From: a virus
Reading direction: 5' to 3' (one strand)
Length of the DNA stretch: 64,000 bases
Virus record (IMG/VR): IMGVR_UViG_3300044673_000327
Location: 1 to 64,000 of that record
The notes under the pieces were generated by a model. That model was not told the DNA's origin. It saw nothing but the letters and a program-made list of their open reading frames with translations, and did no database searches. This document shows positions 1-64,000 of this stretch, piece after piece. Position numbers and translations under genes: made by a program. The stretch's first letter is position 1, and each line of letters starts with the position of its first letter.

Positions 1-153
1 ATTCCGTACAGAACGCTCTCCGAAGCTTCCGATCTTCCGTTTGGAAACAAGGATCGGGAGCCGATGAAAGAGTTAATGAAGAGTACGGGGGTGGGGAGTT
101 TACGAATGGCAAGAGAGAAATTTAATTTATCTCGCTACTTTTGCGGAATTTGA
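1..153 (+). CDS. C-terminal end of an unknown protein (partial)
   Basis: Frame 1 is open from the window edge to a TGA at 151-153. The 50 visible residues end in MAREKFNLSRYFCGI. That ending is loosely like the C-terminal part of amino-methyltransferases, where a helix is followed by a hydrophobic strand and GI, but no catalytic motif is visible and I do not assign a function. The next gene starts 46 bases downstream on the same strand. Confidence 0.4.
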   Translation: MPYRTLSEASDLPFGNKDREPMKELMKSTGVGSLRMAREKFNLSRYFCGI

Positions 154-199
154 TTACGGGATGTAATTAATTTATGACGCTTATCGAAAGTAAAAGAAC

Positions 200-433
200 A
201 TGATAGATCTTATTGCCTCTACCAAATTCTATGTAGGTCGCCTCTGTAAGAACGGACACGAACACGAGGGTAGCGGGGGATCTCTCCGTTACAACTCTTG
301 CAAAATGTGTGTTCAGTGCATCAAAGAACAGAGAGCGGAACGAGCCAAGAACGGTTACTTCCGAGATTATTATATCGAGAATAGAACGAGTATTCTCGAT
401 ATGAAAAGAAACAAAAGATACTGGAGGGGATAA
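200..433 (+). CDS. Small zinc-finger-like protein (CxxGH...CxxC)
   Basis: This 77-residue basic protein carries CKNGHEHEGSGG, then RYNSCKMCVQC, so three or four Cys plus His could bind zinc. The same spacing (C-x2-GH, about 11 residues, RY, CxxC) occurs in the protein at 7500-7856, so the two are paralogous over this module. Such knuckles are common next to HNH or DNA-binding modules in phage, but nothing else here defines a function. There is no clear Shine-Dalgarno sequence upstream. Confidence 0.55.
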   Translation: MIDLIASTKFYVGRLCKNGHEHEGSGGSLRYNSCKMCVQCIKEQRAERAKNGYFRDYYIENRTSILDMKRNKRYWRG

Positions 434-470
434 AGTAAATCCTCTTCTCATTTCTTGGATAGATTGTTAT

Positions 471-502
471 GATAGAAGTAGACAATTCCGCCTACTTCTA
501 TC
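471..502 (+). promoter_or_regulatory. Perfect inverted repeat touching a start codon
   Basis: GATAGAAGTAG (471-481) and CTACTTCTATC (492-502) form an 11-bp perfect dyad with a 10-nt loop. The ATG of the nuclease gene begins at 503, and no Shine-Dalgarno sequence lies between. The dyad could be an operator, or an RNA hairpin that hides the start codon. Confidence 0.5.
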
Positions 503-1423
503 ATGCACTTTTATACCTCTTCCAAGACAGGTGAAGTCCTTCCTTCTGTAAGTCATATCATCGATAAGACCCGACCTTTATCGGAGATTATCAAGATGAA
601 TAAACGCTTCGAGGCTAAGAAGAAAAGGGAGGGTTTAAGTGACAAAGAATTCAATGCACACTGCGAGAACGGAAGAAATCGGGGAACGTTAATCCACGCC
701 GTCACTCAATCCTATTGGGAGACAGGGGTACTGGATAGGAGTAATTGGAACGAGGTGATCGATCCGAAGATTAATGTTATTACGGGTAAACCCTTCACCT
801 ACGGGGATTATCTAACGGGGTTCGATTCTTTCGTATCGGATCTGAAGAAGGAAGGAAGAAAAGTTGAATTAGTTCTCGCGGAGAGAGCGGTAGTCTCCGA
901 TGTTCATCGGTTCGGGGGGAGGTTCGATTTAATCCTCGACATCGACGATCGCAATCATCTCTTCGACCTCAAGACCTTCGGGGGGTATCGACACCAATAT
1001 CTGAGCGAGAAGCGGGGTCATGACGTGATGATCTACCTCTGGGAGAAATGGAGAAAGCCTAGTCGGATCGGCATCAAGAAACGCAACCCCGAGACGGGGA
1101 GAATGAAAACCTTTTACGAACCCGAGGTATTTCCGGTCGAGAGCGAACGGGATTGGAGTCACGTATCGCATTGGGTGCGGGATAAGTTCATCCAACTCGC
1201 TCTCTACCGGACGGCGATCTTTGAAGATCTCCGCATCCCGATCCACCGGTGCAATATTCTGGTGTTGACCCCGAACGGTCGGTATCAACTGATTCCCGTT
1301 CCCGCGAGAGTGTGGGCGGGATGTCAGATGGAAGCTTACGATCGGGTAGCCCAATTCTGGAGAACCGAGGGCGATCGCTGGAAGTTAATGGCTAAAGAAC
1401 GGGAGTTATGGGAGACGGCATGA
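503..1423 (+). CDS. PD-(D/E)XK nuclease, RecB/Cas4-like
   Basis: The 306-residue protein has the RecB-family exonuclease signature. RGTLIH is at about 60-65 (the motif containing the metal-binding His), a Glu is near 127, FDLILDID near 141-148 supplies the conserved Asp, and LFDLKT at about 153-158 supplies the D-x-K pair. The family cuts DNA ends and in phages acts in recombination, replication or degradation of host DNA; the precise role here is unknown. The start codon abuts a perfect dyad. The stop overlaps the next gene as ATGA, so the two are probably translated together. I am confident of the fold, less of the role. Confidence 0.75.
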   Translation: MHFYTSSKTGEVLPSVSHIIDKTRPLSEIIKMNKRFEAKKKREGLSDKEFNAHCENGRNRGTLIHAVTQSYWETGVLDRSNWNEVIDPKINVITGKPFTYGDYLTGFDSFVSDLKKEGRKVELVLAERAVVSDVHRFGGRFDLILDIDDRNHLFDLKTFGGYRHQYLSEKRGHDVMIYLWEKWRKPSRIGIKKRNPETGRMKTFYEPEVFPVESERDWSHVSHWVRDKFIQLALYRTAIFEDLRIPIHRCNILVLTPNGRYQLIPVPARVWAGCQMEAYDRVAQFWRTEGDRWKLMAKERELWETA

Positions 1424-1683
1424 GAATTATCAAAGACACGATCGATAACCTAGACGACCTGATCGAATTACTCGATCATATCGGGATGTTGATGCCTTGC
1501 GACGATCAGTTTACCGATTGTTCTTCGGAGGTCAAACTTCAAATCGAGAATAAGCTTTACGAGTTTCGGGAGTATCTTAAGCGGGTGAACAAATGGAGAG
1601 ACGGGGTTTGGAGAAAAGAGGTTCACGACCATCTCGCCGAACTAAAAGCCCTAGATGAAGAGTTCGGTTCTTTTCACGACTAA
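1420..1683 (+). CDS. Small acidic helical protein, translationally coupled to the nuclease
   Basis: This 87-residue protein is rich in Asp, Glu and Leu, with predicted helices throughout (DNLDDLIELLDH; LQIENKLYEFREYLK). I chose the ATG at 1420 because it overlaps the upstream TGA as ATGA and has GGGAG five bases before it. An in-frame ATG at 1408 is possible. No family recognised; a partner or regulator of the nuclease is a guess from position only. Confidence 0.55.
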   Translation: MRIIKDTIDNLDDLIELLDHIGMLMPCDDQFTDCSSEVKLQIENKLYEFREYLKRVNKWRDGVWRKEVHDHLAELKALDEEFGSFHD

Positions 1684-1712
1684 CCGAACTCGCGCGGTGA
1701 TGGGAAAGGGGA

Positions 1713-1747
1713 TAAGGAATAATCATCGGGGTTATTCCCTGTCCCGA
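1713..1747 (+). other. Intergenic stem-loop
   Basis: GGAATAA and TTATTCC pair around TCATCGGGG, extended by GGGATA and TGTCCC. There is no T-tract, so this is a leader or processing hairpin more than a terminator. Its loop side AGGAATAATCATCGGGG resembles the minus-strand box AGGAATACTAATCGGGG found before head genes. Confidence 0.35.
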
Positions 1748-1754
1748 GAGTCCT

Positions 1755-3074
1755 ATGAATCCTTACAATCCTTACCCCGAAGGCTATTTTCCCCGCGATG
1801 ACGATGCCGATTCCGAGGGAAGTGTTCCCCCCGAAGTCCGTAATCTGTTCCGTTTATTCTACTTCTCCCGTCCCGAGGGAGAGAACCCGAACGTTCGGAA
1901 ACGGATCGGCAAAGGGATTCCCGATCTCTCCAACCGATCGGACGAACTGGAGTGGGGACGGGAAGAGAACGAGAGAACCTATCTTCGGGTGGTCGATACT
2001 TTTATCCTGATTCAGTTCATCGGACAGGAGATCCAAAGAGAGTTAGAGGGGAGAGGTTTATCCGTCGGGCTATTCGTCCTCCCGAACTGGAGAGACGAGA
2101 GCGGGAACGCGGGTAGAGTGACGGTTAAATTACTCCGACCCGATAAAGAACAATCGGAAAGATTGATAGAAGATCGTCAATATATCACCGATGCTATTAG
2201 AATGAGGTTAGGCTGTACCGATGTGGTCGGGGAAGATTGTTTCGGGAATAAATTATTTCATCTTGGATTAAAAGACTCCTCTCATTCCTCTCCTTCCTCC
2301 GGTACGAAAGAAACTACCACCGGAAAAGAAATGACCGCCACTCTCGTATCTCAAGAAAACAATCGTACCGAATACGATGTCGTACCCGAACAGATCGACA
2401 TCTCGGGTATCGCGCGCGAATCCGTTTCTACCCCCGCCCCCCCGCTAACCTTCGGGCAGTTCATCTCCAATTGCGAGCGGGCGGGGATCTCCCGTGACTT
2501 TATCGAGTCCTTACCGCTACCCGATAGCGTAGCCCGTCAGATGCGGGATTCTCTTTACTCGGGACTCGACGGGATGATCTTCAACCCCGTAGCTCCCTCT
2601 CCATCCCCGACCCGTAATCGCCAAACGTCGGTAGCCGCGCCCGTCGCCGCGCCCGAGACCCCGAGAAAGAAACCCGGACGTAAACCGGGAGGGGCTACCA
2701 AAGCGAAAGGGACAAGAGGAAAAGCGAAAGCTAAAATCTCTACTCCCGCCCCCGAATCGTCGGTATCCAACGACGGGATCAAGGAACGGATGATGATGTT
2801 CCCGAAAGATTTTAAACCCGCGAAAAGTATCGGTAAGGCTCTATCCGATAAAGGGGAGACGGTGTACTCCGAGAACCTACGTCGCGCGCTCACGGTTAAC
2901 GGTAAGCCCCGTAATATGTACGCTAACCTGCAACGTATCGCCGATGAAACCGAGTACACCCCGTGGTGGGAAAAACTCATGTCCCTCACCCCCGGCGATC
3001 GAGAGGTGAATGAACCGTTCTACCGCGAGGCGGCGCGTTGGTTGTTGGCTCAACAATCGGAAGCGGCGGCGTAA
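1755..3074 (+). CDS. Unknown protein with AT-hook-like basic linker
   Basis: The 439-residue protein has three parts. Residues 1-180 form a mixed region (VDTFILIQFIGQEIQREL, then RVTVKLLRPDKEQSERL). Residues 180-350 are a Ser/Pro/Ala-rich linker containing KKPGRKPGG and a lysine-rich stretch, an AT-hook-like minor-groove binding motif. Residues 350-439 form a compact domain ending EAARWLLAQQSEAAA. I do not recognise the family. The basic linker suggests DNA binding. It lies between the nuclease and the first integrase. Confidence 0.6.
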   Translation: MNPYNPYPEGYFPRDDDADSEGSVPPEVRNLFRLFYFSRPEGENPNVRKRIGKGIPDLSNRSDELEWGREENERTYLRVVDTFILIQFIGQEIQRELEGRGLSVGLFVLPNWRDESGNAGRVTVKLLRPDKEQSERLIEDRQYITDAIRMRLGCTDVVGEDCFGNKLFHLGLKDSSHSSPSSGTKETTTGKEMTATLVSQENNRTEYDVVPEQIDISGIARESVSTPAPPLTFGQFISNCERAGISRDFIESLPLPDSVARQMRDSLYSGLDGMIFNPVAPSPSPTRNRQTSVAAPVAAPETPRKKPGRKPGGATKAKGTRGKAKAKISTPAPESSVSNDGIKERMMMFPKDFKPAKSIGKALSDKGETVYSENLRRALTVNGKPRNMYANLQRIADETEYTPWWEKLMSLTPGDREVNEPFYREAARWLLAQQSEAAA

Positions 3075-3448
3075 GTTTAGGTCTTGTGGGTGTTGGAAGT
3101 CTAAGAGTTTTCACGTTAAGGAAATCAGGGGTAGTTCTTCGGGGCTACCTTTTTTGTTTTCTCTCTCTCGCTCGAACACCGCGGTAAGCTAGATGTATCG
3201 TGGCCGATACCCCCTTTTTAGGCGTTGGGAAGATTTCGGGAAGACTAAACCGAGAAATCCCGAAACCCAATCCTAGAGAGGGATTCACCCCTCGTATAAC
3301 TACGCTAGGAATAGTTACTTAACCCCTCGCCGATTCTCCGAAACCCCCTCCAAAACCCTTTCCCTGTCCGCATCCCGTCCGAGCGTGTCCGCTTAAAAGG
3401 ACATAAAAGGATATAATACTCGGGAAGATTTCGGGAAAGATCGGGAAA
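3075..3448. other. 374-base intergenic region before integrase 1: direct repeats and hairpin
   Basis: GGGAAGATTTCGGGAA occurs at 3227-3242 and again at 3422-3437, just before the integrase ATG. The first copy belongs to a hairpin (TTTCGGGA with TCCCGAAA, extended by TTGGG and CCCAA, 3225-3270). A degenerate copy of the tACGCTA leader repeat is at 3295-3310. TATAAT at 3412-3417 is a good -10 with no obvious -35. Repeats beside an integrase gene could be arm-type binding sites or part of an attachment site; no core att sequence can be identified from one strand. Confidence 0.4.
3412..3417 (+). promoter_or_regulatory. Candidate -10 box of integrase 1
   Basis: TATAAT lies 32 bases before the ATG at 3449 and just before the second GGGAAGATTTCGGGAA repeat. 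The region 17-18 bases upstream lacks a convincing TTGACA-like box, so an activator may be needed. Confidence 0.4.
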
Positions 3449-4759
3449 ATGAAAAACGAAAAGGGTAGAGAGAGAAAGCTAGAGGAAGAGAGAACGAGTG
3501 AACCCGAGAGAGAGAAGATCGGGAGTAAGGGATCGGGAAGGGATTATACCAAGCTCGATCGATCTATATCGAGAGCCAACGCTAAACTCGATCGGGCGAG
3601 TATCCGGAGAAAGGGGAACCGGTTGTACCTGAGAGTCACCCTACCCGATCGCGAGGGGAACGGACAGAAGAAAGAACGGGAGATCTCGACCGGGTGCATC
3701 GCCACCGACGAGGGATTAAAGGTAGCGATAGCCAAAGCCACCGAGATCGTTACCGCCCTGATGTGGGAAAGAGATCCGTGGGGGGTGATCGACGGGTGGG
3801 ATAGTCAATCGGAAAAGGAGAGGAAAGAGAGAAAGAGAAAAGAGAGATCGAGTTTAGAGGGAACGGTAGCGGGGTTAATCCGAGAGGGCAAGAAGATCCG
3901 TATCTTCGAGGTATTGAAACTGTACGAACAGGAATATTTCGCGATCCGCCCGAGAACCCCAACAACGGAACGGAGTTATAAAACCAGTAGACAGGCTTAT
4001 TTCAAGTTATTACCCCCCGAGGGGTTTCTCGATTTCAAGACCCTACGGGATACCCTGATCACCAAGACTAAACCCGATACCTGTAGCCGCTCGATCTGCT
4101 ATCAGGCGTTCAACGCCCTCGTGTCCTTCGCCAAGCTCGATATAGATCTATCCCCCTATCGGGGTAACTATAAACCCAAACTGAGAAACATCCCGACCCC
4201 CGAAGAGGTGGAGAGGGCGATCGATAACCTCCCCGATCGCTGGCAGTTCGTTCTCGGGCATATCGCCACGTTCGGACTCAGGGATCACGAGGTCTTCTTT
4301 CTCCATCTAGAACGGTTGACAGAAAATCCCCCCGTATTGGTGATCGACGAGAAAGGGGTCGATCGCACGAAGACCGGATACCGTATCTCCCTTCCCCTAT
4401 TCCCCGAGTGGGTAGAACGATGGGAGTTAACCCGATACCGTTTCCCTAACTTCCGTTACGATCTAGAGAAAGTATCGAATAGCCAACTCGGGGCTAGAAT
4501 CGCGATTAACCTCTATAACAACCACGGGGAGTTTCCCTATACCGTCTACCAGTTACGGGATTTCTACGCGGTCTATTGCGGGGTGTTGGGAGTTCCCGAC
4601 CATCTAGCGATCGCCATGATGGGACACTCCACCACCACCCATTACCAGCATTACAAGTCCCATACCGACGAGAGAAGATTGATCGAGGGATTCGTCAATT
4701 GGAGAGATGGAAGGGAGATCGAAAAAAGGGATTCCCGAAAGAATCCCCGTGGTGACTAG
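3449..4759 (+). CDS. int: Tyrosine recombinase / phage integrase 1
   Basis: The 436-residue protein has a very charged N-terminus, an arm-binding-like segment (residues 50-115), a core-binding domain around 150-235 and a C-terminal catalytic domain. Visible catalytic positions are Arg278 in FGLRDHE, Arg370 in YQLRDFY, His393 in MMGHS and Tyr402 in HYQHY. The His of the usual H-x-x-R is Tyr367 here, a substitution tolerated in some families. It integrates or excises phage DNA. The gene stands alone with its own leader and is convergent with the genes that follow. A second recombinase at 18865-20112 has the full classical set of residues. Confidence 0.85.
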   Translation: MKNEKGRERKLEEERTSEPEREKIGSKGSGRDYTKLDRSISRANAKLDRASIRRKGNRLYLRVTLPDREGNGQKKEREISTGCIATDEGLKVAIAKATEIVTALMWERDPWGVIDGWDSQSEKERKERKRKERSSLEGTVAGLIREGKKIRIFEVLKLYEQEYFAIRPRTPTTERSYKTSRQAYFKLLPPEGFLDFKTLRDTLITKTKPDTCSRSICYQAFNALVSFAKLDIDLSPYRGNYKPKLRNIPTPEEVERAIDNLPDRWQFVLGHIATFGLRDHEVFFLHLERLTENPPVLVIDEKGVDRTKTGYRISLPLFPEWVERWELTRYRFPNFRYDLEKVSNSQLGARIAINLYNNHGEFPYTVYQLRDFYAVYCGVLGVPDHLAIAMMGHSTTTHYQHYKSHTDERRLIEGFVNWRDGREIEKRDSRKNPRGD

Positions 4760-4782
4760 ACCGATAATGAGGAGAACTCGTA

Positions 4783-5043
4783 TTAGGCAGAAGGCTCGGG
4801 AGCGGGAGCGTCGGGAACGATGCCCTTCACCTTCTCGACTAACTTCTGGATCTGCTCGACCCGTTCCGGTAATCCATCTTTAATATCCGCGAGTTCGTCG
4901 GCTTGAACCGTTTCATCGGTAATAGCCGATTCTAGAGCGGCAATAGCCGTATCGAGATCCGAGAGTTGCATTTTAATTTCCTCGATGGTTTTCGTTAGAT
5001 CGTCGTTCGTCGTCTGGACGATGACGGTTATTCGGGTAGGCAT
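4783..5043 (-). CDS. Small coiled-coil protein
   Basis: The 86-residue protein begins MPTRITVIVQTT, followed by acidic heptads from about 13 to 75 (DLTKTIEEIKMQLSDLDTAI) and a Pro/Ala tail. It probably forms a coiled coil. It is convergent with integrase 1 and co-directional with 5116-5418. Function unknown. Confidence 0.55.
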   Translation of the reverse strand: MPTRITVIVQTTNDDLTKTIEEIKMQLSDLDTAIAALESAITDETVQADELADIKDGLPERVEQIQKLVEKVKGIVPDAPAPEPSA

Positions 5044-5115
5044 GGATTCAGCCCTAGGTTATTTACCCGCACTCATTCTACCATCGGGAGAGGGGTAGCA
5101 CGTCGATCTCTTTTC

Positions 5116-5418
5116 TTATCCCCTCTTCACGATCTCCTTGATTCTCCAACTCTCGATCCAGAACACCCGATCGCTTACCAAGCAGATGGGTTCGTGTTCG
5201 ACTATCTTCTCGGGAGGGATCTCGTCGCGGGCTACCCGACAGACCACGCCCCTAGAGTACGAACCATCGGAGTTAATGTATCTAACCTCGCTACCCGGTG
5301 GATACTCTCGGCTGTACGTGATGACATCGATACCCCGTTCTCTGGAGATGTCCGCCACGGGGATGTGATAGGTCGCGTATTTATTAGCCTTCGGGTATCT
5401 CAGCGTTAGCGTGGGCAT
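5116..5418 (-). CDS. Unknown beta-rich small protein
   Basis: The 100-residue protein has alternating strand-like segments (TLTLRYPKANKYATYHI; GSEVRYINSDGSYSRGVVC) resembling an SH3- or KOW-like barrel, but I cannot name a family. It is divergent from the gene at 5563, with a 144-base spacer that holds the TAGATCGTTAATCTA dyad and a leader hairpin. Confidence 0.55.
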   Translation of the reverse strand: MPTLTLRYPKANKYATYHIPVADISRERGIDVITYSREYPPGSEVRYINSDGSYSRGVVCRVARDEIPPEKIVEHEPICLVSDRVFWIESWRIKEIVKRG

Positions 5419-5460
5419 AGAGAGGAAGGAAGGAGAGGAGGTTTAATTTCTCTTTAAAAA

Positions 5461-5475
5461 TAGATCGTTAATCTA
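5461..5475. promoter_or_regulatory. Dyad TAGATCGTTAATCTA
   Basis: A 15-base inverted repeat (TAGAT...ATCTA) sits in the divergent spacer 5419-5562. Close copies lie at 13756-13772 and 15112-15128, and weaker ones near other starts, so it may be an operator or promoter part. Confidence 0.4.
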
Positions 5476-5514
5476 CTATTCTAATTATAGCCCTATCCCA
5501 TCCCCTAACCCCTC

Positions 5515-5541
5515 GGATAGCTACGCTACGGGGGGAGTGAG
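5515..5541 (+). repeat. Leader hairpin family A, copy 1
   Basis: GGATAGCTACGCTA followed by a G-run and GTGAG, ending 22 bases before the ATG at 5563. TAGC and GCTA pair around TAC. The stretch CTACGGGGGGAGTGAG is nearly identical to the copy inside the replication gene at 10375. Confidence 0.6.
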
Positions 5542-5562
5542 TATTTAGTTAATGGAGAACCT

Positions 5563-6084
5563 ATGACGACCGCGACCGAAACCTTTGCCCCGATCCACGA
5601 ACGGGAGTTGATAGATTGTCAGATGCTTCTCGGTATCGATAAAAACGTGAGCTTTCTCTTCGATTCGACGGGGGATGTGATTCTCCGATATATCGACGGG
5701 GAAGGGTTCTCTCACTGGCGATGCGATATTTTCAGGGTATGTAATATCCCGCTCGGACAATACCCTCCAGCCCTTAAGAACTCTATCGATAGAGATCCGA
5801 GTGTTATCTACAAACTAGAGGCTTTGCGTCAAGCCCTCGATTGGGACGATAACCAGAAAGCTTTCGCGGACTACTGCCGCGCTAATTCGTTCCCGATCGG
5901 ACTCCGATCGCTCTCGGTTCCTATCAAAATCAGACGGGAAGATAACCGTGAACGGGAAGAGTGCGTTACTCTACTCGCCCCCCAGACCACCGTTCGGAAT
6001 CCCGACGAGTTTCAATTCTCGGGTAATTTCGACATCGATTCCAAACCCCCGACCTATTATCTATACGCGAGGAAGAAAACGTGA
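5563..6084 (+). CDS. Unknown early protein, 173 residues
   Basis: It has an N-terminal segment with KNVSFLFDSTGDVILRYID, which looks like beta strands, a central helical part and a Pro-rich end. No family recognised. GGAGAAC lies 5-11 bases before the ATG. It heads an operon with 6081 (GTGA overlap) and 6318, downstream of a family A leader hairpin. Confidence 0.6.
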   Translation: MTTATETFAPIHERELIDCQMLLGIDKNVSFLFDSTGDVILRYIDGEGFSHWRCDIFRVCNIPLGQYPPALKNSIDRDPSVIYKLEALRQALDWDDNQKAFADYCRANSFPIGLRSLSVPIKIRREDNREREECVTLLAPQTTVRNPDEFQFSGNFDIDSKPPTYYLYARKKT

Positions 6085-6311
6085 CAGAGCTTCTTTACCA
6101 ATTTCAAGATCTCACAAGAGATATTATCCGGCAATGGAGATATAGAGGGCGGATTGCCAAAGGGGAAACGGTCAGGTTGGATGATACCTATTACAAGGTA
6201 CTAGAAGTTATTCATCTACAATTCTTGGGTGATTACCTTGTTGTTTGTATCGTACATCCAGTGGACTTCGATCGCATCATCCAACTTCACAAAATAGATA
6301 CCTGTAGATAG
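6081..6311 (+). CDS. Small unknown protein, GTG start
   Basis: The 76-residue protein begins at a GTG whose last bases overlap the upstream TGA (GTGA), a typical coupled start. The sequence (GRIAKGETVRLDDTYYKVLEV) looks like a small beta barrel, possibly a PUA/DUF-type module. Function unknown. Confidence 0.55.
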   Translation: MTELLYQFQDLTRDIIRQWRYRGRIAKGETVRLDDTYYKVLEVIHLQFLGDYLVVCIVHPVDFDRIIQLHKIDTCR

Positions 6312-6317
6312 AAAACC

Positions 6318-6614
6318 ATGAAAGCGATTCAAACCAAGTATCTCCCCGCTACCGATAGAAAAGGGAGTCGGATCAAGGCGTTCGACATAGATGGAAACTC
6401 GGTTACGATTCCCTACCCCCACGATATAGCGGGAACTGATAAATGCCATCAACTAGCCGCTAGAGCCTTGATGGACAAGATGGGCTGGAAAGGTAAACTC
6501 GCGGTTGGCGAGATTAAAGGGGGACTGGTCTTTTGTTTCGTCGAAAAGTACGTGGGATTCGGAATTACCAACCACTATACTTTCGAGCATCCCGATCCCC
6601 ATGACCCCACTTAA
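6318..6614 (+). CDS. Conserved small phage/plasmid protein
   Basis: The pattern MKAIQTKYLPATDRKGSRIK, then AFDIDGNSVTIPYPHD and ALMDKMGWKGKL, matches a widespread small family I know from phages and plasmids (start MKAI.TKYL.ATNTRGSRI, end with a GGxVF motif). No function is established for that family. It has 98 residues and lies six bases downstream of the previous gene. Confidence 0.65.
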   Translation: MKAIQTKYLPATDRKGSRIKAFDIDGNSVTIPYPHDIAGTDKCHQLAARALMDKMGWKGKLAVGEIKGGLVFCFVEKYVGFGITNHYTFEHPDPHDPT

Positions 6615-6670
6615 TTAATACTTTCTTCTCGCTTCTCCCCTCTCTTTCAATCACAAAGGAACCGACTATC

Positions 6671-7402
6671 ATGACCCTAGCTACAGAAAAAGAAACCACT
6701 CCCTTCTCGATATTCGTCAATGCCGTTACCTCCGAATTATGCCGCGTCGCCCCGATGGATCTGGCGGACTGGTTCGTGATTCCCGCCGATGCCAATAACT
6801 GGCGAAAAGAACGTATCCACCACCAAATCGGAGTCATTAACGATAACGGGGTAGAGCGGAAAGTTTTCATCGAGATCTGGTTTCGCGATCCCTACAACAA
6901 CAAACAGGAAGCTCTTTTGAGTTCCGAGATAGAATACGTGGATGGACAGAAACGCCTATCCCTCGTCAACTTCCTCGACTGGAAATACAAACAGGGTAAA
7001 CACTCGATCTCTTTCTCCACGAATCGAACCCCCGAGGCGATCGCCAAAGACATCGCCCGTAAGCTAATCGACGAATATAATATCGGCGCGTACCGAGAGG
7101 CTATCGCCGAACTCCGGAATAACATCGATACCGCGCGACGAACCACCGAATACCTAACCCCGATCGCCGAACGGTTGGGGTTAATGGTTCGACGTAGTGA
7201 CTATCACGGTATTCAGTTACCCACCGGTATCGAGTGGACTCACTCGATAGAAATGACCACCAAGATCGAGAGAATCGAACCGTACTCGGGTTGCACGGAA
7301 TTCGAGGTTAAGTTCAAGCGATTGAATCGGGAGGAGTTAGAGCAACTAATCCAATTCTTCGAGGGTCTAGCCGCCCATGAAGAAATTATGGATAGCGAAT
7401 AA
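6671..7402 (+). CDS. Unknown protein, 243 residues
   Basis: The protein starts after AAAGGAACCG, a good ribosome site. A mixed N-terminal half (FVIPADANNWRKERIHHQIG) is followed by a helical part (IARKLIDEYNIGAYREAIAEL) and a strand-rich end (GCTEFEVKFKRLNREELEQL). I do not recognise it. A strong terminator follows at once, so it ends the 5563 operon. Confidence 0.6.
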   Translation: MTLATEKETTPFSIFVNAVTSELCRVAPMDLADWFVIPADANNWRKERIHHQIGVINDNGVERKVFIEIWFRDPYNNKQEALLSSEIEYVDGQKRLSLVNFLDWKYKQGKHSISFSTNRTPEAIAKDIARKLIDEYNIGAYREAIAELRNNIDTARRTTEYLTPIAERLGLMVRRSDYHGIQLPTGIEWTHSIEMTTKIERIEPYSGCTEFEVKFKRLNREELEQLIQFFEGLAAHEEIMDSE

Positions 7403-7416
7403 TCTCTCTAGCTATC

Positions 7417-7447
7417 GGGGATAATTGAAATAGATTATCCCTGTTTT
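7417..7447 (+). terminator. Rho-independent terminator
   Basis: GGGGATAAT pairs with ATTATCCC around TGAAATAG and is followed by TGTTTTTTCT. It closes the 5563-7402 operon. Confidence 0.75.
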
Positions 7448-7499
7448 TTCTCGATCATGTTCCTCTCTTTCCTCTCTTTCCTTCTTTCTTAATCGGTCG

Positions 7500-7856
7500 A
7501 TGAAACAGAATGATGATACCCTGACGATGAATCGTTATCTCGGCAAGCCCTGTAAACACGGACATCTTTATAAGGGTACGGGAAAAACTCTACGGTATGT
7601 CGGGGATAAAGCCTGTGTTTACTGTTCCCGAGAGAAGACACGACGCTGGAAGGATAAAGATCCGAGTCGGAAAAAAAGATATTACGATCCGACAATAGCC
7701 TCTACCGTTCCCGTCGTGCTATCCCGCGCCCAGAAGAATTTATTTAAAGCCAATTGCGAGCGGGCGGGATTAACCCAATCGGAAGTGATTCGGGAACTGA
7801 TTCGGGAGTGGAATCGAGAACGGGAGAGCGAATGTCTATCCTCTCCCCGAAAGTAG
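7500..7856 (+). CDS. Zinc-knuckle plus ribbon-helix-helix-like DNA-binding protein
   Basis: The N-terminal half holds CKHGHLYKGTGKTLRY and CVYC, a probable zinc knuckle paralogous to the one at 200-433. The C-terminal half (VVLSRAQKNLFKANCERAGL, SEVIRELIREWNRE) has the strand-helix-helix pattern of ribbon-helix-helix proteins, so it is probably a DNA-binding regulator. ATG at 7500 or 7527 could start it; neither has a clear Shine-Dalgarno. It is convergent with the minus-strand gene ending at 7836, overlapping it by 21 bases. Confidence 0.6.
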   Translation: MKQNDDTLTMNRYLGKPCKHGHLYKGTGKTLRYVGDKACVYCSREKTRRWKDKDPSRKKRYYDPTIASTVPVVLSRAQKNLFKANCERAGLTQSEVIRELIREWNRERESECLSSPRK

Positions 7857-8156
7857 ATCGTTGACCCGTTCGACGTGGACGAGGATCAGCCTCCCGCTTC
7901 TCCGGTAGTGGTAATTCTCCTTGCCGAGACGGTATTCAAATAGCCAACGCCGAACGGTTCTCTCGTTCTTGGGGATGGGTTTTCCTTCCCCGCATACTTC
8001 TAAGAGCGGGATGAAAGAAGCGTCGGATTCCTTTCTGAGTTCGTTAATCACCAACTGGAGATTATCGTTACTCGCCCTGAGTACCTCGATCTCGTGGAGT
8101 AGGTAATCGAACTTCTGCTCTACCGTCAGGGCATCGGGGGGGAAGGATAGATCCAT
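7836..8156 (-). CDS. Excisionase-like / MerR-type helix-turn-helix protein
   Basis: The C-terminal half (NERTVRRWLFEYRLGKENYHY, then RRSGRLILVHVERVNDLL) resembles the winged helix of excisionases and helix-turn-helix 17 proteins: recognition helix, a GK turn, and a wing with a conserved Arg. The N-terminal half is a coiled coil. I prefer the ATG at 8156 over a TTG at 8174. It lies next to a repressor-like gene, as expected for a lysogeny module. Confidence 0.5.
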   Translation of the reverse strand: MDLSFPPDALTVEQKFDYLLHEIEVLRASNDNLQLVINELRKESDASFIPLLEVCGEGKPIPKNERTVRRWLFEYRLGKENYHYRRSGRLILVHVERVNDLLSGRG

Positions 8157-8225
8157 AAGAAAAGAGATCAACAATCTACTGTTAATCAGTATAGTCCGAT
8201 CTCCTTCCGATTTAGTGAAAGTGAA

Positions 8226-8645
8226 TTAATTACCCTTGCCGATCTCGATCTTGGAGGCGAGCATGGTTAGGAACCTCACGCGTTCCGATTCGGAGAGGTT
8301 AGCGGCTAACGCCATGAGTTCTTCCGCGGTCTCGACCGTCTTACCCAACTCGGGAACGACGATACCCCGTTCCCGATTGAGTTCCTTATTAATTTCCTGT
8401 AGCTCTACCCAGAATCGCGGGATCTCTATATCCCGTAAAGTACAGAGCCTGGATATGTTTCTTTCATCGGGGAACGAGTGCGCCGATAACCAAGATCGAA
8501 CGGTAGCGTAATTAGATTTGATGTATTCGGTAAATTTCCGATACGGCTTGTAATTATTCTCGGGGACGGGATAGACCCCGTACATATCCTCGATCCATCT
8601 TTTCAACCATTCCGCAAAAGCTTCCTTCATCTGACTTTCAGCCAT
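8226..8645 (-). CDS. Repressor-like helix-turn-helix protein
   Basis: From the ATG at 8645 (AGAGAGG nine bases upstream) the protein has 139 residues. A longer open frame to 8828 has no credible start signals. KFTEYIKSNYATVRSWLSAH followed by ISRLCTL fits an XRE-type helix-turn-helix in the N-terminal half, and the rest is helical. Its position, divergent from the replication operon and next to an excisionase-like gene, suggests the lysogeny repressor. The family call is inference. Confidence 0.5.
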   Translation of the reverse strand: MAESQMKEAFAEWLKRWIEDMYGVYPVPENNYKPYRKFTEYIKSNYATVRSWLSAHSFPDERNISRLCTLRDIEIPRFWVELQEINKELNRERGIVVPELGKTVETAEELMALAANLSESERVRFLTMLASKIEIGKGN

Positions 8646-9331
8646 ACCGTAAAACCTCTCTAGAGGCGTGATCAATAGAGGTGTATATCTCTCGACAACC
8701 CGTAGATCGTCGGTTCTCGCTCTACCCCGATCGGGATACACCCGATCGTTCTCTCTTGAAAATACCATAACGCTAATACACCGGCTATCGCAACGGTAAT
8801 AGATGGATCGGGCAATAGAAAAAGTCACGTCTTCAACCTACCCGCGAATGAAGGGGCAACGGTAAGTAGATCGACGTTCTTCTATTCGTACTTATGATAG
8901 CAGTGTAACGGTACGGAAATGCGGGGCGATACCGAGAAGATCACCGCGCGCCGTGATAGCGATCACCCGAAAAAGAACCCGATCGATCGATCGACTTTTT
9001 TAAATCTAACCCCCGTTAGCGTTCAAGGTCGTATCGTTTTCCCGCGACGGGGGTATTCCGATTTTCTATTGTTATTGTTTAAAGTTCCGTTATTCCCGAT
9101 CGGACGAGAGGATCTATAGAATCGGGGAGACGATCGGGGACGGTTCGGTAAAGGATTCGGAAAGAAAAAGTAGATTGTCGTATTACTTGATTTAGAATAG
9201 GGAAAGGTGAAACGGTAGGAACGGTTCACCCGCGCGGGGCAAAGATTACAGGTATCTAGCCACAAATAAAAAGAGGAACGAGAGATTCCACCCTCTCGCC
9301 CCGCGCCTACATTCATTTAAAACGTACCTCT
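8646..9331. other. 686-base regulatory region between repressor and replication genes
   Basis: No credible gene; short open frames on both strands lack start signals. It contains an ACCTCT/AGAGGT dyad near the repressor start (8653-8688), a GATCGATCGATC run (8982-8993), a stem CCCCCGTTAGCG with CGCGACGGGGG (9009-9050), a TAGATTGTCG box at 9171, and the long stem at 9215-9310. It is the likely site of the divergent early promoters and their operators, and could hold an origin. Confidence 0.45.
9215..9310 (+). promoter_or_regulatory. Long stem-loop in the leader of the replication operon
   Basis: GCGCGGGGC (9232-9240) pairs perfectly with GCCCCGCGC (9299-9307), extended by GTAGG (9215-9219) and CCTAC (9306-9310), though the outer pairs overlap slightly with the inner stem. 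A small GAGAG/CTCTC hairpin lies within the loop. It ends 21 bases before the ATG at 9332. It could be a regulatory leader or part of an origin. Confidence 0.4.
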
Positions 9332-11011
9332 ATGATAAGCGGTATTCAACCATCCACGCAATACTTTTCCCGAAATTCGTTAGAGTATCGTCAATCCACC
9401 CGATCCGCTTCTCCCTCTTCGGATAGAGAGAGTATCGGGAACGACACCCCCCCATCGCTTCAGGGTATCAACGGGGGAGGGCAGTTCAACCGGAGAACGT
9501 GGGAGGAATCCAAGGCTCTCTACACCCTCGGATTAATTCCCGCCCACGCCCTGCTTCTAGATTACCTCTGCCTCAAATTATGGCGCGTCGGGTTCTCGAC
9601 CACCAAACTCGCCATCGTCCTCGCCGAAGAGATAGGACTGACGAGATCGACCCTCTACCGGGCGATCTCGGTCCTCAAGAAAAAACTCCCCGGACTATTC
9701 CGCTTCAGCCGCCCCCTCTACAAGGGCAAGGAATTGACCGGGGATAATCGTATCCGTATCACCCGGACGGGAACCCTGCCGACCCTGCCCGCGACCCTCG
9801 AACCCGAAGAAGAAGAGTTCGGCGAGTGGGACGAGGGGGAGTTGACGGGGATGACGGAACCCGATCCCCGCTCCGATCGCGCGACGGTCTTTTTAGCGGG
9901 TGAGAGAGCGCGTCCAACAAATGATAATGACTCGAATCCCAACCCCCGTCGGGCTTTGGAGTCTCCGAAAAATGTAGATCTCTTATTAGATAATTTTAAA
10001 GATCTTTCTTTCTTCTCCCGAACAGATGAACTAGGTTCGGAGAGGGAAGCGGTCGTTGACCGCGAAGAAGGAAGGAAAGAGTTTTTTAATTCTTCTTTTT
10101 ATGGGTGCGACGGAGAGTCCCCCGAGTGTTTAACCAGAGAGTCGGTGAGTGGCTTAATCGGTGGGGAGTCCGTTTCCCTATCGGTGAGTGGCTTAACCTC
10201 TAGCGAGTCCGTTTCCCCCGTCGTTGGAGTCAAGCTTCAACGGCGAGGCTTGGAAGTTATCGAGGGGGGTCGTAGACCCCTAGAGCGAGTCCGTCGGGCT
10301 GTCGAGTGGGTTAAGGGTAAGGGGTTCGGGAATACCGGATCGGTGATCGATCGCCCGCCCGCGCCCTCGGATTCGGATAGCTACGCTACGGGGGGGGTGA
10401 GTTCAGTTAGAGACAACCCTATGCCCCAGACCCTAGAAGCACAGACCTCGCCCCGGATCTCCGATCCCCGAGAAGAAGAAATCAAAACCCTCCCTCCTTC
10501 CTTTCTCCGTAACCCGATCGTCGCTCGGTTATCGGACAGCGATCGCCGTTCGTTGTGGGAGTACGCCGTCGCCCGATGCAAGGAACTCCCGAACTGGAGT
10601 CGGGACGATCGGTATCCCCGCATCAAATCCCCGACGGCTTGGATTCTTAGCACGTTAGAGAAAGGACTTTATCAAGATTGGCTCGCGGTCACATCGACCG
10701 TCACCGTCGAGAGTATCGTCCGATCTTCGTCTCCCGCCGCCCCCGCGACCCCGAACGAGGGGATCGTGAAACCGAGTAAGCCCGTGATATTTATCCAGCA
10801 AATAGTAAACCTCGAACAGCTAACTTGGCGATTGGGAATGTTCCCCGACAAAATCGACATTCCCGATATGCCCGAAGAATTCGAGGGGTTAAACGGGCTA
10901 GAAATCTTCGGACGACTGAAAGAAAACCTAGAACTTCTTCGTTTGTTCAAAGGGCTGAACGTTCCCGAAGACTACGTTTTTACCGAAAGCTTCGTACTTC
11001 CCAATCCGTAA
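9332..11011 (+). CDS. Replication initiator / helicase-loader candidate with winged helix
   Basis: The 559-residue protein has a winged-helix domain at about 50-130 (STTKLAIVLAEEIGLTRSTL, then YRAISVLKKKLPG), like phage and plasmid initiators. A disordered linker (130-365) follows. The C-terminal domain has LWEYAVARCKELPNW and KSPTAWILSTLEKGL, a layout seen in DnaD-like or cyanobacterial replication proteins. Position directly upstream of DnaB supports origin binding or helicase loading. The linker contains a copy of the purine repeat (10064) and of leader hairpin A (10375), followed by an ATG at 10421 that might start a shorter C-terminal product. Confidence 0.6.
   Translation: MISGIQPSTQYFSRNSLEYRQSTRSASPSSDRESIGNDTPPSLQGINGGGQFNRRTWEESKALYTLGLIPAHALLLDYLCLKLWRVGFSTTKLAIVLAEEIGLTRSTLYRAISVLKKKLPGLFRFSRPLYKGKELTGDNRIRITRTGTLPTLPATLEPEEEEFGEWDEGELTGMTEPDPRSDRATVFLAGERARPTNDNDSNPNPRRALESPKNVDLLLDNFKDLSFFSRTDELGSEREAVVDREEGRKEFFNSSFYGCDGESPECLTRESVSGLIGGESVSLSVSGLTSSESVSPVVGVKLQRRGLEVIEGGRRPLERVRRAVEWVKGKGFGNTGSVIDRPPAPSDSDSYATGGVSSVRDNPMPQTLEAQTSPRISDPREEEIKTLPPSFLRNPIVARLSDSDRRSLWEYAVARCKELPNWSRDDRYPRIKSPTAWILSTLEKGLYQDWLAVTSTVTVESIVRSSSPAAPATPNEGIVKPSKPVIFIQQIVNLEQLTWRLGMFPDKIDIPDMPEEFEGLNGLEIFGRLKENLELLRLFKGLNVPEDYVFTESFVLPNP
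10064..10100 (+). repeat. Purine-rich dispersed repeat, inside the replication gene
   Basis: GAAGGAAGGAAAGAG followed by a T-run and TTCTTCTTTTTATGGGTG. It encodes EEGRKEFFNSSFYG in the linker. The same element occurs between genes at 14467, 20386, 27448, 39578 and 52457. Confidence 0.5.
10375..10400 (+). repeat. Leader hairpin family A, copy inside the replication gene
   Basis: GGATAGCTACGCTACGGG and a GGGTGAG tail, encoding DSYATGGVS. Twenty bases downstream, ACAACCCTATG mirrors the ACCTATG start context at 5563, so a transplanted leader or internal start is possible. Confidence 0.5.
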
Positions 11012-11023
11012 ACCCGAAGACCC

Positions 11024-11509
11024 ATGCCTAAAAAGAAAACCAAAAGCCAGTTCCATAAAGGATTCGGGAAACTCCCGAAAGCCGACCCGAACGCCGAACG
11101 TTACCAGAAAGCGATCGACGCTCTATTCAAATCGGCGAGCGGGTTCGCCAAGTCCGATCCCTCCCGTTCCGCGGTCTATCTCCCCGTTCAGGACGCGGCT
11201 CTCGGGGTGGCGAGCCTATTAATCCTCGCCGATTCGATTCCGAAGGATCGTCGGATGTACCGGGAGTCCGCCTCTTTCTGGATGTCCCTGATCTTGATCT
11301 CCATTCCCGAAATGCTGGAACCGATAAAAGAGATCGAACGGGTTTTCGGATTCGATCGATCGGCGACCGAACGCGCCACGGAAATGATCCGCGTCTCCCG
11401 AGAACTCCAGAACGCGATGCGACAGGAACAAGAGCGGCAGATCGAGTCAATCGAGAACGAGATCGATACCGAACCGGAAATAGAACCAGAAACCGATCTA
11501 GAACCCTAG
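11024..11509 (+). CDS. Unknown protein between initiator and helicase
   Basis: The 161-residue protein has a basic start (MPKKKTKSQFHKGFGK), a helical core (SASFWMSLILISIPEMLE) and an acidic Glu-rich tail. No motif recognised. It starts 12 bases after the initiator gene and ends three bases before dnaB, so it is probably a replication accessory protein, a role inferred from position only. Confidence 0.55.
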   Translation: MPKKKTKSQFHKGFGKLPKADPNAERYQKAIDALFKSASGFAKSDPSRSAVYLPVQDAALGVASLLILADSIPKDRRMYRESASFWMSLILISIPEMLEPIKEIERVFGFDRSATERATEMIRVSRELQNAMRQEQERQIESIENEIDTEPEIEPETDLEP

Positions 11510-11512
11510 CCC

Positions 11513-12868
11513 ATGATCACCGATCCCTCTCTCCCCCCCCAGAGCATCGATTGCGAGGAAACGATTCTCGGGGGGATTCTTCTCGATCCCAAGGCTTTTC
11601 CCCGAATCGTCGATACCCTCAAGCCCGAGGATTTTTACGTTCGATCGCATCAGGAGATCTATAAAGCGGCGATCTCTCTTCACGGGAAAAAAGAACCGAC
11701 CGACCTGATGACGATGAGTACGTGGCTTCAAGATCGGCATCTTCTCGAAGAGGTGGGCGGGATACCCCGACTACTACAACTGGTCGATCGTACCGTGAGC
11801 GCCGCTAATATCGATCGCTACGCCGAACTGGTGATCGATAAATCCACCCGACGACAACTGATTAGCGCGGCGGGACAGATTATCGAACTGGCTCGGGATA
11901 CCTCGATGGATCTCGATGAGGTTCTACAGTCCTCCACCGAACGACTCAATAAAGTTGTCGTCTCTCGTTCCCTCGATTCCGATGACAGCCGTTGGGAATT
12001 CCCCGATGTCTGGACGAACTATTACGACAATCTCGATAACCCCCGTTATCTCCTATCCACGGGACTCGCTAATCTCGATACCCTCACCGGGAAACTCGTT
12101 CTCGGGGATTACTCGATCGTCGCCGCCCGTCCCTCGATGGGTAAGTCGTGGTTCGCGAACTGGCTCGCTCTCTCGGTGGCGAAACAGGGATACCCCGTTC
12201 TCTATTTCACCTCCGAGATGGATAAACGGAGTGTCGGTAATCGTATGATCGCCACTCTCGCCAAAGTTCCCCTCGGTAAGATCGTTAATCCCTCTGAAAA
12301 CCCTCAAACTCCCGAGGAACAGGAACGGATCATGCTCGCCTATCACGAGTACGAGAACCTACCCATCACCCTGATCGATAAACCGGGTTCATCCCTCTCC
12401 TATAACTACATCAAGTCCGAGTGCGATCGGACGATTCGCGAGTACAAGAACAATCCACCCCACCAACGTCTCGGGCTAGTCCTTCAGGACTACATCCAAC
12501 TGATCGGCGATTCGGGTAGTTCCGGACGGGTAGGAGAACTCACCCAGATCTCCAAGAACTTCAAGGCGATCGCCCGCGATTACCGTACCCACGTCTGTGT
12601 TCTCTCCCAACTCAATCGCGGGGTCGAGTCCCGCAACGATAAACGTCCCCTCATGTCCGATCTCAGAGAGAGCGGCGGTCTTGAACAGGATGCCGACCTC
12701 ATCCTTATGCCCTATAGGGATGAATACTATAACCCCGAATCCGCCGATCGCGACATCGTGGAGATGATCGTTCGCAAGAACCGCAACGGTCAGGTCGGTA
12801 CGGCACGATGCGGACTCGCTATCTCCTACGGGGAATTCCGCTCTTTCGGAGATCATCGATCTTTCTAA
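11513..12868 (+). CDS. dnaB: Replicative DNA helicase, DnaB family
   Basis: The 451-residue protein has both DnaB parts. The N-terminal domain (PPQSIDCEETILGGILLDPK) matches the DnaB start motif PHSIEAEQSVLGGLL. A RecA-like ATPase follows with Walker A in AARPSMGKSW at about 204-213, Walker B-like LGLVLQDYIQL near 320, and the DnaB motifs LSQLNRGVESR and LMSDLRESGGLEQDADLI. It unwinds DNA ahead of the phage fork and normally interacts with primase and a loader. Length is normal. There is no Shine-Dalgarno; the ATG is three bases from the previous stop, so coupling is likely. Confidence 0.95.
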   Translation: MITDPSLPPQSIDCEETILGGILLDPKAFPRIVDTLKPEDFYVRSHQEIYKAAISLHGKKEPTDLMTMSTWLQDRHLLEEVGGIPRLLQLVDRTVSAANIDRYAELVIDKSTRRQLISAAGQIIELARDTSMDLDEVLQSSTERLNKVVVSRSLDSDDSRWEFPDVWTNYYDNLDNPRYLLSTGLANLDTLTGKLVLGDYSIVAARPSMGKSWFANWLALSVAKQGYPVLYFTSEMDKRSVGNRMIATLAKVPLGKIVNPSENPQTPEEQERIMLAYHEYENLPITLIDKPGSSLSYNYIKSECDRTIREYKNNPPHQRLGLVLQDYIQLIGDSGSSGRVGELTQISKNFKAIARDYRTHVCVLSQLNRGVESRNDKRPLMSDLRESGGLEQDADLILMPYRDEYYNPESADRDIVEMIVRKNRNGQVGTARCGLAISYGEFRSFGDHRSF

Positions 12869-12882
12869 TTCATCCCTAACCC

Positions 12883-13740
12883 ATGAACCAACCCGATCCC
12901 GATACCTTTTTCTCTTTCGGTGGTGGTGTTCAATCGACGGCGATCGCGATGATCCTCTGCAAAGAACCCCACCGCTTTACCGATCTCGGTTTGTTCCTAC
13001 CCAAAACAATCGTGTTCGCCGATACCGGTTCCGAACCCCTCAAGCTCTATCCCCATATCGAAAGGGTATTCGATCTTCTAGAAGGCGCGGGGTACGAACC
13101 CGTCACCGTCCTCCAGATCGATAAAGAGGGGAAGCCCGTCATCCTACACGAGAGCGAGCGGGGTCTCGCTTCCGTTCCTTGGTTCACCGAGAACGCGGAC
13201 GGGGAGCGGGGTATTCTCCGAAGACAGTGTACTTCCGAGTTCAAGATCACCCCGATCCAGAAAGAAATGCGGAAACGTCTCGGTTACAAGAAAGGTCAAC
13301 GGATTCCCACTGGCAAAGCTAAACTCTGGCTCGGTATCTCGGCCGACGAACAACAACGCGCCCGGATCAATCCCGATAAATGGATCGAGAATATCTATCC
13401 CCTACTCGCTATCGGTTGGAATCGCGTCGATTGCGCCGTCTACGCCAAACACCATCTCGGGTACGACGTTCCTAAATCCGCCTGTTTCTTCTGCCCGTTC
13501 ACCAACCCGAAAGAGTGGGAACGGAGAAAGGAACTCGAACCCGAAGAGTTTCAAAGAGCCGTCGAGGTGGAGAAGAACCTGAAAGATGTCCAAACGTTCG
13601 GAAAGAGAATCGGTAACTGCAATAACCCGATCTATATTCATCCCTCCTGTAAACCTCTCGACGACGCGGTACTCGATCAATTACCCCTACCCGTCGGTTA
13701 TGGCTTCAGAGCCGAGTGTTCGGGTAGTTGCGGGGTTTAG
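12883..13740 (+). CDS. PP-loop ATPase, PAPS-reductase-like
   Basis: SFGGGVQSTA at residues 11-20 is the PP-loop (SGGxxS) that binds the ATP pyrophosphate. VFADTGSEP, RRQCTSEFK and SACFFCPFTNPKEW fit the phosphoadenylylsulfate reductase-like phage family. In known members the fold activates sulfate, makes thiolated nucleotides or modifies DNA; which applies here cannot be read from sequence. It follows dnaB by 14 bases in the replication operon, which would suit a nucleotide- or DNA-modifying role. Confidence 0.75.
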   Translation: MNQPDPDTFFSFGGGVQSTAIAMILCKEPHRFTDLGLFLPKTIVFADTGSEPLKLYPHIERVFDLLEGAGYEPVTVLQIDKEGKPVILHESERGLASVPWFTENADGERGILRRQCTSEFKITPIQKEMRKRLGYKKGQRIPTGKAKLWLGISADEQQRARINPDKWIENIYPLLAIGWNRVDCAVYAKHHLGYDVPKSACFFCPFTNPKEWERRKELEPEEFQRAVEVEKNLKDVQTFGKRIGNCNNPIYIHPSCKPLDDAVLDQLPLPVGYGFRAECSGSCGV

Positions 13741-13755
13741 TTTTGCCCTCGAAAG

Positions 13756-13772
13756 TATATCGTTAATCTACC
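13756..13772. promoter_or_regulatory. Dyad TATATCGTTAATCTACC
   Basis: Second copy of the TAGATCGTTAATCTA box, 19 bases before the ATG at 13791. TTGCCC at 13743 could serve as a -35 with TAATCT as a weak -10. Confidence 0.35.
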
Positions 13773-13790
13773 TACCAAAAGATAAAGCTG

Positions 13791-14039
13791 ATGGAAGAAA
13801 CACAGGACAGAAAACTCGTTGTCGGAACCACTTGGCAACACTATAAGGGCAATACCTATCTTATCGTGGCTCTCGCCCTCAATGAAGCCGATAAGATACC
13901 GGTCGTGGTTTACCAGAGCGAGAAAGATCACCGCGAGGTATGGGTCAGATCCCGAGAGGATTTCCTCGCTACCCTCACATCGAAAGAGGGGGAATTTTAC
14001 CGTTTTACCAAACTAACTCCCCGTTATTCCAGAAGATAG
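13791..14039 (+). CDS. Unknown small protein, 82 residues
   Basis: The sequence (VVGTTWQHYKGNTYLIVALA, then VVYQSEKDHREVWVRSREDF) matches the pattern of the DUF1653 family (WxHYKGNxYxVxxxAxxSE), small bacterial proteins of unknown role. It is beta-rich. It heads a run of small plus-strand genes (13791-15115). Confidence 0.65.
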   Translation: MEETQDRKLVVGTTWQHYKGNTYLIVALALNEADKIPVVVYQSEKDHREVWVRSREDFLATLTSKEGEFYRFTKLTPRYSRR

Positions 14040-14042
14040 TCC

Positions 14043-14261
14043 ATGAATCGCTCATGCCCCGTTGCCCACCTTTTTGTAGAAGAAGAATGTTCGTTCTTTA
14101 CCCAAGGCGCTTATTGGTGCTACGGAACCGATGGCTTCGTGGTCGGGGCTAATTTCTGTGTTCCGATCGCCGTAGCCAATCGATATGAAAAAGGAAACGG
14201 TGATGCCTTGCATGAATGGCTTCACTGGTTAACCCCGCAAGAACCTTACACCCAAATCTAA
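14043..14261 (+). CDS. Cys-rich small protein
   Basis: The 72-residue protein has four Cys (CPVAHLFVEEEC, YWCYG, NFC) that might bind metal. Four bases separate it from the previous stop. No family recognised. Confidence 0.5.
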   Translation: MNRSCPVAHLFVEEECSFFTQGAYWCYGTDGFVVGANFCVPIAVANRYEKGNGDALHEWLHWLTPQEPYTQI

Positions 14262-14267
14262 ATCACC

Positions 14268-14465
14268 ATGCAACTCTCCGAGATCCCTATCGATACCTCG
14301 ATCACCGAAACGAGCGATCGCTTTATCGCTACCTATTACCCCGAATCCAATCCGATGATGTCCGTGGTCGAGATCTACGACCAATACACCGACAAGAAAG
14401 AAACCCGATCTCGGGATTACGTTCGGGAGTTACGAGATCTCCTCAACCGTCTCCCCCTCGATTAG
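14268..14465 (+). CDS. Unknown small protein, 65 residues
   Basis: Acidic, with SMMSVVEIYDQYTDKKETRS-like strand and turn segments and a short C-terminal helix (VRELRDLLNRLPLD). It starts seven bases after the previous gene in the same operon. No function assigned. Confidence 0.5.
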   Translation: MQLSEIPIDTSITETSDRFIATYYPESNPMMSVVEIYDQYTDKKETRSRDYVRELRDLLNRLPLD

Positions 14466-14466
14466 A

Positions 14467-14495
14467 GAGGAAGGAGAGGAAAGAGTTTTTTATTT
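14467..14495 (+). repeat. Purine-rich dispersed repeat
   Basis: GGAAGGAGAGGAAAGAG followed by TTTTTTATTTATT, filling the gap between two small genes and ending just before the AAGGAG ribosome site of 14514. Confidence 0.5.
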
Positions 14496-14513
14496 ATTCA
14501 AGGAGTTAATTCG

Positions 14514-14717
14514 ATGCCAGATGTCAATCATTCTTTGTCTTCCAATACTCCCGACGATTTCCCTACCCCTCGACAGGAAAAGGAGATCGATCGCATCGAG
14601 CGGGAGTACCACGAGTCCCGAATGAAAGCGGCGGGCTTACTGGACGAGGAGGGAAACCCCACCGACAAATTCTACGAACAGGGTCAACTAGAGTACGAAA
14701 TCGCCAGAGGTAAATAA
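14514..14717 (+). CDS. Small acidic helical protein
   Basis: The 67-residue protein has a clear helix (PRQEKEIDRIEREYHESRM). CAAGGAG lies eight bases before the ATG. The next gene begins two bases after its stop. Function unknown. Confidence 0.55.
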   Translation: MPDVNHSLSSNTPDDFPTPRQEKEIDRIEREYHESRMKAAGLLDEEGNPTDKFYEQGQLEYEIARGK

Positions 14718-14719
14718 TC

Positions 14720-15115
14720 ATGAGAATTCAAGATGGAGTAGATCGCATCGACAATCAGAAGTTCGAGAAAATCGAAAATAGCTTAAAACTAATCCTCGTA
14801 ACACAATTCGAGGTACAGGCTCTAGAAGCTAAACTCGCCCAACTAAAAGGCGTGTTGCGGGATAGTATCGACTTTGTAGCCGATACCCTCGACGGGGATT
14901 ATTTCGAGGATCAATTGACCTTCTGCATCACCCCGAACGGGAAAGATCACTACGGGGTCACGTTGTGCGGGGGTAAGCTATCCGACTTTTATCCTATCGT
15001 CCGTCCCGAAGTACCTAAACCCGAGTTCGAGTATAAGCCCTACGATCTACCCGAAGAGACGGAAACGGAAAGCTCGATCTCTTCTGTCGATGGCTTTTAT
15101 TCACTCGGTAAGTAG
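14720..15115 (+). CDS. Unknown protein, 131 residues
   Basis: An N-terminal coiled-coil helix (NSLKLILVTQFEVQALEAKL) is followed by strands (DQLTFCITPNGKDHYGVTLC) and a Pro/Glu-rich tail. It ends an operon; its stop overlaps the GTAGATCGTGAATCTAT dyad. Function unknown. Confidence 0.55.
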   Translation: MRIQDGVDRIDNQKFEKIENSLKLILVTQFEVQALEAKLAQLKGVLRDSIDFVADTLDGDYFEDQLTFCITPNGKDHYGVTLCGGKLSDFYPIVRPEVPKPEFEYKPYDLPEETETESSISSVDGFYSLGK

Positions 15116-15128
15116 ATCGTGAATCTAT
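15112..15128. promoter_or_regulatory. Dyad GTAGATCGTGAATCTAT
   Basis: Third copy of the TAGATCGTTAATCTA-type box. It covers the stop codon of the upstream gene and precedes a family A leader hairpin at 15145. Confidence 0.35.
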
Positions 15129-15144
15129 CTATAGATTTCTCGAC

Positions 15145-15171
15145 GGATAGCTACGCTACATAGATAATGAG
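15145..15171 (+). repeat. Leader hairpin family A
   Basis: GGATAGCTACGCTACATAG and ATAATGAGG; TAGC pairs with GCTA around TAC. It sits upstream of the gene at 15292 (or an alternative start at 15205). Confidence 0.55.
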
Positions 15172-15291
15172 GTAAGGCATAAAGCGTCAAGCCACGGGAG
15201 AGAAATGGAAAGTGTATCGTCAACCCTATACCTTCTATCCTCTCCCGATTTTTCTATCCATCCATCCACGCACCTGTCTATCTACACGACC

Positions 15292-15555
15292 ATGCAGACC
15301 ACCACCGACACCCTACCGAAATACGAACGGGTAGCCTTAACCCGAGAAGAGATCGAACGCTTTCAACTCGTCCTCGCTTCCCTCTCTACCAATCTATCCC
15401 CCGGTCGGTTCTATGAAATTCTCGAACTGAACCCTAATTACTATCACTCCCACGCCATGTACGATCGCTTTCTCGCTATCGGTCACGGGCTACAGGTCAT
15501 CGATACCGATACTCTCGTCCGTCTCGCCAACGCCTATAGTTCTCGGGAGGTGTAG
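15292..15555 (+). CDS. Unknown small protein, 87 residues
   Basis: I start it at MQTTTDTLPKYERVALTREE. An upstream in-frame ATG at 15205 has GGGAGA before it but would add a low-complexity Ser/Thr/His stretch that reads like untranslated DNA. The core is helical (REEIERFQLVLASLSTNL). Its stop lies two bases from the GTG of the next gene. Function unknown. Confidence 0.5.
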   Translation: MQTTTDTLPKYERVALTREEIERFQLVLASLSTNLSPGRFYEILELNPNYYHSHAMYDRFLAIGHGLQVIDTDTLVRLANAYSSREV

Positions 15556-15556
15556 G

Positions 15557-15778
15557 GTGAGTAAATGGAATCCGCCCCGATATAGCAAATACGCGTTTCC
15601 CGACAATCCCTCGACTATCCGATCGGACGCGAAAGGACTAACTAAACTCGAATGGATGGTCGGTCAGGTATTGCCCGCGATGGTGCAGAGCGGCTATAGC
15701 GGCTACGACAACGCCGTAGAGTCGGCGGTAGAGATCTCCATCCGCGCTCTCGAAGAGATCGAGAAACGTCAGTCTTAA
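15557..15778 (+). CDS. Small conserved phage-type protein, GTG start
   Basis: The 73-residue pattern GLTKLEWMVGQVLPAMVQSG, then AVEISIRALEEIEK, resembles short phage proteins with LTKLE.xAxxxMQGLLAS...A..I.A..I..LE, all of unknown role. GGGAGGTGTAG precedes the GTG start. Confidence 0.6.
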   Translation: MSKWNPPRYSKYAFPDNPSTIRSDAKGLTKLEWMVGQVLPAMVQSGYSGYDNAVESAVEISIRALEEIEKRQS

Positions 15779-15839
15779 TTCCACCGCTATCATCCGCTCT
15801 CTGAATCCCTTCATCCATCCCTACAGCACGAGGATAATT

Positions 15840-16319
15840 ATGCCGAAAGCAACTCTCAAAAATACCAACATCGGTAAAATGATCGACGTTTGCGACAAAG
15901 TAATCGCCGAGAAAGAACGACAAGAAGAACGGGCGGAAAGAACGAAAGTCGTCCCGATCGTACCCGAGAGTGGCGAGAAATTACCCGATACGATCGTTAT
16001 CTCCTCGATCGCCCCTGTCTCTCAAGCTCCGACCCATCAAACCCGTCGTCATTCGATCACTCTCGATCTCGATGACATCTCGATTATCAAGAAAGCGATC
16101 GGGGTTAAGGCGGAAGTCTTTCTCAAGATGATGATCGAGTTTGGAAAAGACGAGATCATTTCCGGACAGAAGCAAGAAATCGAGATATTCGCTTTTGCCA
16201 AACGTTACGACCTAGATCCCGGTGATGTTCATAAAGTATTTAATACCATTAAAGATCTCTACGTGGTCGGACAACAACTCAAAATCCCTTTCGTTTATTC
16301 CCCGCAATCCGAAGACTAA
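15840..16319 (+). CDS. Unknown protein, 159 residues
   Basis: A charged helix (residues 10-40), a Pro/Ser linker, then a C-terminal helical domain (DDISIIKKAIGVKAEVFLKM; AFAKRYDLDPGDVHKVFNTI). The C-terminus could be a DNA- or protein-binding helical module. Its stop overlaps the next start (TAATG). Function unknown. Confidence 0.55.
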   Translation: MPKATLKNTNIGKMIDVCDKVIAEKERQEERAERTKVVPIVPESGEKLPDTIVISSIAPVSQAPTHQTRRHSITLDLDDISIIKKAIGVKAEVFLKMMIEFGKDEIISGQKQEIEIFAFAKRYDLDPGDVHKVFNTIKDLYVVGQQLKIPFVYSPQSED

Positions 16320-16606
16320 TGGCACGACTCAAAAAGCTTACCTATTACTCTATCCAAGTTTCGGGGCAGAATACGCCCTATCACTTTTACCGCTACAGGA
16401 CAATCTCCTCTACCCGTCGGCTGATCGATAAGTTGGTTCGGAAAGATCCGACTATCAGTATCGACATTACCCGTCACTCTCATTGGTTTAGATACAACGA
16501 GAGCGGTGTTCCTAAACTCATTAGGACTATGGAGACAAAGTTCTTGAAAGTCAGAGTAAAAAAGGGTAAACCTAAAATCATTCCGTGGACTAGAAAGTTC
16601 AGATGA
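16319..16606 (+). CDS. Very basic small protein
   Basis: The 95-residue protein is rich in Lys, Arg and Tyr (LKKLTYYSIQ; FLKVRVKKGKPKIIPWTRKF). Coupled to the previous gene by TAATG. The charge suggests nucleic-acid binding, but no domain is recognised. Confidence 0.5.
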   Translation: MARLKKLTYYSIQVSGQNTPYHFYRYRTISSTRRLIDKLVRKDPTISIDITRHSHWFRYNESGVPKLIRTMETKFLKVRVKKGKPKIIPWTRKFR

Positions 16607-16677
16607 ATTTTCTAGTCTCCTAATTTAACTTTCTTCTCATTCCTCTCTTTCCTTTCTTTATCACCTACCTACCCACC

Positions 16678-16878
16678 ATGAACGAGAAAGTAGAGTTGCC
16701 GATCGAACAGGAATTCAAAATACATTCTTTAAAAGAGTGGATTAAATCCGCTCCCGAAGAAGAGGTAAAGCGAAGACTCGTGGATATATACATCCATTCC
16801 ATGCACAAGGAAAATCTCTACAAAGCCGAACTCAAAAAAGTGTGGGGACTCGATAACCTCCCGCCACACTCTTTCTAG
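16678..16878 (+). CDS. Small helical protein, 66 residues
   Basis: Helical throughout (SLKEWIKSAPEEEVKRRLVD). No Shine-Dalgarno; a long pyrimidine tract precedes the ATG, a pattern seen before several genes here. Function unknown. Confidence 0.45.
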   Translation: MNEKVELPIEQEFKIHSLKEWIKSAPEEEVKRRLVDIYIHSMHKENLYKAELKKVWGLDNLPPHSF

Positions 16879-16901
16879 TAATTCGCACCGATTAGCCACG
16901 A

Positions 16902-17417
16902 ATGACCATGAAAACATTAACCGAAATAGAACGCCTCAATAAATCCGTGGAGGGGGACAAGGACATTCAACTTAAAAATCTCTGCAAAGAAGTGGATATG
17001 TTACGAGCCGTTCTTCAGAACAAAGAAGCCGAGAACGATTTTCTCCGTAAACAACTCGATACCAAGAGCGCCGAGTTTGATAAATCGGCAAAGGCTTTAA
17101 TTCAATCCGAGAATAAATCCCTCACCTCCCAGATCAAGAAACTTCAGGATCGGGTGGATAAATTATTAGAGGTTAACCGAAAGCTTCGTGACGAGGGTAT
17201 CGAGTACCGCAAACGGATCTCCGATCTCGTCGCGGAAAGACAATCGAACGTGGAATCGATTCCCGAGAAAACCCGAGAGTATATCACCTACCTAAAACAG
17301 ACGAACGAAAAGCTCGATCGGGAGGTGGATAAACAGAAAGCGTTTCTCAAAAAAGCCGTTCAACGTCTCTCGTTCTTTCAGCAATCCGAGGTATTCGATG
17401 AAAATATTATCGAGTAA
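16902..17417 (+). CDS. Long coiled-coil protein, 171 residues
   Basis: Heptad-like sequence runs almost end to end (LCKEVDMLRAVLQNKEAEND; SLTSQIKKLQDRVDKLLEVN; TNEKLDREVDKQKAFLKKAV), so it should form a rod. The start could be 16902 or the ATG at 16908. Its end overlaps the next gene by 20 bases. Function unknown. Confidence 0.6.
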   Translation: MTMKTLTEIERLNKSVEGDKDIQLKNLCKEVDMLRAVLQNKEAENDFLRKQLDTKSAEFDKSAKALIQSENKSLTSQIKKLQDRVDKLLEVNRKLRDEGIEYRKRISDLVAERQSNVESIPEKTREYITYLKQTNEKLDREVDKQKAFLKKAVQRLSFFQQSEVFDENIIE

Positions 17418-17595
17418 CGAGCGGTTAGTGTTGCAACACTATAAAGAGAAAGCCGGGGATTTTCGTTTCGGATTCGCTCTCTTCCGAATGTCGATTCATC
17501 TTTGGGTTAAACTTCATTTCGACAACCCGAATCACCGACGTATAGTGGAGGCGAGACATCGGGTTCTATTTCACTGGTTAAACGGTTTATTTTAG
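17398..17595 (+). CDS. Small basic protein overlapping the coiled-coil gene
   Basis: The 65-residue protein has an aromatic, basic helix (LFRMSIHLWVKLHFD; EARHRVLFHWLNGLF). It begins inside the previous gene. Amphipathic rather than clearly membrane-spanning. Function unknown. Confidence 0.45.
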   Translation: MKILSSNERLVLQHYKEKAGDFRFGFALFRMSIHLWVKLHFDNPNHRRIVEARHRVLFHWLNGLF

Positions 17596-17608
17596 GTGAG
17601 AAGTAAAC

Positions 17609-18451
17609 ATGAGTAAATCCAAAATTCAATGGACGGATGTAACCGATAATCCTATCCGTCTCGAAACTGGAGGACATTGGTGCAAGAAAATTTCGCCGGG
17701 ATGCGCAAAATGTTACGCAGAAACCGCCAACCAATCCGATTATTTCTGGTGGAGTTCCAAGCTCCCCTACACGGGGAAGGCTCCCGACAATCTATTTCTT
17801 GACGAGGAACTATTACGGTCTTGGAGTCGGATGAAAAAACCGAAGAAACACTTTGTCTGTTCGATGACAGATTGGTGTGGTGATTGGGTTCCGATGGAAT
17901 GGCAGTTGAAAATGCTTCAGTCCATGTCAAACGCGCCAAGTCAAACTTTTCAGCTTCTAACCAAACGATCCGAGCGTTTTAACGCGACCATCAAGCATTT
18001 ATCCGATCTAAAGCTCGATTGGGCTAGTCATCTTTCTAATGTTTGGTTTGGTGTATCCGTAGAGGATCAAAAACGAGCCGATGAGAGAATAGAAGTTCTC
18101 GCGTATACTCCCGCCGCTATCCGTTTTCTCTCCATCGAACCCTTGTTAGGAGAGATCGATTTAACTTCCGTGGAAGGTATCGATAGAATCCATTGGGTTA
18201 TTGTCGGGGGTGAGAGTGGGAAAGGCGCGAGGGAGTGCTATTTAGAATGGATACACAGAATCGTTCTAGATTGCCAACAATTAAAAATCCCCGTGTTTGT
18301 CAAACAACTCGGTTCTAACCCGATGTATATGTCTCATTATCAGATGGTTAGATTTTCCGAACCGGCAGAGTTAAAAGTCAAACGCAAAGGCGGGGATTGG
18401 GACGATCCCGCTTTCCCCGAACATCTCAAGATACGGGAGTTTCCAATATGA
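17609..18451 (+). CDS. DUF5131 / phage Gp37-Gp68 family protein
   Basis: IQWTD at 6-10 and C25-x6-C32-x2-C35 (CKKISPGCAKCYAE) are the hallmark of this phage family, followed by WFGVSVEDQKRADERI and SIEPLLGEIDL, then WVIVGGESGKGAR and VFVKQLG. The Cys cluster and barrel-like pattern suggest a radical-SAM relative, but the reaction is not established. It is 280 residues, normal length. RBS region: TTTAGGTGAG before the ATG. It heads a group with the three tiny genes downstream. Confidence 0.85.
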   Translation: MSKSKIQWTDVTDNPIRLETGGHWCKKISPGCAKCYAETANQSDYFWWSSKLPYTGKAPDNLFLDEELLRSWSRMKKPKKHFVCSMTDWCGDWVPMEWQLKMLQSMSNAPSQTFQLLTKRSERFNATIKHLSDLKLDWASHLSNVWFGVSVEDQKRADERIEVLAYTPAAIRFLSIEPLLGEIDLTSVEGIDRIHWVIVGGESGKGARECYLEWIHRIVLDCQQLKIPVFVKQLGSNPMYMSHYQMVRFSEPAELKVKRKGGDWDDPAFPEHLKIREFPI

Positions 18452-18624
18452 AAGCTTCCATAAACTTTATCCCGAATAACATAATCGTGGGAGTATTCTG
18501 GAAACGGGAGAAGTTAAAAGGAAACCACTCGGATCTCATCTACACGATACAGGGATTGTATATCTACCCATTTCCCTGTATTCTCGTTTCCGTCTCTTGG
18601 GTAGTCGATGTAACCGTTGAATAA
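18448..18624 (+). CDS. Small hydrophobic protein, 58 residues
   Basis: The ATG overlaps the upstream TGA (ATGA), with ACGGGAG 10-16 bases before it. The sequence has hydrophobic strand-like segments (NNIIVGVFWKREKL; FPCILVSVSWVVDVTVE). Function unknown. Confidence 0.55.
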   Translation: MKASINFIPNNIIVGVFWKREKLKGNHSDLIYTIQGLYIYPFPCILVSVSWVVDVTVE

Positions 18625-18651
18625 AAAGTAATCGATCGCGAGGAGCTTCCA

Positions 18652-18783
18652 ATGGAAATTAGAAAGAAGGGCAGTGAAATCGAGATCTCTATCCCGTGGA
18701 GAACCGATCATGGAACAGATAAAACCGTTTATGTTTTCGTGTATCCTAACGGCAAGATTAACGCGAGCGCGCCGGGGAAATGA
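18652..18783 (+). CDS. Tiny beta-rich protein, 43 residues
   Basis: MEIRKKGSEIEISIPW through NGKINASAPGK, alternating strands. GAGGAG lies nine bases before the ATG. Stop and next start overlap as ATGA. Too short for family assignment. Confidence 0.5.
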   Translation: MEIRKKGSEIEISIPWRTDHGTDKTVYVFVYPNGKINASAPGK

Positions 18784-18863
18784 ACACCGAAGGATTAGAG
18801 GCTTTTAAAGACGCTCTGACCCTAGCCGAGATTTTGAGTAAATACGGTTACGGTTTCGATTAA
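18780..18863 (+). CDS. Tiny protein, 27 residues
   Basis: MNTEGLEAFKDALTLAEI... ends one base before the convergent integrase 2 stop. The ATG overlaps the previous TGA. The ATGA coupling is the main support; function unknown. Confidence 0.35.
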   Translation: MNTEGLEAFKDALTLAEILSKYGYGFD

Positions 18864-18864
18864 A

Positions 18865-20112
18865 TTACCAAAGTTTACTAACCGCTTCCATCTTTTTCTT
18901 TTCTCCCCGACGTGAATAGCGAGCGGAGGTTTGGACATTGCTGTGTCCCATCAATTGAGCGATCGTTTCTATATCCACGTTCGCGTCGAATAGATCGGTA
19001 GCGAATGTCCTTCTCATATCGTGAGGTGAAAAATGATCTAATCCCGCTTCTTTACCCCTTGTCTTCAGGATGTGCAATATCGCTCCATCCGTCAGGGGTT
19101 TATCCAACAAACGACCACTCTTTGTAATAGGAACGAACAAATGTATATTCCCTACTGGTTTTTGATTACTGGCTCGATCACCTTGCTTTTGGTTGGAGCT
19201 ATTTTCGGGGCTGTCCTCATAATCTTTTACCTTTTCAGAAAGTAACAACCACTTTTCCACCAACTCGATCCCCCTCGGGGTGAGATAACAGGTTCGGTTC
19301 TTATTCCCCTTTCCCTTGACCACCCGTATCTCCCCCGTCTCCAGATCGATGTCCTCGATCTGGAGTTTGACGATCTCCGATCTCCTCAACCCCGATCGGG
19401 CTACCCCGATCAGCGCCGCGTCTCTCGCCCCCCGTACCGAACATGGATCTTTCAAACACACCTCTAGGAGATCGTCGATCTCGCTCCTGTTTAAAGCCCT
19501 ACCTTTTAGAGGGGTATTCCCCCGTACCGGCTTTAGGTCTATCGCGCGGGCGTAATCGGTTTGGTCGATCAACCCCATCCGCCAGCACTCCAACAAGACC
19601 CGTTTGAGCGCGACCAGTATTTTATTGACCGTCGCCGCCTCGTATTTCTCGGCCAATCTACCCCGCAACGCCACCGTATGCTGATACCGCAACCTGTGCC
19701 ACTCGAAAGCTTTTACCAACTCGATAGGCTCTGTAATCTCTACCCCGCGATTTCCTTTATCTCCACTTACTCCACTACCGATTACCACCTCCACCTCTTG
19801 AAGATCTATCTTCTCTTCATTCCTTCCTTCCTCTCTCTTGCCGTTCTGTCCGTCCTCGCCCACTACGCCTGTCAGCTTCGGGCGTTGATTCTCGCCTCTC
19901 CCTACCGTCCGTCGTCTCCTATCGACGCGGGGGATCGGGAATTCCCCGAACAGCGACAGATGGGCGAGGGTATGCAACGCCCCGAGCATCGTCGGTCTAC
20001 TGCCTTTCGATAACGACGAGAGGTAAGTCAGGGCGGGAGAGGGGATAGACTCTCCCCCCAACACGAGATCGGTAGATACGGGGCGAGTTATCGCGAGATC
20101 GTCGGGTATCAT
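18865..20112 (-). CDS. int: Tyrosine recombinase / integrase 2 (XerC/D-like)
   Basis: The 415-residue protein has all six catalytic positions: Arg243 in RSGLRRSE, Lys266 in VVKGKGNK, His364 and Arg367 in SPHDMRRTF, His390 in LMGHSN and Tyr399 in SARYSRR. An N-terminal domain is followed by a low-complexity charged insert (about 74-125), and a second Asn/Gln-rich insert (295-325) sits within the catalytic domain. Its start region overlaps a plus-strand promoter (GTCGGGTATCAT) for the gene at 20148. Two different integrases could reflect integration plus dimer resolution, or an acquired second module. Confidence 0.9.
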   Translation of the reverse strand: MIPDDLAITRPVSTDLVLGGESIPSPALTYLSSLSKGSRPTMLGALHTLAHLSLFGEFPIPRVDRRRRTVGRGENQRPKLTGVVGEDGQNGKREEGRNEEKIDLQEVEVVIGSGVSGDKGNRGVEITEPIELVKAFEWHRLRYQHTVALRGRLAEKYEAATVNKILVALKRVLLECWRMGLIDQTDYARAIDLKPVRGNTPLKGRALNRSEIDDLLEVCLKDPCSVRGARDAALIGVARSGLRRSEIVKLQIEDIDLETGEIRVVKGKGNKNRTCYLTPRGIELVEKWLLLSEKVKDYEDSPENSSNQKQGDRASNQKPVGNIHLFVPITKSGRLLDKPLTDGAILHILKTRGKEAGLDHFSPHDMRRTFATDLFDANVDIETIAQLMGHSNVQTSARYSRRGEKKKMEAVSKLW

Positions 20113-20136
20113 CGGAAATAAAATCGATTACTACAC

Positions 20137-20147
20137 GGAGTATTCCT
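20137..20147 (-). promoter_or_regulatory. AGGAATACT box upstream of integrase 2
   Basis: On the minus strand AGGAATACTCC lies 25 bases before the integrase ATG, like the boxes before head genes. On the plus strand the same bases carry the GGAG ribosome site of the gene at 20148. Confidence 0.35.
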
Positions 20148-20414
20148 ATGTCAGAACCATCCATCTATCAACAACTGGTAGCGGCGGGAGTCGAGATCGA
20201 TCATCACGAGTCCGATCTGTACTGCCCGGTTAACGAGGTGACTAAAGCCATCGTTGAAGAGGGGCAGTATAGAAGCGGGGATTACGGGGACTATCTTCTT
20301 AAACGCGCGGTATCTACTTTTAACTCCCAGATCGACGGTACACTCTGGTACGACATCCCTTTCGCCTACGATCCTTTCTGGGAAAAGAAGGAAGGAAAGA
20401 AGGAAAGAGTTTGA
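20148..20414 (+). CDS. Unknown small protein, 88 residues
   Basis: The acidic protein reads IYQQLVAAGVEIDHHESDLY, then YRSGDYGDYLLKRAVSTFNS. GGAG lies seven bases before the ATG. Its promoter region GATCGTCGGGTATCAT resembles that of the next gene. Function unknown. Confidence 0.55.
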   Translation: MSEPSIYQQLVAAGVEIDHHESDLYCPVNEVTKAIVEEGQYRSGDYGDYLLKRAVSTFNSQIDGTLWYDIPFAYDPFWEKKEGKKERV

Positions 20415-20430
20415 TTTTCTCTTTTAGGGG
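20386..20430 (+). repeat. Purine-rich dispersed repeat
   Basis: AAGGAAGGAAAGAAGGAAAG then AGTTTGATTTTCTCTTTTAG. It spans the last codons (KKEGKKERV) and stop of the gene at 20148, so the repeat supplies that protein's C-terminus. Confidence 0.45.
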
Positions 20431-20451
20431 TGAGTATCGGGTCTGTAGGGC

Positions 20452-20479
20452 TTGCCGATAGATTATCGTCGGGTATCAT
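20452..20479 (+). promoter_or_regulatory. Sigma70-type promoter
   Basis: TTGCCG (20452-20457), 16-base spacer, TATCAT (20474-20479), 20 bases before the ATG at 20500. The GTCGGGTATCAT part recurs before 20148, and CTCGGGTATTAT recurs at 20938 before 21011. Confidence 0.55.
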
Positions 20480-20499
20480 GGATCTAGTTATTTGAATCG

Positions 20500-20931
20500 A
20501 TGCCCCAAATTATTCCTATGGATTACCCTAGATGTAAAACCTGCCATTGGCTCGATAGTTTCAAGGTTCTCGATGAGGAATCTTATTACTATTGCGGGCT
20601 TCAAGGGGATCGAAAAGCGCTCGGAACGATCGATTCGGATCTTTTGCCGTTCGGGATAGAAGGCTACGACCTTCACGAATTACGGGTAGATCTCGATTTC
20701 GGATGTGTCTGCCATTCGGAGATAACCCCGATCGAAGAACTGACCCTCTCCGAGGCGGAACTGCAAAAAGAACTAGAAAGGATAGAGCGGAACAGGATAG
20801 AGTCCGAACTAGATCCTATCCCCCTGACATTAGGGGCGGATCTATTCCGTCCGGATTCCAAGTATATCCAGCGAGTACGAACGGGGCGAGCTTTGGAGAT
20901 CGAGGAAGATCCCCGCGAGGATTCCGTTTAG
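20500..20931 (+). CDS. Cys-containing protein with a capsid-arm-like C-terminus
   Basis: The N-terminal half holds CKTCHWLDSF, YYYCGLQ and CVCH, a possible metal site. A charged helix (SEAELQKELERIERNRIES) follows. The C-terminal 35 residues, including PLTLGADLFRPDSKYIQRV, closely match the first 30 residues of this phage's capsid protein (PLILGAELFRPVPTYISKL). The match is in the same reading direction but 24 kb away. No known family. A piece of capsid sequence on an early protein suggests duplication or mimicry of a capsid contact. Confidence 0.6.
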   Translation: MPQIIPMDYPRCKTCHWLDSFKVLDEESYYYCGLQGDRKALGTIDSDLLPFGIEGYDLHELRVDLDFGCVCHSEITPIEELTLSEAELQKELERIERNRIESELDPIPLTLGADLFRPDSKYIQRVRTGRALEIEEDPREDSV

Positions 20932-21010
20932 TTTAACCTCGGGTATTATAGATCTCGGAAAGGCGAGTGATTCAGTAGTTCGAGATCTAGTATTCCTTCA
21001 GGACAAAACC

Positions 21011-21217
21011 ATGCACTACATCTACGGCAAATACGACCCCGAACAACTCCGAGCCGATGACGAACTCGTTCAACGGATGAGACAAGAGAACGAAGAACTC
21101 GATAAAACTTACCATCGTAGAGAGCGTTACCGTCTTCAAGAGGAAATGGCGGAAAAAGAAAGACAGAGAAAGCTATCCGAACCCGAGTCCACGTTTGTCG
21201 TAGACGAAGAGTTCTAG
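21011..21217 (+). CDS. Small charged helical protein
   Basis: The 68-residue protein is rich in Glu and Arg (RQENEELDKTYHRRERYRLQ), one long helix. CAGGAC precedes the ATG. Its stop overlaps a family A leader hairpin. Function unknown. Confidence 0.5.
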   Translation: MHYIYGKYDPEQLRADDELVQRMRQENEELDKTYHRRERYRLQEEMAEKERQRKLSEPESTFVVDEEF

Positions 21218-21290
21218 GATAGCTACGCTAAGAAGGTATTGAGTTAGCCCGATCTACTCGGAAGCGTTTTTTCAGGGTAGGTCGGCTATT
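21217..21290 (+). repeat. Leader hairpin family A plus second stem
   Basis: GGATAGCTACGCTA (21217-21230), then TTGAGTTAG, then an imperfect stem AGCCCGATCTACTC with GGGTAGGTCGGCT (about 21249-21287) around GGAAGCGTTTTTTCA. This gives a structured leader upstream of the gene at 21324. Confidence 0.5.
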
Positions 21291-21323
21291 GTTTTGGAAT
21301 CATGAACTGGATAGAGTTTTGAC

Positions 21324-21836
21324 ATGGAGACTATCGAACTAACACCGAAAAGATTTAACGAGGTGGTCGGTGAATACGATCTCGAACCCGAGACCGTTAA
21401 AGTCGAAATCACTCTCGGGGTAGCCGATCACGTCAGAAACGAGATACCCGATCGGGAAGACTCCGCCCCGATCCCCTGCATCGTTTACGAGATCACGGAT
21501 AAAAACACCCTGCTCGGTACTGGCTCTCATCCCGGTTATATTTACGCCCTGACGTGGGACGAGGTACAGGAGTTGTGGGGTGAAAATTATAATGGTGACT
21601 GGATTTACCTCAACGTCTTCGGGGCTAACAGGGGAACCCATCTCGATATGGAACACGATAACGATCCTATCTGTGAAGACTGTATCGCGGCAGGTTCCGC
21701 CGAATCTTTCGAGTACGATAAAAACCCCGAAAGCGATAAAGCCTGTTGGTCTTGCTGTCAGATGATCGATGAAGGACTCGAACAGAAAGACGAAGAACGG
21801 CAATACCGAAACCTCAAGGCGGGAGAGTATCGTTAA
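21324..21836 (+). CDS. Zinc-ribbon-like protein, 170 residues
   Basis: An N-terminal domain (residues 1-110) has strands (KVEITLGVADHVR) and WDEVQELWG. The C-terminal part has ICEDC about 25 residues before CWSCC, a four-Cys ribbon pattern. It may bind zinc and nucleic acid or protein. Family not recognised. No clear ribosome site upstream. Confidence 0.55.
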   Translation: METIELTPKRFNEVVGEYDLEPETVKVEITLGVADHVRNEIPDREDSAPIPCIVYEITDKNTLLGTGSHPGYIYALTWDEVQELWGENYNGDWIYLNVFGANRGTHLDMEHDNDPICEDCIAAGSAESFEYDKNPESDKACWSCCQMIDEGLEQKDEERQYRNLKAGEYR

Positions 21837-21842
21837 TTGATA

Positions 21843-21870
21843 GGATAGCTACGCTCAAGAGATAATGAAT
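21843..21870 (+). repeat. Leader hairpin family A
   Basis: GGATAGCTACGCTCAAGAG and ATAATGAATAATTAG, 22 bases before the ATG at 21892. The 3' arm has GCTC in place of GCTA. Confidence 0.5.
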
Positions 21871-21891
21871 AATTAGCGTTCAAGGAGAACT

Positions 21892-22098
21892 ATGTTAACC
21901 AAAACCGTAACCTATTACCTAGAGCTTGATGGAGTCACCTACGGGCTAAAAATAGGCCCGAGCGGTGAACCTTTTACGGGATGGAAATACGATGATGAAA
22001 CCGTAGAAACATCTCTTGAAGAAAGTTGGAAACCGGTAAGAGATCCAGCTTTACAAATCAAGCTCTATGAAGCTCTCGTGAAAGAGTTGATAAAATAA
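21892..22098 (+). CDS. Unknown small protein, 68 residues
   Basis: AAGGAG lies 6-11 bases before the ATG. Strand-rich start (KTVTYYLELDGVTYGLKIG), helical end (LQIKLYEALVKELIK). Terminator follows at 22128. Function unknown. Confidence 0.6.
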   Translation: MLTKTVTYYLELDGVTYGLKIGPSGEPFTGWKYDDETVETSLEESWKPVRDPALQIKLYEALVKELIK

Positions 22099-22127
22099 TC
22101 GCTCTAGAATCACGCGCTGAATTAAAC

Positions 22128-22156
22128 ACCCGATCCTAATCGATCGGGTTTTATTA
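22128..22156 (+). terminator. Rho-independent terminator
   Basis: ACCCGATC pairs with GATCGGGT around CTAATC, followed by TTTATT. It separates 21892 from 22167. Confidence 0.7.
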
Positions 22157-22166
22157 CAGGAGTTAT

Positions 22167-22562
22167 ATGATCTTCGACAAAGACAAAATATCCGAACAAC
22201 TGGAAGCGAACAAAGATCTACTCCTCGAAAAGTTTCCAGCTTTCTCTCATTACGTGGAAAAGAAAAGCCATCAGTACCTATTCTGTCCCTACAGTATCGA
22301 ATCGTTCAACGCCGAGATTCAATTGTTATGGGAGGTTGGAAACAAGCCGAAGGGAATGGCTATCTATAACTACTCTCTCAAGTACGATAGAGAGCGGGGG
22401 GGATATTGGGAGCTTCTTAAAGAAGCCCTGCTCTCTCAGTTGGAGATGGAATCGAAGGCCGAGATTAATCCCGATGTTGTCTATCCCGATACGGGAATTC
22501 CCCTACGCAAAGGGTTCGCCGATGACCTCACGGGAATGTTGAAAGGGATTATCGATCTCTAA
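22167..22562 (+). CDS. Unknown acidic protein, 131 residues
   Basis: CAGGAG lies 7-12 bases before the ATG. The protein is mostly helical (KISEQLEANKDLLLEKFPAF; ELLKEALLSQLEMESKAE). It lies directly upstream of the CRISPR-like element. Function unknown. Confidence 0.55.
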   Translation: MIFDKDKISEQLEANKDLLLEKFPAFSHYVEKKSHQYLFCPYSIESFNAEIQLLWEVGNKPKGMAIYNYSLKYDRERGGYWELLKEALLSQLEMESKAEINPDVVYPDTGIPLRKGFADDLTGMLKGIIDL

Positions 22563-22621
22563 ATACACGGACACTTTATCTCCCCGATCCCTTCTCTCCG
22601 TCGGGGATGTCCACTAGAATA

Positions 22622-22730
22622 GATCTAGCGCGAATAAAACCCTATCAGGGATTGAAACGAATAAGTCTGCGCTTAATGCCGTAAGCTATTTGTTTACCGC
22701 GCTCTCTAAATCCCTATTAGGGATACCCCG
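22622..22730 (+). CRISPR. Degenerate two-repeat, one-spacer CRISPR-like element
   Basis: CCCTATCAGGGATTGAAAC (22640-22658) has the stem and the ATTGAAAC handle of common cyanobacterial CRISPR repeats. CCCTATTAGGGAT (22712-22724) is a second stem copy exactly 72 bases later, the period expected for a 36-37-base repeat plus a 35-base spacer. GTTTACC at 22692-22698 matches a usual repeat start (GTTTCC...). The first copy has lost its 5' half and the second its 3' handle, as in a terminal repeat. The spacer is about 22659-22691. No cas gene is in the window. A chance origin for one copy is possible, but copies in phase are unlikely by chance. Confidence 0.5.
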
Positions 22731-22757
22731 AATACGAGTAGGGGAAAGTTTTAAATC

Positions 22758-23147
22758 ATGGTCTTTAATATCGATAATGAACGTCCCGACATTCAGCGCG
22801 CCTATCACGCCAGCGAGGACGAAAAACGTGAAGCCTATTACGAATCTCTCCGAATCGACATCCCGATCGCCCGTTGTGCCAAAAGCGAAGAGGGCGCAGT
22901 AAGGTTATCCGATGCTGTTCGAGAATTAGTAGAAAACGGAGGTGGCAGAAGATTATTCTTCAAAGAGAATCTTTATCTCGATGTCGACTGGGATGAATTA
23001 CCAGAACTGATCACGACACGATTGATAACCCCCGAGGGATGGGATTATCCGCTTACCGATTCGGATAATCTAAATATCGACTGGCACGAGCCGGGTAGTC
23101 ACCAGATCGAGATTTCGGTAGAGCTATTCGATCCTACCGATGATTAA
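22758..23147 (+). CDS. Small acidic protein beside the CRISPR-like element
   Basis: The 129-residue protein is strongly acidic (NIDNERPDIQRAYHASEDEK; WDELPELITTRL; NIDWHEPGSHQIEISVELF). GGGGAAAG precedes the ATG by about ten bases. It is convergent with the EAL gene, overlapping by four bases. Size, charge and position next to a CRISPR-like element would suit an anti-CRISPR, but no known family is recognised and this is only inference. Confidence 0.55.
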   Translation: MVFNIDNERPDIQRAYHASEDEKREAYYESLRIDIPIARCAKSEEGAVRLSDAVRELVENGGGRRLFFKENLYLDVDWDELPELITTRLITPEGWDYPLTDSDNLNIDWHEPGSHQIEISVELFDPTDD

Positions 23148-23980
23148 CCCCCGACGATCTCTCTGCTCGGTTTCCCGAAATAATAGCCCTGCCCCATCTC
23201 GATACCGAACGATCGGACTAATTCCAGATCCCGATCGCTCTCGATTCCCTCTGTCAGAATCGTCTTCACCCCGCTCTCTCTCAATCGCTTTACTTCCCGT
23301 TTCAATCTCTCGGGGTTAATCAGTAAGGTTCTATCGAGTTTAACGACATCGATTCCGACCCGTCTTAAATCCAATCCTTTCCGAGTTCGATCGCTCTCGG
23401 GACTCCCCCAATCATCGAGGGCGATTCTCACCCCCCGAGAACGGAACGAGTTGATAACGGCGATCTCGGATTCTCCTAGTCGATCGCCCTCGTGAATCTC
23501 GAAACAGATCGCAGTTCGGGGGAAGTTAAAACAGAACGCCGCGACCAGTTCGTGAACCGTGGGACAGGCTAATCCTATCGTGGTGACGTTGAACCAGAGA
23601 GAGGGAATCTCTTTCTTTTCTCTCTTTTCTTCCCCTACTCCAACGCCTGCGAGATCTCTCGTCACCCTCTCGAATAGGGTTCTCTTCGCCCGAATCCCTA
23701 ACCCCGTATCCCAAACCTTTTTGTAGAAACCCTCGGGATCGATAACGGGATCGTCTAGCGATACCCCCGAATCCCCTTTCCGATAGCCCCGTTCGGGAAA
23801 ACGACTCAATACCTCGTACCCTACTGTCTCGGTCTTTCCGTCACGATTAAGCCAAACGATCGGTTGATAAACGGGGACGAGCCGATCGAGCGCGTACCGG
23901 AGTCCGTCCATCTTGCCCGCAAGCGGGTGGGGCGAGATCTTAAATAAGTGTTTAGAAGCTATCGATCGAGAGGTAGGCAT
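23144..23980 (-). CDS. EAL-domain cyclic di-GMP phosphodiesterase
   Basis: The frame is open to 24091, but the ATG at 23980 fits the domain. The EAL fold is complete: YEVLSR (EAL variant EVL), LWFNVT (Asn ligand), CFEIHE, ALDDWG, DVVKLDR, LTEGIES and QGYYFGKP, so metal-binding and catalytic Glu, Asn, Asp, Lys and Gln are all present and activity is plausible. It would hydrolyse c-di-GMP to pGpG in the cytoplasm, changing motility, biofilm or light responses in a cyanobacterial host. There is no sensor or membrane part. Such stand-alone EAL genes are unusual in phages. Confidence 0.85.
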   Translation of the reverse strand: MPTSRSIASKHLFKISPHPLAGKMDGLRYALDRLVPVYQPIVWLNRDGKTETVGYEVLSRFPERGYRKGDSGVSLDDPVIDPEGFYKKVWDTGLGIRAKRTLFERVTRDLAGVGVGEEKREKKEIPSLWFNVTTIGLACPTVHELVAAFCFNFPRTAICFEIHEGDRLGESEIAVINSFRSRGVRIALDDWGSPESDRTRKGLDLRRVGIDVVKLDRTLLINPERLKREVKRLRESGVKTILTEGIESDRDLELVRSFGIEMGQGYYFGKPSREIVGG

Positions 23981-24126
23981 GGCAAACTGAGGAAAGCCCC
24001 GGCACAACGGGGAATATCTTTCCTCGGTTCGCGTAACGAACGGGAATAAAAGAGGGCGATGTGAAGATCCCCTCTTAGTATTTTGTAACACGAGCCTGAA
24101 AGATCCGTCGAAAGATAGACGAATCC

Positions 24127-24438
24127 CTATTCCTGAAAATCATCGAAACCCGCGAATCCTTCGGTCGTCGGTAAGAGTTTACGGGAGGGCGAGCGTAACG
24201 GGAAATCGGTCGGGGAGGTTCCCATCTCGCTCTCCTTCATCATAACCGCGCGGACGTGCTTGCAGATATTAAATCCCCTGACCGTGATGCCGTCCCTACC
24301 CTCGACGGCTCTACTCGGTATTTCCTGACCCCCCGACCAATTCGAGGGCAACGACGACGAGAACCCCCGCGTGAAGATCTTGCCCGGTCGTTGACGGGTC
24401 GCGTCGGGACAGTTGCAGGTATAGACGATCTTGGGCAT
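24127..24438 (-). CDS. SWIM-type zinc-finger-like protein
   Basis: CNCPDATRQRP near the start and FNICKHVRAV later give the CxCx(n)CxH signature of SWIM fingers, which bind DNA or protein. The 103-residue protein is short for the family and may be only the finger. It is co-directional with the EAL gene, 35 bases upstream of the longer EAL open frame. Confidence 0.6.
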   Translation of the reverse strand: MPKIVYTCNCPDATRQRPGKIFTRGFSSSLPSNWSGGQEIPSRAVEGRDGITVRGFNICKHVRAVMMKESEMGTSPTDFPLRSPSRKLLPTTEGFAGFDDFQE

Positions 24439-24548
24439 AGAGGGGAAAAAAGAAAGAACGAGATCTACTTTTCCGAGAATCCCGCGAATAGGGACGAGGT
24501 TAGGAAACCTATAGGTGTCCGGAATTCAACTCCATTCAGTTCATCTAT

Positions 24549-24692
24549 ATGAAAAACATCAAAGGCATTGTTCTAACCGCCCTCGTTCTCGTTTCCGTCG
24601 CTGGTTCCGCTATCGCTCAAACCAACCCCGTCAAAGAATCGGTTAACCCCGAGATCTGCCGACTAACTACTCAGGGTTGGCGTTGCTGGTAA
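24549..24692 (+). CDS. Small secreted peptide with signal sequence
   Basis: The 47-residue product has a textbook signal peptide: MKNIKG, hydrophobic IVLTALVLVSVAGS, cleavage site AIA before Q. The mature peptide of about 23 residues (QTNPVKESVNPEICRLTTQG, then WRCW) has two Cys. A strong terminator follows at once, which supports it as a real unit. There is no clear ribosome site. It may act in the periplasm or outside the host as an envelope or superinfection factor; function unknown. Confidence 0.55.
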   Translation: MKNIKGIVLTALVLVSVAGSAIAQTNPVKESVNPEICRLTTQGWRCW

Positions 24693-24711
24693 TTGGGTTC
24701 GGTTGATGTCG

Positions 24712-24741
24712 ATCGCTCTCTGAAAAGGGGGCGATTTTTGA
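24712..24741 (+). terminator. Strong terminator with GNRA loop
   Basis: ATCGCTCTCT pairs with AGGGGGCGAT (two G-T pairs) around GAAA, then TTTTTGATTATT. It ends the secreted peptide gene and faces the end of the minus-strand tail operon. Confidence 0.75.
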
Positions 24742-25332
24742 TTATTGAAAAGCTCCTTCTAAAGCAATATTATCAATAAATATTTCTACCAATCCGATAG
24801 GTGAATATGTAAATACGGAGAACCCTAATGTTTGAACAGGTATATTTTGTATCGAGAACCAAGAACCTAATAACGATCGCCATCCGATTGTGGGTGAAGA
24901 GGTTACGGGTAATTCGGCAATTATCAGGTTATTTAAATAAAACCTAATAAACACTACTAGAGGATAAGAATTCCCAAGAGCGGCAGAACAAGAAACCCTT
25001 ATCCATCTACAGTTATTAGGGATAGAGACAGATTGAGTTAACATCATCGGATTGGTTTGTGGGCTACCAACCTGAGATCCGAACGCTTGCGCTCCGTTGG
25101 GATAGGGCGTGGGTATACCAAAATCGTTATTCCCGTTAAGGATAACTGTATTGTTGTAAATTCGATTCCATCCTGTAACAGCATTAACGTATTGAAAGCT
25201 ATTAGTCGATATGACATCACTCTCAAAACTCCCATTTGCGATCGGGATATTTGCGTTGATAAAATTGCCGACAATTGTATTAACCGAACCAGTTCTCCTA
25301 CTCCTTAACTCCATTCCTCTCATCGCTAACAT
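24742..25332 (-). CDS. Tail-fibre-associated protein, jelly-roll-like
   Basis: The 196-residue protein contains IPIANGSFESDV, then WNRIYNNTVILNGNNDFGIP and FIRFYLNNLIIAELPVTSSP, the pattern of carbohydrate-binding jelly-roll modules with a G-S-F-E start. It is the last gene of a minus-strand tail cluster and abuts 25332-25748 with shared bases. It likely lies at the fibre tip, binding host polysaccharide (inference). Confidence 0.55.
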   Translation of the reverse strand: MLAMRGMELRSRRTGSVNTIVGNFINANIPIANGSFESDVISTNSFQYVNAVTGWNRIYNNTVILNGNNDFGIPTPYPNGAQAFGSQVGSPQTNPMMLTQSVSIPNNCRWIRVSCSAALGNSYPLVVFIRFYLNNLIIAELPVTSSPTIGWRSLLGSWFSIQNIPVQTLGFSVFTYSPIGLVEIFIDNIALEGAFQ

Positions 25333-25748
25333 TAGTAATCCTCCCCGATAACGATGACATTAATCTGAGTTCCAGAAGTAGCGGCACTCACTAAATTAGC
25401 CCGTAACTGAAATCCTCTTCTCAACTGCAAGATCCGATTACCCTGAGCGTCAAACGGTAATCCCGGTATTCCAGAAAGAACATCTACGGGTAGCACGGAA
25501 GTGGAGTTTCCACTACTCGCGGGGATAGTCATTCTTCTCAGGACAAAGTTGCTCGTTCCATCCGAGATATAGAATTGAATATCCTCTGGTGCTGTATCGG
25601 TTGAAGTGACGATAATCGCTTTAATATTCGAGTCATCGACCCCCGCGGTGTAACAGGTTTTGATGTTAGTTCCGTCACTGTTAGCGAAGGTTTGCGGGAC
25701 TTGTGGGTTGATGTTTTGAGCGGCTGGTGAGACGTATATTTTAGGCAT
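25332..25748 (-). CDS. Tail-fibre module, beta-rich
   Basis: The 138-residue protein starts MPKIYVSPAAQNINPQVPQT and is beta-rich with Ser/Thr/Asn. It looks like a small virion-surface protein in the fibre cluster. The gene ends where the next begins. No family recognised. Confidence 0.5.
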   Translation of the reverse strand: MPKIYVSPAAQNINPQVPQTFANSDGTNIKTCYTAGVDDSNIKAIIVTSTDTAPEDIQFYISDGTSNFVLRRMTIPASSGNSTSVLPVDVLSGIPGLPFDAQGNRILQLRRGFQLRANLVSAATSGTQINVIVIGEDY

Positions 25749-25760
25749 GGTTTTAATTAG

Positions 25761-26426
25761 CTAAATGGGTGTAAAGTTATTCGTGTACTTAGCGTATCCT
25801 CTATAAACCCGAAGATCATCCATCTGTCCTCGCCATCTCCAGTTGGGTGTATTAGCGTCGGGGGTTCCTCCTATCTGTACTGTCGTCGTATTGTTATTGT
25901 AAGGTGTATTATTTGCTAGACTACCCGCAAAACTACCGTTTCTATAAATATTAATAACCCCGCTGTATTTAACGATAGCTATATGTGACCATTCATTTAA
26001 AGGTATCGAGGAGTTAACAATGGTAAAGTAATTACCGTTAATTACCCATACAAGTTGTGATGCGTTCATTAAAAACATCCAACTATATCCGGAGATAAAT
26101 TGGTGTTTCGATATAACTACATTCCAATCCTGACTCCACGCTGCAGGTCTCAACCAAACCTCAATTGTAAAGTCCCGATCGGTAAAACTAAAATCGTCAC
26201 CGGCTAGGGAATTTATATTAATAAAGTTATTACCATCGGTAAATTGTCCGCTACTCGTTCCGTTTCTAAAATTGGTAGTATTTCTTGTAACACCATTGTT
26301 ACTAGAAGCACTGGTTTTTGGAAATGGGGATGTATCGAGAGCGGGGTTAGCTGTCTCAAATAATAACTCGTAACTCGCTGGTGGATGAACTATTGTACTG
26401 TACAACTCCCTTAATCCGATCGTCAT
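25761..26426 (-). CDS. LamG/concanavalin-like tail protein
   Basis: The core motif is visible: FTIEVWLRPAAWSQDWNVVI, then LNEWSHIAIVKYSGVINIYR, NGSFAGSL and GQMDDLRVYRGYAKYT, matching LamG/concanavalin A-like lectin domains that bind sugars. 221 residues. Likely a receptor-binding part of the tail. Its stretches are more AT-rich than the head genes, which suggests exchange. Confidence 0.8.
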   Translation of the reverse strand: MTIGLRELYSTIVHPPASYELLFETANPALDTSPFPKTSASSNNGVTRNTTNFRNGTSSGQFTDGNNFININSLAGDDFSFTDRDFTIEVWLRPAAWSQDWNVVISKHQFISGYSWMFLMNASQLVWVINGNYFTIVNSSIPLNEWSHIAIVKYSGVINIYRNGSFAGSLANNTPYNNNTTTVQIGGTPDANTPNWRWRGQMDDLRVYRGYAKYTNNFTPI

Positions 26427-26427
26427 C

Positions 26428-27411
26428 TTAAATCCCTCCCGCTAATAACATGGCTTGAATATCGGCTAGTAAATTAATCTGTTGCGTTTCGCCTATCCCG
26501 CTAACAATACTCCACCTATTCGTATGGAAAACCAACTCAACTCCCTGTCCCCCTCGATCTAATACCAGATTCGTATTCCCGACGATATTGTGTCCCGTAT
26601 TAGCGGTAATCGTGAGAGGATTAACCCCAAATCCCGTGAGTAGAGAGGAGTTGTTAAAATCGGCTACCTCGATGACATCCCCGTTATTTGGAGAGGCGGG
26701 AAGAGTGAGAGTGAATGAACCGCTAGAGGTGTTACAGAGATAGCGGGTATTAGATACAGCCGTGGTGTTTGTGGTGATGACGGATGTGGTGAGGGAAGAT
26801 CCACCCCCGGCACTTACATTCACCGTAACAGCACCACCGCTATTCGTGGCGGTTACTCCAGCACCCGTGAAGTTGAAAGATGTGGCGTTAGATGTGAGCG
26901 TTGTACCCTCGTCCTGTACGGTGATAGCGGAACCTCCACTAGATACCGTACTCCACGTACCATCTCCTCTTAGATAAGTTGTATTATTCGCTGTTCCTGT
27001 AGCGGAGAGTTTCGGAATCGTTACCGCTCCATCGGCTATTTTACTCGTGCCGATCGCCCCGTCCTGTATTTTGTCCGAAGTTACGGCGTTACTGGCTATT
27101 TTGGTTGCCGTCACCGACGCGTTGGGAATTGCCGTCAGATAATTCGCGTCGTTGGTAAAAGCCGATACGTTACTCGGGAAGTTCTCCCACGTCGCCTGTC
27201 CGTTAGTGCTGGAGGACTTGCGGAGGTATTGCCCCGTCGTTCCCCCCGATGGCAACCCGAAGATCCCGTTGAGTATCCAATCCCTGATCCGAGTCAGGGT
27301 GAGTTTATAGGTAGCGGTATTCTCTACCTCCGATTCCACGAGTTCGTTCCCCGAGATGGAACCGGGTAGGGCATCGTAATCGGCTATTGTTTTATAAACG
27401 GGATCGGTCAT
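26428..27411 (-). CDS. Tail fibre protein
   Basis: The 327-residue protein has the fibre repeat ATKIASNAVTSDKI, QDGAIGTSKIADGAV, TIPKLSATGT, then TTYLRGDGTWSTV, a very common phage fibre segment, followed by a beta-rich Ser/Thr/Gly C-terminal part. The N-terminus (ELVESEVENTATYKLTLTRI) likely attaches to the tail. The gene ends one base from the LamG gene. Confidence 0.85.
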   Translation of the reverse strand: MTDPVYKTIADYDALPGSISGNELVESEVENTATYKLTLTRIRDWILNGIFGLPSGGTTGQYLRKSSSTNGQATWENFPSNVSAFTNDANYLTAIPNASVTATKIASNAVTSDKIQDGAIGTSKIADGAVTIPKLSATGTANNTTYLRGDGTWSTVSSGGSAITVQDEGTTLTSNATSFNFTGAGVTATNSGGAVTVNVSAGGGSSLTTSVITTNTTAVSNTRYLCNTSSGSFTLTLPASPNNGDVIEVADFNNSSLLTGFGVNPLTITANTGHNIVGNTNLVLDRGGQGVELVFHTNRWSIVSGIGETQQINLLADIQAMLLAGGI

Positions 27412-27447
27412 GGCTTACTCGTATGATGGAGAGACTATTCGCGAATG

Positions 27448-27480
27448 AAGGAAGGAAAGAGTTTTATTTAATTTTCTTTT
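27448..27480 (-). repeat. Purine-rich dispersed repeat
   Basis: On the plus strand GAAGGAAGGAAAGAG followed by TTTTATTTAATTTTC. With GCGAATAATC-type bases next to it, the same block recurs at 35690-35730 and 39560-39600. Confidence 0.45.
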
Positions 27481-27770
27481 TCAAAGTATTTACACTCCCA
27501 CTTTGAGTTTCTTGTTATGTCAATCATGAAAGTGTTATACATAAAGCTTTCCGCTTTACGATTAGCTTCATGAATTTCAACTCCAGCATTGTGTAACAAC
27601 ATTGAAATGTTGCAATACCACGTCCAAGCCCACTCGGGGTCTGCCTTTAATCTCTCTCTAAAAAGACGAAAAGCACTAATGCCGCTAACTCCGAATCCAA
27701 AGATCGTACAAGCCCACCCGAGAACAAAACCTAACCAGATGTAACTTAATATGTTGATTAAATTATTCAT
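27468..27770 (-). CDS. Small membrane protein within the tail cluster
   Basis: Residues 5-33 (ILSYIWLGFVLGWACTIFGF) form one membrane helix; the rest is a charged soluble tail with Cys. 100 residues. Its AT-rich codons differ from the neighbouring tail genes. It may act in lysis or superinfection exclusion, but nothing proves either. Confidence 0.5.
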   Translation of the reverse strand: MNNLINILSYIWLGFVLGWACTIFGFGVSGISAFRLFRERLKADPEWAWTWYCNISMLLHNAGVEIHEANRKAESFMYNTFMIDITRNSKWECKYFEKEN

Positions 27771-27799
27771 AGCTCTTTCCTTCCTATCTTTCCTTCTTT

Positions 27800-30502
27800 T
27801 TAATTGCCGATCCAGAAGTAAGAACCGGTGATCGTCTTACCCATGTCGGACGAGTTAAATGTCATCGTCCCGTTTCCGTTGAGGGTGATCTCGTTCGGGG
27901 CTGGAGCTATACCGTCCGTTCTGAGTCTCGTTATCGGGGAACCCGCTATCAAGAACTCGTGTAGGTCGGGGCTATCGATCTCGACGCGGATAAAATCTAT
28001 ATCGAGACTAGCGGGAAGAGTGAGGGTATAAGGGGATGAAGACGGTATCGTTCCCGTGTAGAAAGCCTTGTTGAGGTTCTTGGTGTAATACTGCCAAGAG
28101 ATAACGATATTCTCGAAATTGGATTTGAGTAGTCCGTAGTTAAAAGGTTGGGTGAGATATTCTCCCGTCACGTAACTGTTATTGGGGAAATCCTCCCGAT
28201 TCGAGAACGCTACGGTTATCCCCTCGATAAGAGGTTCTAGAACCGCGTGAGTGGTCTTCGCCCCCGATCCCCCCGCGACCCAATTAGAGCCGTTCCAACC
28301 GTAACCCGTCCACGCTTTGGTTAGAGCCACGCCATCGACGACCTGAAAGAAACTCGATACCCGTTCCGATGTATCGGTGAGTAGAAAGATGCCCGTATCC
28401 CAATGGAGTAGGGTGGTCGATCGGTTGATCCGGGTCTGATCCGAGGGCGAGTGCAGGAGTGTCCCGTTTCTAGTGAAGATTCCCCGAGAGGTGACGACCC
28501 CGTTTTTCCAGAAACCCACCGCGAGAGTGTTAGAGGGGGGAGTTAGTTGAGGACTATCCCCGACCCCGAAGGTATAGGACGGGATAGTAACGGTAGTAGA
28601 GCCGTGGGTCAGGTATTGCAACCTTCGATCGCCCCCTCCGATCGCCACCCAGAAGTCGGCATCCTCGGGACAGTTAGCGAGAGACGCGGGGTTGGTCAGG
28701 TGAACGCTAACGAGATCCGATAGCGTTACCGTCGGGTTATCGGTCGATCGCCACGCGACCCGTCGGGTGTTCTCGTTACCCGTTACCCCATCGGAGTAGA
28801 CGATCGCGAGCCTATCGCCCGCGCTATAACGATCGCCCTTGAAAAAACGAACCCGAAACCAGTTGCCCCCCGCGGTCACGGGGGAGAACGAAAAGGGTAA
28901 AGCGTCGTTAAAATTCGAGGCACTAGAGGTCAACCGTCCATCGAGGATAGCGTAGACCGTACTTCCCGTTCCCGCCACGTCGAGTCCGAAACAGGGAAGA
29001 TCGATCGGGTTCGTGACCTGATTGACCACCGCTCCGGGGTTGGAGTCATCGAAGGTGATGCGCCAGATCCCCGTCTGCCGACAACCGACCCATATCCGGT
29101 TATTGACTCTATCGATGCAGACCTGCCCGATCGCCGTAGCCCCGAGCGCGGGGGTAGAAGAATTATTCCAAGTTCGATAGGTTCCATCCCATAGGTTCAG
29201 GAGCGTTACCCCCGTGGAATCGTACTGTACGACCCGAACCTCGTCCCACTTATGGAGATCCGCGTCGGTACTTCTCCAACCGTGAATATCGGGACGGCTC
29301 CGATTCAGGTGCTGTCTCCACGGGATAGCGATCGGGCGGGAGTTGTAGGAGTTACCGAAAAACCCCGTGTGTCTCTTGGCGTGAACCCGATAGGTCGCCG
29401 TTCCCACCGCGCCCCCCGTCACGATCTCGATTCTCAAGATAACGGGCAGTAACCGATTCCACGTCCCGCCCCACGAGAGTTGACCCCGCTCCGATCGATT
29501 GGGGCTGGTATCCTCGAAGAAGGGACTCGTTCCGCTCGCGGTATGCCAACAACTAACCTGTCTCGGTTCGGGGGGACGGTTGTTATCGGTCGCCGTGTAC
29601 CTCGTCCCCTTTCCATTACCCGTACTATCGACCCCGTGATAATAAACCCGCAACCTATCCTCGAAACTCAACCCGAAATAGAGCGAGTTGATAATCATCC
29701 CGAGACTATAAATATTGCGGTACTGGTAATTAACCGTCTTTTTATTCTTAAAGTGATCCGATACCACCACCTCGGTTCTACTGGCGCTCGCCACGTTACC
29801 CGGAAAAGGATCGGTCTCGGACGCAAAAGAAACTCCGTTCGATAGCCGTTCCGATGGCATGACCAGATCGTGATCGATGCTTGTTCCTCTTACTCCCGAT
29901 ACCCCGAGGTGTTTGAAAGAGTCGAAAGTCCCCGAGCCGTATCGGTAGAAGATCTGTTTCGCCATCTCCCGCAATACCCAAGGCTTAACCCCGAATCCCG
30001 AGAGAGGAAACTTGATCTGGTAGAAGACCCGAAGGATCTCGGTCGCCTTTTGGGTGAGCGGTACATCGAGACGGGTATAGGCGAGGGCGGTAACGGTGCT
30101 ATCGGTCGAGATAATACTCCCCGAGTTGGTAAGCAGTACCGTTCGGAAGGTTCTATCGCTCCCCGCGAACTCGATCGTCGAGGCTATTTCTCCGAAGATC
30201 GGATCTTCGGTATCGATGAACGTCGGGGCGCTATTATTCGGCACTCCCGAGGGACGGAACCCGATGGCGATCGTGTTAGGTATATCCGAAACACCGAACG
30301 CGGGAAGAGATGAATAGGTCGAGATACCGACGTTGGTATCGGTCGTGAAAAGAAAAGGTAGATCGTTGAGAAGTTGCAGTAACGCGGCGTTGGTGATGAG
30401 ATTCGATTTCGTTATCTCTCTCGTTCTACCCGTCTCTCTATCGATAAAGATTAAACGGATCTCTCCCTCTAATCGGGGGAACGGGATTTGAATATCCTTC
30501 AT
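27800..30502 (-). CDS. Large tail protein, 900 residues
   Basis: The N-terminal part (LEGEIRLIFIDRETGRTREI) looks like a tail attachment domain, the middle has propeller-like repeats (RVNNRIWVGCRQTGIWRITF; GSTVYAILDG) and the end is a small beta domain with NGNGTMTFNSSDMGKTITGS. It is probably a tail spike, fibre or baseplate-type protein. No enzyme motif is visible. It follows the 540-residue gene on the same strand. Confidence 0.65.
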   Translation of the reverse strand: MKDIQIPFPRLEGEIRLIFIDRETGRTREITKSNLITNAALLQLLNDLPFLFTTDTNVGISTYSSLPAFGVSDIPNTIAIGFRPSGVPNNSAPTFIDTEDPIFGEIASTIEFAGSDRTFRTVLLTNSGSIISTDSTVTALAYTRLDVPLTQKATEILRVFYQIKFPLSGFGVKPWVLREMAKQIFYRYGSGTFDSFKHLGVSGVRGTSIDHDLVMPSERLSNGVSFASETDPFPGNVASASRTEVVVSDHFKNKKTVNYQYRNIYSLGMIINSLYFGLSFEDRLRVYYHGVDSTGNGKGTRYTATDNNRPPEPRQVSCWHTASGTSPFFEDTSPNRSERGQLSWGGTWNRLLPVILRIEIVTGGAVGTATYRVHAKRHTGFFGNSYNSRPIAIPWRQHLNRSRPDIHGWRSTDADLHKWDEVRVVQYDSTGVTLLNLWDGTYRTWNNSSTPALGATAIGQVCIDRVNNRIWVGCRQTGIWRITFDDSNPGAVVNQVTNPIDLPCFGLDVAGTGSTVYAILDGRLTSSASNFNDALPFSFSPVTAGGNWFRVRFFKGDRYSAGDRLAIVYSDGVTGNENTRRVAWRSTDNPTVTLSDLVSVHLTNPASLANCPEDADFWVAIGGGDRRLQYLTHGSTTVTIPSYTFGVGDSPQLTPPSNTLAVGFWKNGVVTSRGIFTRNGTLLHSPSDQTRINRSTTLLHWDTGIFLLTDTSERVSSFFQVVDGVALTKAWTGYGWNGSNWVAGGSGAKTTHAVLEPLIEGITVAFSNREDFPNNSYVTGEYLTQPFNYGLLKSNFENIVISWQYYTKNLNKAFYTGTIPSSSPYTLTLPASLDIDFIRVEIDSPDLHEFLIAGSPITRLRTDGIAPAPNEITLNGNGTMTFNSSDMGKTITGSYFWIGN

Positions 30503-30566
30503 AGATCCGAAAGTGATAAGGAAAGGACATTGACTATTGACTATCTACTATTTTATCACTTCCGAT

Positions 30567-32189
30567 CTACCCGATCACGTTCGGTAAAAGATCGATGTAC
30601 TCGTATTTCTGCCCCGAGAAAACCATCACCCCGAAATTCTGGTAGCGGGGATTATCTCCAGAGGCGTTCCCGAAAACCACCGTACCGAGGGTGACGCGGA
30701 TACTCCTCTCGGTCGTCGCGGTGAACGTTCCCCGAATACTACCGTCTACCCCGACCCGAACACTACCGTCTACCGCCTTTCTCGCCGACGCGAAGATCGC
30801 CGCGGGTTGAATCCCTACCCGGATACTGCCGTCCACCCCTTCGCGTCTCGCCCTGACGAACGATCGAACTAGGGTATCGGAGAAGGTCAATCGACGTTGG
30901 GAGACATCGAGGGAGGTTATCGAGCCGGTATGGGGACTTAGGGAAAGGGAATCGATGGTATCTTCTAGATCGATTCTCCGATTGGATAGATCTAGGGTTT
31001 GTGATGACGAGGTATTGCTGTAACTATCGAGAGGAGAGAAAGGTTCCTCGATAAACCCGTAAGAGAGAGAATCGGATGGAGCTTCGATAACGACATCGGG
31101 GCTGTAATGACGGTAGGGTTCACTCCCCCCGTACTCCCATTCGGTGAGGGGACGGTAACGGGTTCCTCCCGAAAGCGATACTACCCGACGGTTCGGAAAA
31201 ACGTGGGTAACATCGGGGAGATAGGTTCCCGTCGTGTTGATCGTCCAGTAAGTACGGGTTATCTTCTCCCGATCCCGTATCGGTAACTGCCAGTAAACCC
31301 ATTGACGATCGCTTGCGTTAGGGGTTCTCCACCAATAGGTATTAGCGATCGAGGGATCGAGTTGTCGGGGAAAGAACGTGAGTTTCCCGATCCAGTAATC
31401 GGGGTTATCGCCGTAGCCCCCGACGATACCCGTCCCGGTGAAGAAAGACGTGGGAATGGTATAGATGAGAAGTTCATCGAATAACAGTTCATCTCCCACG
31501 GGTGTCGCCTTGACGATGATGGGTTTACTTCTCTCGATCGCCCCACCCCCGGAAGCGGAGGAAGGCAATACCAATTTCGGTAGAGCGGTATTGTCGGAGA
31601 AGAAAATCTGACGGAATCCCGAGATCTGTTTCCACTCGAACTCGTCCTCATCGGGTATCCAGTTCGAGGATAGGTCGATCGCTCTCTCTTCTCCCTCGGG
31701 CAATTCGGGATAGATAGCCTCGCCCCGCTCGGTGTTCTCGTCCCCGATTAGTTGATAGATCGCACCTCCGAAGATCGTTAGGGTTCTCAAAAACTTGATA
31801 TTGACGTTCCGAACGGTACGAACCACCTTCCAGAAGTTATCGGGGGAGTTGTTCGTCACGAAGAAATATTCCGTCTCCCCTACCAATCGAATCTCATCGT
31901 AGGGCTTCTCGTCGATACGGGCGATGAAGGTGTTATAGATAGCCCGCTCGTACCGCGCCTGTTGGCTATCCCGGTTATATTGCTGGTTCGGGGTATCGGG
32001 ATCTTGCCGACGGAACAATAGGGGAGATGGATTCTCCACCACCCGCTCGGGCATACCCCCGAGTGCTTTCTGCTCGCTATACGGACTCGGCTCTACCTTG
32101 AAAGAGGTTTTATTCCCTTGCCCCGTCTGCCATACCGATTTAATCTTGCCCCGGTTCTTGCCCGTGTTCCCGTTAAAACTACTGCCCAT
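30567..32189 (-). CDS. Tail or neck protein, 540 residues
   Basis: It begins MGSSFNGNTGKNRGKIKSVW and is rich in Tyr, Pro and Arg. The C-terminal region repeats a short unit (VDGSIRVGIQPA; VDGSVRVGVDGSIRGT). Position at the head of the tail operon suggests a tail-attachment or baseplate role. No family recognised. Confidence 0.55.
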   Translation of the reverse strand: MGSSFNGNTGKNRGKIKSVWQTGQGNKTSFKVEPSPYSEQKALGGMPERVVENPSPLLFRRQDPDTPNQQYNRDSQQARYERAIYNTFIARIDEKPYDEIRLVGETEYFFVTNNSPDNFWKVVRTVRNVNIKFLRTLTIFGGAIYQLIGDENTERGEAIYPELPEGEERAIDLSSNWIPDEDEFEWKQISGFRQIFFSDNTALPKLVLPSSASGGGAIERSKPIIVKATPVGDELLFDELLIYTIPTSFFTGTGIVGGYGDNPDYWIGKLTFFPRQLDPSIANTYWWRTPNASDRQWVYWQLPIRDREKITRTYWTINTTGTYLPDVTHVFPNRRVVSLSGGTRYRPLTEWEYGGSEPYRHYSPDVVIEAPSDSLSYGFIEEPFSPLDSYSNTSSSQTLDLSNRRIDLEDTIDSLSLSPHTGSITSLDVSQRRLTFSDTLVRSFVRARREGVDGSIRVGIQPAAIFASARKAVDGSVRVGVDGSIRGTFTATTERSIRVTLGTVVFGNASGDNPRYQNFGVMVFSGQKYEYIDLLPNVIG

Positions 32190-32317
32190 AAAAGAAAGAA
32201 AAGAGAGAAGAGGAGAGAGTTGATTTATCTTTTTCTCTTTATCCCCGAGTATTTTTCCTTCCCCCTAGACCGTAGGAAAACTAAAGGATTTGAAATTCAT
32301 TCATTCCTTCCTCTCCT

Positions 32318-32818
32318 ATGGTCGCCTTATCCCCCCTCGACAAAGAACGCGCCCGGTTCCATCTCGGACTATCCTCGACCGCCAATATAGACTCGGGAGA
32401 CATCGCCCGTTTCGAGGACGGGGTCAAACAGATCCCCTCGGACTATATCAAAACCAAGATCAAAGAACTTCTCGATCGCCTCGACAAGACTTACGAGAAT
32501 CTCGACCTCATCACCAACGACGGTCGAAGTGTCTCGGAAATCTACGCGGGGGATATTAACCGAACGGTCATCCGTAAAGAAGAACGCGAGCAACAACAGA
32601 TCTGGTGGGCGGAGTACATGAAACTCACCGACAGGTTAGCCCAAACCCTCGCCTGTGCCAACTATAATCACGAGGGGATGGATCGCTATAAGCATAGTGC
32701 CTTCCCCACGGGTGTGACCGTCTCTACCATGCCCGGAGCGGCGGATACCTCGATAGCCTCCCGAGTGGTAGCCAAGAGAATATTCCCCGCTCTCAGTTGT
32801 GATTTCGGGTATTTGTAG
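32318..32818 (+). CDS. Unknown protein, 166 residues, divergent from the tail operon
   Basis: Mostly helical (SDYIKTKIKELLDRLDKTYE; EQQQIWWAEYMKLTDRLAQT). No Shine-Dalgarno; the ATG follows ATTCATTCCTTCCTCTCCT, a pyrimidine leader also seen before the small terminase. A virion assembly protein is possible from position. Confidence 0.5.
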   Translation: MVALSPLDKERARFHLGLSSTANIDSGDIARFEDGVKQIPSDYIKTKIKELLDRLDKTYENLDLITNDGRSVSEIYAGDINRTVIRKEEREQQQIWWAEYMKLTDRLAQTLACANYNHEGMDRYKHSAFPTGVTVSTMPGAADTSIASRVVAKRIFPALSCDFGYL

Positions 32819-32882
32819 AGTCAGGAACGAGATCGGATTCAAGATAGAATATAGTCAATCTATTATTCTTTTTGGCTTATAC

Positions 32883-33338
32883 ATGTCTCTCAACGTCCCG
32901 AATACAGAACCGATCTTTCCCGATAAGGTATTGGAGTGGAACGCTACCCTAACGACAGAGGTAGCCCCCCGCGTTATCACGACACAGACCCCGAAACAAC
33001 TCGGGACGATGGGAGCTAACGGGGGATTCATTCACTCGATCGTTCTCACCCCCCGCGGTAACTGTGCCGCTACCGTGTTCCGTCTCTACAAATCGATGCA
33101 GGAGAATAACGCCACGGTTTATAAGCTCCTGCTGGAGACGACCCTACCCGAGATCACCAACGCCTCCGAAGCGGCGGGATTGGCGAGCGTCAACGTCACC
33201 CTACCCGAGGTCAAGACGGGAGGGGCGACCCAGAACAAGATCGATTGTCCGAGTGACGCGGTTTACTTTTGCGCCCTCGGTACGGCGACCAACGCCAACA
33301 CCGGCTATAACGTTTGGGTTAGAGGGGGGATGTATTGA
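32883..33338 (+). CDS. Beta-rich structural-type protein
   Basis: I start it at the ATG 32883 (MSLNVPNTEPIFPDKVLEWN), 65 bases after the previous stop. The 151-residue product has strands with Thr/Ala/Asn, typical of virion surface proteins. It is upstream of the lysis region. Family unknown. Confidence 0.55.
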   Translation: MSLNVPNTEPIFPDKVLEWNATLTTEVAPRVITTQTPKQLGTMGANGGFIHSIVLTPRGNCAATVFRLYKSMQENNATVYKLLLETTLPEITNASEAAGLASVNVTLPEVKTGGATQNKIDCPSDAVYFCALGTATNANTGYNVWVRGGMY

Positions 33339-33417
33339 TCCGCGATCATTCCGTAACATACGGATAGATAGAAGGTAGATCGTAGCGTTACTATCGGGTA
33401 TCCACTCTCCGATATCC

Positions 33418-33507
33418 ATGCGTTACGACCCTACACCCGACGAGTATATCCTGACTATTCTGGTAATCTTAATGGAGATCTCGATCGTCATCCTGTTATT
33501 GACTTAA
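33418..33507 (+). CDS. 29-residue membrane miniprotein
   Basis: MRYDPTPDEYILTILVILME and a further hydrophobic run to ILLLT form a single membrane helix after an acidic head. It has an ATG start and TAA stop. Nearby lysis genes make a holin helper or antiholin possible. Low confidence because it is so short. Confidence 0.4.
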   Translation: MRYDPTPDEYILTILVILMEISIVILLLT

Positions 33508-33520
33508 TCGATCGAGTAGG

Positions 33521-33650
33521 GCGATAGGCTGGAATCGAACCAGCGCGGGTATTTAATCCCTCGCATCTTTTAGCGATAGCTCCGAAACCGATCGCACACC
33601 GCATCAAGATTAAGCTTACAGATCCATTCTGCTCTACGCCAATTCTATAG
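33521..33650 (-). tRNA. tRNA-like sequence, probably degenerate
   Basis: On the minus strand GCTGGTTCGATTCCAGC (33544-33528) is a perfect T-arm with the invariant TTCGA loop, followed by CTATCGC as a possible acceptor strand. About 100 bases upstream AATTGGCGTAGAGCAG looks like a D-arm, then CTGTAAG like a Tyr anticodon loop. The distance is too long for a normal tRNA, and a matching 5' acceptor strand is only partial (GCGATCG). It could be a decayed tRNA, an interrupted one, or an integration scar. Confidence 0.35.
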
Positions 33651-33707
33651 TAGCATATACCCTTCGGCAAAGCTTATAATTATTAAAAAGGTTGGAGCCT
33701 TTCAGTG

Positions 33708-33926
33708 ATGTTAAAACGATTGATTCGGCTACTCGGTAATATTTTTTACCCATTATACAAATCGCAAGAGAACGAGCTAGAAGATATATCGAATTATATC
33801 TCCATCGATCCTATTGAAGACCGATTTCGAGAACTGGAAAGAGAATTTACTTCACGAAAACCAGAAACCTACAGGGGTGATATAAATAGAGAACCCTTAA
33901 AAAAGATCGACAAGGATAATGTATAA
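33708..33926 (+). CDS. Small charged protein
   Basis: 72 residues. GGAG lies 11 bases before the ATG at 33708 (a GTG at 33705 is also possible). An amphipathic start (MLKRLIRLLGNIFYPLYKSQ) is followed by an acidic tail. It overlaps the next gene by eight bases. Function unknown. Confidence 0.5.
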   Translation: MLKRLIRLLGNIFYPLYKSQENELEDISNYISIDPIEDRFRELEREFTSRKPETYRGDINREPLKKIDKDNV

Positions 33927-34212
33927 AATAACTCACACATCTTTGCGATACGGAGAAGTTTCGGATGAAACCGAATATTACGCTAGAGATGAATCGGAAC
34001 GAGACGAGATCGTGACCCACCTTCTCGATCGCGCTAAAAACGCGGGAGACATAGAGTATTCACTGGAAGATAAACCCTGTAAACCTACCGATCGATGGGA
34101 TAGAGTTTACTGGACTTTTGAAACAATAGACTTACCGAAATGGGGATATACTATTCGTGTAAAAACGATTCACTTCGGATTAAATAGAAATGAGTTGAGT
34201 TTTAATCTATAG
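33919..34212 (+). CDS. Unknown small protein, 97 residues
   Basis: Strand-rich and acidic (TETEYYARD-like start, then DRVYWTFETIDLPKWGYTIR). It overlaps the previous gene and is convergent with the methyltransferase, overlapping it by 11 bases. Function unknown. Confidence 0.5.
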   Translation: MYKITHTSLRYGEVSDETEYYARDESERDEIVTHLLDRAKNAGDIEYSLEDKPCKPTDRWDRVYWTFETIDLPKWGYTIRVKTIHFGLNRNELSFNL

Positions 34213-35344
34213 GCAACCATCCCTCGGGAAAACCCATCATCATCCGAACGAATTCGGGATTGAGTTTATCGTTATGTTTACGATCGGTGTAGGGTACTCT
34301 CCAAGGTACGAGAGCGTGGGGGAGGTGTTTATTATTACCGGGTTTCCAACTCCTATGACCGGGATGAATCGAATTACAGGAGAGAGGGGTCGGTAAATAA
34401 AATTTATCCTTGACCCGAACGGGATCGCCCCATTTGGAGGATTGAAAGATAGGAAATTGTCCGAACACGGGACTTAATACACCTTCGGATGGCATTAATC
34501 CGAGGTCGCTTAAGCGATGTGTTTGAATAAAACTCGCCCTGTAAAATACCTCTTCTCGATCGTGTAGATGTTTGTGAAATCTCTTCCATACCCGACTCGC
34601 CACCCGCGGGACGATCGCGTTACCGTAGGCTTTCAGATGCGCTTTACGGTAGGGTTTATCCTCGGTATCGCAGGAGATGGGCAAGTAGTTCTCTAATCCC
34701 TCGTGGGTTAGCAGAGACCTCTCGATAAGAGGAGAGGAAGGAAGGAAAGAGTTTTTATTTTTCTCTTTAGTCGTGGGTAGCGCGGTTCTCGGGGTAGTGT
34801 CCGCGCGGTATCCCAGAACCCAGAATCGTTTTCTCAAGTGAACCGCCCCCACCTGAGCGGCGCTGTAATGCCCCCACTCGATCACGTAGGGCGTATCGAG
34901 GGCGCACAGCTTTCTAAGAAAGTTCTTAAAATATTGTCCTTTCTCGGAAGTACGGAACCCGGCGACGTTCTCCAAGAGGAATCCAGAAGGCTTACATTCT
35001 CCGACCAGACGGATAAACTCGTCACCGAGATCCCGTTCGTCCCCGCTCCCCTTGCGGTAACTGCCCGACGCTTGAGAGTGGGGCTGACAGGGGATAGAGG
35101 CTTGAATGATGTCGTATTCCCCCTCGGATAGGGATACCTGTCGCACGTCCCCGAGGACGGGTTTCTTGAAGTTCTCGGACAAAACACGAGAGCAGAACGG
35201 GTCGTTATCGCAATAGGTCGTGACCTCGTAGCGATCGTCCAGACCGGAGTGAATCAGTCCGAGGGTAAAACCGCCGATACCGGAGGCGAGATCGAGAACG
35301 CGGTAGGGCTGGTGGAGAGAGGGATTGGAGCGGGGAGACGGCAT
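34202..35344 (-). CDS. DNA (cytosine-5) methyltransferase
   Basis: The 380-residue protein has motif I VLDLASGIGGFTLG (17-30), motif IV SIPCQPHS with catalytic Cys86, motif VI LLENVAG (Glu125) and the C-terminal KAYGNAIVPRVASRVW of motifs IX-X. It transfers a methyl group from SAM to cytosine C5, most likely to shield phage DNA from host restriction. The target recognition region holds an odd insert (KEKNKNSFLPSSP) encoded by the purine-rich dispersed repeat. No partner endonuclease is visible. A head-gene-type box lies 22 bases upstream of its start. Confidence 0.9.
   Translation of the reverse strand: MPSPRSNPSLHQPYRVLDLASGIGGFTLGLIHSGLDDRYEVTTYCDNDPFCSRVLSENFKKPVLGDVRQVSLSEGEYDIIQASIPCQPHSQASGSYRKGSGDERDLGDEFIRLVGECKPSGFLLENVAGFRTSEKGQYFKNFLRKLCALDTPYVIEWGHYSAAQVGAVHLRKRFWVLGYRADTTPRTALPTTKEKNKNSFLPSSPLIERSLLTHEGLENYLPISCDTEDKPYRKAHLKAYGNAIVPRVASRVWKRFHKHLHDREEVFYRASFIQTHRLSDLGLMPSEGVLSPVFGQFPIFQSSKWGDPVRVKDKFYLPTPLSCNSIHPGHRSWKPGNNKHLPHALVPWRVPYTDRKHNDKLNPEFVRMMMGFPEGWLPID
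34734..34780 (-). repeat. Purine-rich dispersed repeat inside the methyltransferase gene
   Basis: Plus strand GGAAGGAAGGAAAGAG, a T-run, then ATTTTTCTCTTTAGTCGTGG. The copy at 52457 has the same tail (TCAGTCGTGGG). In frame it adds about 12 residues to the enzyme. Confidence 0.55.
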
Positions 35345-35365
35345 AACGGGGAGGCAAGAGCGCGA

Positions 35366-35382
35366 CCCCGTTAATTCTTCCT
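35366..35382 (-). promoter_or_regulatory. AGGAA...CGGGG box before the methyltransferase
   Basis: Minus strand AGGAAGAATTAACGGGG, a variant of AGGAATACTAATCGGGG, 22 bases before the ATG. It links this gene to the head-gene regulatory set. Confidence 0.4.
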
Positions 35383-35436
35383 ATGTTTATCCGAACCCTC
35401 GGAAGAATAGATCGGGTAGTTCCCGATCGATAAACC

Positions 35437-35676
35437 ATGCCCTATATCCCCGATCGCTCCGAAGCTTCAGCTAACGATCGCTATTCCACGACTCTCGGGT
35501 TCGCCTCTCAGGTGATCGGTTGGCTCGTTCTCGGACTCTCTTTCTTTACCCCCGTATCCGATGCGACGAGGATCGCTATCTCCCAAGCCGTCATCGGTCA
35601 ATCGATCGGTGGGGGAATCCTCGCCCGATCGAATAAGTTCACGAATTCCTCCCAGAACCCCGACCCTAACCCCTAG
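35437..35676 (+). CDS. Putative holin
   Basis: The 79-residue protein has hydrophobic helices at about 22-43 (ASQVIGWLVLGLSFF) and 46-63 (RIAISQAVIGQSIGGGIL), with a charged start and a polar tail, which fits a small holin. The peptidoglycan-enzyme-like gene starts 69 bases downstream, forming a lysis pair. Holin sequences are too diverse for a family call. Confidence 0.55.
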   Translation: MPYIPDRSEASANDRYSTTLGFASQVIGWLVLGLSFFTPVSDATRIAISQAVIGQSIGGGILARSNKFTNSSQNPDPNP

Positions 35677-35744
35677 AGAAATAAATAAATCTCTTTCCTT
35701 CCTTCCTTCGCGAATAATCTCTCCATCACACGAGTAACCTAATC

Positions 35745-36434
35745 ATGAAGATTACAGCCACCACCCCGACCTTTCTCAAGAAAAAGCCCATCCAATCTAC
35801 CGAATTACCCGATAGTCAGAAAGTCGAGGTAGAGAAGGACAAGACCTACCCGATACTCAAGATCTCCGACGAGAGAGAGGGACATCGATTCGTAGAACTG
35901 GAACACTCCGCGGGCAGTTGGTGGATCTTCTCTAATCACTGGAAGATCGAGAACGAGGACGATAAACCCGAGACTCCCGACGGACAGTTCACGGGTATCG
36001 TCACCGCTACCTTCACGATGAATCTCAAAAAAACCCGATCGCTCGTAGAGGGATTACTGACTTTCAAACGGGGGAATATCAAACTCCTTGAGGTGGTCGC
36101 CACATCGGGAGCGCCGGGTTTTCAGTACGAGGGCGCGTGGACTATCAAGGGAAGAGGTTGTATCCCCCCAGCTAAAGACTGGAAGATCTCGACCAACGGT
36201 TACTATCTCCCGACGAAAGGGATCGAGGGACAGTTCTACCACATCACTCCCGACCCCCGATTCGGCAGAAGTCAACTCGGACTGCATCGCGATTCCAACT
36301 ACGATCGCTCCCCCGGTTCCGCTGGTTGTATCGTGGTTATCGATAGCGACATCTTTAACCGTCGGGTCGTTCCCCTGTTCGATGGGTTAAAGAAAACTCA
36401 AGCGAACGTGAACCTCTCGGTGGTTTACTCGTGA
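35745..36434 (+). CDS. L,D-transpeptidase-like cell-wall enzyme (endolysin candidate)
   Basis: The C-terminal domain (about 110-228) has LGLHRDSNYDRSPGSAGCIV, matching the H...S.GC core of YkuD and DUF2778-type enzymes; the Cys would be catalytic. The N-terminal part (1-70: KVEVEKDKTYPILKISDE) resembles an SH3-like wall-binding domain. No signal peptide, so release would depend on the upstream holin. It may cut or remodel peptidoglycan at lysis. I favour lysis because of position. Confidence 0.7.
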   Translation: MKITATTPTFLKKKPIQSTELPDSQKVEVEKDKTYPILKISDEREGHRFVELEHSAGSWWIFSNHWKIENEDDKPETPDGQFTGIVTATFTMNLKKTRSLVEGLLTFKRGNIKLLEVVATSGAPGFQYEGAWTIKGRGCIPPAKDWKISTNGYYLPTKGIEGQFYHITPDPRFGRSQLGLHRDSNYDRSPGSAGCIVVIDSDIFNRRVVPLFDGLKKTQANVNLSVVYS

Positions 36435-36477
36435 GTCTACCGATCGCCGTAATCTCTTTCGAGGTGAGATGAAATTA

Positions 36478-37197
36478 TTAAAGTCTTCGCAAAAAACCTA
36501 ACCCGTTTAATTCAAAATATACTTCATTAACTTCGTCTTCACTAACCAAGCCTTGTCGATGTAGCTCTATCAGCCTATCGAAGGGAGTTAAGTCATCTTG
36601 GGACTGGTTTACTACTCGATCGTAAATAGATTGTACCCGATCTTCTCGCGTTGCCTTATTTTGGTACACTTTCTCCGATTCCTCGCTTCCCTTAAACCGA
36701 ATTCCCTCGATAGAACCTATCGGCACTTCCCGACCGGGATTCATATAGGGTAAGGTATGTTGGTTGAAATAGGGATCGGAGGCGAGTGGTTCGGGAAGAA
36801 TGAATAGATCGGCGGAAGCCACCTTATATTTTTCTTGGTAGGGAAGAATAGAATTTTCCCCATAATATCTTTTATCAATTCTCCGCACTTGTGAAGCGAT
36901 ATTCGATAATCTTTTATGAGAGGTCGGTAGATCTGAAGAGTTCGCAAGAATTTGTTCTTGTAAATAATTTAATACCTCTCCGTTGTGTTTATAAATATTT
37001 CTACCCGAGGGAGGTTGGAAAGCCATACCGAAAGCGGGAACTTTTACAGCCTCGTAACTATTCGCGGGAACCGTCACCGCGTTATCGGCTTGCATCTTGA
37101 GAATATCGACGGCGTTGGGATCTTCAACGATAAAGGCGCGGGCTGTCGGTTCGATATGTTCTAGAGTCTGGTTTAATAATCGGAGTTTAGGGTTCAT
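36478..37197 (-). CDS. Unknown virion-cluster protein, 239 residues
   Basis: Helical and loop-rich (MNPKLRLLNQTLEHIEPTAR; RVQSIYDRVVNQSQDDLTPF). AT-rich codons. It starts after the AGGAATACTAATCGGGG box, like the neighbouring likely ejected proteins at 39949 and 41322. No motif recognised; an ejected or assembly protein is inference. Confidence 0.5.
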   Translation of the reverse strand: MNPKLRLLNQTLEHIEPTARAFIVEDPNAVDILKMQADNAVTVPANSYEAVKVPAFGMAFQPPSGRNIYKHNGEVLNYLQEQILANSSDLPTSHKRLSNIASQVRRIDKRYYGENSILPYQEKYKVASADLFILPEPLASDPYFNQHTLPYMNPGREVPIGSIEGIRFKGSEESEKVYQNKATREDRVQSIYDRVVNQSQDDLTPFDRLIELHRQGLVSEDEVNEVYFELNGLGFLRRL

Positions 37198-37216
37198 CGG
37201 GGGAAAAGATAATCGA

Positions 37217-37233
37217 CCCCGATTAGTATTCCT
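37217..37233 (-). promoter_or_regulatory. Late-type box AGGAATACTAATCGGGG
   Basis: It directly follows a terminator T-tract (TTTTTTCTTT) on the minus strand, 20 bases before the ATG of 36478-37197. Exact consensus copy. Confidence 0.5.
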
Positions 37234-37242
37234 AAAGAAAAA

Positions 37243-37265
37243 ACCGGACGGGTTAAATCGTCCGG
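37243..37265 (-). terminator. Rho-independent terminator
   Basis: Minus strand CCGGACGATTTAACCCGTCCGG then TTTTTTCTTT. It ends the 37294-38655 genes and leads straight into a late-type box. Confidence 0.75.
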
Positions 37266-37293
37266 GTGTAGAGGTTAAACGGTGGTGAAAACT

Positions 37294-37440
37294 TTAGGGG
37301 GGAGAGGAAAATTCTTTCCGTTTATCTCTCCACGCTTTTGTCGGACTGTAGCCCAACTCTTCGAGGGTGTTTCGGACGCGAGGATCTAACTCCGTCCATA
37401 ACTTCATTCTCTCTATTTCCTCCACGAGTTTTTCTTTCAC
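37294..37440 (-). CDS. Small helical protein coupled to the HhH gene
   Basis: 48 residues: MKEKLVEEIERMKLWTELDP, then ALGY-like EELGYSPTKAWRDK. The GTG start overlaps the upstream TGA (GTGA), and a terminator follows at once. Both support a real gene. Function unknown. Confidence 0.55.
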   Translation of the reverse strand: MKEKLVEEIERMKLWTELDPRVRNTLEELGYSPTKAWRDKRKEFSSPP

Positions 37441-37970
37441 GATCCCCCCGAAAAAGTAAGACGATCCTTAACTAACTCCCATCGAATATTCTGACGGATC
37501 TTGGAACTGACGATCTCCTGTAACTGCTCGAACGAGGTATATCCTCCCTCGGGTTTGTTCTCGATTATCGCCCGAATACTCTGACGACCCAAACCGGGTA
37601 AGGATTTAGCGATCGCCTCGATCTGCTTGATCGTGATGGTATTGGGATCGATCTTCGGGGTTAGATCGGGCAACGGTTGACTCGGGGGTAAGGCGGGACG
37701 GCTCGGGGCGGGATCGATCGATTGACGTTCTTCCACGATCTCCGCGTCGATAACATCCCCCACCCCGATCCGAACGGTTAACTCCCCGCTAGTGGGGTAA
37801 GGACTCATCGCGGGAGGGACATCGGGAAGATCGGAAAACTCCCCGAGCGGTCTTCCCTCGATCAGCCCCGTGTGAGGATGACGGAAGTTGATATGACTGG
37901 AGTAGATAGCCAGTACCTCTACCGCCATCCCGTTCCAGTATTTGATAATTTGCCCCTGTCCCTCGCTCAT
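37437..37970 (-). CDS. Helix-hairpin-helix protein
   Basis: The C-terminal 65 residues (TIKQIEAIAKSLPGLGRQSI, then FEQLQEIVSSKI) form a ComEA/PsbU-like HhH domain with the PGLG hairpin, which binds DNA non-specifically or forms a protein contact. The N-terminal part (FRHPHTGLIEGRPLGEFSDL) and a Pro-rich linker precede it. Within a head cluster it might contact packaged DNA or act at the head-tail joint. Confidence 0.65.
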   Translation of the reverse strand: MSEGQGQIIKYWNGMAVEVLAIYSSHINFRHPHTGLIEGRPLGEFSDLPDVPPAMSPYPTSGELTVRIGVGDVIDAEIVEERQSIDPAPSRPALPPSQPLPDLTPKIDPNTITIKQIEAIAKSLPGLGRQSIRAIIENKPEGGYTSFEQLQEIVSSKIRQNIRWELVKDRLTFSGGS

Positions 37971-38007
37971 CGATCGCTCCCGTTAATAGATACACCCCGA
38001 TCTCGAT

Positions 38008-38655
38008 CTACGACCAAAGAATCCCCTCGTTACGCCGGGTGACTTCTGCCGGGTTGGGAACCCTCCGGATCTTACCCGCGATCCAGACGACGATCTCTAG
38101 ATCTCCCCCGGTCACGCTCACCGAGGACGCGGCGGAACTAGCCTCGGTCGCGTTGCCGTCGGTGGCGAATAGTTGATACGTCACGTCGCTACTGCCTACC
38201 GATACGGGGGTGACATTCCATACCCCGTTCGTCAGGGTCGTGGAAAACGGAATATTCGCGAGGACATTAGAGGAAGCGGCGGGGGACGAGAGAAATATCC
38301 CCGCGGTGTTGGTGGTTAACGTCGGGGCGAGCTTGAGTTTTCCCGCCGCCGTGGTGTGAGTGAGCGATCGGTTATTGCGGGCTTTATTCGCGCTATCGGG
38401 AGCGTCATCGAAATAGAAACCGAGAGAGGTGATCAGGGTATTGGCGGGAACGATTAGAGCGCGGTTAGCCTCGACCCGTCCCTGACTATCGAATCGGTGG
38501 ATGTTAAAGGTAGCGGTAGCGGCGGAAGTGATCCGACAACGACCGCACCACTCGAAATACTCGAACCCATCGAATCCCCTGACGACGGGATTACGGATAG
38601 ACGCGTCCATCGCGCCCGTATCCGAGGGATTAATAGATAAACCAAATGCTCCCAT
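38008..38655 (-). CDS. Structural-type beta-rich protein, 215 residues
   Basis: The Ala/Ser/Thr-rich sequence (TGAMDASIRNPVVRGFDGFE; ITSAATATFNIHRFDSQGRV) is typical of capsid decoration or tail-tube proteins. It sits in the head cluster, 38 bases upstream of the HhH gene. No family identified. Confidence 0.55.
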   Translation of the reverse strand: MGAFGLSINPSDTGAMDASIRNPVVRGFDGFEYFEWCGRCRITSAATATFNIHRFDSQGRVEANRALIVPANTLITSLGFYFDDAPDSANKARNNRSLTHTTAAGKLKLAPTLTTNTAGIFLSSPAASSNVLANIPFSTTLTNGVWNVTPVSVGSSDVTYQLFATDGNATEASSAASSVSVTGGDLEIVVWIAGKIRRVPNPAEVTRRNEGILWS

Positions 38656-38837
38656 AGCTTTTGTCCGGTGGTAGAAAAGATAATCGATTGACTACCTACC
38701 ATCATACCCCACCGATCGCCGAAGGTTCACGGGAAAAGAGAGAGTAGAGAAACAGAACTCTCTACCCTCTCTACGATCTATTCAATAATTTAAATTAACC
38801 TCTCCTCTCCTCTCTTTCCTTCCTCCCTAATCGATGT

Positions 38838-39320
38838 TTAGAGTAAACCCTGTTTCTTGAGGGCGAGTTGACGCATCAGTTCGGGATCGAGGGAACGCTC
38901 GGGATTCTCTACCCGGTTTAGATAGGACTCCAGAAAAGCCAGTTTGGTATCGAGGGGATCGACGGGGGTGGATTCGACGACAACGGGATTAGAGTTGGAT
39001 TTCCAATCCTCGTCGGGAAAATAATTAATCGCCATCTCCTCGCGGGGAATAGCCACGGCACGGGAGACGGTTCTCTCTTCGGTAGGGGCTACCATCACCG
39101 CTCGGGTGGTTCCCGATACGGTGCTAGGATTAACGATCCCCTTCTCGATGAGGCGTTGCCGACGGGGGTAATAATCGGCGGGCAGGGGTTTGGCGGGGAT
39201 ATAACCCCCGTCCATACGTTTATTGACGATGAGAGCGTCGTCGGTACGGGCGACGGCTCCCGTAGCGAGAAGTTCGTCTAGGGTCTGGGGACGGAAGCGG
39301 ACATTCGGGAAGAAGGACAT
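38838..39320 (-). CDS. Unknown virion-cluster protein, 160 residues
   Basis: A starts-disordered protein (MSFFPNVRFRPQTLDELLAT) with a Pro/Val-rich middle and a C-terminal helix (LDTKLAFLESYLNRVENPER). Box CCCCGAGTAGTTTTCCT (plus strand) lies upstream. Function unknown. Confidence 0.5.
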   Translation of the reverse strand: MSFFPNVRFRPQTLDELLATGAVARTDDALIVNKRMDGGYIPAKPLPADYYPRRQRLIEKGIVNPSTVSGTTRAVMVAPTEERTVSRAVAIPREEMAINYFPDEDWKSNSNPVVVESTPVDPLDTKLAFLESYLNRVENPERSLDPELMRQLALKKQGLL

Positions 39321-39347
39321 GGGATTACTCGGGAGTGTTATCGATAA

Positions 39348-39364
39348 CCCCGAGTAGTTTTCCT
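39348..39364 (-). promoter_or_regulatory. Late-type box variant
   Basis: Minus strand AGGAAAACTACTCGGGG, 28 bases before the ATG of 38838-39320. Confidence 0.45.
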
Positions 39365-39394
39365 ATGTCTTTTCGATTCCCTCTAGATCTTTTC

Positions 39395-39538
39395 CTACGC
39401 TTTCGGAACCGCCACGTTAAAACGGGGAACCGTAGCGGCGGACGGGGGAGGCGATACCGTATCGAGTACCTGACGGGGGATCAGGGGATTGGTGAAGTTC
39501 TGGGCTTCTACCTTGAGTTTTAGATCTTTGGCTTTCAT
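39395..39538 (-). CDS. Small basic protein, 47 residues
   Basis: MKAKDLKLKVEAQNFTNPLI, then RQVLDTVSPPPSAATVPRFN ending AVPKA. The ATG follows a leader with CTTTCCTTTCCTCTCC bases. Good codon usage and a pattern like short capsid-associated or tape-type peptides. Function unknown. Confidence 0.5.
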   Translation of the reverse strand: MKAKDLKLKVEAQNFTNPLIPRQVLDTVSPPPSAATVPRFNVAVPKA

Positions 39539-39577
39539 GGGGGTTATCGGTGGGGTGGAAAGATTATTCGCGAATGA

Positions 39578-39618
39578 AGGAGAGGAGAGGAAGGAAAGAG
39601 TTTTTCTTTCTTTATTAG
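39578..39618 (-). repeat. Purine-rich dispersed repeat with GCGAATAATC block
   Basis: Plus strand GAGGAGAGGAAGGAAAGAG then TTTTTCTTTCTTTATTAG, preceded by ATTATTCGCGAATGAA. Similar composite blocks lie at 27440 and 35690. Confidence 0.45.
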
Positions 39619-39677
39619 GGGTGGGGTTTAAGATCTAGGGTGTAGCTCTTGCCTCTCCCGTGTGTTGGAGAGATAGG

Positions 39678-39705
39678 GGATAGCTACGCTATAGAGAGAG
39701 TGAAT
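39678..39705 (+). repeat. Leader hairpin family A in the head cluster
   Basis: GGATAGCTACGCTATAG, AGAGAGTGAATCGG, then TATTTAG, 27 bases before the plus-strand ATG at 39732. It brings an early-type leader into a minus-strand operon. Confidence 0.55.
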
Positions 39706-39731
39706 CGGTATTTAGTTTTCCTAGAGGTAAT

Positions 39732-39947
39732 ATGAACGAGAACAAGCGGGGATTCACGGTAGAGGAATACGATCGCCTCGGTCAGGAGTTTATCGATTCC
39801 CTGAACGATACCCAGAAACGGCAGTTGTTCGAGATGTTGGCTCACGATAACGCGATGGAACGGATAGCGGGTTATACTCCCTGTTTCAATCACCTATTCC
39901 GTACCCTCAAGGATGAGGGAGTGGAGCCGTTACATCAACATTGGTAG
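39732..39947 (+). CDS. Small plus-strand gene inserted among head genes
   Basis: The 71-residue helical protein (YDRLGQEFIDSLNDTQKRQL) carries its own family A leader. Its stop lies one base from the stop of the convergent ADP-ribosyltransferase gene. It looks like a moron-type insertion. Function unknown. Confidence 0.55.
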   Translation: MNENKRGFTVEEYDRLGQEFIDSLNDTQKRQLFEMLAHDNAMERIAGYTPCFNHLFRTLKDEGVEPLHQHW

Positions 39948-39948
39948 A

Positions 39949-41277
39949 CTAGAACCCGAGTAGTTCCTGTAACTCCTTACTCCCCTGTTCGTCTAACTTG
40001 AGTCGGGAGAAGTCTACCCCGTTCCCATCACTTTCGGCGAGGAGTTCATCGAGACTCTTTTTCCCGAATCGTTTATTGAATTTGTCGCGTTCTTTCTGTC
40101 GCTTTTGTTGGATACGGTAATCGTAGGAGTTCGGGGTAATAGAGCGGTGAATTCTAGCGGCTCTCGGATCATCGTATCGGGCTTGTAGTTTCAATCGCTC
40201 CACGTCTCCCTCTCTCCACGTATCTAAAACCTCGAACCATGTATCGGGAGGGTAGATCGATTCCGATTCGGCATCGTTAAACGTCGTATTAGGATAACGG
40301 GTCGAGGTATCGTAATCGATGACGACCGGGTACTCCCCGTTCCGTTTCGAGAAAAAGTCTACCCGACCCGGATCGGTCGTCACCGAATGAAAAGCGGGAT
40401 CTTGCCAGTAAGAAGTATTCTCGTCGGTATAGCCACCAAAGAGTACATCATCGAGAAACTTCTGGCGATCGCCCTCGGTAGAGAAGTGCATCCCCCGTTG
40501 AATTCGAGAGCCATCGAGATCCGCCGATACCTCTTCGGGTAATTGACGAAGAGTTTTATCGATAGAGAGAATGTCTTTCTTTACGGTAGGCTCGATCTTC
40601 TCGTTAACTTGATTTAGCAAGTTAGCTCGTTGTACCGATCGTTTCTGTAATTCGGGATAGTAAGAATCAAGGTTGTCAATTAGATCTTTTACCTGTTCTC
40701 GATAAACGGGTAGATCCGAGTATCTAACACTCTCGGGAATATCGACTATTCCCATCTCTTTTAAACGTGGATAACTATTTAACGAATCGATAGGTACACT
40801 CGGATCGACTTTATCCCATAACTTTTCTTCTAACATTCTCGCCATCGGAATAGCGGACTCATCTCCTCCTACAGCCTCTTTATAAACGTCGGCGAGTTGT
40901 TGTTTGTCTCGGGTATTGTCAACGGGGCTAAAGTTTAACTCATCTAAAAAAGAGTTTAAAAATCTTCCGACCTTATCTTTAGAACGTTCGTCTACAACGT
41001 TATCGAATTCTTTGTATATAGATTTTAATTCGGGGATTTCGTTCTCGAAGGATTGTCTCGATACCGCTGTATCCGCCGCTTTCTCTTTTCCGAACCGGAG
41101 GTAGTCGTTATAAACCTTATATTCATAATCCCCCGCGTATTTCTGCAACTCGATACGGATCTGTTCTTCGGTTAGAGGTTTAGCGAAACGTACCGATCGC
41201 CCCTCTTGATACACGTTCTGGGGTTTACCGAGATCGGCTTGACGGGCTTCTTTAATTAATCTGGCGAATACACTCAT
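39949..41277 (-). CDS. Probable ADP-ribosyltransferase (R-S-E class), likely ejected
   Basis: The 442-residue protein has a helical N-terminal 240 residues and a C-terminal domain with the three R-S-E marks: IQRGMHF with Arg261, AFHSVTTDP with Ser298-x-Thr300 and then VDFF, and AESESIYPPDTWFEVL with the E-x-E pair Glu337/Glu339. This class moves ADP-ribose from NAD to a protein or other target, as T4 Alt, ModA and ModB do to host RNA polymerase and translation factors. Its place among capsid genes suggests it is packaged and injected. Target unknown. The motif order fits well; I cannot check the fold. Confidence 0.6.
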   Translation of the reverse strand: MSVFARLIKEARQADLGKPQNVYQEGRSVRFAKPLTEEQIRIELQKYAGDYEYKVYNDYLRFGKEKAADTAVSRQSFENEIPELKSIYKEFDNVVDERSKDKVGRFLNSFLDELNFSPVDNTRDKQQLADVYKEAVGGDESAIPMARMLEEKLWDKVDPSVPIDSLNSYPRLKEMGIVDIPESVRYSDLPVYREQVKDLIDNLDSYYPELQKRSVQRANLLNQVNEKIEPTVKKDILSIDKTLRQLPEEVSADLDGSRIQRGMHFSTEGDRQKFLDDVLFGGYTDENTSYWQDPAFHSVTTDPGRVDFFSKRNGEYPVVIDYDTSTRYPNTTFNDAESESIYPPDTWFEVLDTWREGDVERLKLQARYDDPRAARIHRSITPNSYDYRIQQKRQKERDKFNKRFGKKSLDELLAESDGNGVDFSRLKLDEQGSKELQELLGF

Positions 41278-41298
41278 CGGGGTAGAGGGAGAACAAGA

Positions 41299-41315
41299 CC
41301 CCGAGTAGTATTCCT
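41299..41315 (-). promoter_or_regulatory. Late-type box
   Basis: Minus strand AGGAATACTACTCGGGG then TCTTGTT, the same 3' tail as the box before 41322-42167. 22 bases before the ATG. Confidence 0.5.
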
Positions 41316-41321
41316 AGATCG

Positions 41322-42167
41322 CTAGAATATCGAACGTATCGGTAGTATCTTGGCTATCCGATTCTTATTGTCGAGAGGAAGATATTCTTTGGAATAAAGA
41401 TTTCTCTGTACCTCGGGCATAAAACCACCGGAAACCTTTCGTTCCCGATCGCCCATCTCGTCCCATTTCAAAACCGTACCCGATCTTTTAGCGTTTTCTA
41501 TCTCTTCATCCGTGGGTTTCGACTTAAGTTGCACCGATTCGATCGTGTAGAAAGGATTTCGTTCATCTCCCCAATATTGGAATTCTACGAATGGAGAGGT
41601 CACGCGGTTTTTCTCCATCCCCCGCCCGGTATGAAATCTATCCCAGAGATCTCGAACGTTCTCGGGATCGGCGGAAACCAAAGGAACTTTCCCCCAATCG
41701 CGGATCGAATCCCCGATCGAAAGAGTGCTTTTTTCTAGAATAGCGGGGTTCATTTTAATAACCGATGTCTCTACTAACTCGCCCCCGATCGAACCGTTAT
41801 TGCCGATAATATCGGGTCTAGCGTAGGGTTGGTTATTTTTTTCGGGGGCGATAAACCCGTAAATCGGGGAAACGTCGGGGTTCGCCCACTCGGGTCGCCA
41901 GTAATCGTAGTACACGAATTTTCTAGTATTCATCGCCCCTTTTCGCTCTCCCGCCCCCGGTCGATAGCCCTCTTTTAAGATCGAGCTAACGTGTTGACGG
42001 GGAGCTATGATATAGGGAACCAACGCGCCGCTCTCTCCCGATAAAAAGCGATCGAGTAGAGCGAGACGTTTATTATAATTCCCCGAAGAGATCTCGTCAT
42101 AACTCCCTAAAGGATAACGAGCATCATAATCCTGTTGACGGTAAAGATCGGCGAGATTGGAAGACAT
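41322..42167 (-). CDS. Unknown virion-cluster protein, possible ART-fold relative
   Basis: 281 residues. YIIAPRQHVSSILKEGYRPG resembles the H...IL..G start of the KptA/PARP-type ADP-ribosyltransferase fold, and VYYDYWRPEWANP, then YGFIAPEKN follow. Clear catalytic residues of that fold are not evident, so this is only a lead. It shares box and start leader with the gene at 39949, so both are probably expressed together. Confidence 0.45.
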   Translation of the reverse strand: MSSNLADLYRQQDYDARYPLGSYDEISSGNYNKRLALLDRFLSGESGALVPYIIAPRQHVSSILKEGYRPGAGERKGAMNTRKFVYYDYWRPEWANPDVSPIYGFIAPEKNNQPYARPDIIGNNGSIGGELVETSVIKMNPAILEKSTLSIGDSIRDWGKVPLVSADPENVRDLWDRFHTGRGMEKNRVTSPFVEFQYWGDERNPFYTIESVQLKSKPTDEEIENAKRSGTVLKWDEMGDRERKVSGGFMPEVQRNLYSKEYLPLDNKNRIAKILPIRSIF

Positions 42168-42189
42168 GACGGGGCATGGAAAACAAGAC

Positions 42190-42206
42190 CCCGATTAGTA
42201 TTCCTA
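42190..42206 (-). promoter_or_regulatory. Late-type box AGGAATACTAATCGGGG
   Basis: Exact consensus, four bases after a terminator T-tract (ATTTCTTTCGGTT) and 23 bases before the ATG of 41322-42167. Confidence 0.5.
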
Positions 42207-42210
42207 ACCG

Positions 42211-42252
42211 AAAGAAATCGGTACGATCGCCCGAAGGAAATGTACCGATAAT
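42211..42252 (-). terminator. Terminator at the old capsid gene end
   Basis: Minus strand ATCGGTAC pairs with GTACCGAT and is followed by TTCTTTCGG. It lies 50 bases past the displaced capsid C-terminus and probably ended the original capsid transcript. Confidence 0.65.
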
Positions 42253-42301
42253 TTACTTGAGGTTATGTCCCTAGTCTTGAAACTCGAATCGGGTCAACGA
42301 T

Positions 42302-42349
42302 CTAGTTCTGGAACGAACGAACGATCGTGCAGAAACGTTCATCGACAAG
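42302..42349 (-). pseudogene. Displaced C-terminus of the capsid gene
   Basis: Sixteen codons abut the HNH stop codon and read LVDERFCTIVRSFQN then TAG. The active capsid gene 1.1 kb upstream ends LIDERFCTIVRSFQN then TAG. The protein is the same except Val for Ile, but most codons differ by synonymous changes (for example TTC TGC ACG ATC against TTT TGT ACA ATT). This is the original 3' end, cut off by the insertion of the terminator plus HNH unit. Confidence 0.85.
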
Positions 42350-43297
42350 TTACCCGTCTTTATTAGTATTCCTGTGTTTGCCCGTGGCGATTAAACCGAC
42401 CGTCGCTCTAGACACCCCGTAAAGTTTGGCGATCGCCCCCTGTGTCATCGCTCGGGCTTCCCATATCTTGCGAATTTCTTCTACCTGTTCGTCTGTCAAC
42501 TTGCACCGAGGATTGTTCTCTCCCGCTAGTAACCCCTTTCGGACTTGTTTGTTTCGTTCGATAACTTTATCCGGGCGGGAAACTCCTTTCGCTCGAAGAA
42601 TTCTTTCTACAGTTCCGATCGATAATCCCACCACATCGGCTATTTCTCTACTAAAACAGCCATCTTGCCGCATCGAGATTATTGTTTCAGCGATCGCTTC
42701 ATTAGTTCTAACACCTGTATTGAAATGCTCTTTAACTTTCTTGTTCAGGATTCGCTCGAAATAGTCACGGCTATTATCCTGATGGGTTCCGATTTCGAGG
42801 TGGTCGGGATTAATGCAAAGTTTATTGTCGCATTTGTGACGTATTAGCTTTTCTTTAGGAACTGGTTCTTTAAAAACCTCGTAGCTTAATCTATGGGCTT
42901 GCCATATCTTGCCGTGATAACCGATGCTTCCATATCCCGCGCTGGTAACTCCACCAATCCAATTCCAACAATCGGTTTCACGATCGATTACTCGTTTCTG
43001 TTTTAGTCGAACTTGAATAGATTCTCCTCGGTGACGTGGGCGATCACCTAAAACTAAATGCTCTGGGTTAACACAATGATTATTTTTACAGGTATGGTTG
43101 ACGATCTTTCCCTCGGGAATAGATTCAAGTTCGTTATAAATGCAATACGAGAGACGATGAGCCATTACCGTTTTTCTGTTGATATGCGTCGTTCCAAACC
43201 CATCCCAATTGATAGCGGCTATCCAAAGCCAGCATCCATCGGGATCGGAACGCTTGTCGATCTTGGAATGAAACCGATCTACAATTTCCTGTTTCAT
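42350..43297 (-). CDS. HNH homing endonuclease, two HNH modules plus helix-turn-helix
   Basis: The 315-residue protein has two HNH/AP2-like modules: CWLWIAAINWDGFG, AHRLSYCIYN and NHTCKNNHCVNPEHL, then CWNWIGGVTSAGYG, AHRLSYEVFKE and RHKCDNKLCINPDHL. Two helix-turn-helix segments follow (SREIADVVGLSIGTVERIL; QGAIAKLYGVSRATVGLIA). It would cut a capsid-gene site in phages lacking it and spread by repair. It has its own promoter, AT-rich codons and a terminator upstream. It is placed between the recoded capsid end and the displaced one. Its last codons contain a late-type box (AGGAATACTAAT). Confidence 0.9.
   Translation of the reverse strand: MKQEIVDRFHSKIDKRSDPDGCWLWIAAINWDGFGTTHINRKTVMAHRLSYCIYNELESIPEGKIVNHTCKNNHCVNPEHLVLGDRPRHRGESIQVRLKQKRVIDRETDCWNWIGGVTSAGYGSIGYHGKIWQAHRLSYEVFKEPVPKEKLIRHKCDNKLCINPDHLEIGTHQDNSRDYFERILNKKVKEHFNTGVRTNEAIAETIISMRQDGCFSREIADVVGLSIGTVERILRAKGVSRPDKVIERNKQVRKGLLAGENNPRCKLTDEQVEEIRKIWEARAMTQGAIAKLYGVSRATVGLIATGKHRNTNKDG
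42362..42373 (-). promoter_or_regulatory. Late-type box inside the HNH 3' end
   Basis: AGGAATACTAAT encodes RNTN near the HNH C-terminus, 13 bases before the displaced capsid end. A chance 12-base match is unlikely, so it may have been carried by recombination. Confidence 0.35.
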
Positions 43298-43324
43298 AGA
43301 ATCATCTCATTGTCGTGTCTCTTT

Positions 43325-43354
43325 ATTATGCCATGTATCGAGCGTAATCAGCAA
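43325..43354 (-). promoter_or_regulatory. Promoter of the HNH gene
   Basis: Minus strand TTGCTG (43354-43349), 18-base spacer, CATAAT (43330-43325), about 28 bases before the ATG. It gives the inserted gene its own sigma70-type expression. Confidence 0.55.
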
Positions 43355-43384
43355 TCTATATGATTATGTAGCTTATAATAGAAA

Positions 43385-43413
43385 TAAGCCTCTTGGAATT
43401 ATCCAAAAGGCTT
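43385..43413. terminator. Terminator after the capsid gene
   Basis: AAGCCTTTTGGA and TCCAAGAGGCTT form a long stem with a short loop; on the minus strand ATTTCTATT follows. It closes the capsid transcript before the HNH unit and appears to have arrived with it. Confidence 0.65.
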
Positions 43414-43439
43414 ACTGTGTCTAAAATCTAGTTGTTGTT

Positions 43440-44639
43440 CTAGTTTTGGAAAGAGCGTACAATTGTACAAAAACGTTCGTCAATTAGCTCGAACGACCCG
43501 AAGATCTGCCAAATGCAGATAATGAACCGTTGGAAGTCATCGTTGGAGTTCATGAGGATACGCGGGCCATCTCCACCGATACCGACCCCGATACACTGCG
43601 GGCCGAAAACGATCCCGAGTTCGGCGGTACGAGCGGCGGAACCACCGGTCACACCCGCGGGTTGGTTGGAGTAGTTCACCGTGACGGTAGCTTTAGGCAT
43701 ATTGGTCGTGGTGAAGTAGCGGATACCGTTGAACACGAAACCGGAGGGCATCGTTTGAGCGCCGAGCATATCGATCATCTGACCACCGGCGAGACCCGCG
43801 AACCAAGTCGAGCTAGACTGACCGACGGGCATACCACCACCACCGATCTGCGGGATAGACATCGGTTCGGCTCCGACTCCCATACTGGAGACGGGGATAT
43901 TACCGGGGTAGCGGGTGATCTCGCGGAAGTCTTTATCGGCGCGGAGATCTTGCAGGAAACGGGGGGAGCAGAGACACCAGTAGTTACCGTCCTCGAAACG
44001 GGGTACTAACCGTTCGGACATACGGGTGTTCACCTCTTCCATGAAGTTGACGGTGATCTTGGGAACCTTCGATCCGTAGACGGTGCTAGAACCGATGTCC
44101 ACGGTCGCGCCATCGGCGAAACCACCGGGGTTGTAGACGAAGGTGGATTTCAACATCTCGTTGATGTAAACCCGATCTTCCCAACGACGGTAATCGTCGA
44201 GGAGATTAGCCGAACCGATCGAATCGTGGAAAGCCTGAGCGCCGTAATCCCAATATTTCCGTTGCGCCGTCATCAATTGTTGGATAGGGATCTGGAACGT
44301 CGCGGGGGTGTTCGGGCTATCGATCGCCGACGGTCCGGTGTACTCCCGGAGGGTCATGATCACCTTGTCTTTGTCGAACCCGCGGGCGTTACCCACACCG
44401 ATCGTTTGGGTCTGACTACGTTCGCGAGCCGTTTTGGTTAGACTCTGCTCGCGGTTGGCGGAACTGAGTTCTTTATCCGCCCAGAACGCGGGACGATCGA
44501 GTTGCACCGAATCACCCGGGCCTTTGGTGTGGTCGTACATGACGCGGGGACGGGTGATCAGTTTAGAGATATAGGTCGGGACGGGGCGGAATAATTCAGC
44601 GCCGAGAATTAACGGAACATCATTATCGATAAAGCTCAC
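43440..44639 (-). CDS. Major capsid protein
   Basis: The 399-residue protein begins at GTG (MSFIDNDVPLILGAEL), with a long N-terminal arm (residues 5-60), a helical spine region (QQLMTAQRKYWDYGAQAFHD) and a Gly-rich loop (PQIGGGGMPVGQSSSTW), in keeping with a phage shell protein downstream of portal and scaffold-like genes. The last 15 residues are encoded by a recoded sequence (see 42302-42349). The Shine-Dalgarno AGGAG sits in a hairpin. The assignment rests on order, size and character, with no unambiguous family motif. Confidence 0.8.
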   Translation of the reverse strand: MSFIDNDVPLILGAELFRPVPTYISKLITRPRVMYDHTKGPGDSVQLDRPAFWADKELSSANREQSLTKTARERSQTQTIGVGNARGFDKDKVIMTLREYTGPSAIDSPNTPATFQIPIQQLMTAQRKYWDYGAQAFHDSIGSANLLDDYRRWEDRVYINEMLKSTFVYNPGGFADGATVDIGSSTVYGSKVPKITVNFMEEVNTRMSERLVPRFEDGNYWCLCSPRFLQDLRADKDFREITRYPGNIPVSSMGVGAEPMSIPQIGGGGMPVGQSSSTWFAGLAGGQMIDMLGAQTMPSGFVFNGIRYFTTTNMPKATVTVNYSNQPAGVTGGSAARTAELGIVFGPQCIGVGIGGDGPRILMNSNDDFQRFIICIWQIFGSFELIDERFCTIVRSFQN

Positions 44640-44643
44640 GGTT

Positions 44644-44678
44644 TTGACTCCTAGCTAGGAAGAATAGGTTGGAGTCAA
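44644..44678 (-). promoter_or_regulatory. Hairpin covering the capsid Shine-Dalgarno
   Basis: TTGACTCC (44678-44671 on minus) pairs with GGAGTCAA (44651-44644). AGGAG, nine bases before the GTG start, lies in the 3' arm. Folding would block ribosomes, so capsid translation may be controlled. Confidence 0.5.
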
Positions 44679-44888
44679 GTGGTAGTTACCAATCCCTCAC
44701 CGTTGTTTTTTCCGAAAAGCGGTGGGGGATTTCCCTTTGAAAGACTTTGTAGAGAGGAGAGGAAGGAATGAAAGAGTAGATAAAGCGTTTTGGTAGAGAG
44801 TTGTTATCGGTAGTGGTTGTCGATCGCTCTATCGATTGAAAAGAGAAATTGAAAATTCATTCATTCCTTCCTTCCTCTTATCGAACGG

Positions 44889-44902
44889 AGTAGAGTATTC
44901 CT
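44889..44902 (-). promoter_or_regulatory. Late-type box variant, capsid leader proximal
   Basis: Minus strand AGGAATACTCTACT, following a strong terminator and about 250 bases before the capsid start. Confidence 0.4.
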
Positions 44903-44929
44903 AGATACGATCGCTATCGAGAGATCTAT

Positions 44930-44972
44930 CAAAAAGAAATCGATACGGATTCCCGAATAGAACCGTATCGAT
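44930..44972 (-). terminator. Rho-independent terminator in the capsid leader
   Basis: Minus strand ATCGATACGG pairs with CCGTATCGAT, followed by TTCTTTTTG. Confidence 0.75.
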
Positions 44973-45027
44973 GAACCATCTATATGAACAAACCGTTTGG
45001 AAGAACCCGAGTGCTGTCGTGTTCGGA

Positions 45028-45040
45028 AATTAGTATTCCT
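45028..45040 (-). promoter_or_regulatory. Late-type box, capsid leader distal
   Basis: Minus strand AGGAATACTAATT, 26 bases after the terminator that ends the portal-scaffold transcript. Confidence 0.4.
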
Positions 45041-45065
45041 CGATCGCCCGAGAAGGCAAAGAAAA

Positions 45066-45089
45066 GAACACGGGGTTTAATCCGTGTTC
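45066..45089 (-). terminator. Terminator of the portal-scaffold operon
   Basis: Minus strand GAACACGGATTAAACCCCGTGTTC then TTTTCTTT. Confidence 0.75.
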
Positions 45090-45140
45090 CACGCTCGCAC
45101 GACCACTTGGCAAAACCGATTGTCTATTCCCGTCCGATCG

Positions 45141-46622
45141 CTATCGGATCATCGCCCCTTTAGCGGTTCCGATCTTGCCCGCGCTCTCTAGGGCGGTGAG
45201 GGCGAGGTATCGTTTCGAGGGATCGATCGCCGATATGCCACCTCGGGGAACCGCGTTCGTCCCGTAGGGAGCGGCTTGACCCGAGGGTAATTCGGGACGG
45301 GTGACGTTGATAGAGTTCGTCGGGAGTTCGTTGCCGATACCCTCGGGGAAAACGGTACGGGGATCGATACCCTTGCGGGCGAGATGTTTGGCGTAGCTCG
45401 CCTTATCCGCGGGCGATAGGGCTTTCGGATCGATGCCGACGATCGAATTATTCGGGTTCGGGGGAGTGGCGGGAGGTAACGCCGCTCTCTCGGGTTGACC
45501 GCCCATCGGGATCGCTTGTTGCTGTCCCCGAACGGGTTGTTGCCCCCTCCGTTGCATCTCGATACCGTACTGCCGCTCGATGAGGGCTTTCTGTACCTCG
45601 GGTTGTTGTAATCGGGGGTCGTTAGGATCGATACCGTTCTCGGAGATCGCCGCGCCTAAAAGAGCGCCCATGAGTTGTTGTTGCTTCTCCACCTGAACGA
45701 GGTTAGCGAAATACTCGTTGAGTTGTTTCGGATCGGTGAGAAGATCTTGCATCTTATCGTGACGTTTCTCTAGTTGTTCGTACCGCTCGACGTGGAGAAC
45801 GAGATCCTTGAGGAATTCCTGATGCGAGATAAAGTATTTCACGTACTCGACGATCGCCGCCGCCTGACGTTGATTGAGATCTTCGAGCTTGGCGTGGGAC
45901 TCGTTGAGAAGTTCGGCGATCTGGGCGATCGGGAGGTTGAACGCTTTCTCCAGTTCGATCGCCGAAGCGAAACCCTCCGAGGAGATTTTACTTACGGGTT
46001 GACTTTGACTTTGACTTTGATTTAGGTTTTGAGCCTGTTCTTGAATTCCGTTGCTGTTTAAACTGGGTGTAGGTTGGGAAAAGCTGGGTTGCTGTTGTCG
46101 CGGATAGGTCGGGTGGTACTGGTGCGAGGGAGTCACGTAATCCGGGGCTAAACCGTTGGAGTTCGGGTAAGCTACCGGAACCGTCCCCGGTTGTCGATTG
46201 ACCAACATCTGAGCCTGGTACGGGTAATCCGGCGAGGTATTCTGGGCGGATCGAATTCCCTCCTGCATAAACCCCTGCACCTCCCGATAGCCCATCGGAC
46301 GGAGATCCCGCGCCTGTCCCCAAGGTTCCGAGTATTGTGGCGTTGGGATATATTCCTGTTGCCTGTAATGGGGTGTAATTGTAGGCGGGGTTGATACCGG
46401 GGTTTGTAGATACCCCGTATTTTGTACCGGTGAGGTATTCGAGTATTGCGGGATCTGATAGGTTTGTTGCGGCTGGTACGGAACCATTTGCGCCGTTTGC
46501 ACCGGTTGTAGGTTCAGCGTCTGGACTTGCTGAGGATAGTCCGGCGATATAGTCATCGTAGGCGCTGGAGCCGGTTGGGAAGGGGTTATCGGTTGGAGTT
46601 GCGGGTTCGATAGGTCTGACAT
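45141..46622 (-). CDS. Scaffold-like head protein, Pro/Gln-rich, overlapping the portal gene
   Basis: 493 residues. The first 212 are Pro/Gln/Tyr-rich with repeated SPDYP-type units (TISPDYPQQVQ; TSPDYPYQAQM; LAPDYVTPSHQ). Residues 215-370 are helical (AIELEKAFNLPIAQIAELLN; KDLVLHVERYEQLEKRHDKM) like scaffolds. The tail is Pro/Gly-rich. It lies between portal and capsid, the usual place for a scaffold or protease-scaffold; no protease motif is seen. The first 635 bases overlap the portal gene in another frame. If the true start is internal, the overlap would be shorter. Confidence 0.6.
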   Translation of the reverse strand: MSDLSNPQLQPITPSQPAPAPTMTISPDYPQQVQTLNLQPVQTAQMVPYQPQQTYQIPQYSNTSPVQNTGYLQTPVSTPPTITPHYRQQEYIPTPQYSEPWGQARDLRPMGYREVQGFMQEGIRSAQNTSPDYPYQAQMLVNRQPGTVPVAYPNSNGLAPDYVTPSHQYHPTYPRQQQPSFSQPTPSLNSNGIQEQAQNLNQSQSQSQPVSKISSEGFASAIELEKAFNLPIAQIAELLNESHAKLEDLNQRQAAAIVEYVKYFISHQEFLKDLVLHVERYEQLEKRHDKMQDLLTDPKQLNEYFANLVQVEKQQQLMGALLGAAISENGIDPNDPRLQQPEVQKALIERQYGIEMQRRGQQPVRGQQQAIPMGGQPERAALPPATPPNPNNSIVGIDPKALSPADKASYAKHLARKGIDPRTVFPEGIGNELPTNSINVTRPELPSGQAAPYGTNAVPRGGISAIDPSKRYLALTALESAGKIGTAKGAMIR

Positions 46623-48258
46623 AGCCGAGTTCGTTAAATATAGTTTCTAGGGAACGCTGGATCATCGGAACCACCGGCAGACTCGCCGATAGCGGTAAAC
46701 CGGGGTTAGCCTGATCGGGAAGTTGGAGAAGGTTTTGGTAGATCCCGAGCAATTGTTGTGTCGTACCCGCGACCGCGTTGAGATAGCGGAACGGATACCC
46801 ACCACTTAACATTCCTATCTTTTCCTTCTCCGTCTTCTCGGGGAAAAGGAAAGTCAGGGCATCGAGCGATCGCACACCCAACTCCTGAAGGTTACGGGTA
46901 ACGATAGATTTCTTCTGGAGATCGTCGGGACTATCCTCGAATACAGAACCTTTCCATCGCCACTCGATCGTTCTCTTACCGAGGGGGGGCAAGCCGAAAA
47001 CACCCTCGGGTAGGGGAGTACCCGCTTGCATCATGGCGTTAAACTCCTCGACCGATACGGGTTCGGTATTCGGATCTCTACCGAGGGCGATCGTCAGACT
47101 TCTCAGGAATAGATCTTCCTCGATCGCTAGAATCTTCTCTAAAACCTTACAGATACCGTGGGTGTAGATAGCGACGGCTTTTTTCTTCGCGGTCGTGGCG
47201 ACCTTACCGTACACCGTCTTCATCTCGTAAGCGGTAGCGGACGCGTGAATCCCCCGCTCGTCGATACCCCCGAGGGCGAAGTGGATAGCCTCCCGCTCCT
47301 GTTGGACGTGATTGAACTGATCGGGACTCACGGGATCGGGGGTGATAAAAGCGAATCGCTCATCCGCCCCGACGTTACCGATCACCTGCTTGAGTCGGAA
47401 TCCCTTCGAGGTCATTCCCCCGCGTCTGGGATCGCCCTTACGGGTGGAGAACGAGTTATTGCCGTACCATCCCGAGTTAGCGGCGACGGTATTGGCGCGG
47501 TTGAGATTGCGGGAACCCCATCCCCCCGCTTCCTGTAGTTCGGAGGGAGATCGGGTACTGACTAAAATGGGATGACCGAAGAAGGCGAGGTTCTCCTGAA
47601 TCGCCACGACATCGGCGTTGTGCGCCTCGATCTGGGAGCGGAACGGCTCGAAGTCCCCCGTACCCGGTTGACCCTTCCCTTTCGAGTTATTCTTGATCAC
47701 CACCACGGGGATAAACCCGAGGGAGTTCTTGAAGGTCTGTCTATTGGGTGTCTGGATCTCGGAATCGAACGAGGGTCGGGATTCGTACTCCTCCTGATAG
47801 ACGAGATCTTTGGTGAGGATTAATTTAATCCACGATTCTTTCTTCCAGTTATCGGTTTTGCCTACCTTGTTAAAAGGGTAGATCACGATCGCCCGCTCTA
47901 TTTCCCCATCGCGATCGTAGTAAACGCGATACTGTCCCCTCTCGTAGAAATAGATGTCGTAGGTGGCTTTCTTATTAGGACGAAAGTAGACGAGTTGTTC
48001 GCCCTTACAGATATGGATCTGCCAGATCCGTTCCATCTGTAAATCGAGTTGATTGTGCTTTACGATGTCCTCGATAAAACCCTTACGAGTCCCCCGATCG
48101 TCATCTTGAGTGGGGTAATATTCTACCCCGGCTCTCAATCCGAACATGGTCATTTGAGAGACGTGGTTCTGCACCACCATCGTCCGCGCCTCTTCCTCGT
48201 TCGGGAAAGACTCGGGGTAGAGGTAACTATTAACGAGATCGTCTAGGGTCGCTGACAT
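45988..48258 (-). CDS. Portal protein
   Basis: 756 residues. The first 540 look like a portal: YPESFPNEEEARTMVVQNHV, QIHICKGEQLVYFRPNKKAT, LGFIPVVVIKNNSKGKG, HNADVVAIQENLAFFGHPIL, and a helical stem ending FLFPEKTEKEKIGMLSGGYP. It forms the ring for DNA entry and tail joining. The last 200 residues are low-complexity (Gly/Ser/Pro/Asn), end in KSKSKSKSTRK and overlap the scaffold-like gene. Portal by character and position. Confidence 0.8.
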   Translation of the reverse strand: MSATLDDLVNSYLYPESFPNEEEARTMVVQNHVSQMTMFGLRAGVEYYPTQDDDRGTRKGFIEDIVKHNQLDLQMERIWQIHICKGEQLVYFRPNKKATYDIYFYERGQYRVYYDRDGEIERAIVIYPFNKVGKTDNWKKESWIKLILTKDLVYQEEYESRPSFDSEIQTPNRQTFKNSLGFIPVVVIKNNSKGKGQPGTGDFEPFRSQIEAHNADVVAIQENLAFFGHPILVSTRSPSELQEAGGWGSRNLNRANTVAANSGWYGNNSFSTRKGDPRRGGMTSKGFRLKQVIGNVGADERFAFITPDPVSPDQFNHVQQEREAIHFALGGIDERGIHASATAYEMKTVYGKVATTAKKKAVAIYTHGICKVLEKILAIEEDLFLRSLTIALGRDPNTEPVSVEEFNAMMQAGTPLPEGVFGLPPLGKRTIEWRWKGSVFEDSPDDLQKKSIVTRNLQELGVRSLDALTFLFPEKTEKEKIGMLSGGYPFRYLNAVAGTTQQLLGIYQNLLQLPDQANPGLPLSASLPVVPMIQRSLETIFNELGYVRPIEPATPTDNPFPTGSSAYDDYIAGLSSASPDAEPTTGANGANGSVPAATNLSDPAILEYLTGTKYGVSTNPGINPAYNYTPLQATGIYPNATILGTLGTGAGSPSDGLSGGAGVYAGGNSIRPEYLAGLPVPGSDVGQSTTGDGSGSLPELQRFSPGLRDSLAPVPPDLSATTATQLFPTYTQFKQQRNSRTGSKPKSKSKSKSTRK

Positions 48259-48261
48259 GAT

Positions 48262-48777
48262 CTACTCGGATAGATTAGAGGGGAGGGTCGCGGGGGCGGG
48301 AAAGATATTCGGTTTGGGTTTCTGTACCCGAGACACCAGATCGTTATGCTTGGCGTGGATCTCCTTGAGGGCGATCTGACAGGTTCCGAGTTGTTGTTGG
48401 AGTTTGGAGATGTACTCGTCCCGTTCGGCGATCGCTTTATCCTTCTCGGCGATAACCCGATTAGCCTGAACGCGATAGGTATCGAGTTGGTATTCGAGGT
48501 TATAGATCCTCTCCTGTAATTGCCGCTCTCTCGATTCGAGTTCGTTGATACGGGTATTGAGTCGGATACGATCGTTCTCTAGCGCTTCCCAGAAAAGTTT
48601 TTTCTCGGACTCGAACATCTTGGAGAGTTCGCCCTGCACGAACTTGTCGTACTCCAGATCGATCTCCCGAGAGCTTTTACGATCGCGGAAACGACCCGTG
48701 ACGTAGGCGGAAGCGAACCCGGTGATCGTGCCGATAACACCGGTAATAACTTGAGGGTTGAGTAGGGATTCGAGCAT
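48262..48777 (-). CDS. Membrane-anchored coiled-coil protein
   Basis: A hydrophobic N-terminal segment (PQVITGVIGTITGFASAYVT) is followed by a long coiled coil (SEKKLFWEALENDRIRLNTR; IYNLEYQLDTYRVQANRVIA) and a Pro-rich end. 171 residues. It is just upstream of portal in the same operon. Spanin-like or virion-associated roles are possible. Confidence 0.6.
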   Translation of the reverse strand: MLESLLNPQVITGVIGTITGFASAYVTGRFRDRKSSREIDLEYDKFVQGELSKMFESEKKLFWEALENDRIRLNTRINELESRERQLQERIYNLEYQLDTYRVQANRVIAEKDKAIAERDEYISKLQQQLGTCQIALKEIHAKHNDLVSRVQKPKPNIFPAPATLPSNLSE

Positions 48778-48833
48778 GGTAGATAACGGGGTGAAAGGAA
48801 TGAGAGAAGGGGAGAGGAGAGAGGAGAAAAGAT

Positions 48834-49109
48834 TTATAGCGTGTTCGGAGACGGTTCGTAGTATTCCTTACCCGCGACCTGTCCGTTATTCCAAGCGTAA
48901 GAAGATAGGGGAAGAGACGGGGGAGTGGCGACGGGTTGTGGTTTAGGCTTTTTCCGATTAGCGGACGAGGGATCGATCGCTAAAAGTTCTTGTCGTAATA
49001 CTTGAGCCTTGTCTAAACCCTCGTCCTCGATTAGAGCTTTTAAACGAGGGGAGAATATTACATCCATCGGGTAATACTCGGTACGCTTGATTTTTCGATC
49101 GCCGTTCAT
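48834..49109 (-). CDS. Small protein with AGKEYYEPS tail
   Basis: 91 residues. The end SYAWNNGQVAGKEYYEPSPN then TL matches a segment near the C-terminus of the neighbouring 49184-49882 protein. A charged helical middle (DEGLDKAQVLRQELLAIDPS). The tail DNA contains AGGAATACTAC on the minus strand, a late-type box match. Function unknown. Confidence 0.55.
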   Translation of the reverse strand: MNGDRKIKRTEYYPMDVIFSPRLKALIEDEGLDKAQVLRQELLAIDPSSANRKKPKPQPVATPPSLPLSSYAWNNGQVAGKEYYEPSPNTL

Positions 49110-49183
49110 GATCTTGAGAGAAGAGGAATGAGAGGAGAGGAAAGATTAATTAATCGATCGATTAATCAATGCGATGGAGAGAT

Positions 49184-49882
49184 CTAGGGATTCCAGAAGT
49201 CGGGATAATCGCCCTCGGTGTAATCGTCCTTGGGGTATTCCTCGGGATTATTCTTGGGAATCGCCGAATTAAAACCCTGTAATGTATTCGCGGACGGTTC
49301 GTAGTATTCCTTGCCGGCGGGAGTTCCATCACTCCACGAGTAAGAGGCGATCGGCTCGGGTTCTTTGGGAGTCTCGGGAGCGGGCGCGGGAGTAGACTTC
49401 GGGGCTTTGAGAGAACGGATTTCTTTTTGAAGTTCGGCGATCATCTCGGCGAGGTGATTACCCTCTAGAGGTTTCTCGATCGCTTTAGGTACGAGATCGG
49501 GATAGTCGGGTTCTCGATCGGGGGAATCAAATATCCGACGACCGGTCATCGGATCGAACGGGGGAAATTTTAATAACTCTCGATCTTTATTGATAGGGGA
49601 AGCGATCGCCTTACTCTTTCTGGTAACGCTAGGTTGACCGGGTTTACGGCGACGCTTGGGTTTGGTCTCGGGTTCGGGGGAGGGGAAAGGAATTAGCCTT
49701 CCGTCCGCGCTCTCGATGGGAGTAAAAGGTTGTCGGAGGTTAGCGATCGCTTTGGATAGGGACTCGATCGCCCGGGCGGAGTGGTACATATCCTCGAACG
49801 TATCGAGGTAGGGAAGTTCGGTGACGAGGTTAGCGATAGTCAACCGGAGGGTTTTATCGAGATCGACGGGGAAAGAGGTCAC
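49184..49882 (-). CDS. Unknown head-operon protein with AGKEYYEPS motif
   Basis: 232 residues: helical start (LDKTLRLTIANLVTELPYLD), basic linker (KPKRRRKPGQPSVTRKSK), helix (LAEMIAELQKEIRSLKAPKS), then SYSWSDGTPAGKEYYEPSAN followed by TLQGF and an acidic end. It heads the portal operon (box at 49910). It could be a head-assembly or terminase-contacting protein, by position. Confidence 0.55.
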   Translation of the reverse strand: MTSFPVDLDKTLRLTIANLVTELPYLDTFEDMYHSARAIESLSKAIANLRQPFTPIESADGRLIPFPSPEPETKPKRRRKPGQPSVTRKSKAIASPINKDRELLKFPPFDPMTGRRIFDSPDREPDYPDLVPKAIEKPLEGNHLAEMIAELQKEIRSLKAPKSTPAPAPETPKEPEPIASYSWSDGTPAGKEYYEPSANTLQGFNSAIPKNNPEEYPKDDYTEGDYPDFWNP

Positions 49883-49909
49883 GATCGTTCGGGGTTTCGG
49901 GAACGATCG

Positions 49910-49920
49910 CTAGTCTTCCT
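49910..49920 (-). promoter_or_regulatory. Late-type box variant of the portal operon
   Basis: Minus strand AGGAAGACTAG, about 28 bases before the ATG of 49184-49882. Confidence 0.35.
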
Positions 49921-50097
49921 ATGTTCGAGTCGATTAAAAGGAATTTTCCGGTAGGGTTTTATCGGAAATTGTCTGGAGTTCTGGAGGGGGGGAAAGAGAT
50001 CGCTATCTCCGGAGCGGGAGGCGATCGCCTAAAAGGTTATCGGTGGGATTCGATCGCCGTCGGGGAGATCGCCGGGGGATGGGTGAGAGACGATCCC

Positions 50098-50122
50098 TTT
50101 TTTAGGTAAGCCCTTCGGGTTA
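50098..50122 (+). repeat. Leader family B, copy 1
   Basis: T-run, then TTAGGTAAGCCCTTCGGG and TTAT, 30 bases before the ATG at 50152. GAGGATGTAATCATTCAGGA follows. Confidence 0.65.
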
Positions 50123-50151
50123 TTCGAGGATGTAATCATTCAGGAAATTTT

Positions 50152-50364
50152 ATGACCACTTATGAATACCCGAGAGGGTATCAGATCACCCATCACGATA
50201 ACGGTCAACGATCGATCTCGGTCGTTGACGAGAATGGAAACACGCTATTAGACGCGAGCCTTCCCGCTCGCGACGAATTCGATCGAGAGTTCACCCGAGA
50301 CTTCATTCTTTTCTTTTCGGGGATGGTAAGTCCTGAAATATTCGACTTTCACTTCCCCTTTTAA
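50152..50364 (+). CDS. Cassette gene 1, unknown 70-residue protein
   Basis: Strand-rich start (YEYPRGYQITHHDNGQRSIS), helical end (REFTRDFILFFSGMVSPEIF). CAGGAAATTTT before the ATG. It lies between leader B and a terminator trailer. Function unknown. Confidence 0.55.
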   Translation: MTTYEYPRGYQITHHDNGQRSISVVDENGNTLLDASLPARDEFDREFTRDFILFFSGMVSPEIFDFHFPF

Positions 50365-50370
50365 TTTATT

Positions 50371-50407
50371 CCCCTCTTCGGAGGGGATTTCTTTTTGTCA
50401 CGGGCTG
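50371..50407 (+). terminator. Trailer 1: terminator plus CACGGGCT
   Basis: CCCCTCTTCGGAGGGG stem, ATTTCTTTTT, then GTCACGGGCTGAGG. Confidence 0.7.
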
Positions 50408-50468
50408 AGGGATGGGTGAGTATCGATCGCCTTCCTTTCATAGCGATCGCCTATCGGTGGGAGACCAC

Positions 50469-50495
50469 GACTCTTTTTAGGTAAGCCCTTCGGGG
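50469..50495 (+). repeat. Leader family B, copy 2
   Basis: ACTC, T-run, TTAGGTAAGCCCTTCGGG, 44 bases before the ATG at 50539; AAGGAGGC ribosome site follows. Confidence 0.65.
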
Positions 50496-50538
50496 AGATG
50501 GTCGGTGAATATTCAGCCTTTAAGGAGGCACTTCTATC

Positions 50539-51150
50539 ATGACTACCGTAACCAGCACCACCGTTTCCGCTTCCGTTGCCGTTTCCGTAGCTCAGTCGTA
50601 TCCGTATATGACTTTCTACGCGAACGGGAAACGCGCGCGCGTGCAGTTATTCATCGGGTTCGATTGTGGACGTGAACGCGCGGAAGCGATCGTGAACTCG
50701 ATCGTTGCCAAGTATCCCACCGCTTCTTTAGCGAAGTGGGAGGACGGTAGCAAGGTCTTCACCGAACGCTACTGGTGCAATACCCAGAAGCGTCTCGTGC
50801 GTAGCGATCGCAAGGGATTCGTCTTGAATATCCCGATGGGCGACATGGTTGTTCCCTCGGAATCCAAGCCCGGTTTCCGCAAGCTCGACGTGTTGCGCGC
50901 TTGGGTTAATGCGACCCAGAAGCCCCGCCTTGTCGGGCAACTGGAAGCGAATCTCGCCACGTCAGCGTCGGGTTCGGGCGCGGAAGTGGACGTGACCGCG
51001 GGAACTCAACCCCCCGCGAGCGATCGCCGTTCCGAGTTAGAGGCTATGGCATGGTCTGACCTTCTGAAACTCGCCCAATCGCTCAATAAGCCTAAGTCTC
51101 TCAAGAAGAAAGCTGAACTCGTAGCCTTCATCCTAGAGAACGAATTCTAA
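50539..51150 (+). CDS. Cassette gene 2, SAP/HeH-like C-terminus
   Basis: 203 residues. A globular N-terminal domain (about 20-125: MTFYANGKRARVQLFIGFDC; RRSDRKGF-like basic turns) precedes a linker. The C-terminal 40 residues (LEAMAWSDLLKLAQSLNKPK, then KAELVAFILENEF) resemble the SAP/HeH/Rho-N helical module that binds nucleic acid. Strong Shine-Dalgarno. Codon choice (cgcgcgcg runs, AAG-rich) differs from many neighbours. A DNA-binding host-control or recombination role is possible. Confidence 0.6.
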   Translation: MTTVTSTTVSASVAVSVAQSYPYMTFYANGKRARVQLFIGFDCGRERAEAIVNSIVAKYPTASLAKWEDGSKVFTERYWCNTQKRLVRSDRKGFVLNIPMGDMVVPSESKPGFRKLDVLRAWVNATQKPRLVGQLEANLATSASGSGAEVDVTAGTQPPASDRRSELEAMAWSDLLKLAQSLNKPKSLKKKAELVAFILENEF

Positions 51151-51168
51151 TCTCTTTCCTCTCTTCTC

Positions 51169-51211
51169 CTTCCTCCTCTTCCGGGGGAAGGTTTCTTTTT
51201 GCCACGGGCTG
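51169..51211 (+). terminator. Trailer 2
   Basis: CCTTCC with GGAAGG stem, TTTCTTTTT, then GCCACGGGCTGAGA. Confidence 0.7.
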
Positions 51212-51256
51212 AGAGTACGGGAAGGGAATATGCCGCGTCCTCCCGTCACGAACCAT

Positions 51257-51283
51257 GACTCTTTTTAGGTAAGCCCTTCGGGT
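51257..51283 (+). repeat. Leader family B, copy 3
   Basis: GACTC, T-run, TTAGGTAAGCCCTTCGGG. The downstream TTATTCGAGGGTGTAA nearly repeats copy 1. Confidence 0.65.
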
Positions 51284-51321
51284 TATTCGAGGGTGTAACT
51301 TACCACTAAGGTACTTCTATC

Positions 51322-51501
51322 ATGACTACCAAATCTGTTCGTCGCATCATCTTAACCGCTCATGTCGTTGGTTATAAACCAGTGACCACCACGGCTAAGA
51401 ACGATAAAGAAGTTCAACTCAGAATCGTACAATCCCTCGAACATTTCTCGAAACTCGGTGTTCAATCCGATAAAGTAGAAATTCAACGCGCTTATCTATA
51501 A
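51322..51501 (+). CDS. Cassette gene 3, 59-residue basic protein
   Basis: MTTKSVRRIILTAHVVGYKP, then ATAKNDKE-like turn and a helix (LRIVQSLEHFSKLGVQSDKV). Start context ACTTCTATCATGACTACC is shared with cassette gene 2, evidence that flanks are copied into the coding start. Function unknown. Confidence 0.6.
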   Translation: MTTKSVRRIILTAHVVGYKPVTTTAKNDKEVQLRIVQSLEHFSKLGVQSDKVEIQRAYL

Positions 51502-51514
51502 TCCATCTCCCTAT

Positions 51515-51562
51515 CCTTCCCTCATCTCGGGGGAAGGATTTCTTTTTTACCACGGGCTTTCG
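51515..51562 (+). terminator. Trailer 3
   Basis: CCTTCCC with GGGGAAGG around TCATCTC, ATTTCTTTTTT, then ACCACGGGCTTTCG. Confidence 0.7.
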
Positions 51563-51645
51563 TTTTATTCCTATTACTAACACCTCATCCCTGTAGTATG
51601 TCGCGTTAGAATATAAGGGTAGTATTTGTATTCCTTGAAAGATAC

Positions 51646-52221
51646 ATGGACGTTACGATTAAGCTGATTACTAGCGTTTCTCAACGGGACAGTTTACAGG
51701 CGATCGCCGATCGCTACCGAGCCGCGAGGGAATGGTTGGACGAGACGGCAGATCCGAGGCTTATCAGTTACTCGGGGATCTACCAACTCTATTACGGGGA
51801 GTTACGGGAACGTTTCGGATTAGGAGCGCACCAATCCCAACAGGTCTGTCAGGAGGTTTCGATCGCGAGGGGGGTGGCTCGAAAGAACGATGGGGTCGTA
51901 ACTTTCGAGCGGGATTCGTTCACCCTACATAGCGGGGGTTTTAGCGTCTTCGTGGGGAAGTCGTCCAAACAGAACCTATCCCTCAGTATAACCGGGCTAT
52001 CGGGGCGGGAGTATTACGCCCTCAAGTCGGGAGTCCGTTACTACAGTGTCTTCGTCAAGAAGGGAACGATCGCCAAGAAAGCGCGGGTGTTCCTCGGCGA
52101 TGACGGTATCTGGCGAGTGACCGTGACCCTCGCCGATCGTCCCGCGGGGAAAGAGCCGAATCACAAGGAGGCGATCCGAACCTTTAACGCGGATTGCGTG
52201 AGTCGGAAGATCGGGATCTAG
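51646..52221 (+). CDS. TnpB-like protein lacking the RuvC half
   Basis: 191 residues. The sequence tracks the N-terminal half of a cyanobacterial-type IS605 OrfB/TnpB: VTIKLITSVSQRDSLQAIAD, then LISYSGIYQLYYGELRERFG, LGAHQSQQVCQEVSIARG, and a strand-rich part ending WRVTVTLADRPAGKE. In full TnpB the RuvC nuclease (GVDLG...) starts here; this protein stops 22 residues later without it. It may be a decayed transposon gene or a domesticated RNA-guided binder without nuclease. The frame is intact with no stops, which favours function. A long intergenic region with stems follows. Confidence 0.6.
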   Translation: MDVTIKLITSVSQRDSLQAIADRYRAAREWLDETADPRLISYSGIYQLYYGELRERFGLGAHQSQQVCQEVSIARGVARKNDGVVTFERDSFTLHSGGFSVFVGKSSKQNLSLSITGLSGREYYALKSGVRYYSVFVKKGTIAKKARVFLGDDGIWRVTVTLADRPAGKEPNHKEAIRTFNADCVSRKIGI

Positions 52222-52456
52222 TACATCGGGGGTGGAAAGTTTTTCTTCACCCCCGTTCTCGATCGCGCGACGACCTTTCCTAACCGCGCGACAGGCTGTT
52301 GAAATAGTTAGAATCACCAAAATTTTTTTCTCATGCAGAGCGGGGTTTCCACGAAATCGCTAGATATATTATTAGATATTTTTTAAATTCTTCTTTCTTC
52401 TCCCGAACACCTGTACTGTACGAGGAACTTAGTACGATCGGGGGAGGGGAAAGGGA

Positions 52457-52502
52457 GAGGAGAGGAAGGAATGAGTTTTTATTTTCTTTTTCAGTCGTGG
52501 GA
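52457..52502 (+). repeat. Purine-rich dispersed repeat
   Basis: GGAGAGGAAGGAATGAG, T-run, ATTTTCTTTTTCAGTCGTGG; closest to the copy in the methyltransferase gene, sharing the AGTCGTGGG end. Confidence 0.5.
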
Positions 52503-52760
52503 TGGATAGACCCCCGAGTGTTAGCGAGGGGATGGGGGTGATGGAGAGATGGTAGACGGGAGCGAACGCTATCCCCCTCCCGCGGGACGGAGAGACTAGG
52601 GCGAGGTTTAAATCCCCTCTAGTAGGCTTCGGGATAGTCGGCTATCTCTTTACCCCACTCGTGGGATTCAAGACCTTTAAGCGAGGTTTATAACCCACTA
52701 GAGAGGGCTAAGGACTAGGATTATCCTCTCGTGTTAACCCAAGTCTTTTCGAGGGGAAGA
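52500..52760 (+). ncRNA. Candidate structured RNA downstream of the TnpB-like gene
   Basis: Stems seen: ACCCCC with GGGGGT (52511-52540), ACTAG with CTAGT (52597-52623), GATAG-TCGG-CTATC (52634-52647), CCCAC-TC-GTGGG (52655-52666), and GAGAGG with CCTCTC (52701-52732). GCGAGGTTTA occurs twice, 80 bases apart (52602 and 52682). Dense stems and no coding suggest an RNA; the position would suit an omega-RNA-like guide scaffold, but no guide is defined. Confidence 0.3.
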
Positions 52761-52882
52761 GATCGCCCGCCCCGTGTAGTATGTTTGTAGTTCACTTATC
52801 AAGAGCGTTGACGTTCCCCGATCGCCCCGTTATTAAACATCGCAACTATGCTACGTCCTCTATAGTTGCTGTTAGAATTAAA

Positions 52883-52910
52883 GGATAGCTACGCTATATA
52901 GGGTATGAGT
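52883..52910 (+). repeat. Leader hairpin family A without adjacent gene
   Basis: GGATAGCTACGCTATATAGG and GTATGAGTTAATTCG; a dyad follows, but no open frame starts within 100 bases. The nearest gene is ssb at 53085, which has leader B. Confidence 0.5.
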
Positions 52911-53016
52911 TAATTCGTTGGGGTAATTAACTCTATCTTCTTCTTTCATAGAGCTTTCGGTATTAGTAGATCGTTCTAGGAAGGGAAAGATATTTCCGAA
53001 CTTGTCGTCTACCCCC

Positions 53017-53044
53017 GACTCTTTTTTAGGTAAGCCCTTCGGGG
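53017..53044 (+). repeat. Leader family B, copy 4 (ssb)
   Basis: GACTC, T-run, TTAGGTAAGCCCTTCGGG, 40 bases before the ssb ATG. CTTGAGGTTTA supplies the ribosome site, as in copy 5. Confidence 0.65.
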
Positions 53045-53084
53045 TAATAGTAATTGTAATCAACTCAACTTGAGGTTTAATTCT

Positions 53085-53573
53085 ATGCGTAGCATGAACG
53101 TCCATATCATCTCGGGCAACATCGGCGGATATATCACCAAAGTTCGCAACGAACAAGGTGAACTCGAACGTAAGTTCTTCGACCGTCCAGTGATGAGCAA
53201 GACTTCTTCTGGCAAGAAGCTTATCATCCTGACCGTCGCCGTGACCGTCGGTGTCAAGAAAGGTGACGAGTGGACGAACGAAACCCTCTGGAAGGAATTC
53301 CGCTTCTGGGATAACGATGCCTCTTTCCTCGCGGAGTATTCCGCTCAGGGAAATTTCATCGAGATCCAGTACGAGGAAATCCCGAACGTTTGGATGGACG
53401 AGAACGGCAAGAAACGCTACGGCGATCCCGATCTCCGCGTCGTCCGGTTCGTTCTTCCTAAGATGAATCGTTCTGCCAAACCCTCGAACGGTGACGATGA
53501 CTTCGAGGCGATGACCGTCCCGACCGAGGCTCCCGAACTAACTGCCGAAGAGTTAGCCGACATCCCCATGTAA
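53085..53573 (+). CDS. ssb: Single-stranded DNA-binding protein
   Basis: I start at the ATG 53085, nine bases after GAGG; an upstream TTG would overlap the ribosome site. MNVHIISGNIGGYITKVRNE, then GKKLIILTVAVTVGVKKGDE and FRFWDNDASFLAEYSAQGN fit the SSB OB-fold (W/F stacking residues, YxxxGNF-like turn). The acidic tail ends ELADIPM, close to the DDDIPF tip that binds partner proteins. 162 residues. It coats single strands in replication and recombination. It sits in a cassette, away from the replication operon. Confidence 0.75.
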   Translation: MRSMNVHIISGNIGGYITKVRNEQGELERKFFDRPVMSKTSSGKKLIILTVAVTVGVKKGDEWTNETLWKEFRFWDNDASFLAEYSAQGNFIEIQYEEIPNVWMDENGKKRYGDPDLRVVRFVLPKMNRSAKPSNGDDDFEAMTVPTEAPELTAEELADIPM

Positions 53574-53600
53574 TCCCGATTTCAATCTCCTAATCCGGCT

Positions 53601-53649
53601 CCCTAGTCCTCTTCGGAAGACTAGGGATTTTCTTCTTTCCACGGGCTTT
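53601..53649 (+). terminator. Trailer 4 (ssb)
   Basis: CCCTAGTCCTCTTCGG with AAGACTAGGG stem, ATTTTCTTCTTT, then CCACGGGCTTTC. The stem bases differ entirely from other trailers while pairing is kept. Confidence 0.75.
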
Positions 53650-53675
53650 CCCCCAACTCTCAACAGGTTATCCCC

Positions 53676-53942
53676 ATGAGCTACGAATACCAGTACGACA
53701 CCGATCGCTATCCCGTTCCCGCCTATCCCGAGAACGAACACCTGGACGAACCGACCCTCACTCCCTACGACAAGGGGCTATTCGACGGAGTGACCTATAA
53801 CCTTTCCGAGGAATTGATCCGGCACATCGACGATGCCGATTACGTTCGGGGATACCTCGATGGAGTGCGGGAGGCGATCGCTTCCAAGAGATACCTTCTC
53901 TCCCTACAGGGGAAGGTTAAACCCCATCCCGATAGCTTCTGA
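53676..53942 (+). CDS. Unknown acidic protein, 88 residues
   Basis: YEYQYDTDRYPVPAYPENEH, then helical (DKGLFDGVTYNLSEELIRHI; GYLDGVREAIASKRYLLSL). ACAGGTT precedes the ATG. It lacks a leader B and lies just after the ssb trailer. Function unknown. Confidence 0.55.
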   Translation: MSYEYQYDTDRYPVPAYPENEHLDEPTLTPYDKGLFDGVTYNLSEELIRHIDDADYVRGYLDGVREAIASKRYLLSLQGKVKPHPDSF

Positions 53943-54030
53943 ACGCGGTACGCTACGCTCGAACTACAATTCGGGGAAGTAGGATTGACCCGGTTCTCTC
54001 CGTTCCCCGTCAATCCCCCGCGTACCCTCT

Positions 54031-54076
54031 AGAATATTTTCGGGGTAGCCTTTTCCATCCCCCCGAATATCTCTTT
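54031..54076 (+). terminator. Terminator after 53676-53942
   Basis: AATATTTTCGGGG pairs with CCCCGAATAT, then CTCTTTT. A GGATTGAC/GTCAATCC stem lies 20-60 bases upstream. Confidence 0.6.
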
Positions 54077-54092
54077 TCCCTACACGCGCGGG

Positions 54093-54125
54093 TATTATAT
54101 CTCTATTAGGTTAGCCCTTCGGGGC
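54093..54125 (+). repeat. Leader family B, copy 5, with -10 TATTAT
   Basis: GGGTATTATATCTC, then TTAGGTTAGCCCTTCGGGGC, where GCCC-TTCG-GGGC is a perfect UUCG tetraloop hairpin. TATTAT (54093-54098) could be the -10. Confidence 0.65.
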
Positions 54126-54158
54126 GTTCGGCAGTTGTAATTCCACTTGAGGTTTATT

Positions 54159-54362
54159 ATGCGATTAATAACGATTGTCGGTGATGCGGTTCCCCGTGGC
54201 GGGACATATCACGCGGTAGCCGTGTACGAAACTTCTGCGGGTCGTCGTACCAAGACCGTAACTATTCCGGGATTTACCGGAACCTATCGAGGGTTTTGGG
54301 ATCGACAACCTTTCGATGAAGTATTGAACATCGACGAAGTTCCTAGTTGGCTATTGAAATAA
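54159..54362 (+). CDS. Cassette gene 5, 67-residue beta-rich protein
   Basis: Start at ATG 54159, after CTTGAGGTTTA as for ssb. MRLITIVGDAVPRGGTYHAV, then GRRTKTVTIPGFTGTYRGFW. It is small and basic. Function unknown. Confidence 0.55.
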   Translation: MRLITIVGDAVPRGGTYHAVAVYETSAGRRTKTVTIPGFTGTYRGFWDRQPFDEVLNIDEVPSWLLK

Positions 54363-54377
54363 TTCTTTTATCTCTTT

Positions 54378-54422
54378 CCTTCTCTCATCTCGGGGGAAGG
54401 ATTTCTTTTTTGTCGCGGGCTT
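54378..54422 (+). terminator. Trailer 5, touching the terL stop
   Basis: CCTTCTCTCATCTCGG with GGGAAGG, ATTTCTTTTTT, then GTCGCGGGCTT; the next bases form the terL stop codon on the other strand. Confidence 0.7.
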
Positions 54423-56031
54423 AATTCCTCGCGTGGAATTCCTCCATCGCAGTCTCCAGTCTCCGACGTACACCCAATCCCTTGAAGGCGAGGGCGAGGG
54501 AATCCACACAATCGTTATAGGCAACGGAACCGAATTGGGTTAGCTCGTTAATCCACGGACTCCAATCGATATACCGATTGAAGTAGACTAACCCGTTGTG
54601 GAATAGACCCGTCATGCCGAGAAGATGACTCAGCTTATCGCCCCCGAGTTTGATGCCGTACACCTGCATCGAGTACAGTCCCTTCTCGTTGTGGATGTAT
54701 TGAGTGAAGTCCATGACAAGGGATGCCTGATACGCCACGTCCTCGATGTAAACACGCCACGGGGTAACGCCATCGTCCCATTCCTCGTATAGTTCCAATA
54801 TCACCTCGCACTTATCGAGGTTGGATACCCACTTCCCGCGTCTACCATCGAGAACGTAGAAATGATCGCCTCTTTTCCCGAGTAGGGTGATGACGGTATA
54901 ACAGGCTTTTTCTTTCTCCGATACGGCGAGATCGATACCGATAGCGAAGGAATCGAACGCGGTTCCGAGGGGGATGTCTTTGTAGAGAATCCACGAGGGA
55001 TCGATGCTCATCCCCTCGACTCGAACGACAACGTTCTGGTACTGGAACGAGAAGCCGAAGGGGTCTTCCCTCTGGAGTGTCTTGAGCTTTTCTGTCGGCC
55101 ACCAATCGGGCCAGTAGGAAACGAGATTCCCCGAACCGTCATCGATAAGCGCCGATTGCTCGATAACCTTCCAGCCCTTTTCGGTCGTAAAGTCGGTGCA
55201 GTATATGTCATCGGGACGCATCCGAGTCCCTACACAGATCATCCGACCCCCATCGAGTAGGGTCGGTTTGATAACCGAATGGAACTTGGTTTGAATCTTC
55301 TCTCTCGTCTTGAGACTGGCGATGTCATCGGGAGATTTGATGATGTCGTCGAAGATAATAAGATGAGTACGCTTACCGACAATGGAACCGGTGATACCCG
55401 TCGCGAGCATCGTGTAATCCTCGCCCCCCGTGTTATCGATTCCCGCCCACTTGCGATCGATCGTCCAGTAAGTATCGCTCCATTTATTCCCCTTGCGAAT
55501 ACAGGGAAAGACTTTCCGGTATTCTTCCCCGGTGAGGGTGTCTTTGATGATACCGCTTCTAGCTAGAGCGATCGCTTGAGAGGCGGAAGCGTAAAGAATC
55601 TGTAAGGCGATACCTTCGAGGGCGTGAGTACCGATCGCCCATGCCACGAACATATCGATGCGGGTACTCTTCGCCGAACCGCGAGGGCTGAGGATCAGGA
55701 TATTATCCCCAGCTATCCCTCGAAGGTGTCGGCTATCGTTGCCCGTGACGAGGTGTTCGTCCCATCTCTTGTGATGCTCCGCCCCCGCGAGAGATTTATC
55801 GGGGGGTAGATTACGGGTGACATACCAACAGAAGTAATCGAAGTCTTTCCTCGCCCGAAGAATCTCCTCGTCGTCGGTATGCCATCGATTCTCTTTTGCG
55901 ATCGCCCCCTGCCGTTCTAGTTCTCTCTCCTCGGCGCGGGCGATCTCTATATCCACGAGAGCGCGACGGTATCGGTTCTTCTTGCCCGTACCGCTCGACC
56001 TGTTCCCCCTCGTTCCCGTCCTCGATGCCAC
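54421..56031 (-). CDS. terL: Terminase large subunit
   Basis: 536 residues. ATPase: Walker A LSPRGSAKST (about 114-123), Walker B HLIIFDDI (223-230), coupling ICVGTR (265-270). Nuclease: IGIDLAV (Asp367), YIEDVA (Glu430/Asp431), NDCVDSLALA (Asp507/Asp511). All three acidic nuclease positions are present. It pumps and cuts DNA at the portal. A basic N-terminus (RGNRSSGTGKKNRYRR). Plus-strand cassettes lie on both sides, separating it from the small subunit. Confidence 0.93.
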   Translation of the reverse strand: MASRTGTRGNRSSGTGKKNRYRRALVDIEIARAEERELERQGAIAKENRWHTDDEEILRARKDFDYFCWYVTRNLPPDKSLAGAEHHKRWDEHLVTGNDSRHLRGIAGDNILILSPRGSAKSTRIDMFVAWAIGTHALEGIALQILYASASQAIALARSGIIKDTLTGEEYRKVFPCIRKGNKWSDTYWTIDRKWAGIDNTGGEDYTMLATGITGSIVGKRTHLIIFDDIIKSPDDIASLKTREKIQTKFHSVIKPTLLDGGRMICVGTRMRPDDIYCTDFTTEKGWKVIEQSALIDDGSGNLVSYWPDWWPTEKLKTLQREDPFGFSFQYQNVVVRVEGMSIDPSWILYKDIPLGTAFDSFAIGIDLAVSEKEKACYTVITLLGKRGDHFYVLDGRRGKWVSNLDKCEVILELYEEWDDGVTPWRVYIEDVAYQASLVMDFTQYIHNEKGLYSMQVYGIKLGGDKLSHLLGMTGLFHNGLVYFNRYIDWSPWINELTQFGSVAYNDCVDSLALAFKGLGVRRRLETAMEEFHARN

Positions 56032-56143
56032 TAAAGATCGCCCCCGTCTCTACACGGGTCTTATCTTTCCTACATCGGGGGACTCGGGGTACAATCTAAC
56101 GAATTCAGGTTTCATGATAGAAGGCTCGGGTGTTCCATCTCTT

Positions 56144-56172
56144 CAGCGCGAGCGAAGCGCTGGCGTAGCCAG
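56144..56172 (+). repeat. Cyanobacterial-type palindromic repeat
   Basis: AGCGCGAGCGAAGCGCT is a hairpin with an AGCGA-type loop, fused to CTGGC-GTA-GCCAG. Such GCGCTGGCGTAGCC units resemble interspersed repeats of cyanobacterial genomes and point to DNA exchange with the host. Confidence 0.5.
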
Positions 56173-56251
56173 TTCGCCCCACCTTTTTCCTATTCCGATC
56201 GCGTACAATGAAGAAGTACACCGAGACGGTCGGTAAATTGTACTAGGTTCG

Positions 56252-56287
56252 GAGAGGGGGCGATCGTGGATCACCCCCTCTCTTTAT
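56252..56287. terminator. Terminator-like stem
   Basis: GAGAGGGGGCGATC and GATCACCCCCTCTC pair almost fully, followed by TTTATGG on plus. No gene ends nearby on plus, so its client is unclear. Confidence 0.4.
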
Positions 56288-56396
56288 GGTTGGATTATTT
56301 GTTTTTAGAATCACCATTCTGCACACCGAATAATATTCCTGATAGTAATCCTTTTGAATCGGGAAAGACGATCGCTAATCCCTTCTTTCGAGTATC

Positions 56397-56425
56397 GAGT
56401 CTTTTTTTAGGTTAGCCCTTCGGGT
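56397..56425 (+). repeat. Leader family B, copy 6
   Basis: GAGTC, long T-run, TTAGGTTAGCCCTTCGGG, TTGATCTGTAATGTAA, 66 bases before the ATG at 56491; AAAGGA ribosome site. Confidence 0.65.
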
Positions 56426-56490
56426 TGATCTGTAATGTAAACCACCCCACTCTCTTCACGGGGTATTTTCAACCAAAGGATTAATCGATC

Positions 56491-56811
56491 ATGAATACTT
56501 TCCATCACATCATTGACCTCTGCATTATTCTCTCCGCTTTATCTTTAACCCTTCTCTCCTTTCTTCCTCTCCTCTTTAAAGGGATTATCTGCCTCCAGAA
56601 GTTCCCGAGCAAAGTCCGTCAATGCCGAGCCGACAAACGACAAGCTCTCTACCGTCAAGCTGTTGCTCGTGAGTTCGATGCGTTGATGAAACATCCCTAT
56701 CACGATCTCAAGAAGTACGTTCGACATCTCGCCCTACCGACCGACGATATGAAGAAGCCTACGATAGCGTGGGCGATCGCTAACTATCACGTTCAGAGTT
56801 ACGGTCTCTAG
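56491..56811 (+). CDS. Cassette gene 6, membrane-anchored small protein
   Basis: A hydrophobic N-terminal helix (IIDLCIILSALSLTLLSFLP, then LLFKGII) is followed by a basic soluble part (KFPSKVRQCRADKRQALYRQ). 106 residues. A type II or signal-anchor topology is likely. A superinfection-exclusion role is possible for a moron-like membrane protein but not shown. Confidence 0.6.
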   Translation: MNTFHHIIDLCIILSALSLTLLSFLPLLFKGIICLQKFPSKVRQCRADKRQALYRQAVAREFDALMKHPYHDLKKYVRHLALPTDDMKKPTIAWAIANYHVQSYGL

Positions 56812-56820
56812 TCTCTTCCC

Positions 56821-56862
56821 CCCCTCCCATCGGAGGGGATTGTCTTTTCCCACGGGCTTTCG
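56821..56862 (+). terminator. Trailer 6
   Basis: CCCCTCCCATCGGAGGGG, ATTGTCTTTT, then CCCACGGGCTTTCG. Confidence 0.7.
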
Positions 56863-56948
56863 ATAGAATCCCCGGTTAGTCTCGCACTAACATCTCGACC
56901 TTTGACGGACTGCTTTAACTTTAAGCTACGGGGAGCGTGACTATTCTA

Positions 56949-57542
56949 TCACCCTTCCTTCGCCTCGATCAAGATCGTCTCGATCGCTTTCTCTAAAGCC
57001 TCCTCGAAAGAACTCCCCTTGAAGATCTCCCGTAACCCATCCGCCATGCGCATCATCCCCGCTTTCTCGAACTCCTCTTTCTCTTGAAGATTGCCGATGC
57101 GGATGAAGGTATCGATCGCCTTGACCGCGCTGTTACGGAGGTGCGGGAGAACCTGTAGGAACTTCTCGTCGGGGATGGAATCCTGCCCGGCTTTCACTCT
57201 CATGGTCGCCATGTCCAGATCCTCTACCGTATCCACGATCAACTTCTGTATCGTGCCGATAGGATCGAATCCCCGATAGTCCGCTAACTTCTCGTTGAGG
57301 GCTAAAGCTCTGGCTCCCGCGGTCTTATATCTCTCGTACCAATTACTCACCCCGTCGATCGATACCTTGAACTCGGGACTGAGATCGAGAAGGTATCTCT
57401 GGATGTCCGATAGTCGCGGGTTAGGACGGTTGGCGATCGCCAGTAATCCCGCGTCCTGATCGGGAGTTAGCATCTCGCGGAACCTATCGATCTTTGTCGG
57501 GGGAGATTTACGGGGTTTGAGTATCGGTTTAGCGTCAGCCAT
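56949..57542 (-). CDS. terS: Terminase small subunit candidate (Mu gp27-like)
   Basis: 197 residues. Basic start (KPILKPRKSPPTKIDRFREM), helix-turn-helix (RLSDIQRYLLDLSPEFKVSI, then GVSNWYERYKTAG), and a C-terminal helical part (EDLDMATMRVKAGQDSIPDE; EALEKAIETILIEAKEG). This layout matches DUF3486/Mu gp27-type small subunits that bind DNA ends and recruit TerL. It lies upstream of terL on the same strand, with cassette 6 between. Confidence 0.65.
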   Translation of the reverse strand: MADAKPILKPRKSPPTKIDRFREMLTPDQDAGLLAIANRPNPRLSDIQRYLLDLSPEFKVSIDGVSNWYERYKTAGARALALNEKLADYRGFDPIGTIQKLIVDTVEDLDMATMRVKAGQDSIPDEKFLQVLPHLRNSAVKAIDTFIRIGNLQEKEEFEKAGMMRMADGLREIFKGSSFEEALEKAIETILIEAKEG

Positions 57543-57613
57543 AATAGAGGAGAGGAAGGAATGAATGAATGAATTAATTTATTTTTCCGTTCTTAATCGG
57601 GGTAATTAAGACG

Positions 57614-57629
57614 GGGGATTAGTATTCCT
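57614..57629 (-). promoter_or_regulatory. Late-type box before terS
   Basis: Minus strand AGGAATACTAATCCCC, 72 bases before the terS ATG. The plus-strand sequence GGGGATTAGTATTCCTTTC is repeated at 57827. Confidence 0.45.
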
Positions 57630-57664
57630 TTCTTTCTAGGTTTCGTTATAAGCCGAGGTGACAG

Positions 57665-57835
57665 ATGGTATATAAAATCGTTTGGCAAAGCAAGATAACC
57701 GGCTATCGATCGGAGGGAAGTCCGAGTGATAATTTGACAGAGCTTGAGGTGTTGACAAATAGAATGAATAAAGAATATCCAGATATAGATCACTGGATAC
57801 TCCCCGTCGATGAGTCAAATCAAAAAGGGGATTAG
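57665..57835 (+). CDS. Small plus-strand gene between direct repeats
   Basis: 56 residues: MVYKIVWQSKITGYRSEGSP, then LTELEVLTNRMNKEYPDIDH and WILPV. GAGG lies seven bases before the ATG. Its stop lies in the second copy of GGGGATTAGTATTCCTTTC; the first copy is at 57614. Looks like a small insertion at a late-type box. Function unknown. Confidence 0.6.
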   Translation: MVYKIVWQSKITGYRSEGSPSDNLTELEVLTNRMNKEYPDIDHWILPVDESNQKGD

Positions 57836-57842
57836 TATTCCT
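57827..57842. repeat. Second copy of the GGGGATTAGTATTCCT repeat
   Basis: It matches 57614-57629 and extends through TTCTTTC, 213 bases apart, flanking the 56-residue gene. Confidence 0.5.
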
Positions 57843-57863
57843 TTCTTTCTCTCTCTCCGTATC

Positions 57864-57893
57864 GAATCCTTTTTAGGTTAGCCCTTCGGGTTA
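57864..57893 (+). repeat. Leader family B, copy 7
   Basis: GAATCC, T-run, TTAGGTTAGCCCTTCGGG, TTATAAGTAGGTGTAG, 31 bases before the ATG at 57924. Confidence 0.65.
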
Positions 57894-57923
57894 TAAGTAG
57901 GTGTAGTTAATCGAGATTGAATT

Positions 57924-58106
57924 ATGTATATCGCTTTTCAATGCGCCGGTGAAGAACTCTACTGGAAGTCGGGTGGTAAGCGCGAGCCATTGGTTCTGAC
58001 TCTTGAAAAAGAGAAAGCCACTCGAATTACGTTGGGTGTGTTTCCTAAAAACTGGTGGTATCGAATGAATGACAAAGTTCAAGATCTGGATTTTCAGATC
58101 GTTTAA
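57924..58106 (+). CDS. Cassette gene 7a, 60-residue protein
   Basis: MYIAFQCAGEELYWKSGGKR, then LTLEKEKATRITLGVFPKNW. Beta-rich. It starts MYI like its neighbour at 58119. Function unknown. Confidence 0.55.
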   Translation: MYIAFQCAGEELYWKSGGKREPLVLTLEKEKATRITLGVFPKNWWYRMNDKVQDLDFQIV

Positions 58107-58118
58107 TTGGAGGAGTTT

Positions 58119-58268
58119 ATGTATATCAGAATCAAAGACTATCTTCCCGATGCGAACATCTCTCCCGAAGTTCAAGTACGGGTCGATGATAACTTCAACC
58201 CGAAAGATAAATACACTCTAGACTGGCTAGAGTATTTGGTCTTACTCTGGAACTCAAGAGAAAAATAA
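58119..58268 (+). CDS. Cassette gene 7b, 49-residue protein
   Basis: MYIRIKDYLPDANISPEVQV, then LDWLEYLVLLWNSREK. TTGGAGGAG precedes the ATG. It is the only cassette with two genes; the trailer follows. Function unknown. Confidence 0.55.
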   Translation: MYIRIKDYLPDANISPEVQVRVDDNFNPKDKYTLDWLEYLVLLWNSREK

Positions 58269-58292
58269 TTAATTCATTCCTCTCCTTCCTCT

Positions 58293-58338
58293 CCTTCCTC
58301 TCTTATCGAGGGGAAGGATTCTTTTTTCCACGGGCTTT
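58293..58338 (+). terminator. Trailer 7, next to the stop of 58341-59081
   Basis: CCTTCCTCTCTTATCGAGG with GGAAGG, ATTCTTTTTT, then CCACGGGCTTTA, two bases from the minus-strand stop codon. Confidence 0.7.
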
Positions 58339-58340
58339 AT

Positions 58341-59081
58341 CTATACCCCTCTCCACAACTTACGGGATTCGGCGCGGTTGACATTATCGAGTCGGATCTG
58401 TTGACCGATTCTATTACTCTCGATCTCCATCGTCTGATCGGCCGCTTGACGTTGTAGTCTCTCGCGGTTTTGGGCTTGCGTTCCCTCGAACCGGACATTC
58501 TGATCGCCCTGCGCCCCGATCTGGGCGATGTTATACCCCGATTGCTCTCTCGCCAATCGGGATCTATTCTCGGTATCGACACCCATCCTCTGGATCTGAT
58601 TGGTATTATCGACGTTCATACGTTGGATCTGATTGCCGTTATCGACGTTCATCCTCTGGATAGTCTGGTCGCTACCCTCGCGTTGGATGCGGGATGTACT
58701 CTCGGTATTCGCCCCGATCTCCCCGAGTCGGTACTGATTGGCGAGTCCCATTAATTCCCTCTGGTTCGCCTGTTGTTGGGTGATGAGGGCAGAATAATCG
58801 GAAGAACCCGAACCCGTCGATGAACCGGAAGAATCGGGATTGAAAGATGGATTAGAACCACCACCTCCCGAACCTCCCCCGTTACGGAGGGCGTTTAATC
58901 GTTGGTTTAATTCCTCTTCGGCTATCTGTTCCTGTAGTTTCTTCTGGCGGATCTGGCTATCGTTGAGCATCGAGGCGCCACCTCTTCCGTAACTAGCCTG
59001 TCCCCCCCCGCCCCCAGAACCGAACGGACCGTAAGATTTACCCGGCCCACCTATCTCGATCGGACTCCAACTGATACTCAT
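58341..59081 (-). CDS. Gln/Asn-rich virion-type protein with short repeats
   Basis: 246 residues. Gly-rich start (GPFGSGGGGGQASYGRGG) and a tandem repeat VDNGNQIQRM, VDNTNQIQRM, VDTENRSRL in the C-terminal half, helical and polar. It is the last gene of a minus-strand operon to the window edge. Likely an internal or tail virion protein; no family recognised. Confidence 0.55.
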   Translation of the reverse strand: MSISWSPIEIGGPGKSYGPFGSGGGGGQASYGRGGASMLNDSQIRQKKLQEQIAEEELNQRLNALRNGGGSGGGGSNPSFNPDSSGSSTGSGSSDYSALITQQQANQRELMGLANQYRLGEIGANTESTSRIQREGSDQTIQRMNVDNGNQIQRMNVDNTNQIQRMGVDTENRSRLAREQSGYNIAQIGAQGDQNVRFEGTQAQNRERLQRQAADQTMEIESNRIGQQIRLDNVNRAESRKLWRGV

Positions 59082-59101
59082 ACTCTTTCTCTCCTATAGA
59101 T

Positions 59102-60169
59102 TTACCAATAACTGAAGTTCGGGGTAGACCCGAAGGCGATCGCCGCTTGCAGTTGACGGTTACGCTCGTTACTCCGACTATCTCTCGCCATCGCTTCCCG
59201 TTGTAATCCGAGGTTGGCGTAGAACCGGTTCTGTTCCGCCGATAGATTATTCCGAGAGATCTCCGCTTGCAGTTCCTGCCCGCGTCGGGTAGTATCGTTA
59301 CTCATCCGATTGGCTTCCCGTTGCGCCTCGATGTTATTGTTCTGTAATCCCGCCTCGATACGGATACGGGCGGCGTTCTGGGCGAGGGTCAGTTGATTGT
59401 TCGCCTGACTCGCCGCTAGTTGGTTAGCCGCGGCGGTAGAGGCGGCGTTGATCTGTTGACCCTGTAGAAAAGATTGATAGTTGAAACCCTCGCGTTGGAA
59501 CTGGCGATCGTCCTGAGACGCGATCCGATTGACCTCGTTCTCCCGTCCCCAAGCCTGACCCGCGTTGAATCTCCCCTCTTGGAGTAATCGGTTATCTCTC
59601 CGTGTCTCGTACTCCTCGATCGCCCGTTGCGCCGCCTCGATAGCGGTCTGCTGTTGATCCATCACTCCCGCTACCTCGTTACCCACTCCCGCCCCGGTCA
59701 GGGATCGGAAACCTCCCTGAAGATCCTTGAGGGAGGTGGTCGTGAACATCGAGGGAGTCTTCGGGGTGTTATCGATAGTGATACTCGGGGCTACGGTAGA
59801 GGTGGTGGACGTTCCCCCCGTTCGGGCGATGTTACCCACGGGATTGGACGAGAGGGATACCCCGCTCCCCCCGTAGATGGTGTTCCGTTTCTCGTTATCG
59901 TTCTTGACGGAGTTCATGAAACTGACTCCTCCCTTGCCCGAGGGATCGACGGTCGGGACTTGGAGATCGAACCCCCCGCTTCCCCCGCTACCGACGTTAC
60001 CGAAACTGCCCGCGTTACCGAGAAGGGTAGAGCGGGACGGATTGAAGTTACCGACCGAGGAAATGGAATTCGATCGCGAACTACCGGTCTTGTTCCCGAA
60101 CTCCCCGATATTATCCCGTACCCTCTTACCGAGGTCGGAAGCCTTGCCGATCTGATTGACCTTCGCCAT
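59102..60169 (-). CDS. Helical virion-type protein, 355 residues
   Basis: Low-complexity N-terminal half (Ser/Gly/Thr), then long polar helices rich in Gln, Asn, Arg and Ala (QQINAASTAAANQLAASQAN; NARIRIEAGL-like). Composition like its neighbours at 58341 and 60184, so the three may be related ejection or core proteins. No enzyme motif. Confidence 0.55.
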   Translation of the reverse strand: MAKVNQIGKASDLGKRVRDNIGEFGNKTGSSRSNSISSVGNFNPSRSTLLGNAGSFGNVGSGGSGGFDLQVPTVDPSGKGGVSFMNSVKNDNEKRNTIYGGSGVSLSSNPVGNIARTGGTSTTSTVAPSITIDNTPKTPSMFTTTSLKDLQGGFRSLTGAGVGNEVAGVMDQQQTAIEAAQRAIEEYETRRDNRLLQEGRFNAGQAWGRENEVNRIASQDDRQFQREGFNYQSFLQGQQINAASTAAANQLAASQANNQLTLAQNAARIRIEAGLQNNNIEAQREANRMSNDTTRRGQELQAEISRNNLSAEQNRFYANLGLQREAMARDSRSNERNRQLQAAIAFGSTPNFSYW

Positions 60170-60183
60170 AATTCTTTACTCCT

Positions 60184-61050
60184 CTATCGTCTCCGAATCC
60201 AGTTGTAGTTAGGTTGTCCCTGCCCGAGGATGTTTTGTACCGCCTCGTTACTACGGGCGGAAGCGGTACTGAAAGCGTTCATCTGCTCGCGTAGGTTAGC
60301 GGCGGAGTAGTTGAGTAACCCCGCTTCCCGGTTCTGTTGGGCGATGATATTCGCCTTCATCACCGTATCTCGATCCTCGACTTGGTTCCGACGAACGTAG
60401 TCTTGGAACTGGAGATCGGAAGAGAAGGTCGCCGCTCTTTTATCCCGCTCTAGATTCTTGTCGCGATTGGACTGATCGAGATTGTTACGGAAGCTTAGAT
60501 GGCTTTCCCCGAGAGCCTTGAGTTGTTCGGGAGAACGGTATCGTCTTTCGTTTCTCTCCGCTTCCTTATCGGTGAGTTCTTTAAAGAAATTGAACTCGTT
60601 TTGCCGATCGGTTCGGGTCTGATTGTACTGAGTCTCTTGCTGTTTGATATAGCGATCGTAGAACGATTGTGCCTCTTGCTGTTTCTGTTTCTCTCCCCGC
60701 TCGATCTCTTTACCCGTTATCGCCACACCAATAACATCGGGGTGCAGTGGCTGACTCGAATCAGAAGGGAGTCCCGCCGCCCGGTAAGCCGCGGGGGATG
60801 TGGGATTGAATAATTTGTTCGCCTCGGGGTTATTGGCTCGAACCTTTTGTTTCTCCTGTTCGTTGAGGCGATCGTACTCGACACGGGCGCGGTTAGGATT
60901 CTTGCGAACCCAATCGGGGTTGTTGATACCCCCTCCCGTAGGATCGAGCATCGTCCCGAGTTGGGAGTAGGTATCCCCCCGAAATAGTTCGTTTAACGAC
61001 TCGGGGCTGAAGGAATTAAAGTAATTTCCGAAAGCTTCAAAAAGTGACAT
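60184..61050 (-). CDS. Helical virion-type protein, 288 residues
   Basis: Residues 1-110 have PDWVRKNPNRARVEYDRLNE and NPTSPAAYRAAGLPSDSS. The remainder is a charged helix (QEAQSFYDRYIKQQETQYNQ; RNNLDQSNRDKNLERDKRAA). It ends NILGQGQPNYNWIRRR. Likely internal virion protein. Confidence 0.55.
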   Translation of the reverse strand: MSLFEAFGNYFNSFSPESLNELFRGDTYSQLGTMLDPTGGGINNPDWVRKNPNRARVEYDRLNEQEKQKVRANNPEANKLFNPTSPAAYRAAGLPSDSSQPLHPDVIGVAITGKEIERGEKQKQQEAQSFYDRYIKQQETQYNQTRTDRQNEFNFFKELTDKEAERNERRYRSPEQLKALGESHLSFRNNLDQSNRDKNLERDKRAATFSSDLQFQDYVRRNQVEDRDTVMKANIIAQQNREAGLLNYSAANLREQMNAFSTASARSNEAVQNILGQGQPNYNWIRRR

Positions 61051-61068
61051 GGCTTTTTATCTCTCCCC

Positions 61069-62217
61069 CTATAGTCTTTGATTGAGGATATTGGCTACCG
61101 TATCGTTCGTGACTTGCATCGCGGCGAGTTGATTACTCACCCGATTCGCCATCATCCCTACCTGAGCGTTGCGTAACCCCGCGAGGGATTGGTACTCCAG
61201 TTGGTTCTTCGCCGCCCATTGTGCCTGTTCCCTACCCATCACCATCTGTTGTTGAGGGGTGGGCATATAGGGCAACATCCGATTCCATTCACGATCGGCT
61301 TCTTCCCGTAGACGTTGCCGCTCGATAGCGAGACGGGCGTTGTCGCTCTCACCGGGGAGAATATCTTGAACCAACTCTTTACCGTCCGCACCGAGCATTT
61401 GATAAACTCCCGTCCCGACCGCGGCGGTTCCCCCGACGATCGCCCCACCGACTAGAGCGGCTTTACCGAACTTACCACCTCCACTCTTGAGGTTGTTGCC
61501 AACTTCTCCCGCTTTCCCCCATACCTTAGCGGCGGTTTCCTTGGTTCGATCGATTTGATTTCCAACACGCGCACGAAATCCCGAAGCTTTCTTTTCTGGT
61601 TCCGTTCCATTGGCGACGGGTTCGAGGATGGTGGAATCTTCCGAACCGATACCCGTTCTCGGAGGAGGTTCGAGTATTGCTACCGAATTGCCCGCTACCG
61701 TTCCCGCCGATCGCATCGGATCGGTGAAGTCATTATCGATCGGGATCATTCTCCCGTTTCGATCGCGGACAAAGTTTCCCTGAGAGGTTTGGATAATCGA
61801 GTAATCTCCGTCCTCGACAACTCGACCGGATAGATCGTTGGTGGCGGGCGGATTGGTTCTACCCACCGTGTTTCCCGTGGTCGCCCACGGATCTACCATA
61901 GCGCTATAGCCCGCGCTATCTAATGGATTATCGAAAGAGATCTCGGGAAGTTTATTAATGGAAGCAATAGGTTTTGAATTGGTATTTCTCGTCCAATCAT
62001 TACCCCACGTTATCGAGGAATCTGTCCACTCACCGACATCGGGAGTGCCGAGTACCGCATTAGAGGTTAATCGATTGAAACCACCTCCGTAAAAATCCTT
62101 GTAACGATTAACGATATTCCCCGCGGAGTCGATGACGTAATCGATACCTCGTTTGGCGGAATCGCTAGGTTCGGTTTTTCCGAATCTACTCGCTATGTAT
62201 AATTCGTAATCGTTCAT
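61069..62217 (-). CDS. Virion protein with glycine-hydrophobic membrane-like segment
   Basis: 382 residues. Disordered N-terminal 220, then GKFGKAALVGGAIVGGTAAV and GTGVYQMLGADG, a segment able to enter a membrane, and a C-terminal helical part (LRNAQVGMMANRVSNQLAAM). Such segments occur in podovirus ejection proteins that form a channel through the envelope. The stop and next start overlap (ATGA-type). Confidence 0.55.
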   Translation of the reverse strand: MNDYELYIASRFGKTEPSDSAKRGIDYVIDSAGNIVNRYKDFYGGGFNRLTSNAVLGTPDVGEWTDSSITWGNDWTRNTNSKPIASINKLPEISFDNPLDSAGYSAMVDPWATTGNTVGRTNPPATNDLSGRVVEDGDYSIIQTSQGNFVRDRNGRMIPIDNDFTDPMRSAGTVAGNSVAILEPPPRTGIGSEDSTILEPVANGTEPEKKASGFRARVGNQIDRTKETAAKVWGKAGEVGNNLKSGGGKFGKAALVGGAIVGGTAAVGTGVYQMLGADGKELVQDILPGESDNARLAIERQRLREEADREWNRMLPYMPTPQQQMVMGREQAQWAAKNQLEYQSLAGLRNAQVGMMANRVSNQLAAMQVTNDTVANILNQRL

Positions 62218-63245
62218 AATAATTGCGGGGGGGATAGATACTCGTTTCCTTGAGAGCGGATCTGTTTTACCTTCTCTCGGGTACGCTCTCTAATATTCCT
62301 TAGTTGTTCGGCGTAGTCGGAAGATGCTACCCCTCCACCCGAAGGAAAAGAATTAACTCTTTCCTCTCCTCTCCTTCCTCCGAATTGATTCTGTAAATCC
62401 TCAACGGAATACCCCTGACGTTCCAACTCTTTTACTTGATCGGGTGATACTCCGATCCCGTTCTCCTGTAACTTGCGGGCTTTCTCGAAAGCGTCTTCCG
62501 TTACCGATTCATAAGCTTTGGTCGTCGCGAGATCTCCTAATCCCGCGCCTACCATACTCCCGATGATGCCGACGATAGGGGCGGCCGGTCCGAGCGGTGC
62601 GCCCAACGCCATGCCCGCGGTGAACCCGAGTTGCGCTCCGGCGATCGAACCGGCAGTACCCGCTCCGGCGCGAACCACGTTCTGCCCCGAACCTACCCGA
62701 GAGGTGAAATCGAGAACATCCCCGATCGCTCCCGCCGATTGGAGTACCTTACCCGGTACGTTAGCCGCTACCTGTAGGGCTTTACCCGCTCTCTCCCCCC
62801 CGAGGTTCTTGGTTCCCCAATCTCGTACTCCCTCGAACGCGTCGTAGTTGGTAGGGTTCCATGTATTGAGAGCCATATCCCACTGCTCGATGTACTGGTT
62901 GAGAGAGTTCTTGAGGATAGCCGAGGGGGTTCCTTTGAAACCTAAACCCTGACGGTTAGAATGGGCTTTATCTATTTCATCCTTGAAGACATCCCATTTA
63001 GTCCGTCCGTCTTGCACTCCCGCCATCGCCTGTAAACCGCGGGCGAAACCACCACCACCGTACTCGGTGAGTTGTTGGTACTTCTGATTGCCCGCTTCCC
63101 CGAGATCCCAACCGAGATAATCGGGAGTACTGATGTCGAGATAGTCGGTATTGTCGGTGAGGGTTGTCGGCAACTTCCACCATCCCCAAGCTCGGGAGCG
63201 ATCCGGGGACGCGGTAGACGCGGGAGAGTAGGGAGTAGCGGTCAT
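62214..63245 (-). CDS. Virion protein with large glycine-alanine hydrophobic core
   Basis: 343 residues. The middle (about 190-240: GTAGSIAGAQLGFTAGMALG; GPAAPIVGIIGSMVGAGLGD) is strongly hydrophobic, with helices around it (DAFEKARKLQENGIGVSPDQ). A candidate ejection-channel protein. Purine-repeat-derived bases (62345-62380) encode GGRRGEERVNSF. Coupled to both neighbours by 4-base overlaps. Confidence 0.55.
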   Translation of the reverse strand: MTATPYSPASTASPDRSRAWGWWKLPTTLTDNTDYLDISTPDYLGWDLGEAGNQKYQQLTEYGGGGFARGLQAMAGVQDGRTKWDVFKDEIDKAHSNRQGLGFKGTPSAILKNSLNQYIEQWDMALNTWNPTNYDAFEGVRDWGTKNLGGERAGKALQVAANVPGKVLQSAGAIGDVLDFTSRVGSGQNVVRAGAGTAGSIAGAQLGFTAGMALGAPLGPAAPIVGIIGSMVGAGLGDLATTKAYESVTEDAFEKARKLQENGIGVSPDQVKELERQGYSVEDLQNQFGGRRGEERVNSFPSGGGVASSDYAEQLRNIRERTREKVKQIRSQGNEYLSPPQLL

Positions 63246-63811
63246 CGGTAATCCTCCATCGCGTTCTGTTGGTACTCGATCAACCTCGCCCTCTGCATAG
63301 CGGAGTTACGACGTTTCTGTAACTCGTTCTGAATACGGTAGTATTCTTCGGGGGTCATAGTCCGATCCCCCCCGTTATTAAACATTCTTTTTTGAAGAGC
63401 GTTCGTATCGATAGGTCGATTATCTTCGGGGGGTTTAGGCTCGCTCATCTTTTTCTCGACTAACGCTTTGGCTTCATCGGCGGGAATCCCGCTACTGACC
63501 AATTCGTTATAAAGAGATTCGGCGTAATCGTTCGGGAGATCCGATCTTAAATTCCAAGCGTTTCCCGTCACCGTATCGATCGCCCCACCGAGGGGATTTC
63601 CTAGAGCGGTATTGGCGACGATGCCTAATCCCGTCGAGACGGGGATAGAGACGAGGGGATTATCGATCATCGCGTTAGCGGTAGCGATCATCGGTTTGGA
63701 AACGATACCTACCCCTACAGCATCGGCTACACTACCGATCATTCCCGGAACCAGGGAGGCTACCCGAGAGGGCATGGTACTTACAAAATAAGCTCCGTCT
63801 AATTTACTCAT
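63242..63811 (-). CDS. Virion protein with hydrophobic N-terminal half
   Basis: 189 residues. ASLVPGMIGSVADAVGVGIV, then ISTGLGIVANTALG-like segments, followed by a polar helical half (MTPEEYYRIQNELQKRRNSA). It is coupled to the upstream gene by TAATG. Another candidate internal protein. Confidence 0.5.
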   Translation of the reverse strand: MSKLDGAYFVSTMPSRVASLVPGMIGSVADAVGVGIVSKPMIATANAMIDNPLVSIPVSTGLGIVANTALGNPLGGAIDTVTGNAWNLRSDLPNDYAESLYNELVSSGIPADEAKALVEKKMSEPKPPEDNRPIDTNALQKRMFNNGGDRTMTPEEYYRIQNELQKRRNSAMQRARLIEYQQNAMEDYR

Positions 63812-64000
63812 TACCGTACCGCTCCTTCATTCTGCATGGATTGTAATTGTCGGAGGGTGATCATCTTACTGGCGATGTCCCTCTGTAATCTATCGATCTC
63901 CCGACTAGCATCCTCCGCGCTGAGGGGGGGAACGGTTCCCGCGACGGGTACGGGAGTGTCCATCCCCCGACGATCTTCATCGGGTCTAAGGTTCAGGGTA
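63811..64000 (-). CDS. C-terminal end of an upstream operon gene (partial)
   Basis: 62 visible residues from the window edge to TAA: TLNLRPDEDRRGMDTPVPVA, then SREIDRLQRDIASKMITLRQ, helical at the end. It is coupled by TAATG to the next gene. Function unknown. Confidence 0.5.
   Translation of the reverse strand, partial: TLNLRPDEDRRGMDTPVPVAGTVPPLSAEDASREIDRLQRDIASKMITLRQLQSMQNEGAVR

Follow-up and report, generated by a model that had tools for sequence, protein, structure and literature searches.

The stretch of DNA analysed here (the window, 64,000 nucleotides) comprises bases 1-64000 of an IMG/VR virus record of 85,288 bp, which is a single contig. On its minus strand the ORF list gives a reading frame of 399 aa (44639-43440) that matches the PHROGs family phrog_1357, 'major head protein', with E=4e-11. 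The predicted structure is a rough model, with a mean pLDDT of 58, and its top structural matches are phage capsids, including those of Ralstonia phage GP4 and of the cyanophages A4 and Pan3. This gene encodes the major head protein. A capsid homologue 41% identical by tblastn is present in Synechococcus phage S-EIV1, and at least 584 stretches of viral contigs code for relatives of the window capsid.

The last 15 codons of the capsid gene, together with their stop, are present twice on the minus strand. The active end (43440..43487; peptide LIDERFCTIVRSFQN, then TAG) follows the codon GAG and reads GAG|CTA ATT GAC GAA CGT TTT TGT ACA ATT GTA CGC TCT TTC CAA AAC TAG. The second, displaced copy (42302..42349; LVDERFCTIVRSFQN*) starts 1.1 kb downstream of it and reads CTT GTC GAT GAA CGT TTC TGC ACG ATC GTT CGT TCG TTC CAG AAC TAG. 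The two agree in 36 of 48 nucleotides (75%), in 14 of 15 residues and in the TAG stop; by codons, four are the same, ten are changed silently and one exchanges Ile and Val. An earlier note on this DNA had claimed that the capsid end exists twice, with the protein nearly unchanged and most codons silently altered, and both points are borne out. The displaced copy is intact, has no start codon of its own and lies in the frame of the HNH gene described below, past its stop. The pair is not a chance resemblance, since the second-best match to the 15-residue tail in the six frames of the 64-kb window reaches 7/15 against 14/15 here; in the whole 85,288-bp record this capsid pair is the only strong gene-tail repeat.

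Between the two tails lies a gene for an HNH endonuclease of 315 aa (42350..43297, minus strand), with two tandem HNH_3-type domains and C-terminal helix-turn-helix regions. The HNH_3 match (E=2.3e-16) falls in two stretches and scores 59.6 bits against a curated cut-off of 24.8; the helix-turn-helix matches cover residues 206-240 and 266-308, outside the nuclease domain. Among the HNH endonucleases of PHROGs, matches reach E values down to 4e-48, and a comparison with PDB sequences returned weak matches only, mostly to designed repeat proteins, which were set aside. No close relatives of the window HNH could be confirmed and no second copy of the element was found. The gene ends in GGG TAA and abuts the CTT of the displaced tail with zero gap (right junction ...GGGTAA|CTTGTC...), exactly as the earlier note had it. 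The active capsid stop is separated from the HNH gene by an AT-rich spacer of 142 nt. The same note had put a terminator and a promoter between the tails. The former is there, as a strong hairpin of 15 pairs 3' of the active capsid stop (43383..43416, minus strand; fold z = -7.3); the latter is not supported, as a consensus scan gave 3 matches against 2.8 expected from shuffled sequence.

Taken together, the active tail, the terminator spacer and the HNH gene would form one element of 1,138 nt (42350..43487, minus strand), which we delimit from the sequence, from codon usage and by analogy to the loci L189, L191 and L141 discussed below. It sits between the capsid codons GAG and CTT, the native body of the gene extending up to GAG (Glu384; 43488..44639, minus strand), and its occupied left junction is ...TTCGAG|CTAATTGAC... 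The left edge is uncertain by 2 nt because both tails begin with CT, and the right edge may be a few codons further in, since a motif found throughout the phage lies inside the 3' end of the HNH gene. On the capsid strand the HNH gene is the sole sizeable ORF of this 1.1-kb unit, and the unit contains no integrase.

The motif is the 12-mer AGGAATACTAAT, of which the minus strand of the window has 9 copies with at most one mismatch, where 0.4 would be expected (for instance at 37233, 41315, 42205, 42373, 45040, 57629 and 57842), and the plus strand none. Its copies are mostly intergenic, often 24-75 nt upstream of a start codon and sometimes then followed by CGGGGTC, and it may serve the phage as a promoter or leader signal; one copy occupies the last HNH codons (42373-42362). 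A different repeat lies beyond the window, at about 64,669-64,956 of the record (L098:4669-4956): a direct repeat of some 27 nt, TCAACATCTCGGGAGGATTAAATRATG, consisting of a ribosome-binding site and start, brackets an ORF of about 90 aa and resembles a duplicated start region.

The composition of the two tails tells them apart. Third-position GC is 0.68 in the capsid body and 0.60 in the displaced tail, against 0.27 in the active tail; for the HNH gene it is 0.42. Scored by the capsid's own codon usage, no 15-codon stretch of the capsid body has a likelihood as low as that of the active tail, and the displaced tail falls within the body's normal range. By codon usage, the active tail is foreign and the displaced tail is native-like. 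Furthermore, 11 of the 12 nucleotide differences between the tails are synonymous, compared with about 22% of random single changes (P ~6e-7 without selection). Since the displaced copy is not open to selection where it is now placed, this excess of silent changes indicates that each tail was the functioning end of a capsid gene, in a genome of its own, while they diverged. They would have been brought together recently enough for the displaced copy to be intact still.

Relatives of the capsid gene give the background against which this arrangement is to be seen. Searches of viral and genome contigs by exact peptide patterns found no close capsid relatives, and the tail peptide had no exact match among viral contigs; the nearest capsids are about 47% identical over the capsid, which does not allow an empty-site comparison at DNA level for the window locus itself. 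Among 80 loci (L003-L082), the capsid relatives with a readable end have a single tail each and no adjoining HNH gene, and the capsid stop of L094, L095 and L097 is followed within about 65 nt by the start of another ORF, of 218-221 aa. One uninterrupted C-terminus is the rule among relatives. On the 1.2-Mb plasmid pA of the cyanobacterium Kovacikia minuta (L083:9192-10178) a related capsid gene is accompanied by a tandem-HNH gene, 38% identical to the window HNH, convergent and directly 3' of the capsid stop, with no tail duplication. In L096 (639-1744) a homologous capsid gene is split (MP|TG) by an insert of about 1.1 kb, which matches the group I intron family RF00028 with E=2.7e-6, below the Rfam gathering score, and has an antisense LAGLIDADG-like ORF within the capsid gene. 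With other mobile elements at the same gene in these two loci, the capsid gene of this phage group is a repeated target.

The same layout was sought at other genes in a survey of 130 distinct HNH ORFs with their flanks, by an end-anchored comparison for two copies of the tail of the preceding gene; among mis-paired controls the score averaged 14.4, and 99.9% of them stayed at or below 33.7. The window scored 77, L191 90, L189 76, L141 67 (also L307), L123 40 and L122 35, and a weaker match, L124, scored 35 with seven identical residues. The targets are unrelated: the capsid gene, a cyanophage gene of 85 aa, a gene of 230 aa and a putative ADP-ribosyltransferase, so annotated in some relatives. 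As in the window, the HNH gene of L191, L189 and L141 stops (TAG) immediately before the displaced tail, and in L123, L122 and L124 the HNH frame enters the displaced tail and takes its stop. L189 and L191 have the same insertion point in an orthologous gene, and their active and displaced protein tails differ by about one third, so that silent recoding is no general rule. The high score of L190 came from two consecutive HNH genes with a common C-terminus, and the scores of L326/L148 and L342 seem to reflect chance or low complexity. An antisense version of the layout is seen in L335 (1088-2046), where an HNH gene on the opposite strand separates the two tails of a small gene, SGKLAELEVRHKQ... 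and TGKLAELEVRHKQ..., which agree in 14 of 24 residues; the following ORF, in a different frame, overlaps the displaced tail.

For two of these other systems relatives free of the HNH gene are available, and they join the gene directly to sequence of the displaced type, as the earlier note had predicted for empty sites (92-98% identity in cyanophages, 85% in Pseudomonas phages). The Pseudomonas phages Flu_PA14_4, phi2, YA3, BR228a and P7869 (L180-L184) have no HNH gene directly after the L123-type gene, which ends in QLNAEGEFVEFDE or QLSAEGEFVEFDE, compared with VLNKNGEFVECD for the active end of L123. Over 123 nt, which take in the gene end and some 80 nt beyond it, these phages are 84-85% identical to the displaced copy of L123 and what follows it, so in L123, too, the displaced copy is of the native type by these relatives. 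In the cyanophage set, 80 viral loci carrying the L191 gene were taken together with L188, L189, L191 and two Synechococcus phages; HNH gene and second tail are both absent from 77 of these. Between L191 and the HNH-free L220 the gene body is 94% identical, the displaced tail is 93% identical to the only tail of L220 and the downstream DNA 96-98%, against at most 74% identity of the L191 active tail to any relative. Likewise, L189 matches the HNH-free L258 at 93% in the body and 92% in the displaced tail, and its active tail reaches at most 83% with the best match among relatives. Empty and occupied alleles of one gene are thus at hand in L220/L191 and L258/L189, with the same insertion point in both, and because body and displaced tail match the HNH-free relatives and the active tail does not, the active tail came with the HNH gene. 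For the L141 gene the search for relatives gave one weak match only and no empty site.

Several loci look like steps of gain or loss. Against L220, the displaced tail of L191 differs in about its first 40 nt and agrees fully over the remainder that was aligned base by base, a pattern suggestive of a conversion tract leading out of the element into recipient DNA. In the HNH-free L248 (2500-2761), 69 nt of the tail are identical to the active tail of L189 and are followed by displaced-like sequence; this chimeric tail is a candidate cured allele, in which the element would have been lost through recombination between the tails. L188 has the gene and an HNH gene 75-79% identical without a displaced tail, which means that the layout is not fixed. 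Its tail agrees at 28 of 41 positions with the active tails and at 21-23 of 41 with the displaced ones, and it may represent a donor-like or an eroded state.

According to our analysis, the window very probably holds a mobile HNH homing element that lies in the 3' end of an essential coding gene, uses neither intron nor intein and carries a replacement tail. The comparisons support the view that an HNH element replaced the 3' end of the capsid gene and pushed the native end downstream. The presence of a homologous tandem-HNH gene next to a homologous capsid gene in Kovacikia lends further support.

Other origins have to be weighed against this. Phage genomes are mosaics, and the Kovacikia HNH gene stands downstream of a homologous capsid gene without tail duplication, which would suit an ordinary recombination that joined a donor capsid end and its neighbouring HNH gene with the nuclease playing no part. 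We hold such a passive event to be unlikely, though worth some weight: the layout recurs at several unrelated genes with the HNH gene between the tails, L189 and L191 have their insertion point in common, and the HNH stop abuts the displaced tail in both of them, in L141 and in the window. Local duplication of the capsid end, followed by insertion of the HNH gene and drift of the untranslated copy, would need no donor, and the copies are 75% identical. Duplication in place and drift would not, however, account for the divergence, because nearly all differences are synonymous although the untranslated copy would be unselected, because the codon outlier is the active and not the displaced copy, and because the displaced copy is the native one in L191 and L123; we find this origin very improbable. 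A joining of alleles of two strains by the assembly of one metagenomic contig must be considered for a window that is a single IMG/VR contig whose element has no second copy, but given junctions that are base-exact at the HNH stop and a layout that recurs in other contigs (L122, L123; L141; L189; L191) there is very little chance that an artefact produced it.

The intron in the homologous capsid gene of L096 brings to mind a group I intron or an intein, for which the tail at 42302 would be the true 3' exon or extein. The window locus has no Rfam intron match and lacks a group I core, an intein's open frame would be broken by the TAG at 43442-43440, the active tail is closed by a stop and a terminator ahead of the HNH gene, and splicing of either kind would leave the conserved first tail unexplained, so that we attach scarcely any probability to it. 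It is also barely conceivable that both tails are used as alternative C-termini, for instance by read-through of the HNH stop into the displaced tail. That tail does lie in the HNH frame, and the HNH proteins of L123 and L122 end in the displaced tail, but the two tails encode nearly the same peptide, with little to be gained from a switch, and agreement of frame is expected by chance in one case out of three.

If the element is a homing unit with a replacement tail, its foreign tail, being in frame, lets a normal capsid protein be made, and the native tail is left untranslated just past the HNH stop. We infer the cleavage, the homing or transfer and the immunity of the occupied allele, and would picture them as follows. 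In a co-infecting phage whose capsid gene is uninterrupted, the HNH protein would nick or cut the 3' end of that gene near GAG|CTT, the target being the joined site GAG-CTTGTCGAT, in DNA ...TTCGAG|CTTGTCGATGAACG... Repair from the element-bearing genome would copy the element, with the capsid body as one homology arm and the displaced tail and downstream DNA as the other. The occupied allele would escape cutting because its site is split and its new tail is spelled differently. As to origin, a one-sided repair may have captured the diverged capsid tail of a donor together with the neighbouring HNH gene; one-sided repair with microhomology joints is documented in T4 (PMC2988022). The earlier note had read the locus as a homing unit that carries a cleavage-proof replacement of the target's tail, and the structural part of this reading is supported by codon usage, silent changes and empty sites elsewhere. 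Most simply, the recoding would be the natural divergence of the donor phage's allele rather than a purpose-made change, and it needs no design, because the replacement tails of L189 and L191 differ in protein too, as donor alleles would. The tail may be cleavage-proof all the same.

Replacement of a gene's end by an incoming element has precedents. At icd of E. coli, the integrating elements phage 21 and e14 supply a synonymous replacement of the 3' end of the gene. Those elements bring an integrase acting at an att site, in contrast to the 1.1-kb unit of the window. In fungal mitochondria, mobile ORFs with a replaced C-terminus are described for atp6 of Allomyces macrogynus and for atp6, atp9, cox2 and nad3 of Glomus; the foreign C-terminus lies upstream, the displaced native one lies downstream and is closer to relatives, the tail DNA is divergent with the protein conserved, and a hybrid transcript was shown (PMC3630166). 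The window has the same parts: an endonuclease ORF in the 3' part of the gene, a foreign in-frame tail and a displaced native tail. It differs in that its nuclease is of the HNH_3 type, compared with LAGLIDADG or GIY-YIG in Glomus (PMC3630166), in that it belongs to a phage and not to mitochondria, and in being described here from sequence. As the nuclease type is not common to both, the window element would work like the organellar mobile ORFs and is not a member of their family. The earlier note was right about this organelle precedent, and we too found no description of a tail-replacing HNH gene or of a phage case in open-licence PMC papers, a scope within which a subscription paper could be missed; tail replacement is not mentioned in the searched passages of recent phage-nuclease papers.

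HNH genes of phages are described between genes, within introns or splitting a gene; the free-standing ones are usually intergenic or divide a gene in two, such as mobE in nrdA of Aeh1 and mobA in T4 gene 60 (PMC2988022). With the free-standing ones (T4 Mob, HNH_3/I-HmuI-like) the window gene shares an HNH_3 nuclease with DNA-binding regions, its stand-alone state and a place near an essential gene, but no replacement tail is described there (PMC2988022). Elements of the ShiLan type are unspliced HNH insertions in a phage methylase gene, with the HNH stop in the last bases of the insertion, TAAC (PMC11855218). The window junction has the same four bases; unlike the capsid gene here, the ShiLan host gene continues through the insertion in a different frame, and there is no replacement tail (PMC11855218). 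Cluster J mycobacteriophages have group I introns with homing endonucleases in capsid genes (PMC3706429), which, like the intron of L096, are mobile elements that leave a capsid gene functional; they do so by RNA splicing, and no intron was detected in the window. The engineered TARE toxin-antidote drive combines a nuclease with a deliberately recoded rescue of its target (PMC7046741). The window likewise pairs a nuclease with a recoded target rescue, the engineering and the deliberateness belonging to TARE only.

It would be reasonable to suggest, with somewhat less assurance than for the window itself, that tail-replacing HNH elements probably form a recurrent and so far undescribed class of phage mobile DNA, found at about 5 of 130 HNH genes and at unrelated targets. 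They would act as natural 'cut and rescue' drives: coding sequence, even that of essential genes, would be invaded with no need of splicing, the native tail would stay on to serve as a homology arm, and recombination between the tails could remove the element again. On the usual view, a homing gene gets into an essential coding gene only if it travels in an intron or intein, splits the gene, or is tolerated as an in-frame insertion. The loci described here point to another route by which homing genes in phages can enter such genes, which is to bring a spare gene end, and such a spare tail would explain how an unspliced nuclease gene can lie inside a capsid gene. L191 and L220 exemplify nearly identical sequences of which one has the element and the other lacks it. 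These elements may be a natural counterpart of engineered rescue drives, with chimeric structural genes as their by-product.
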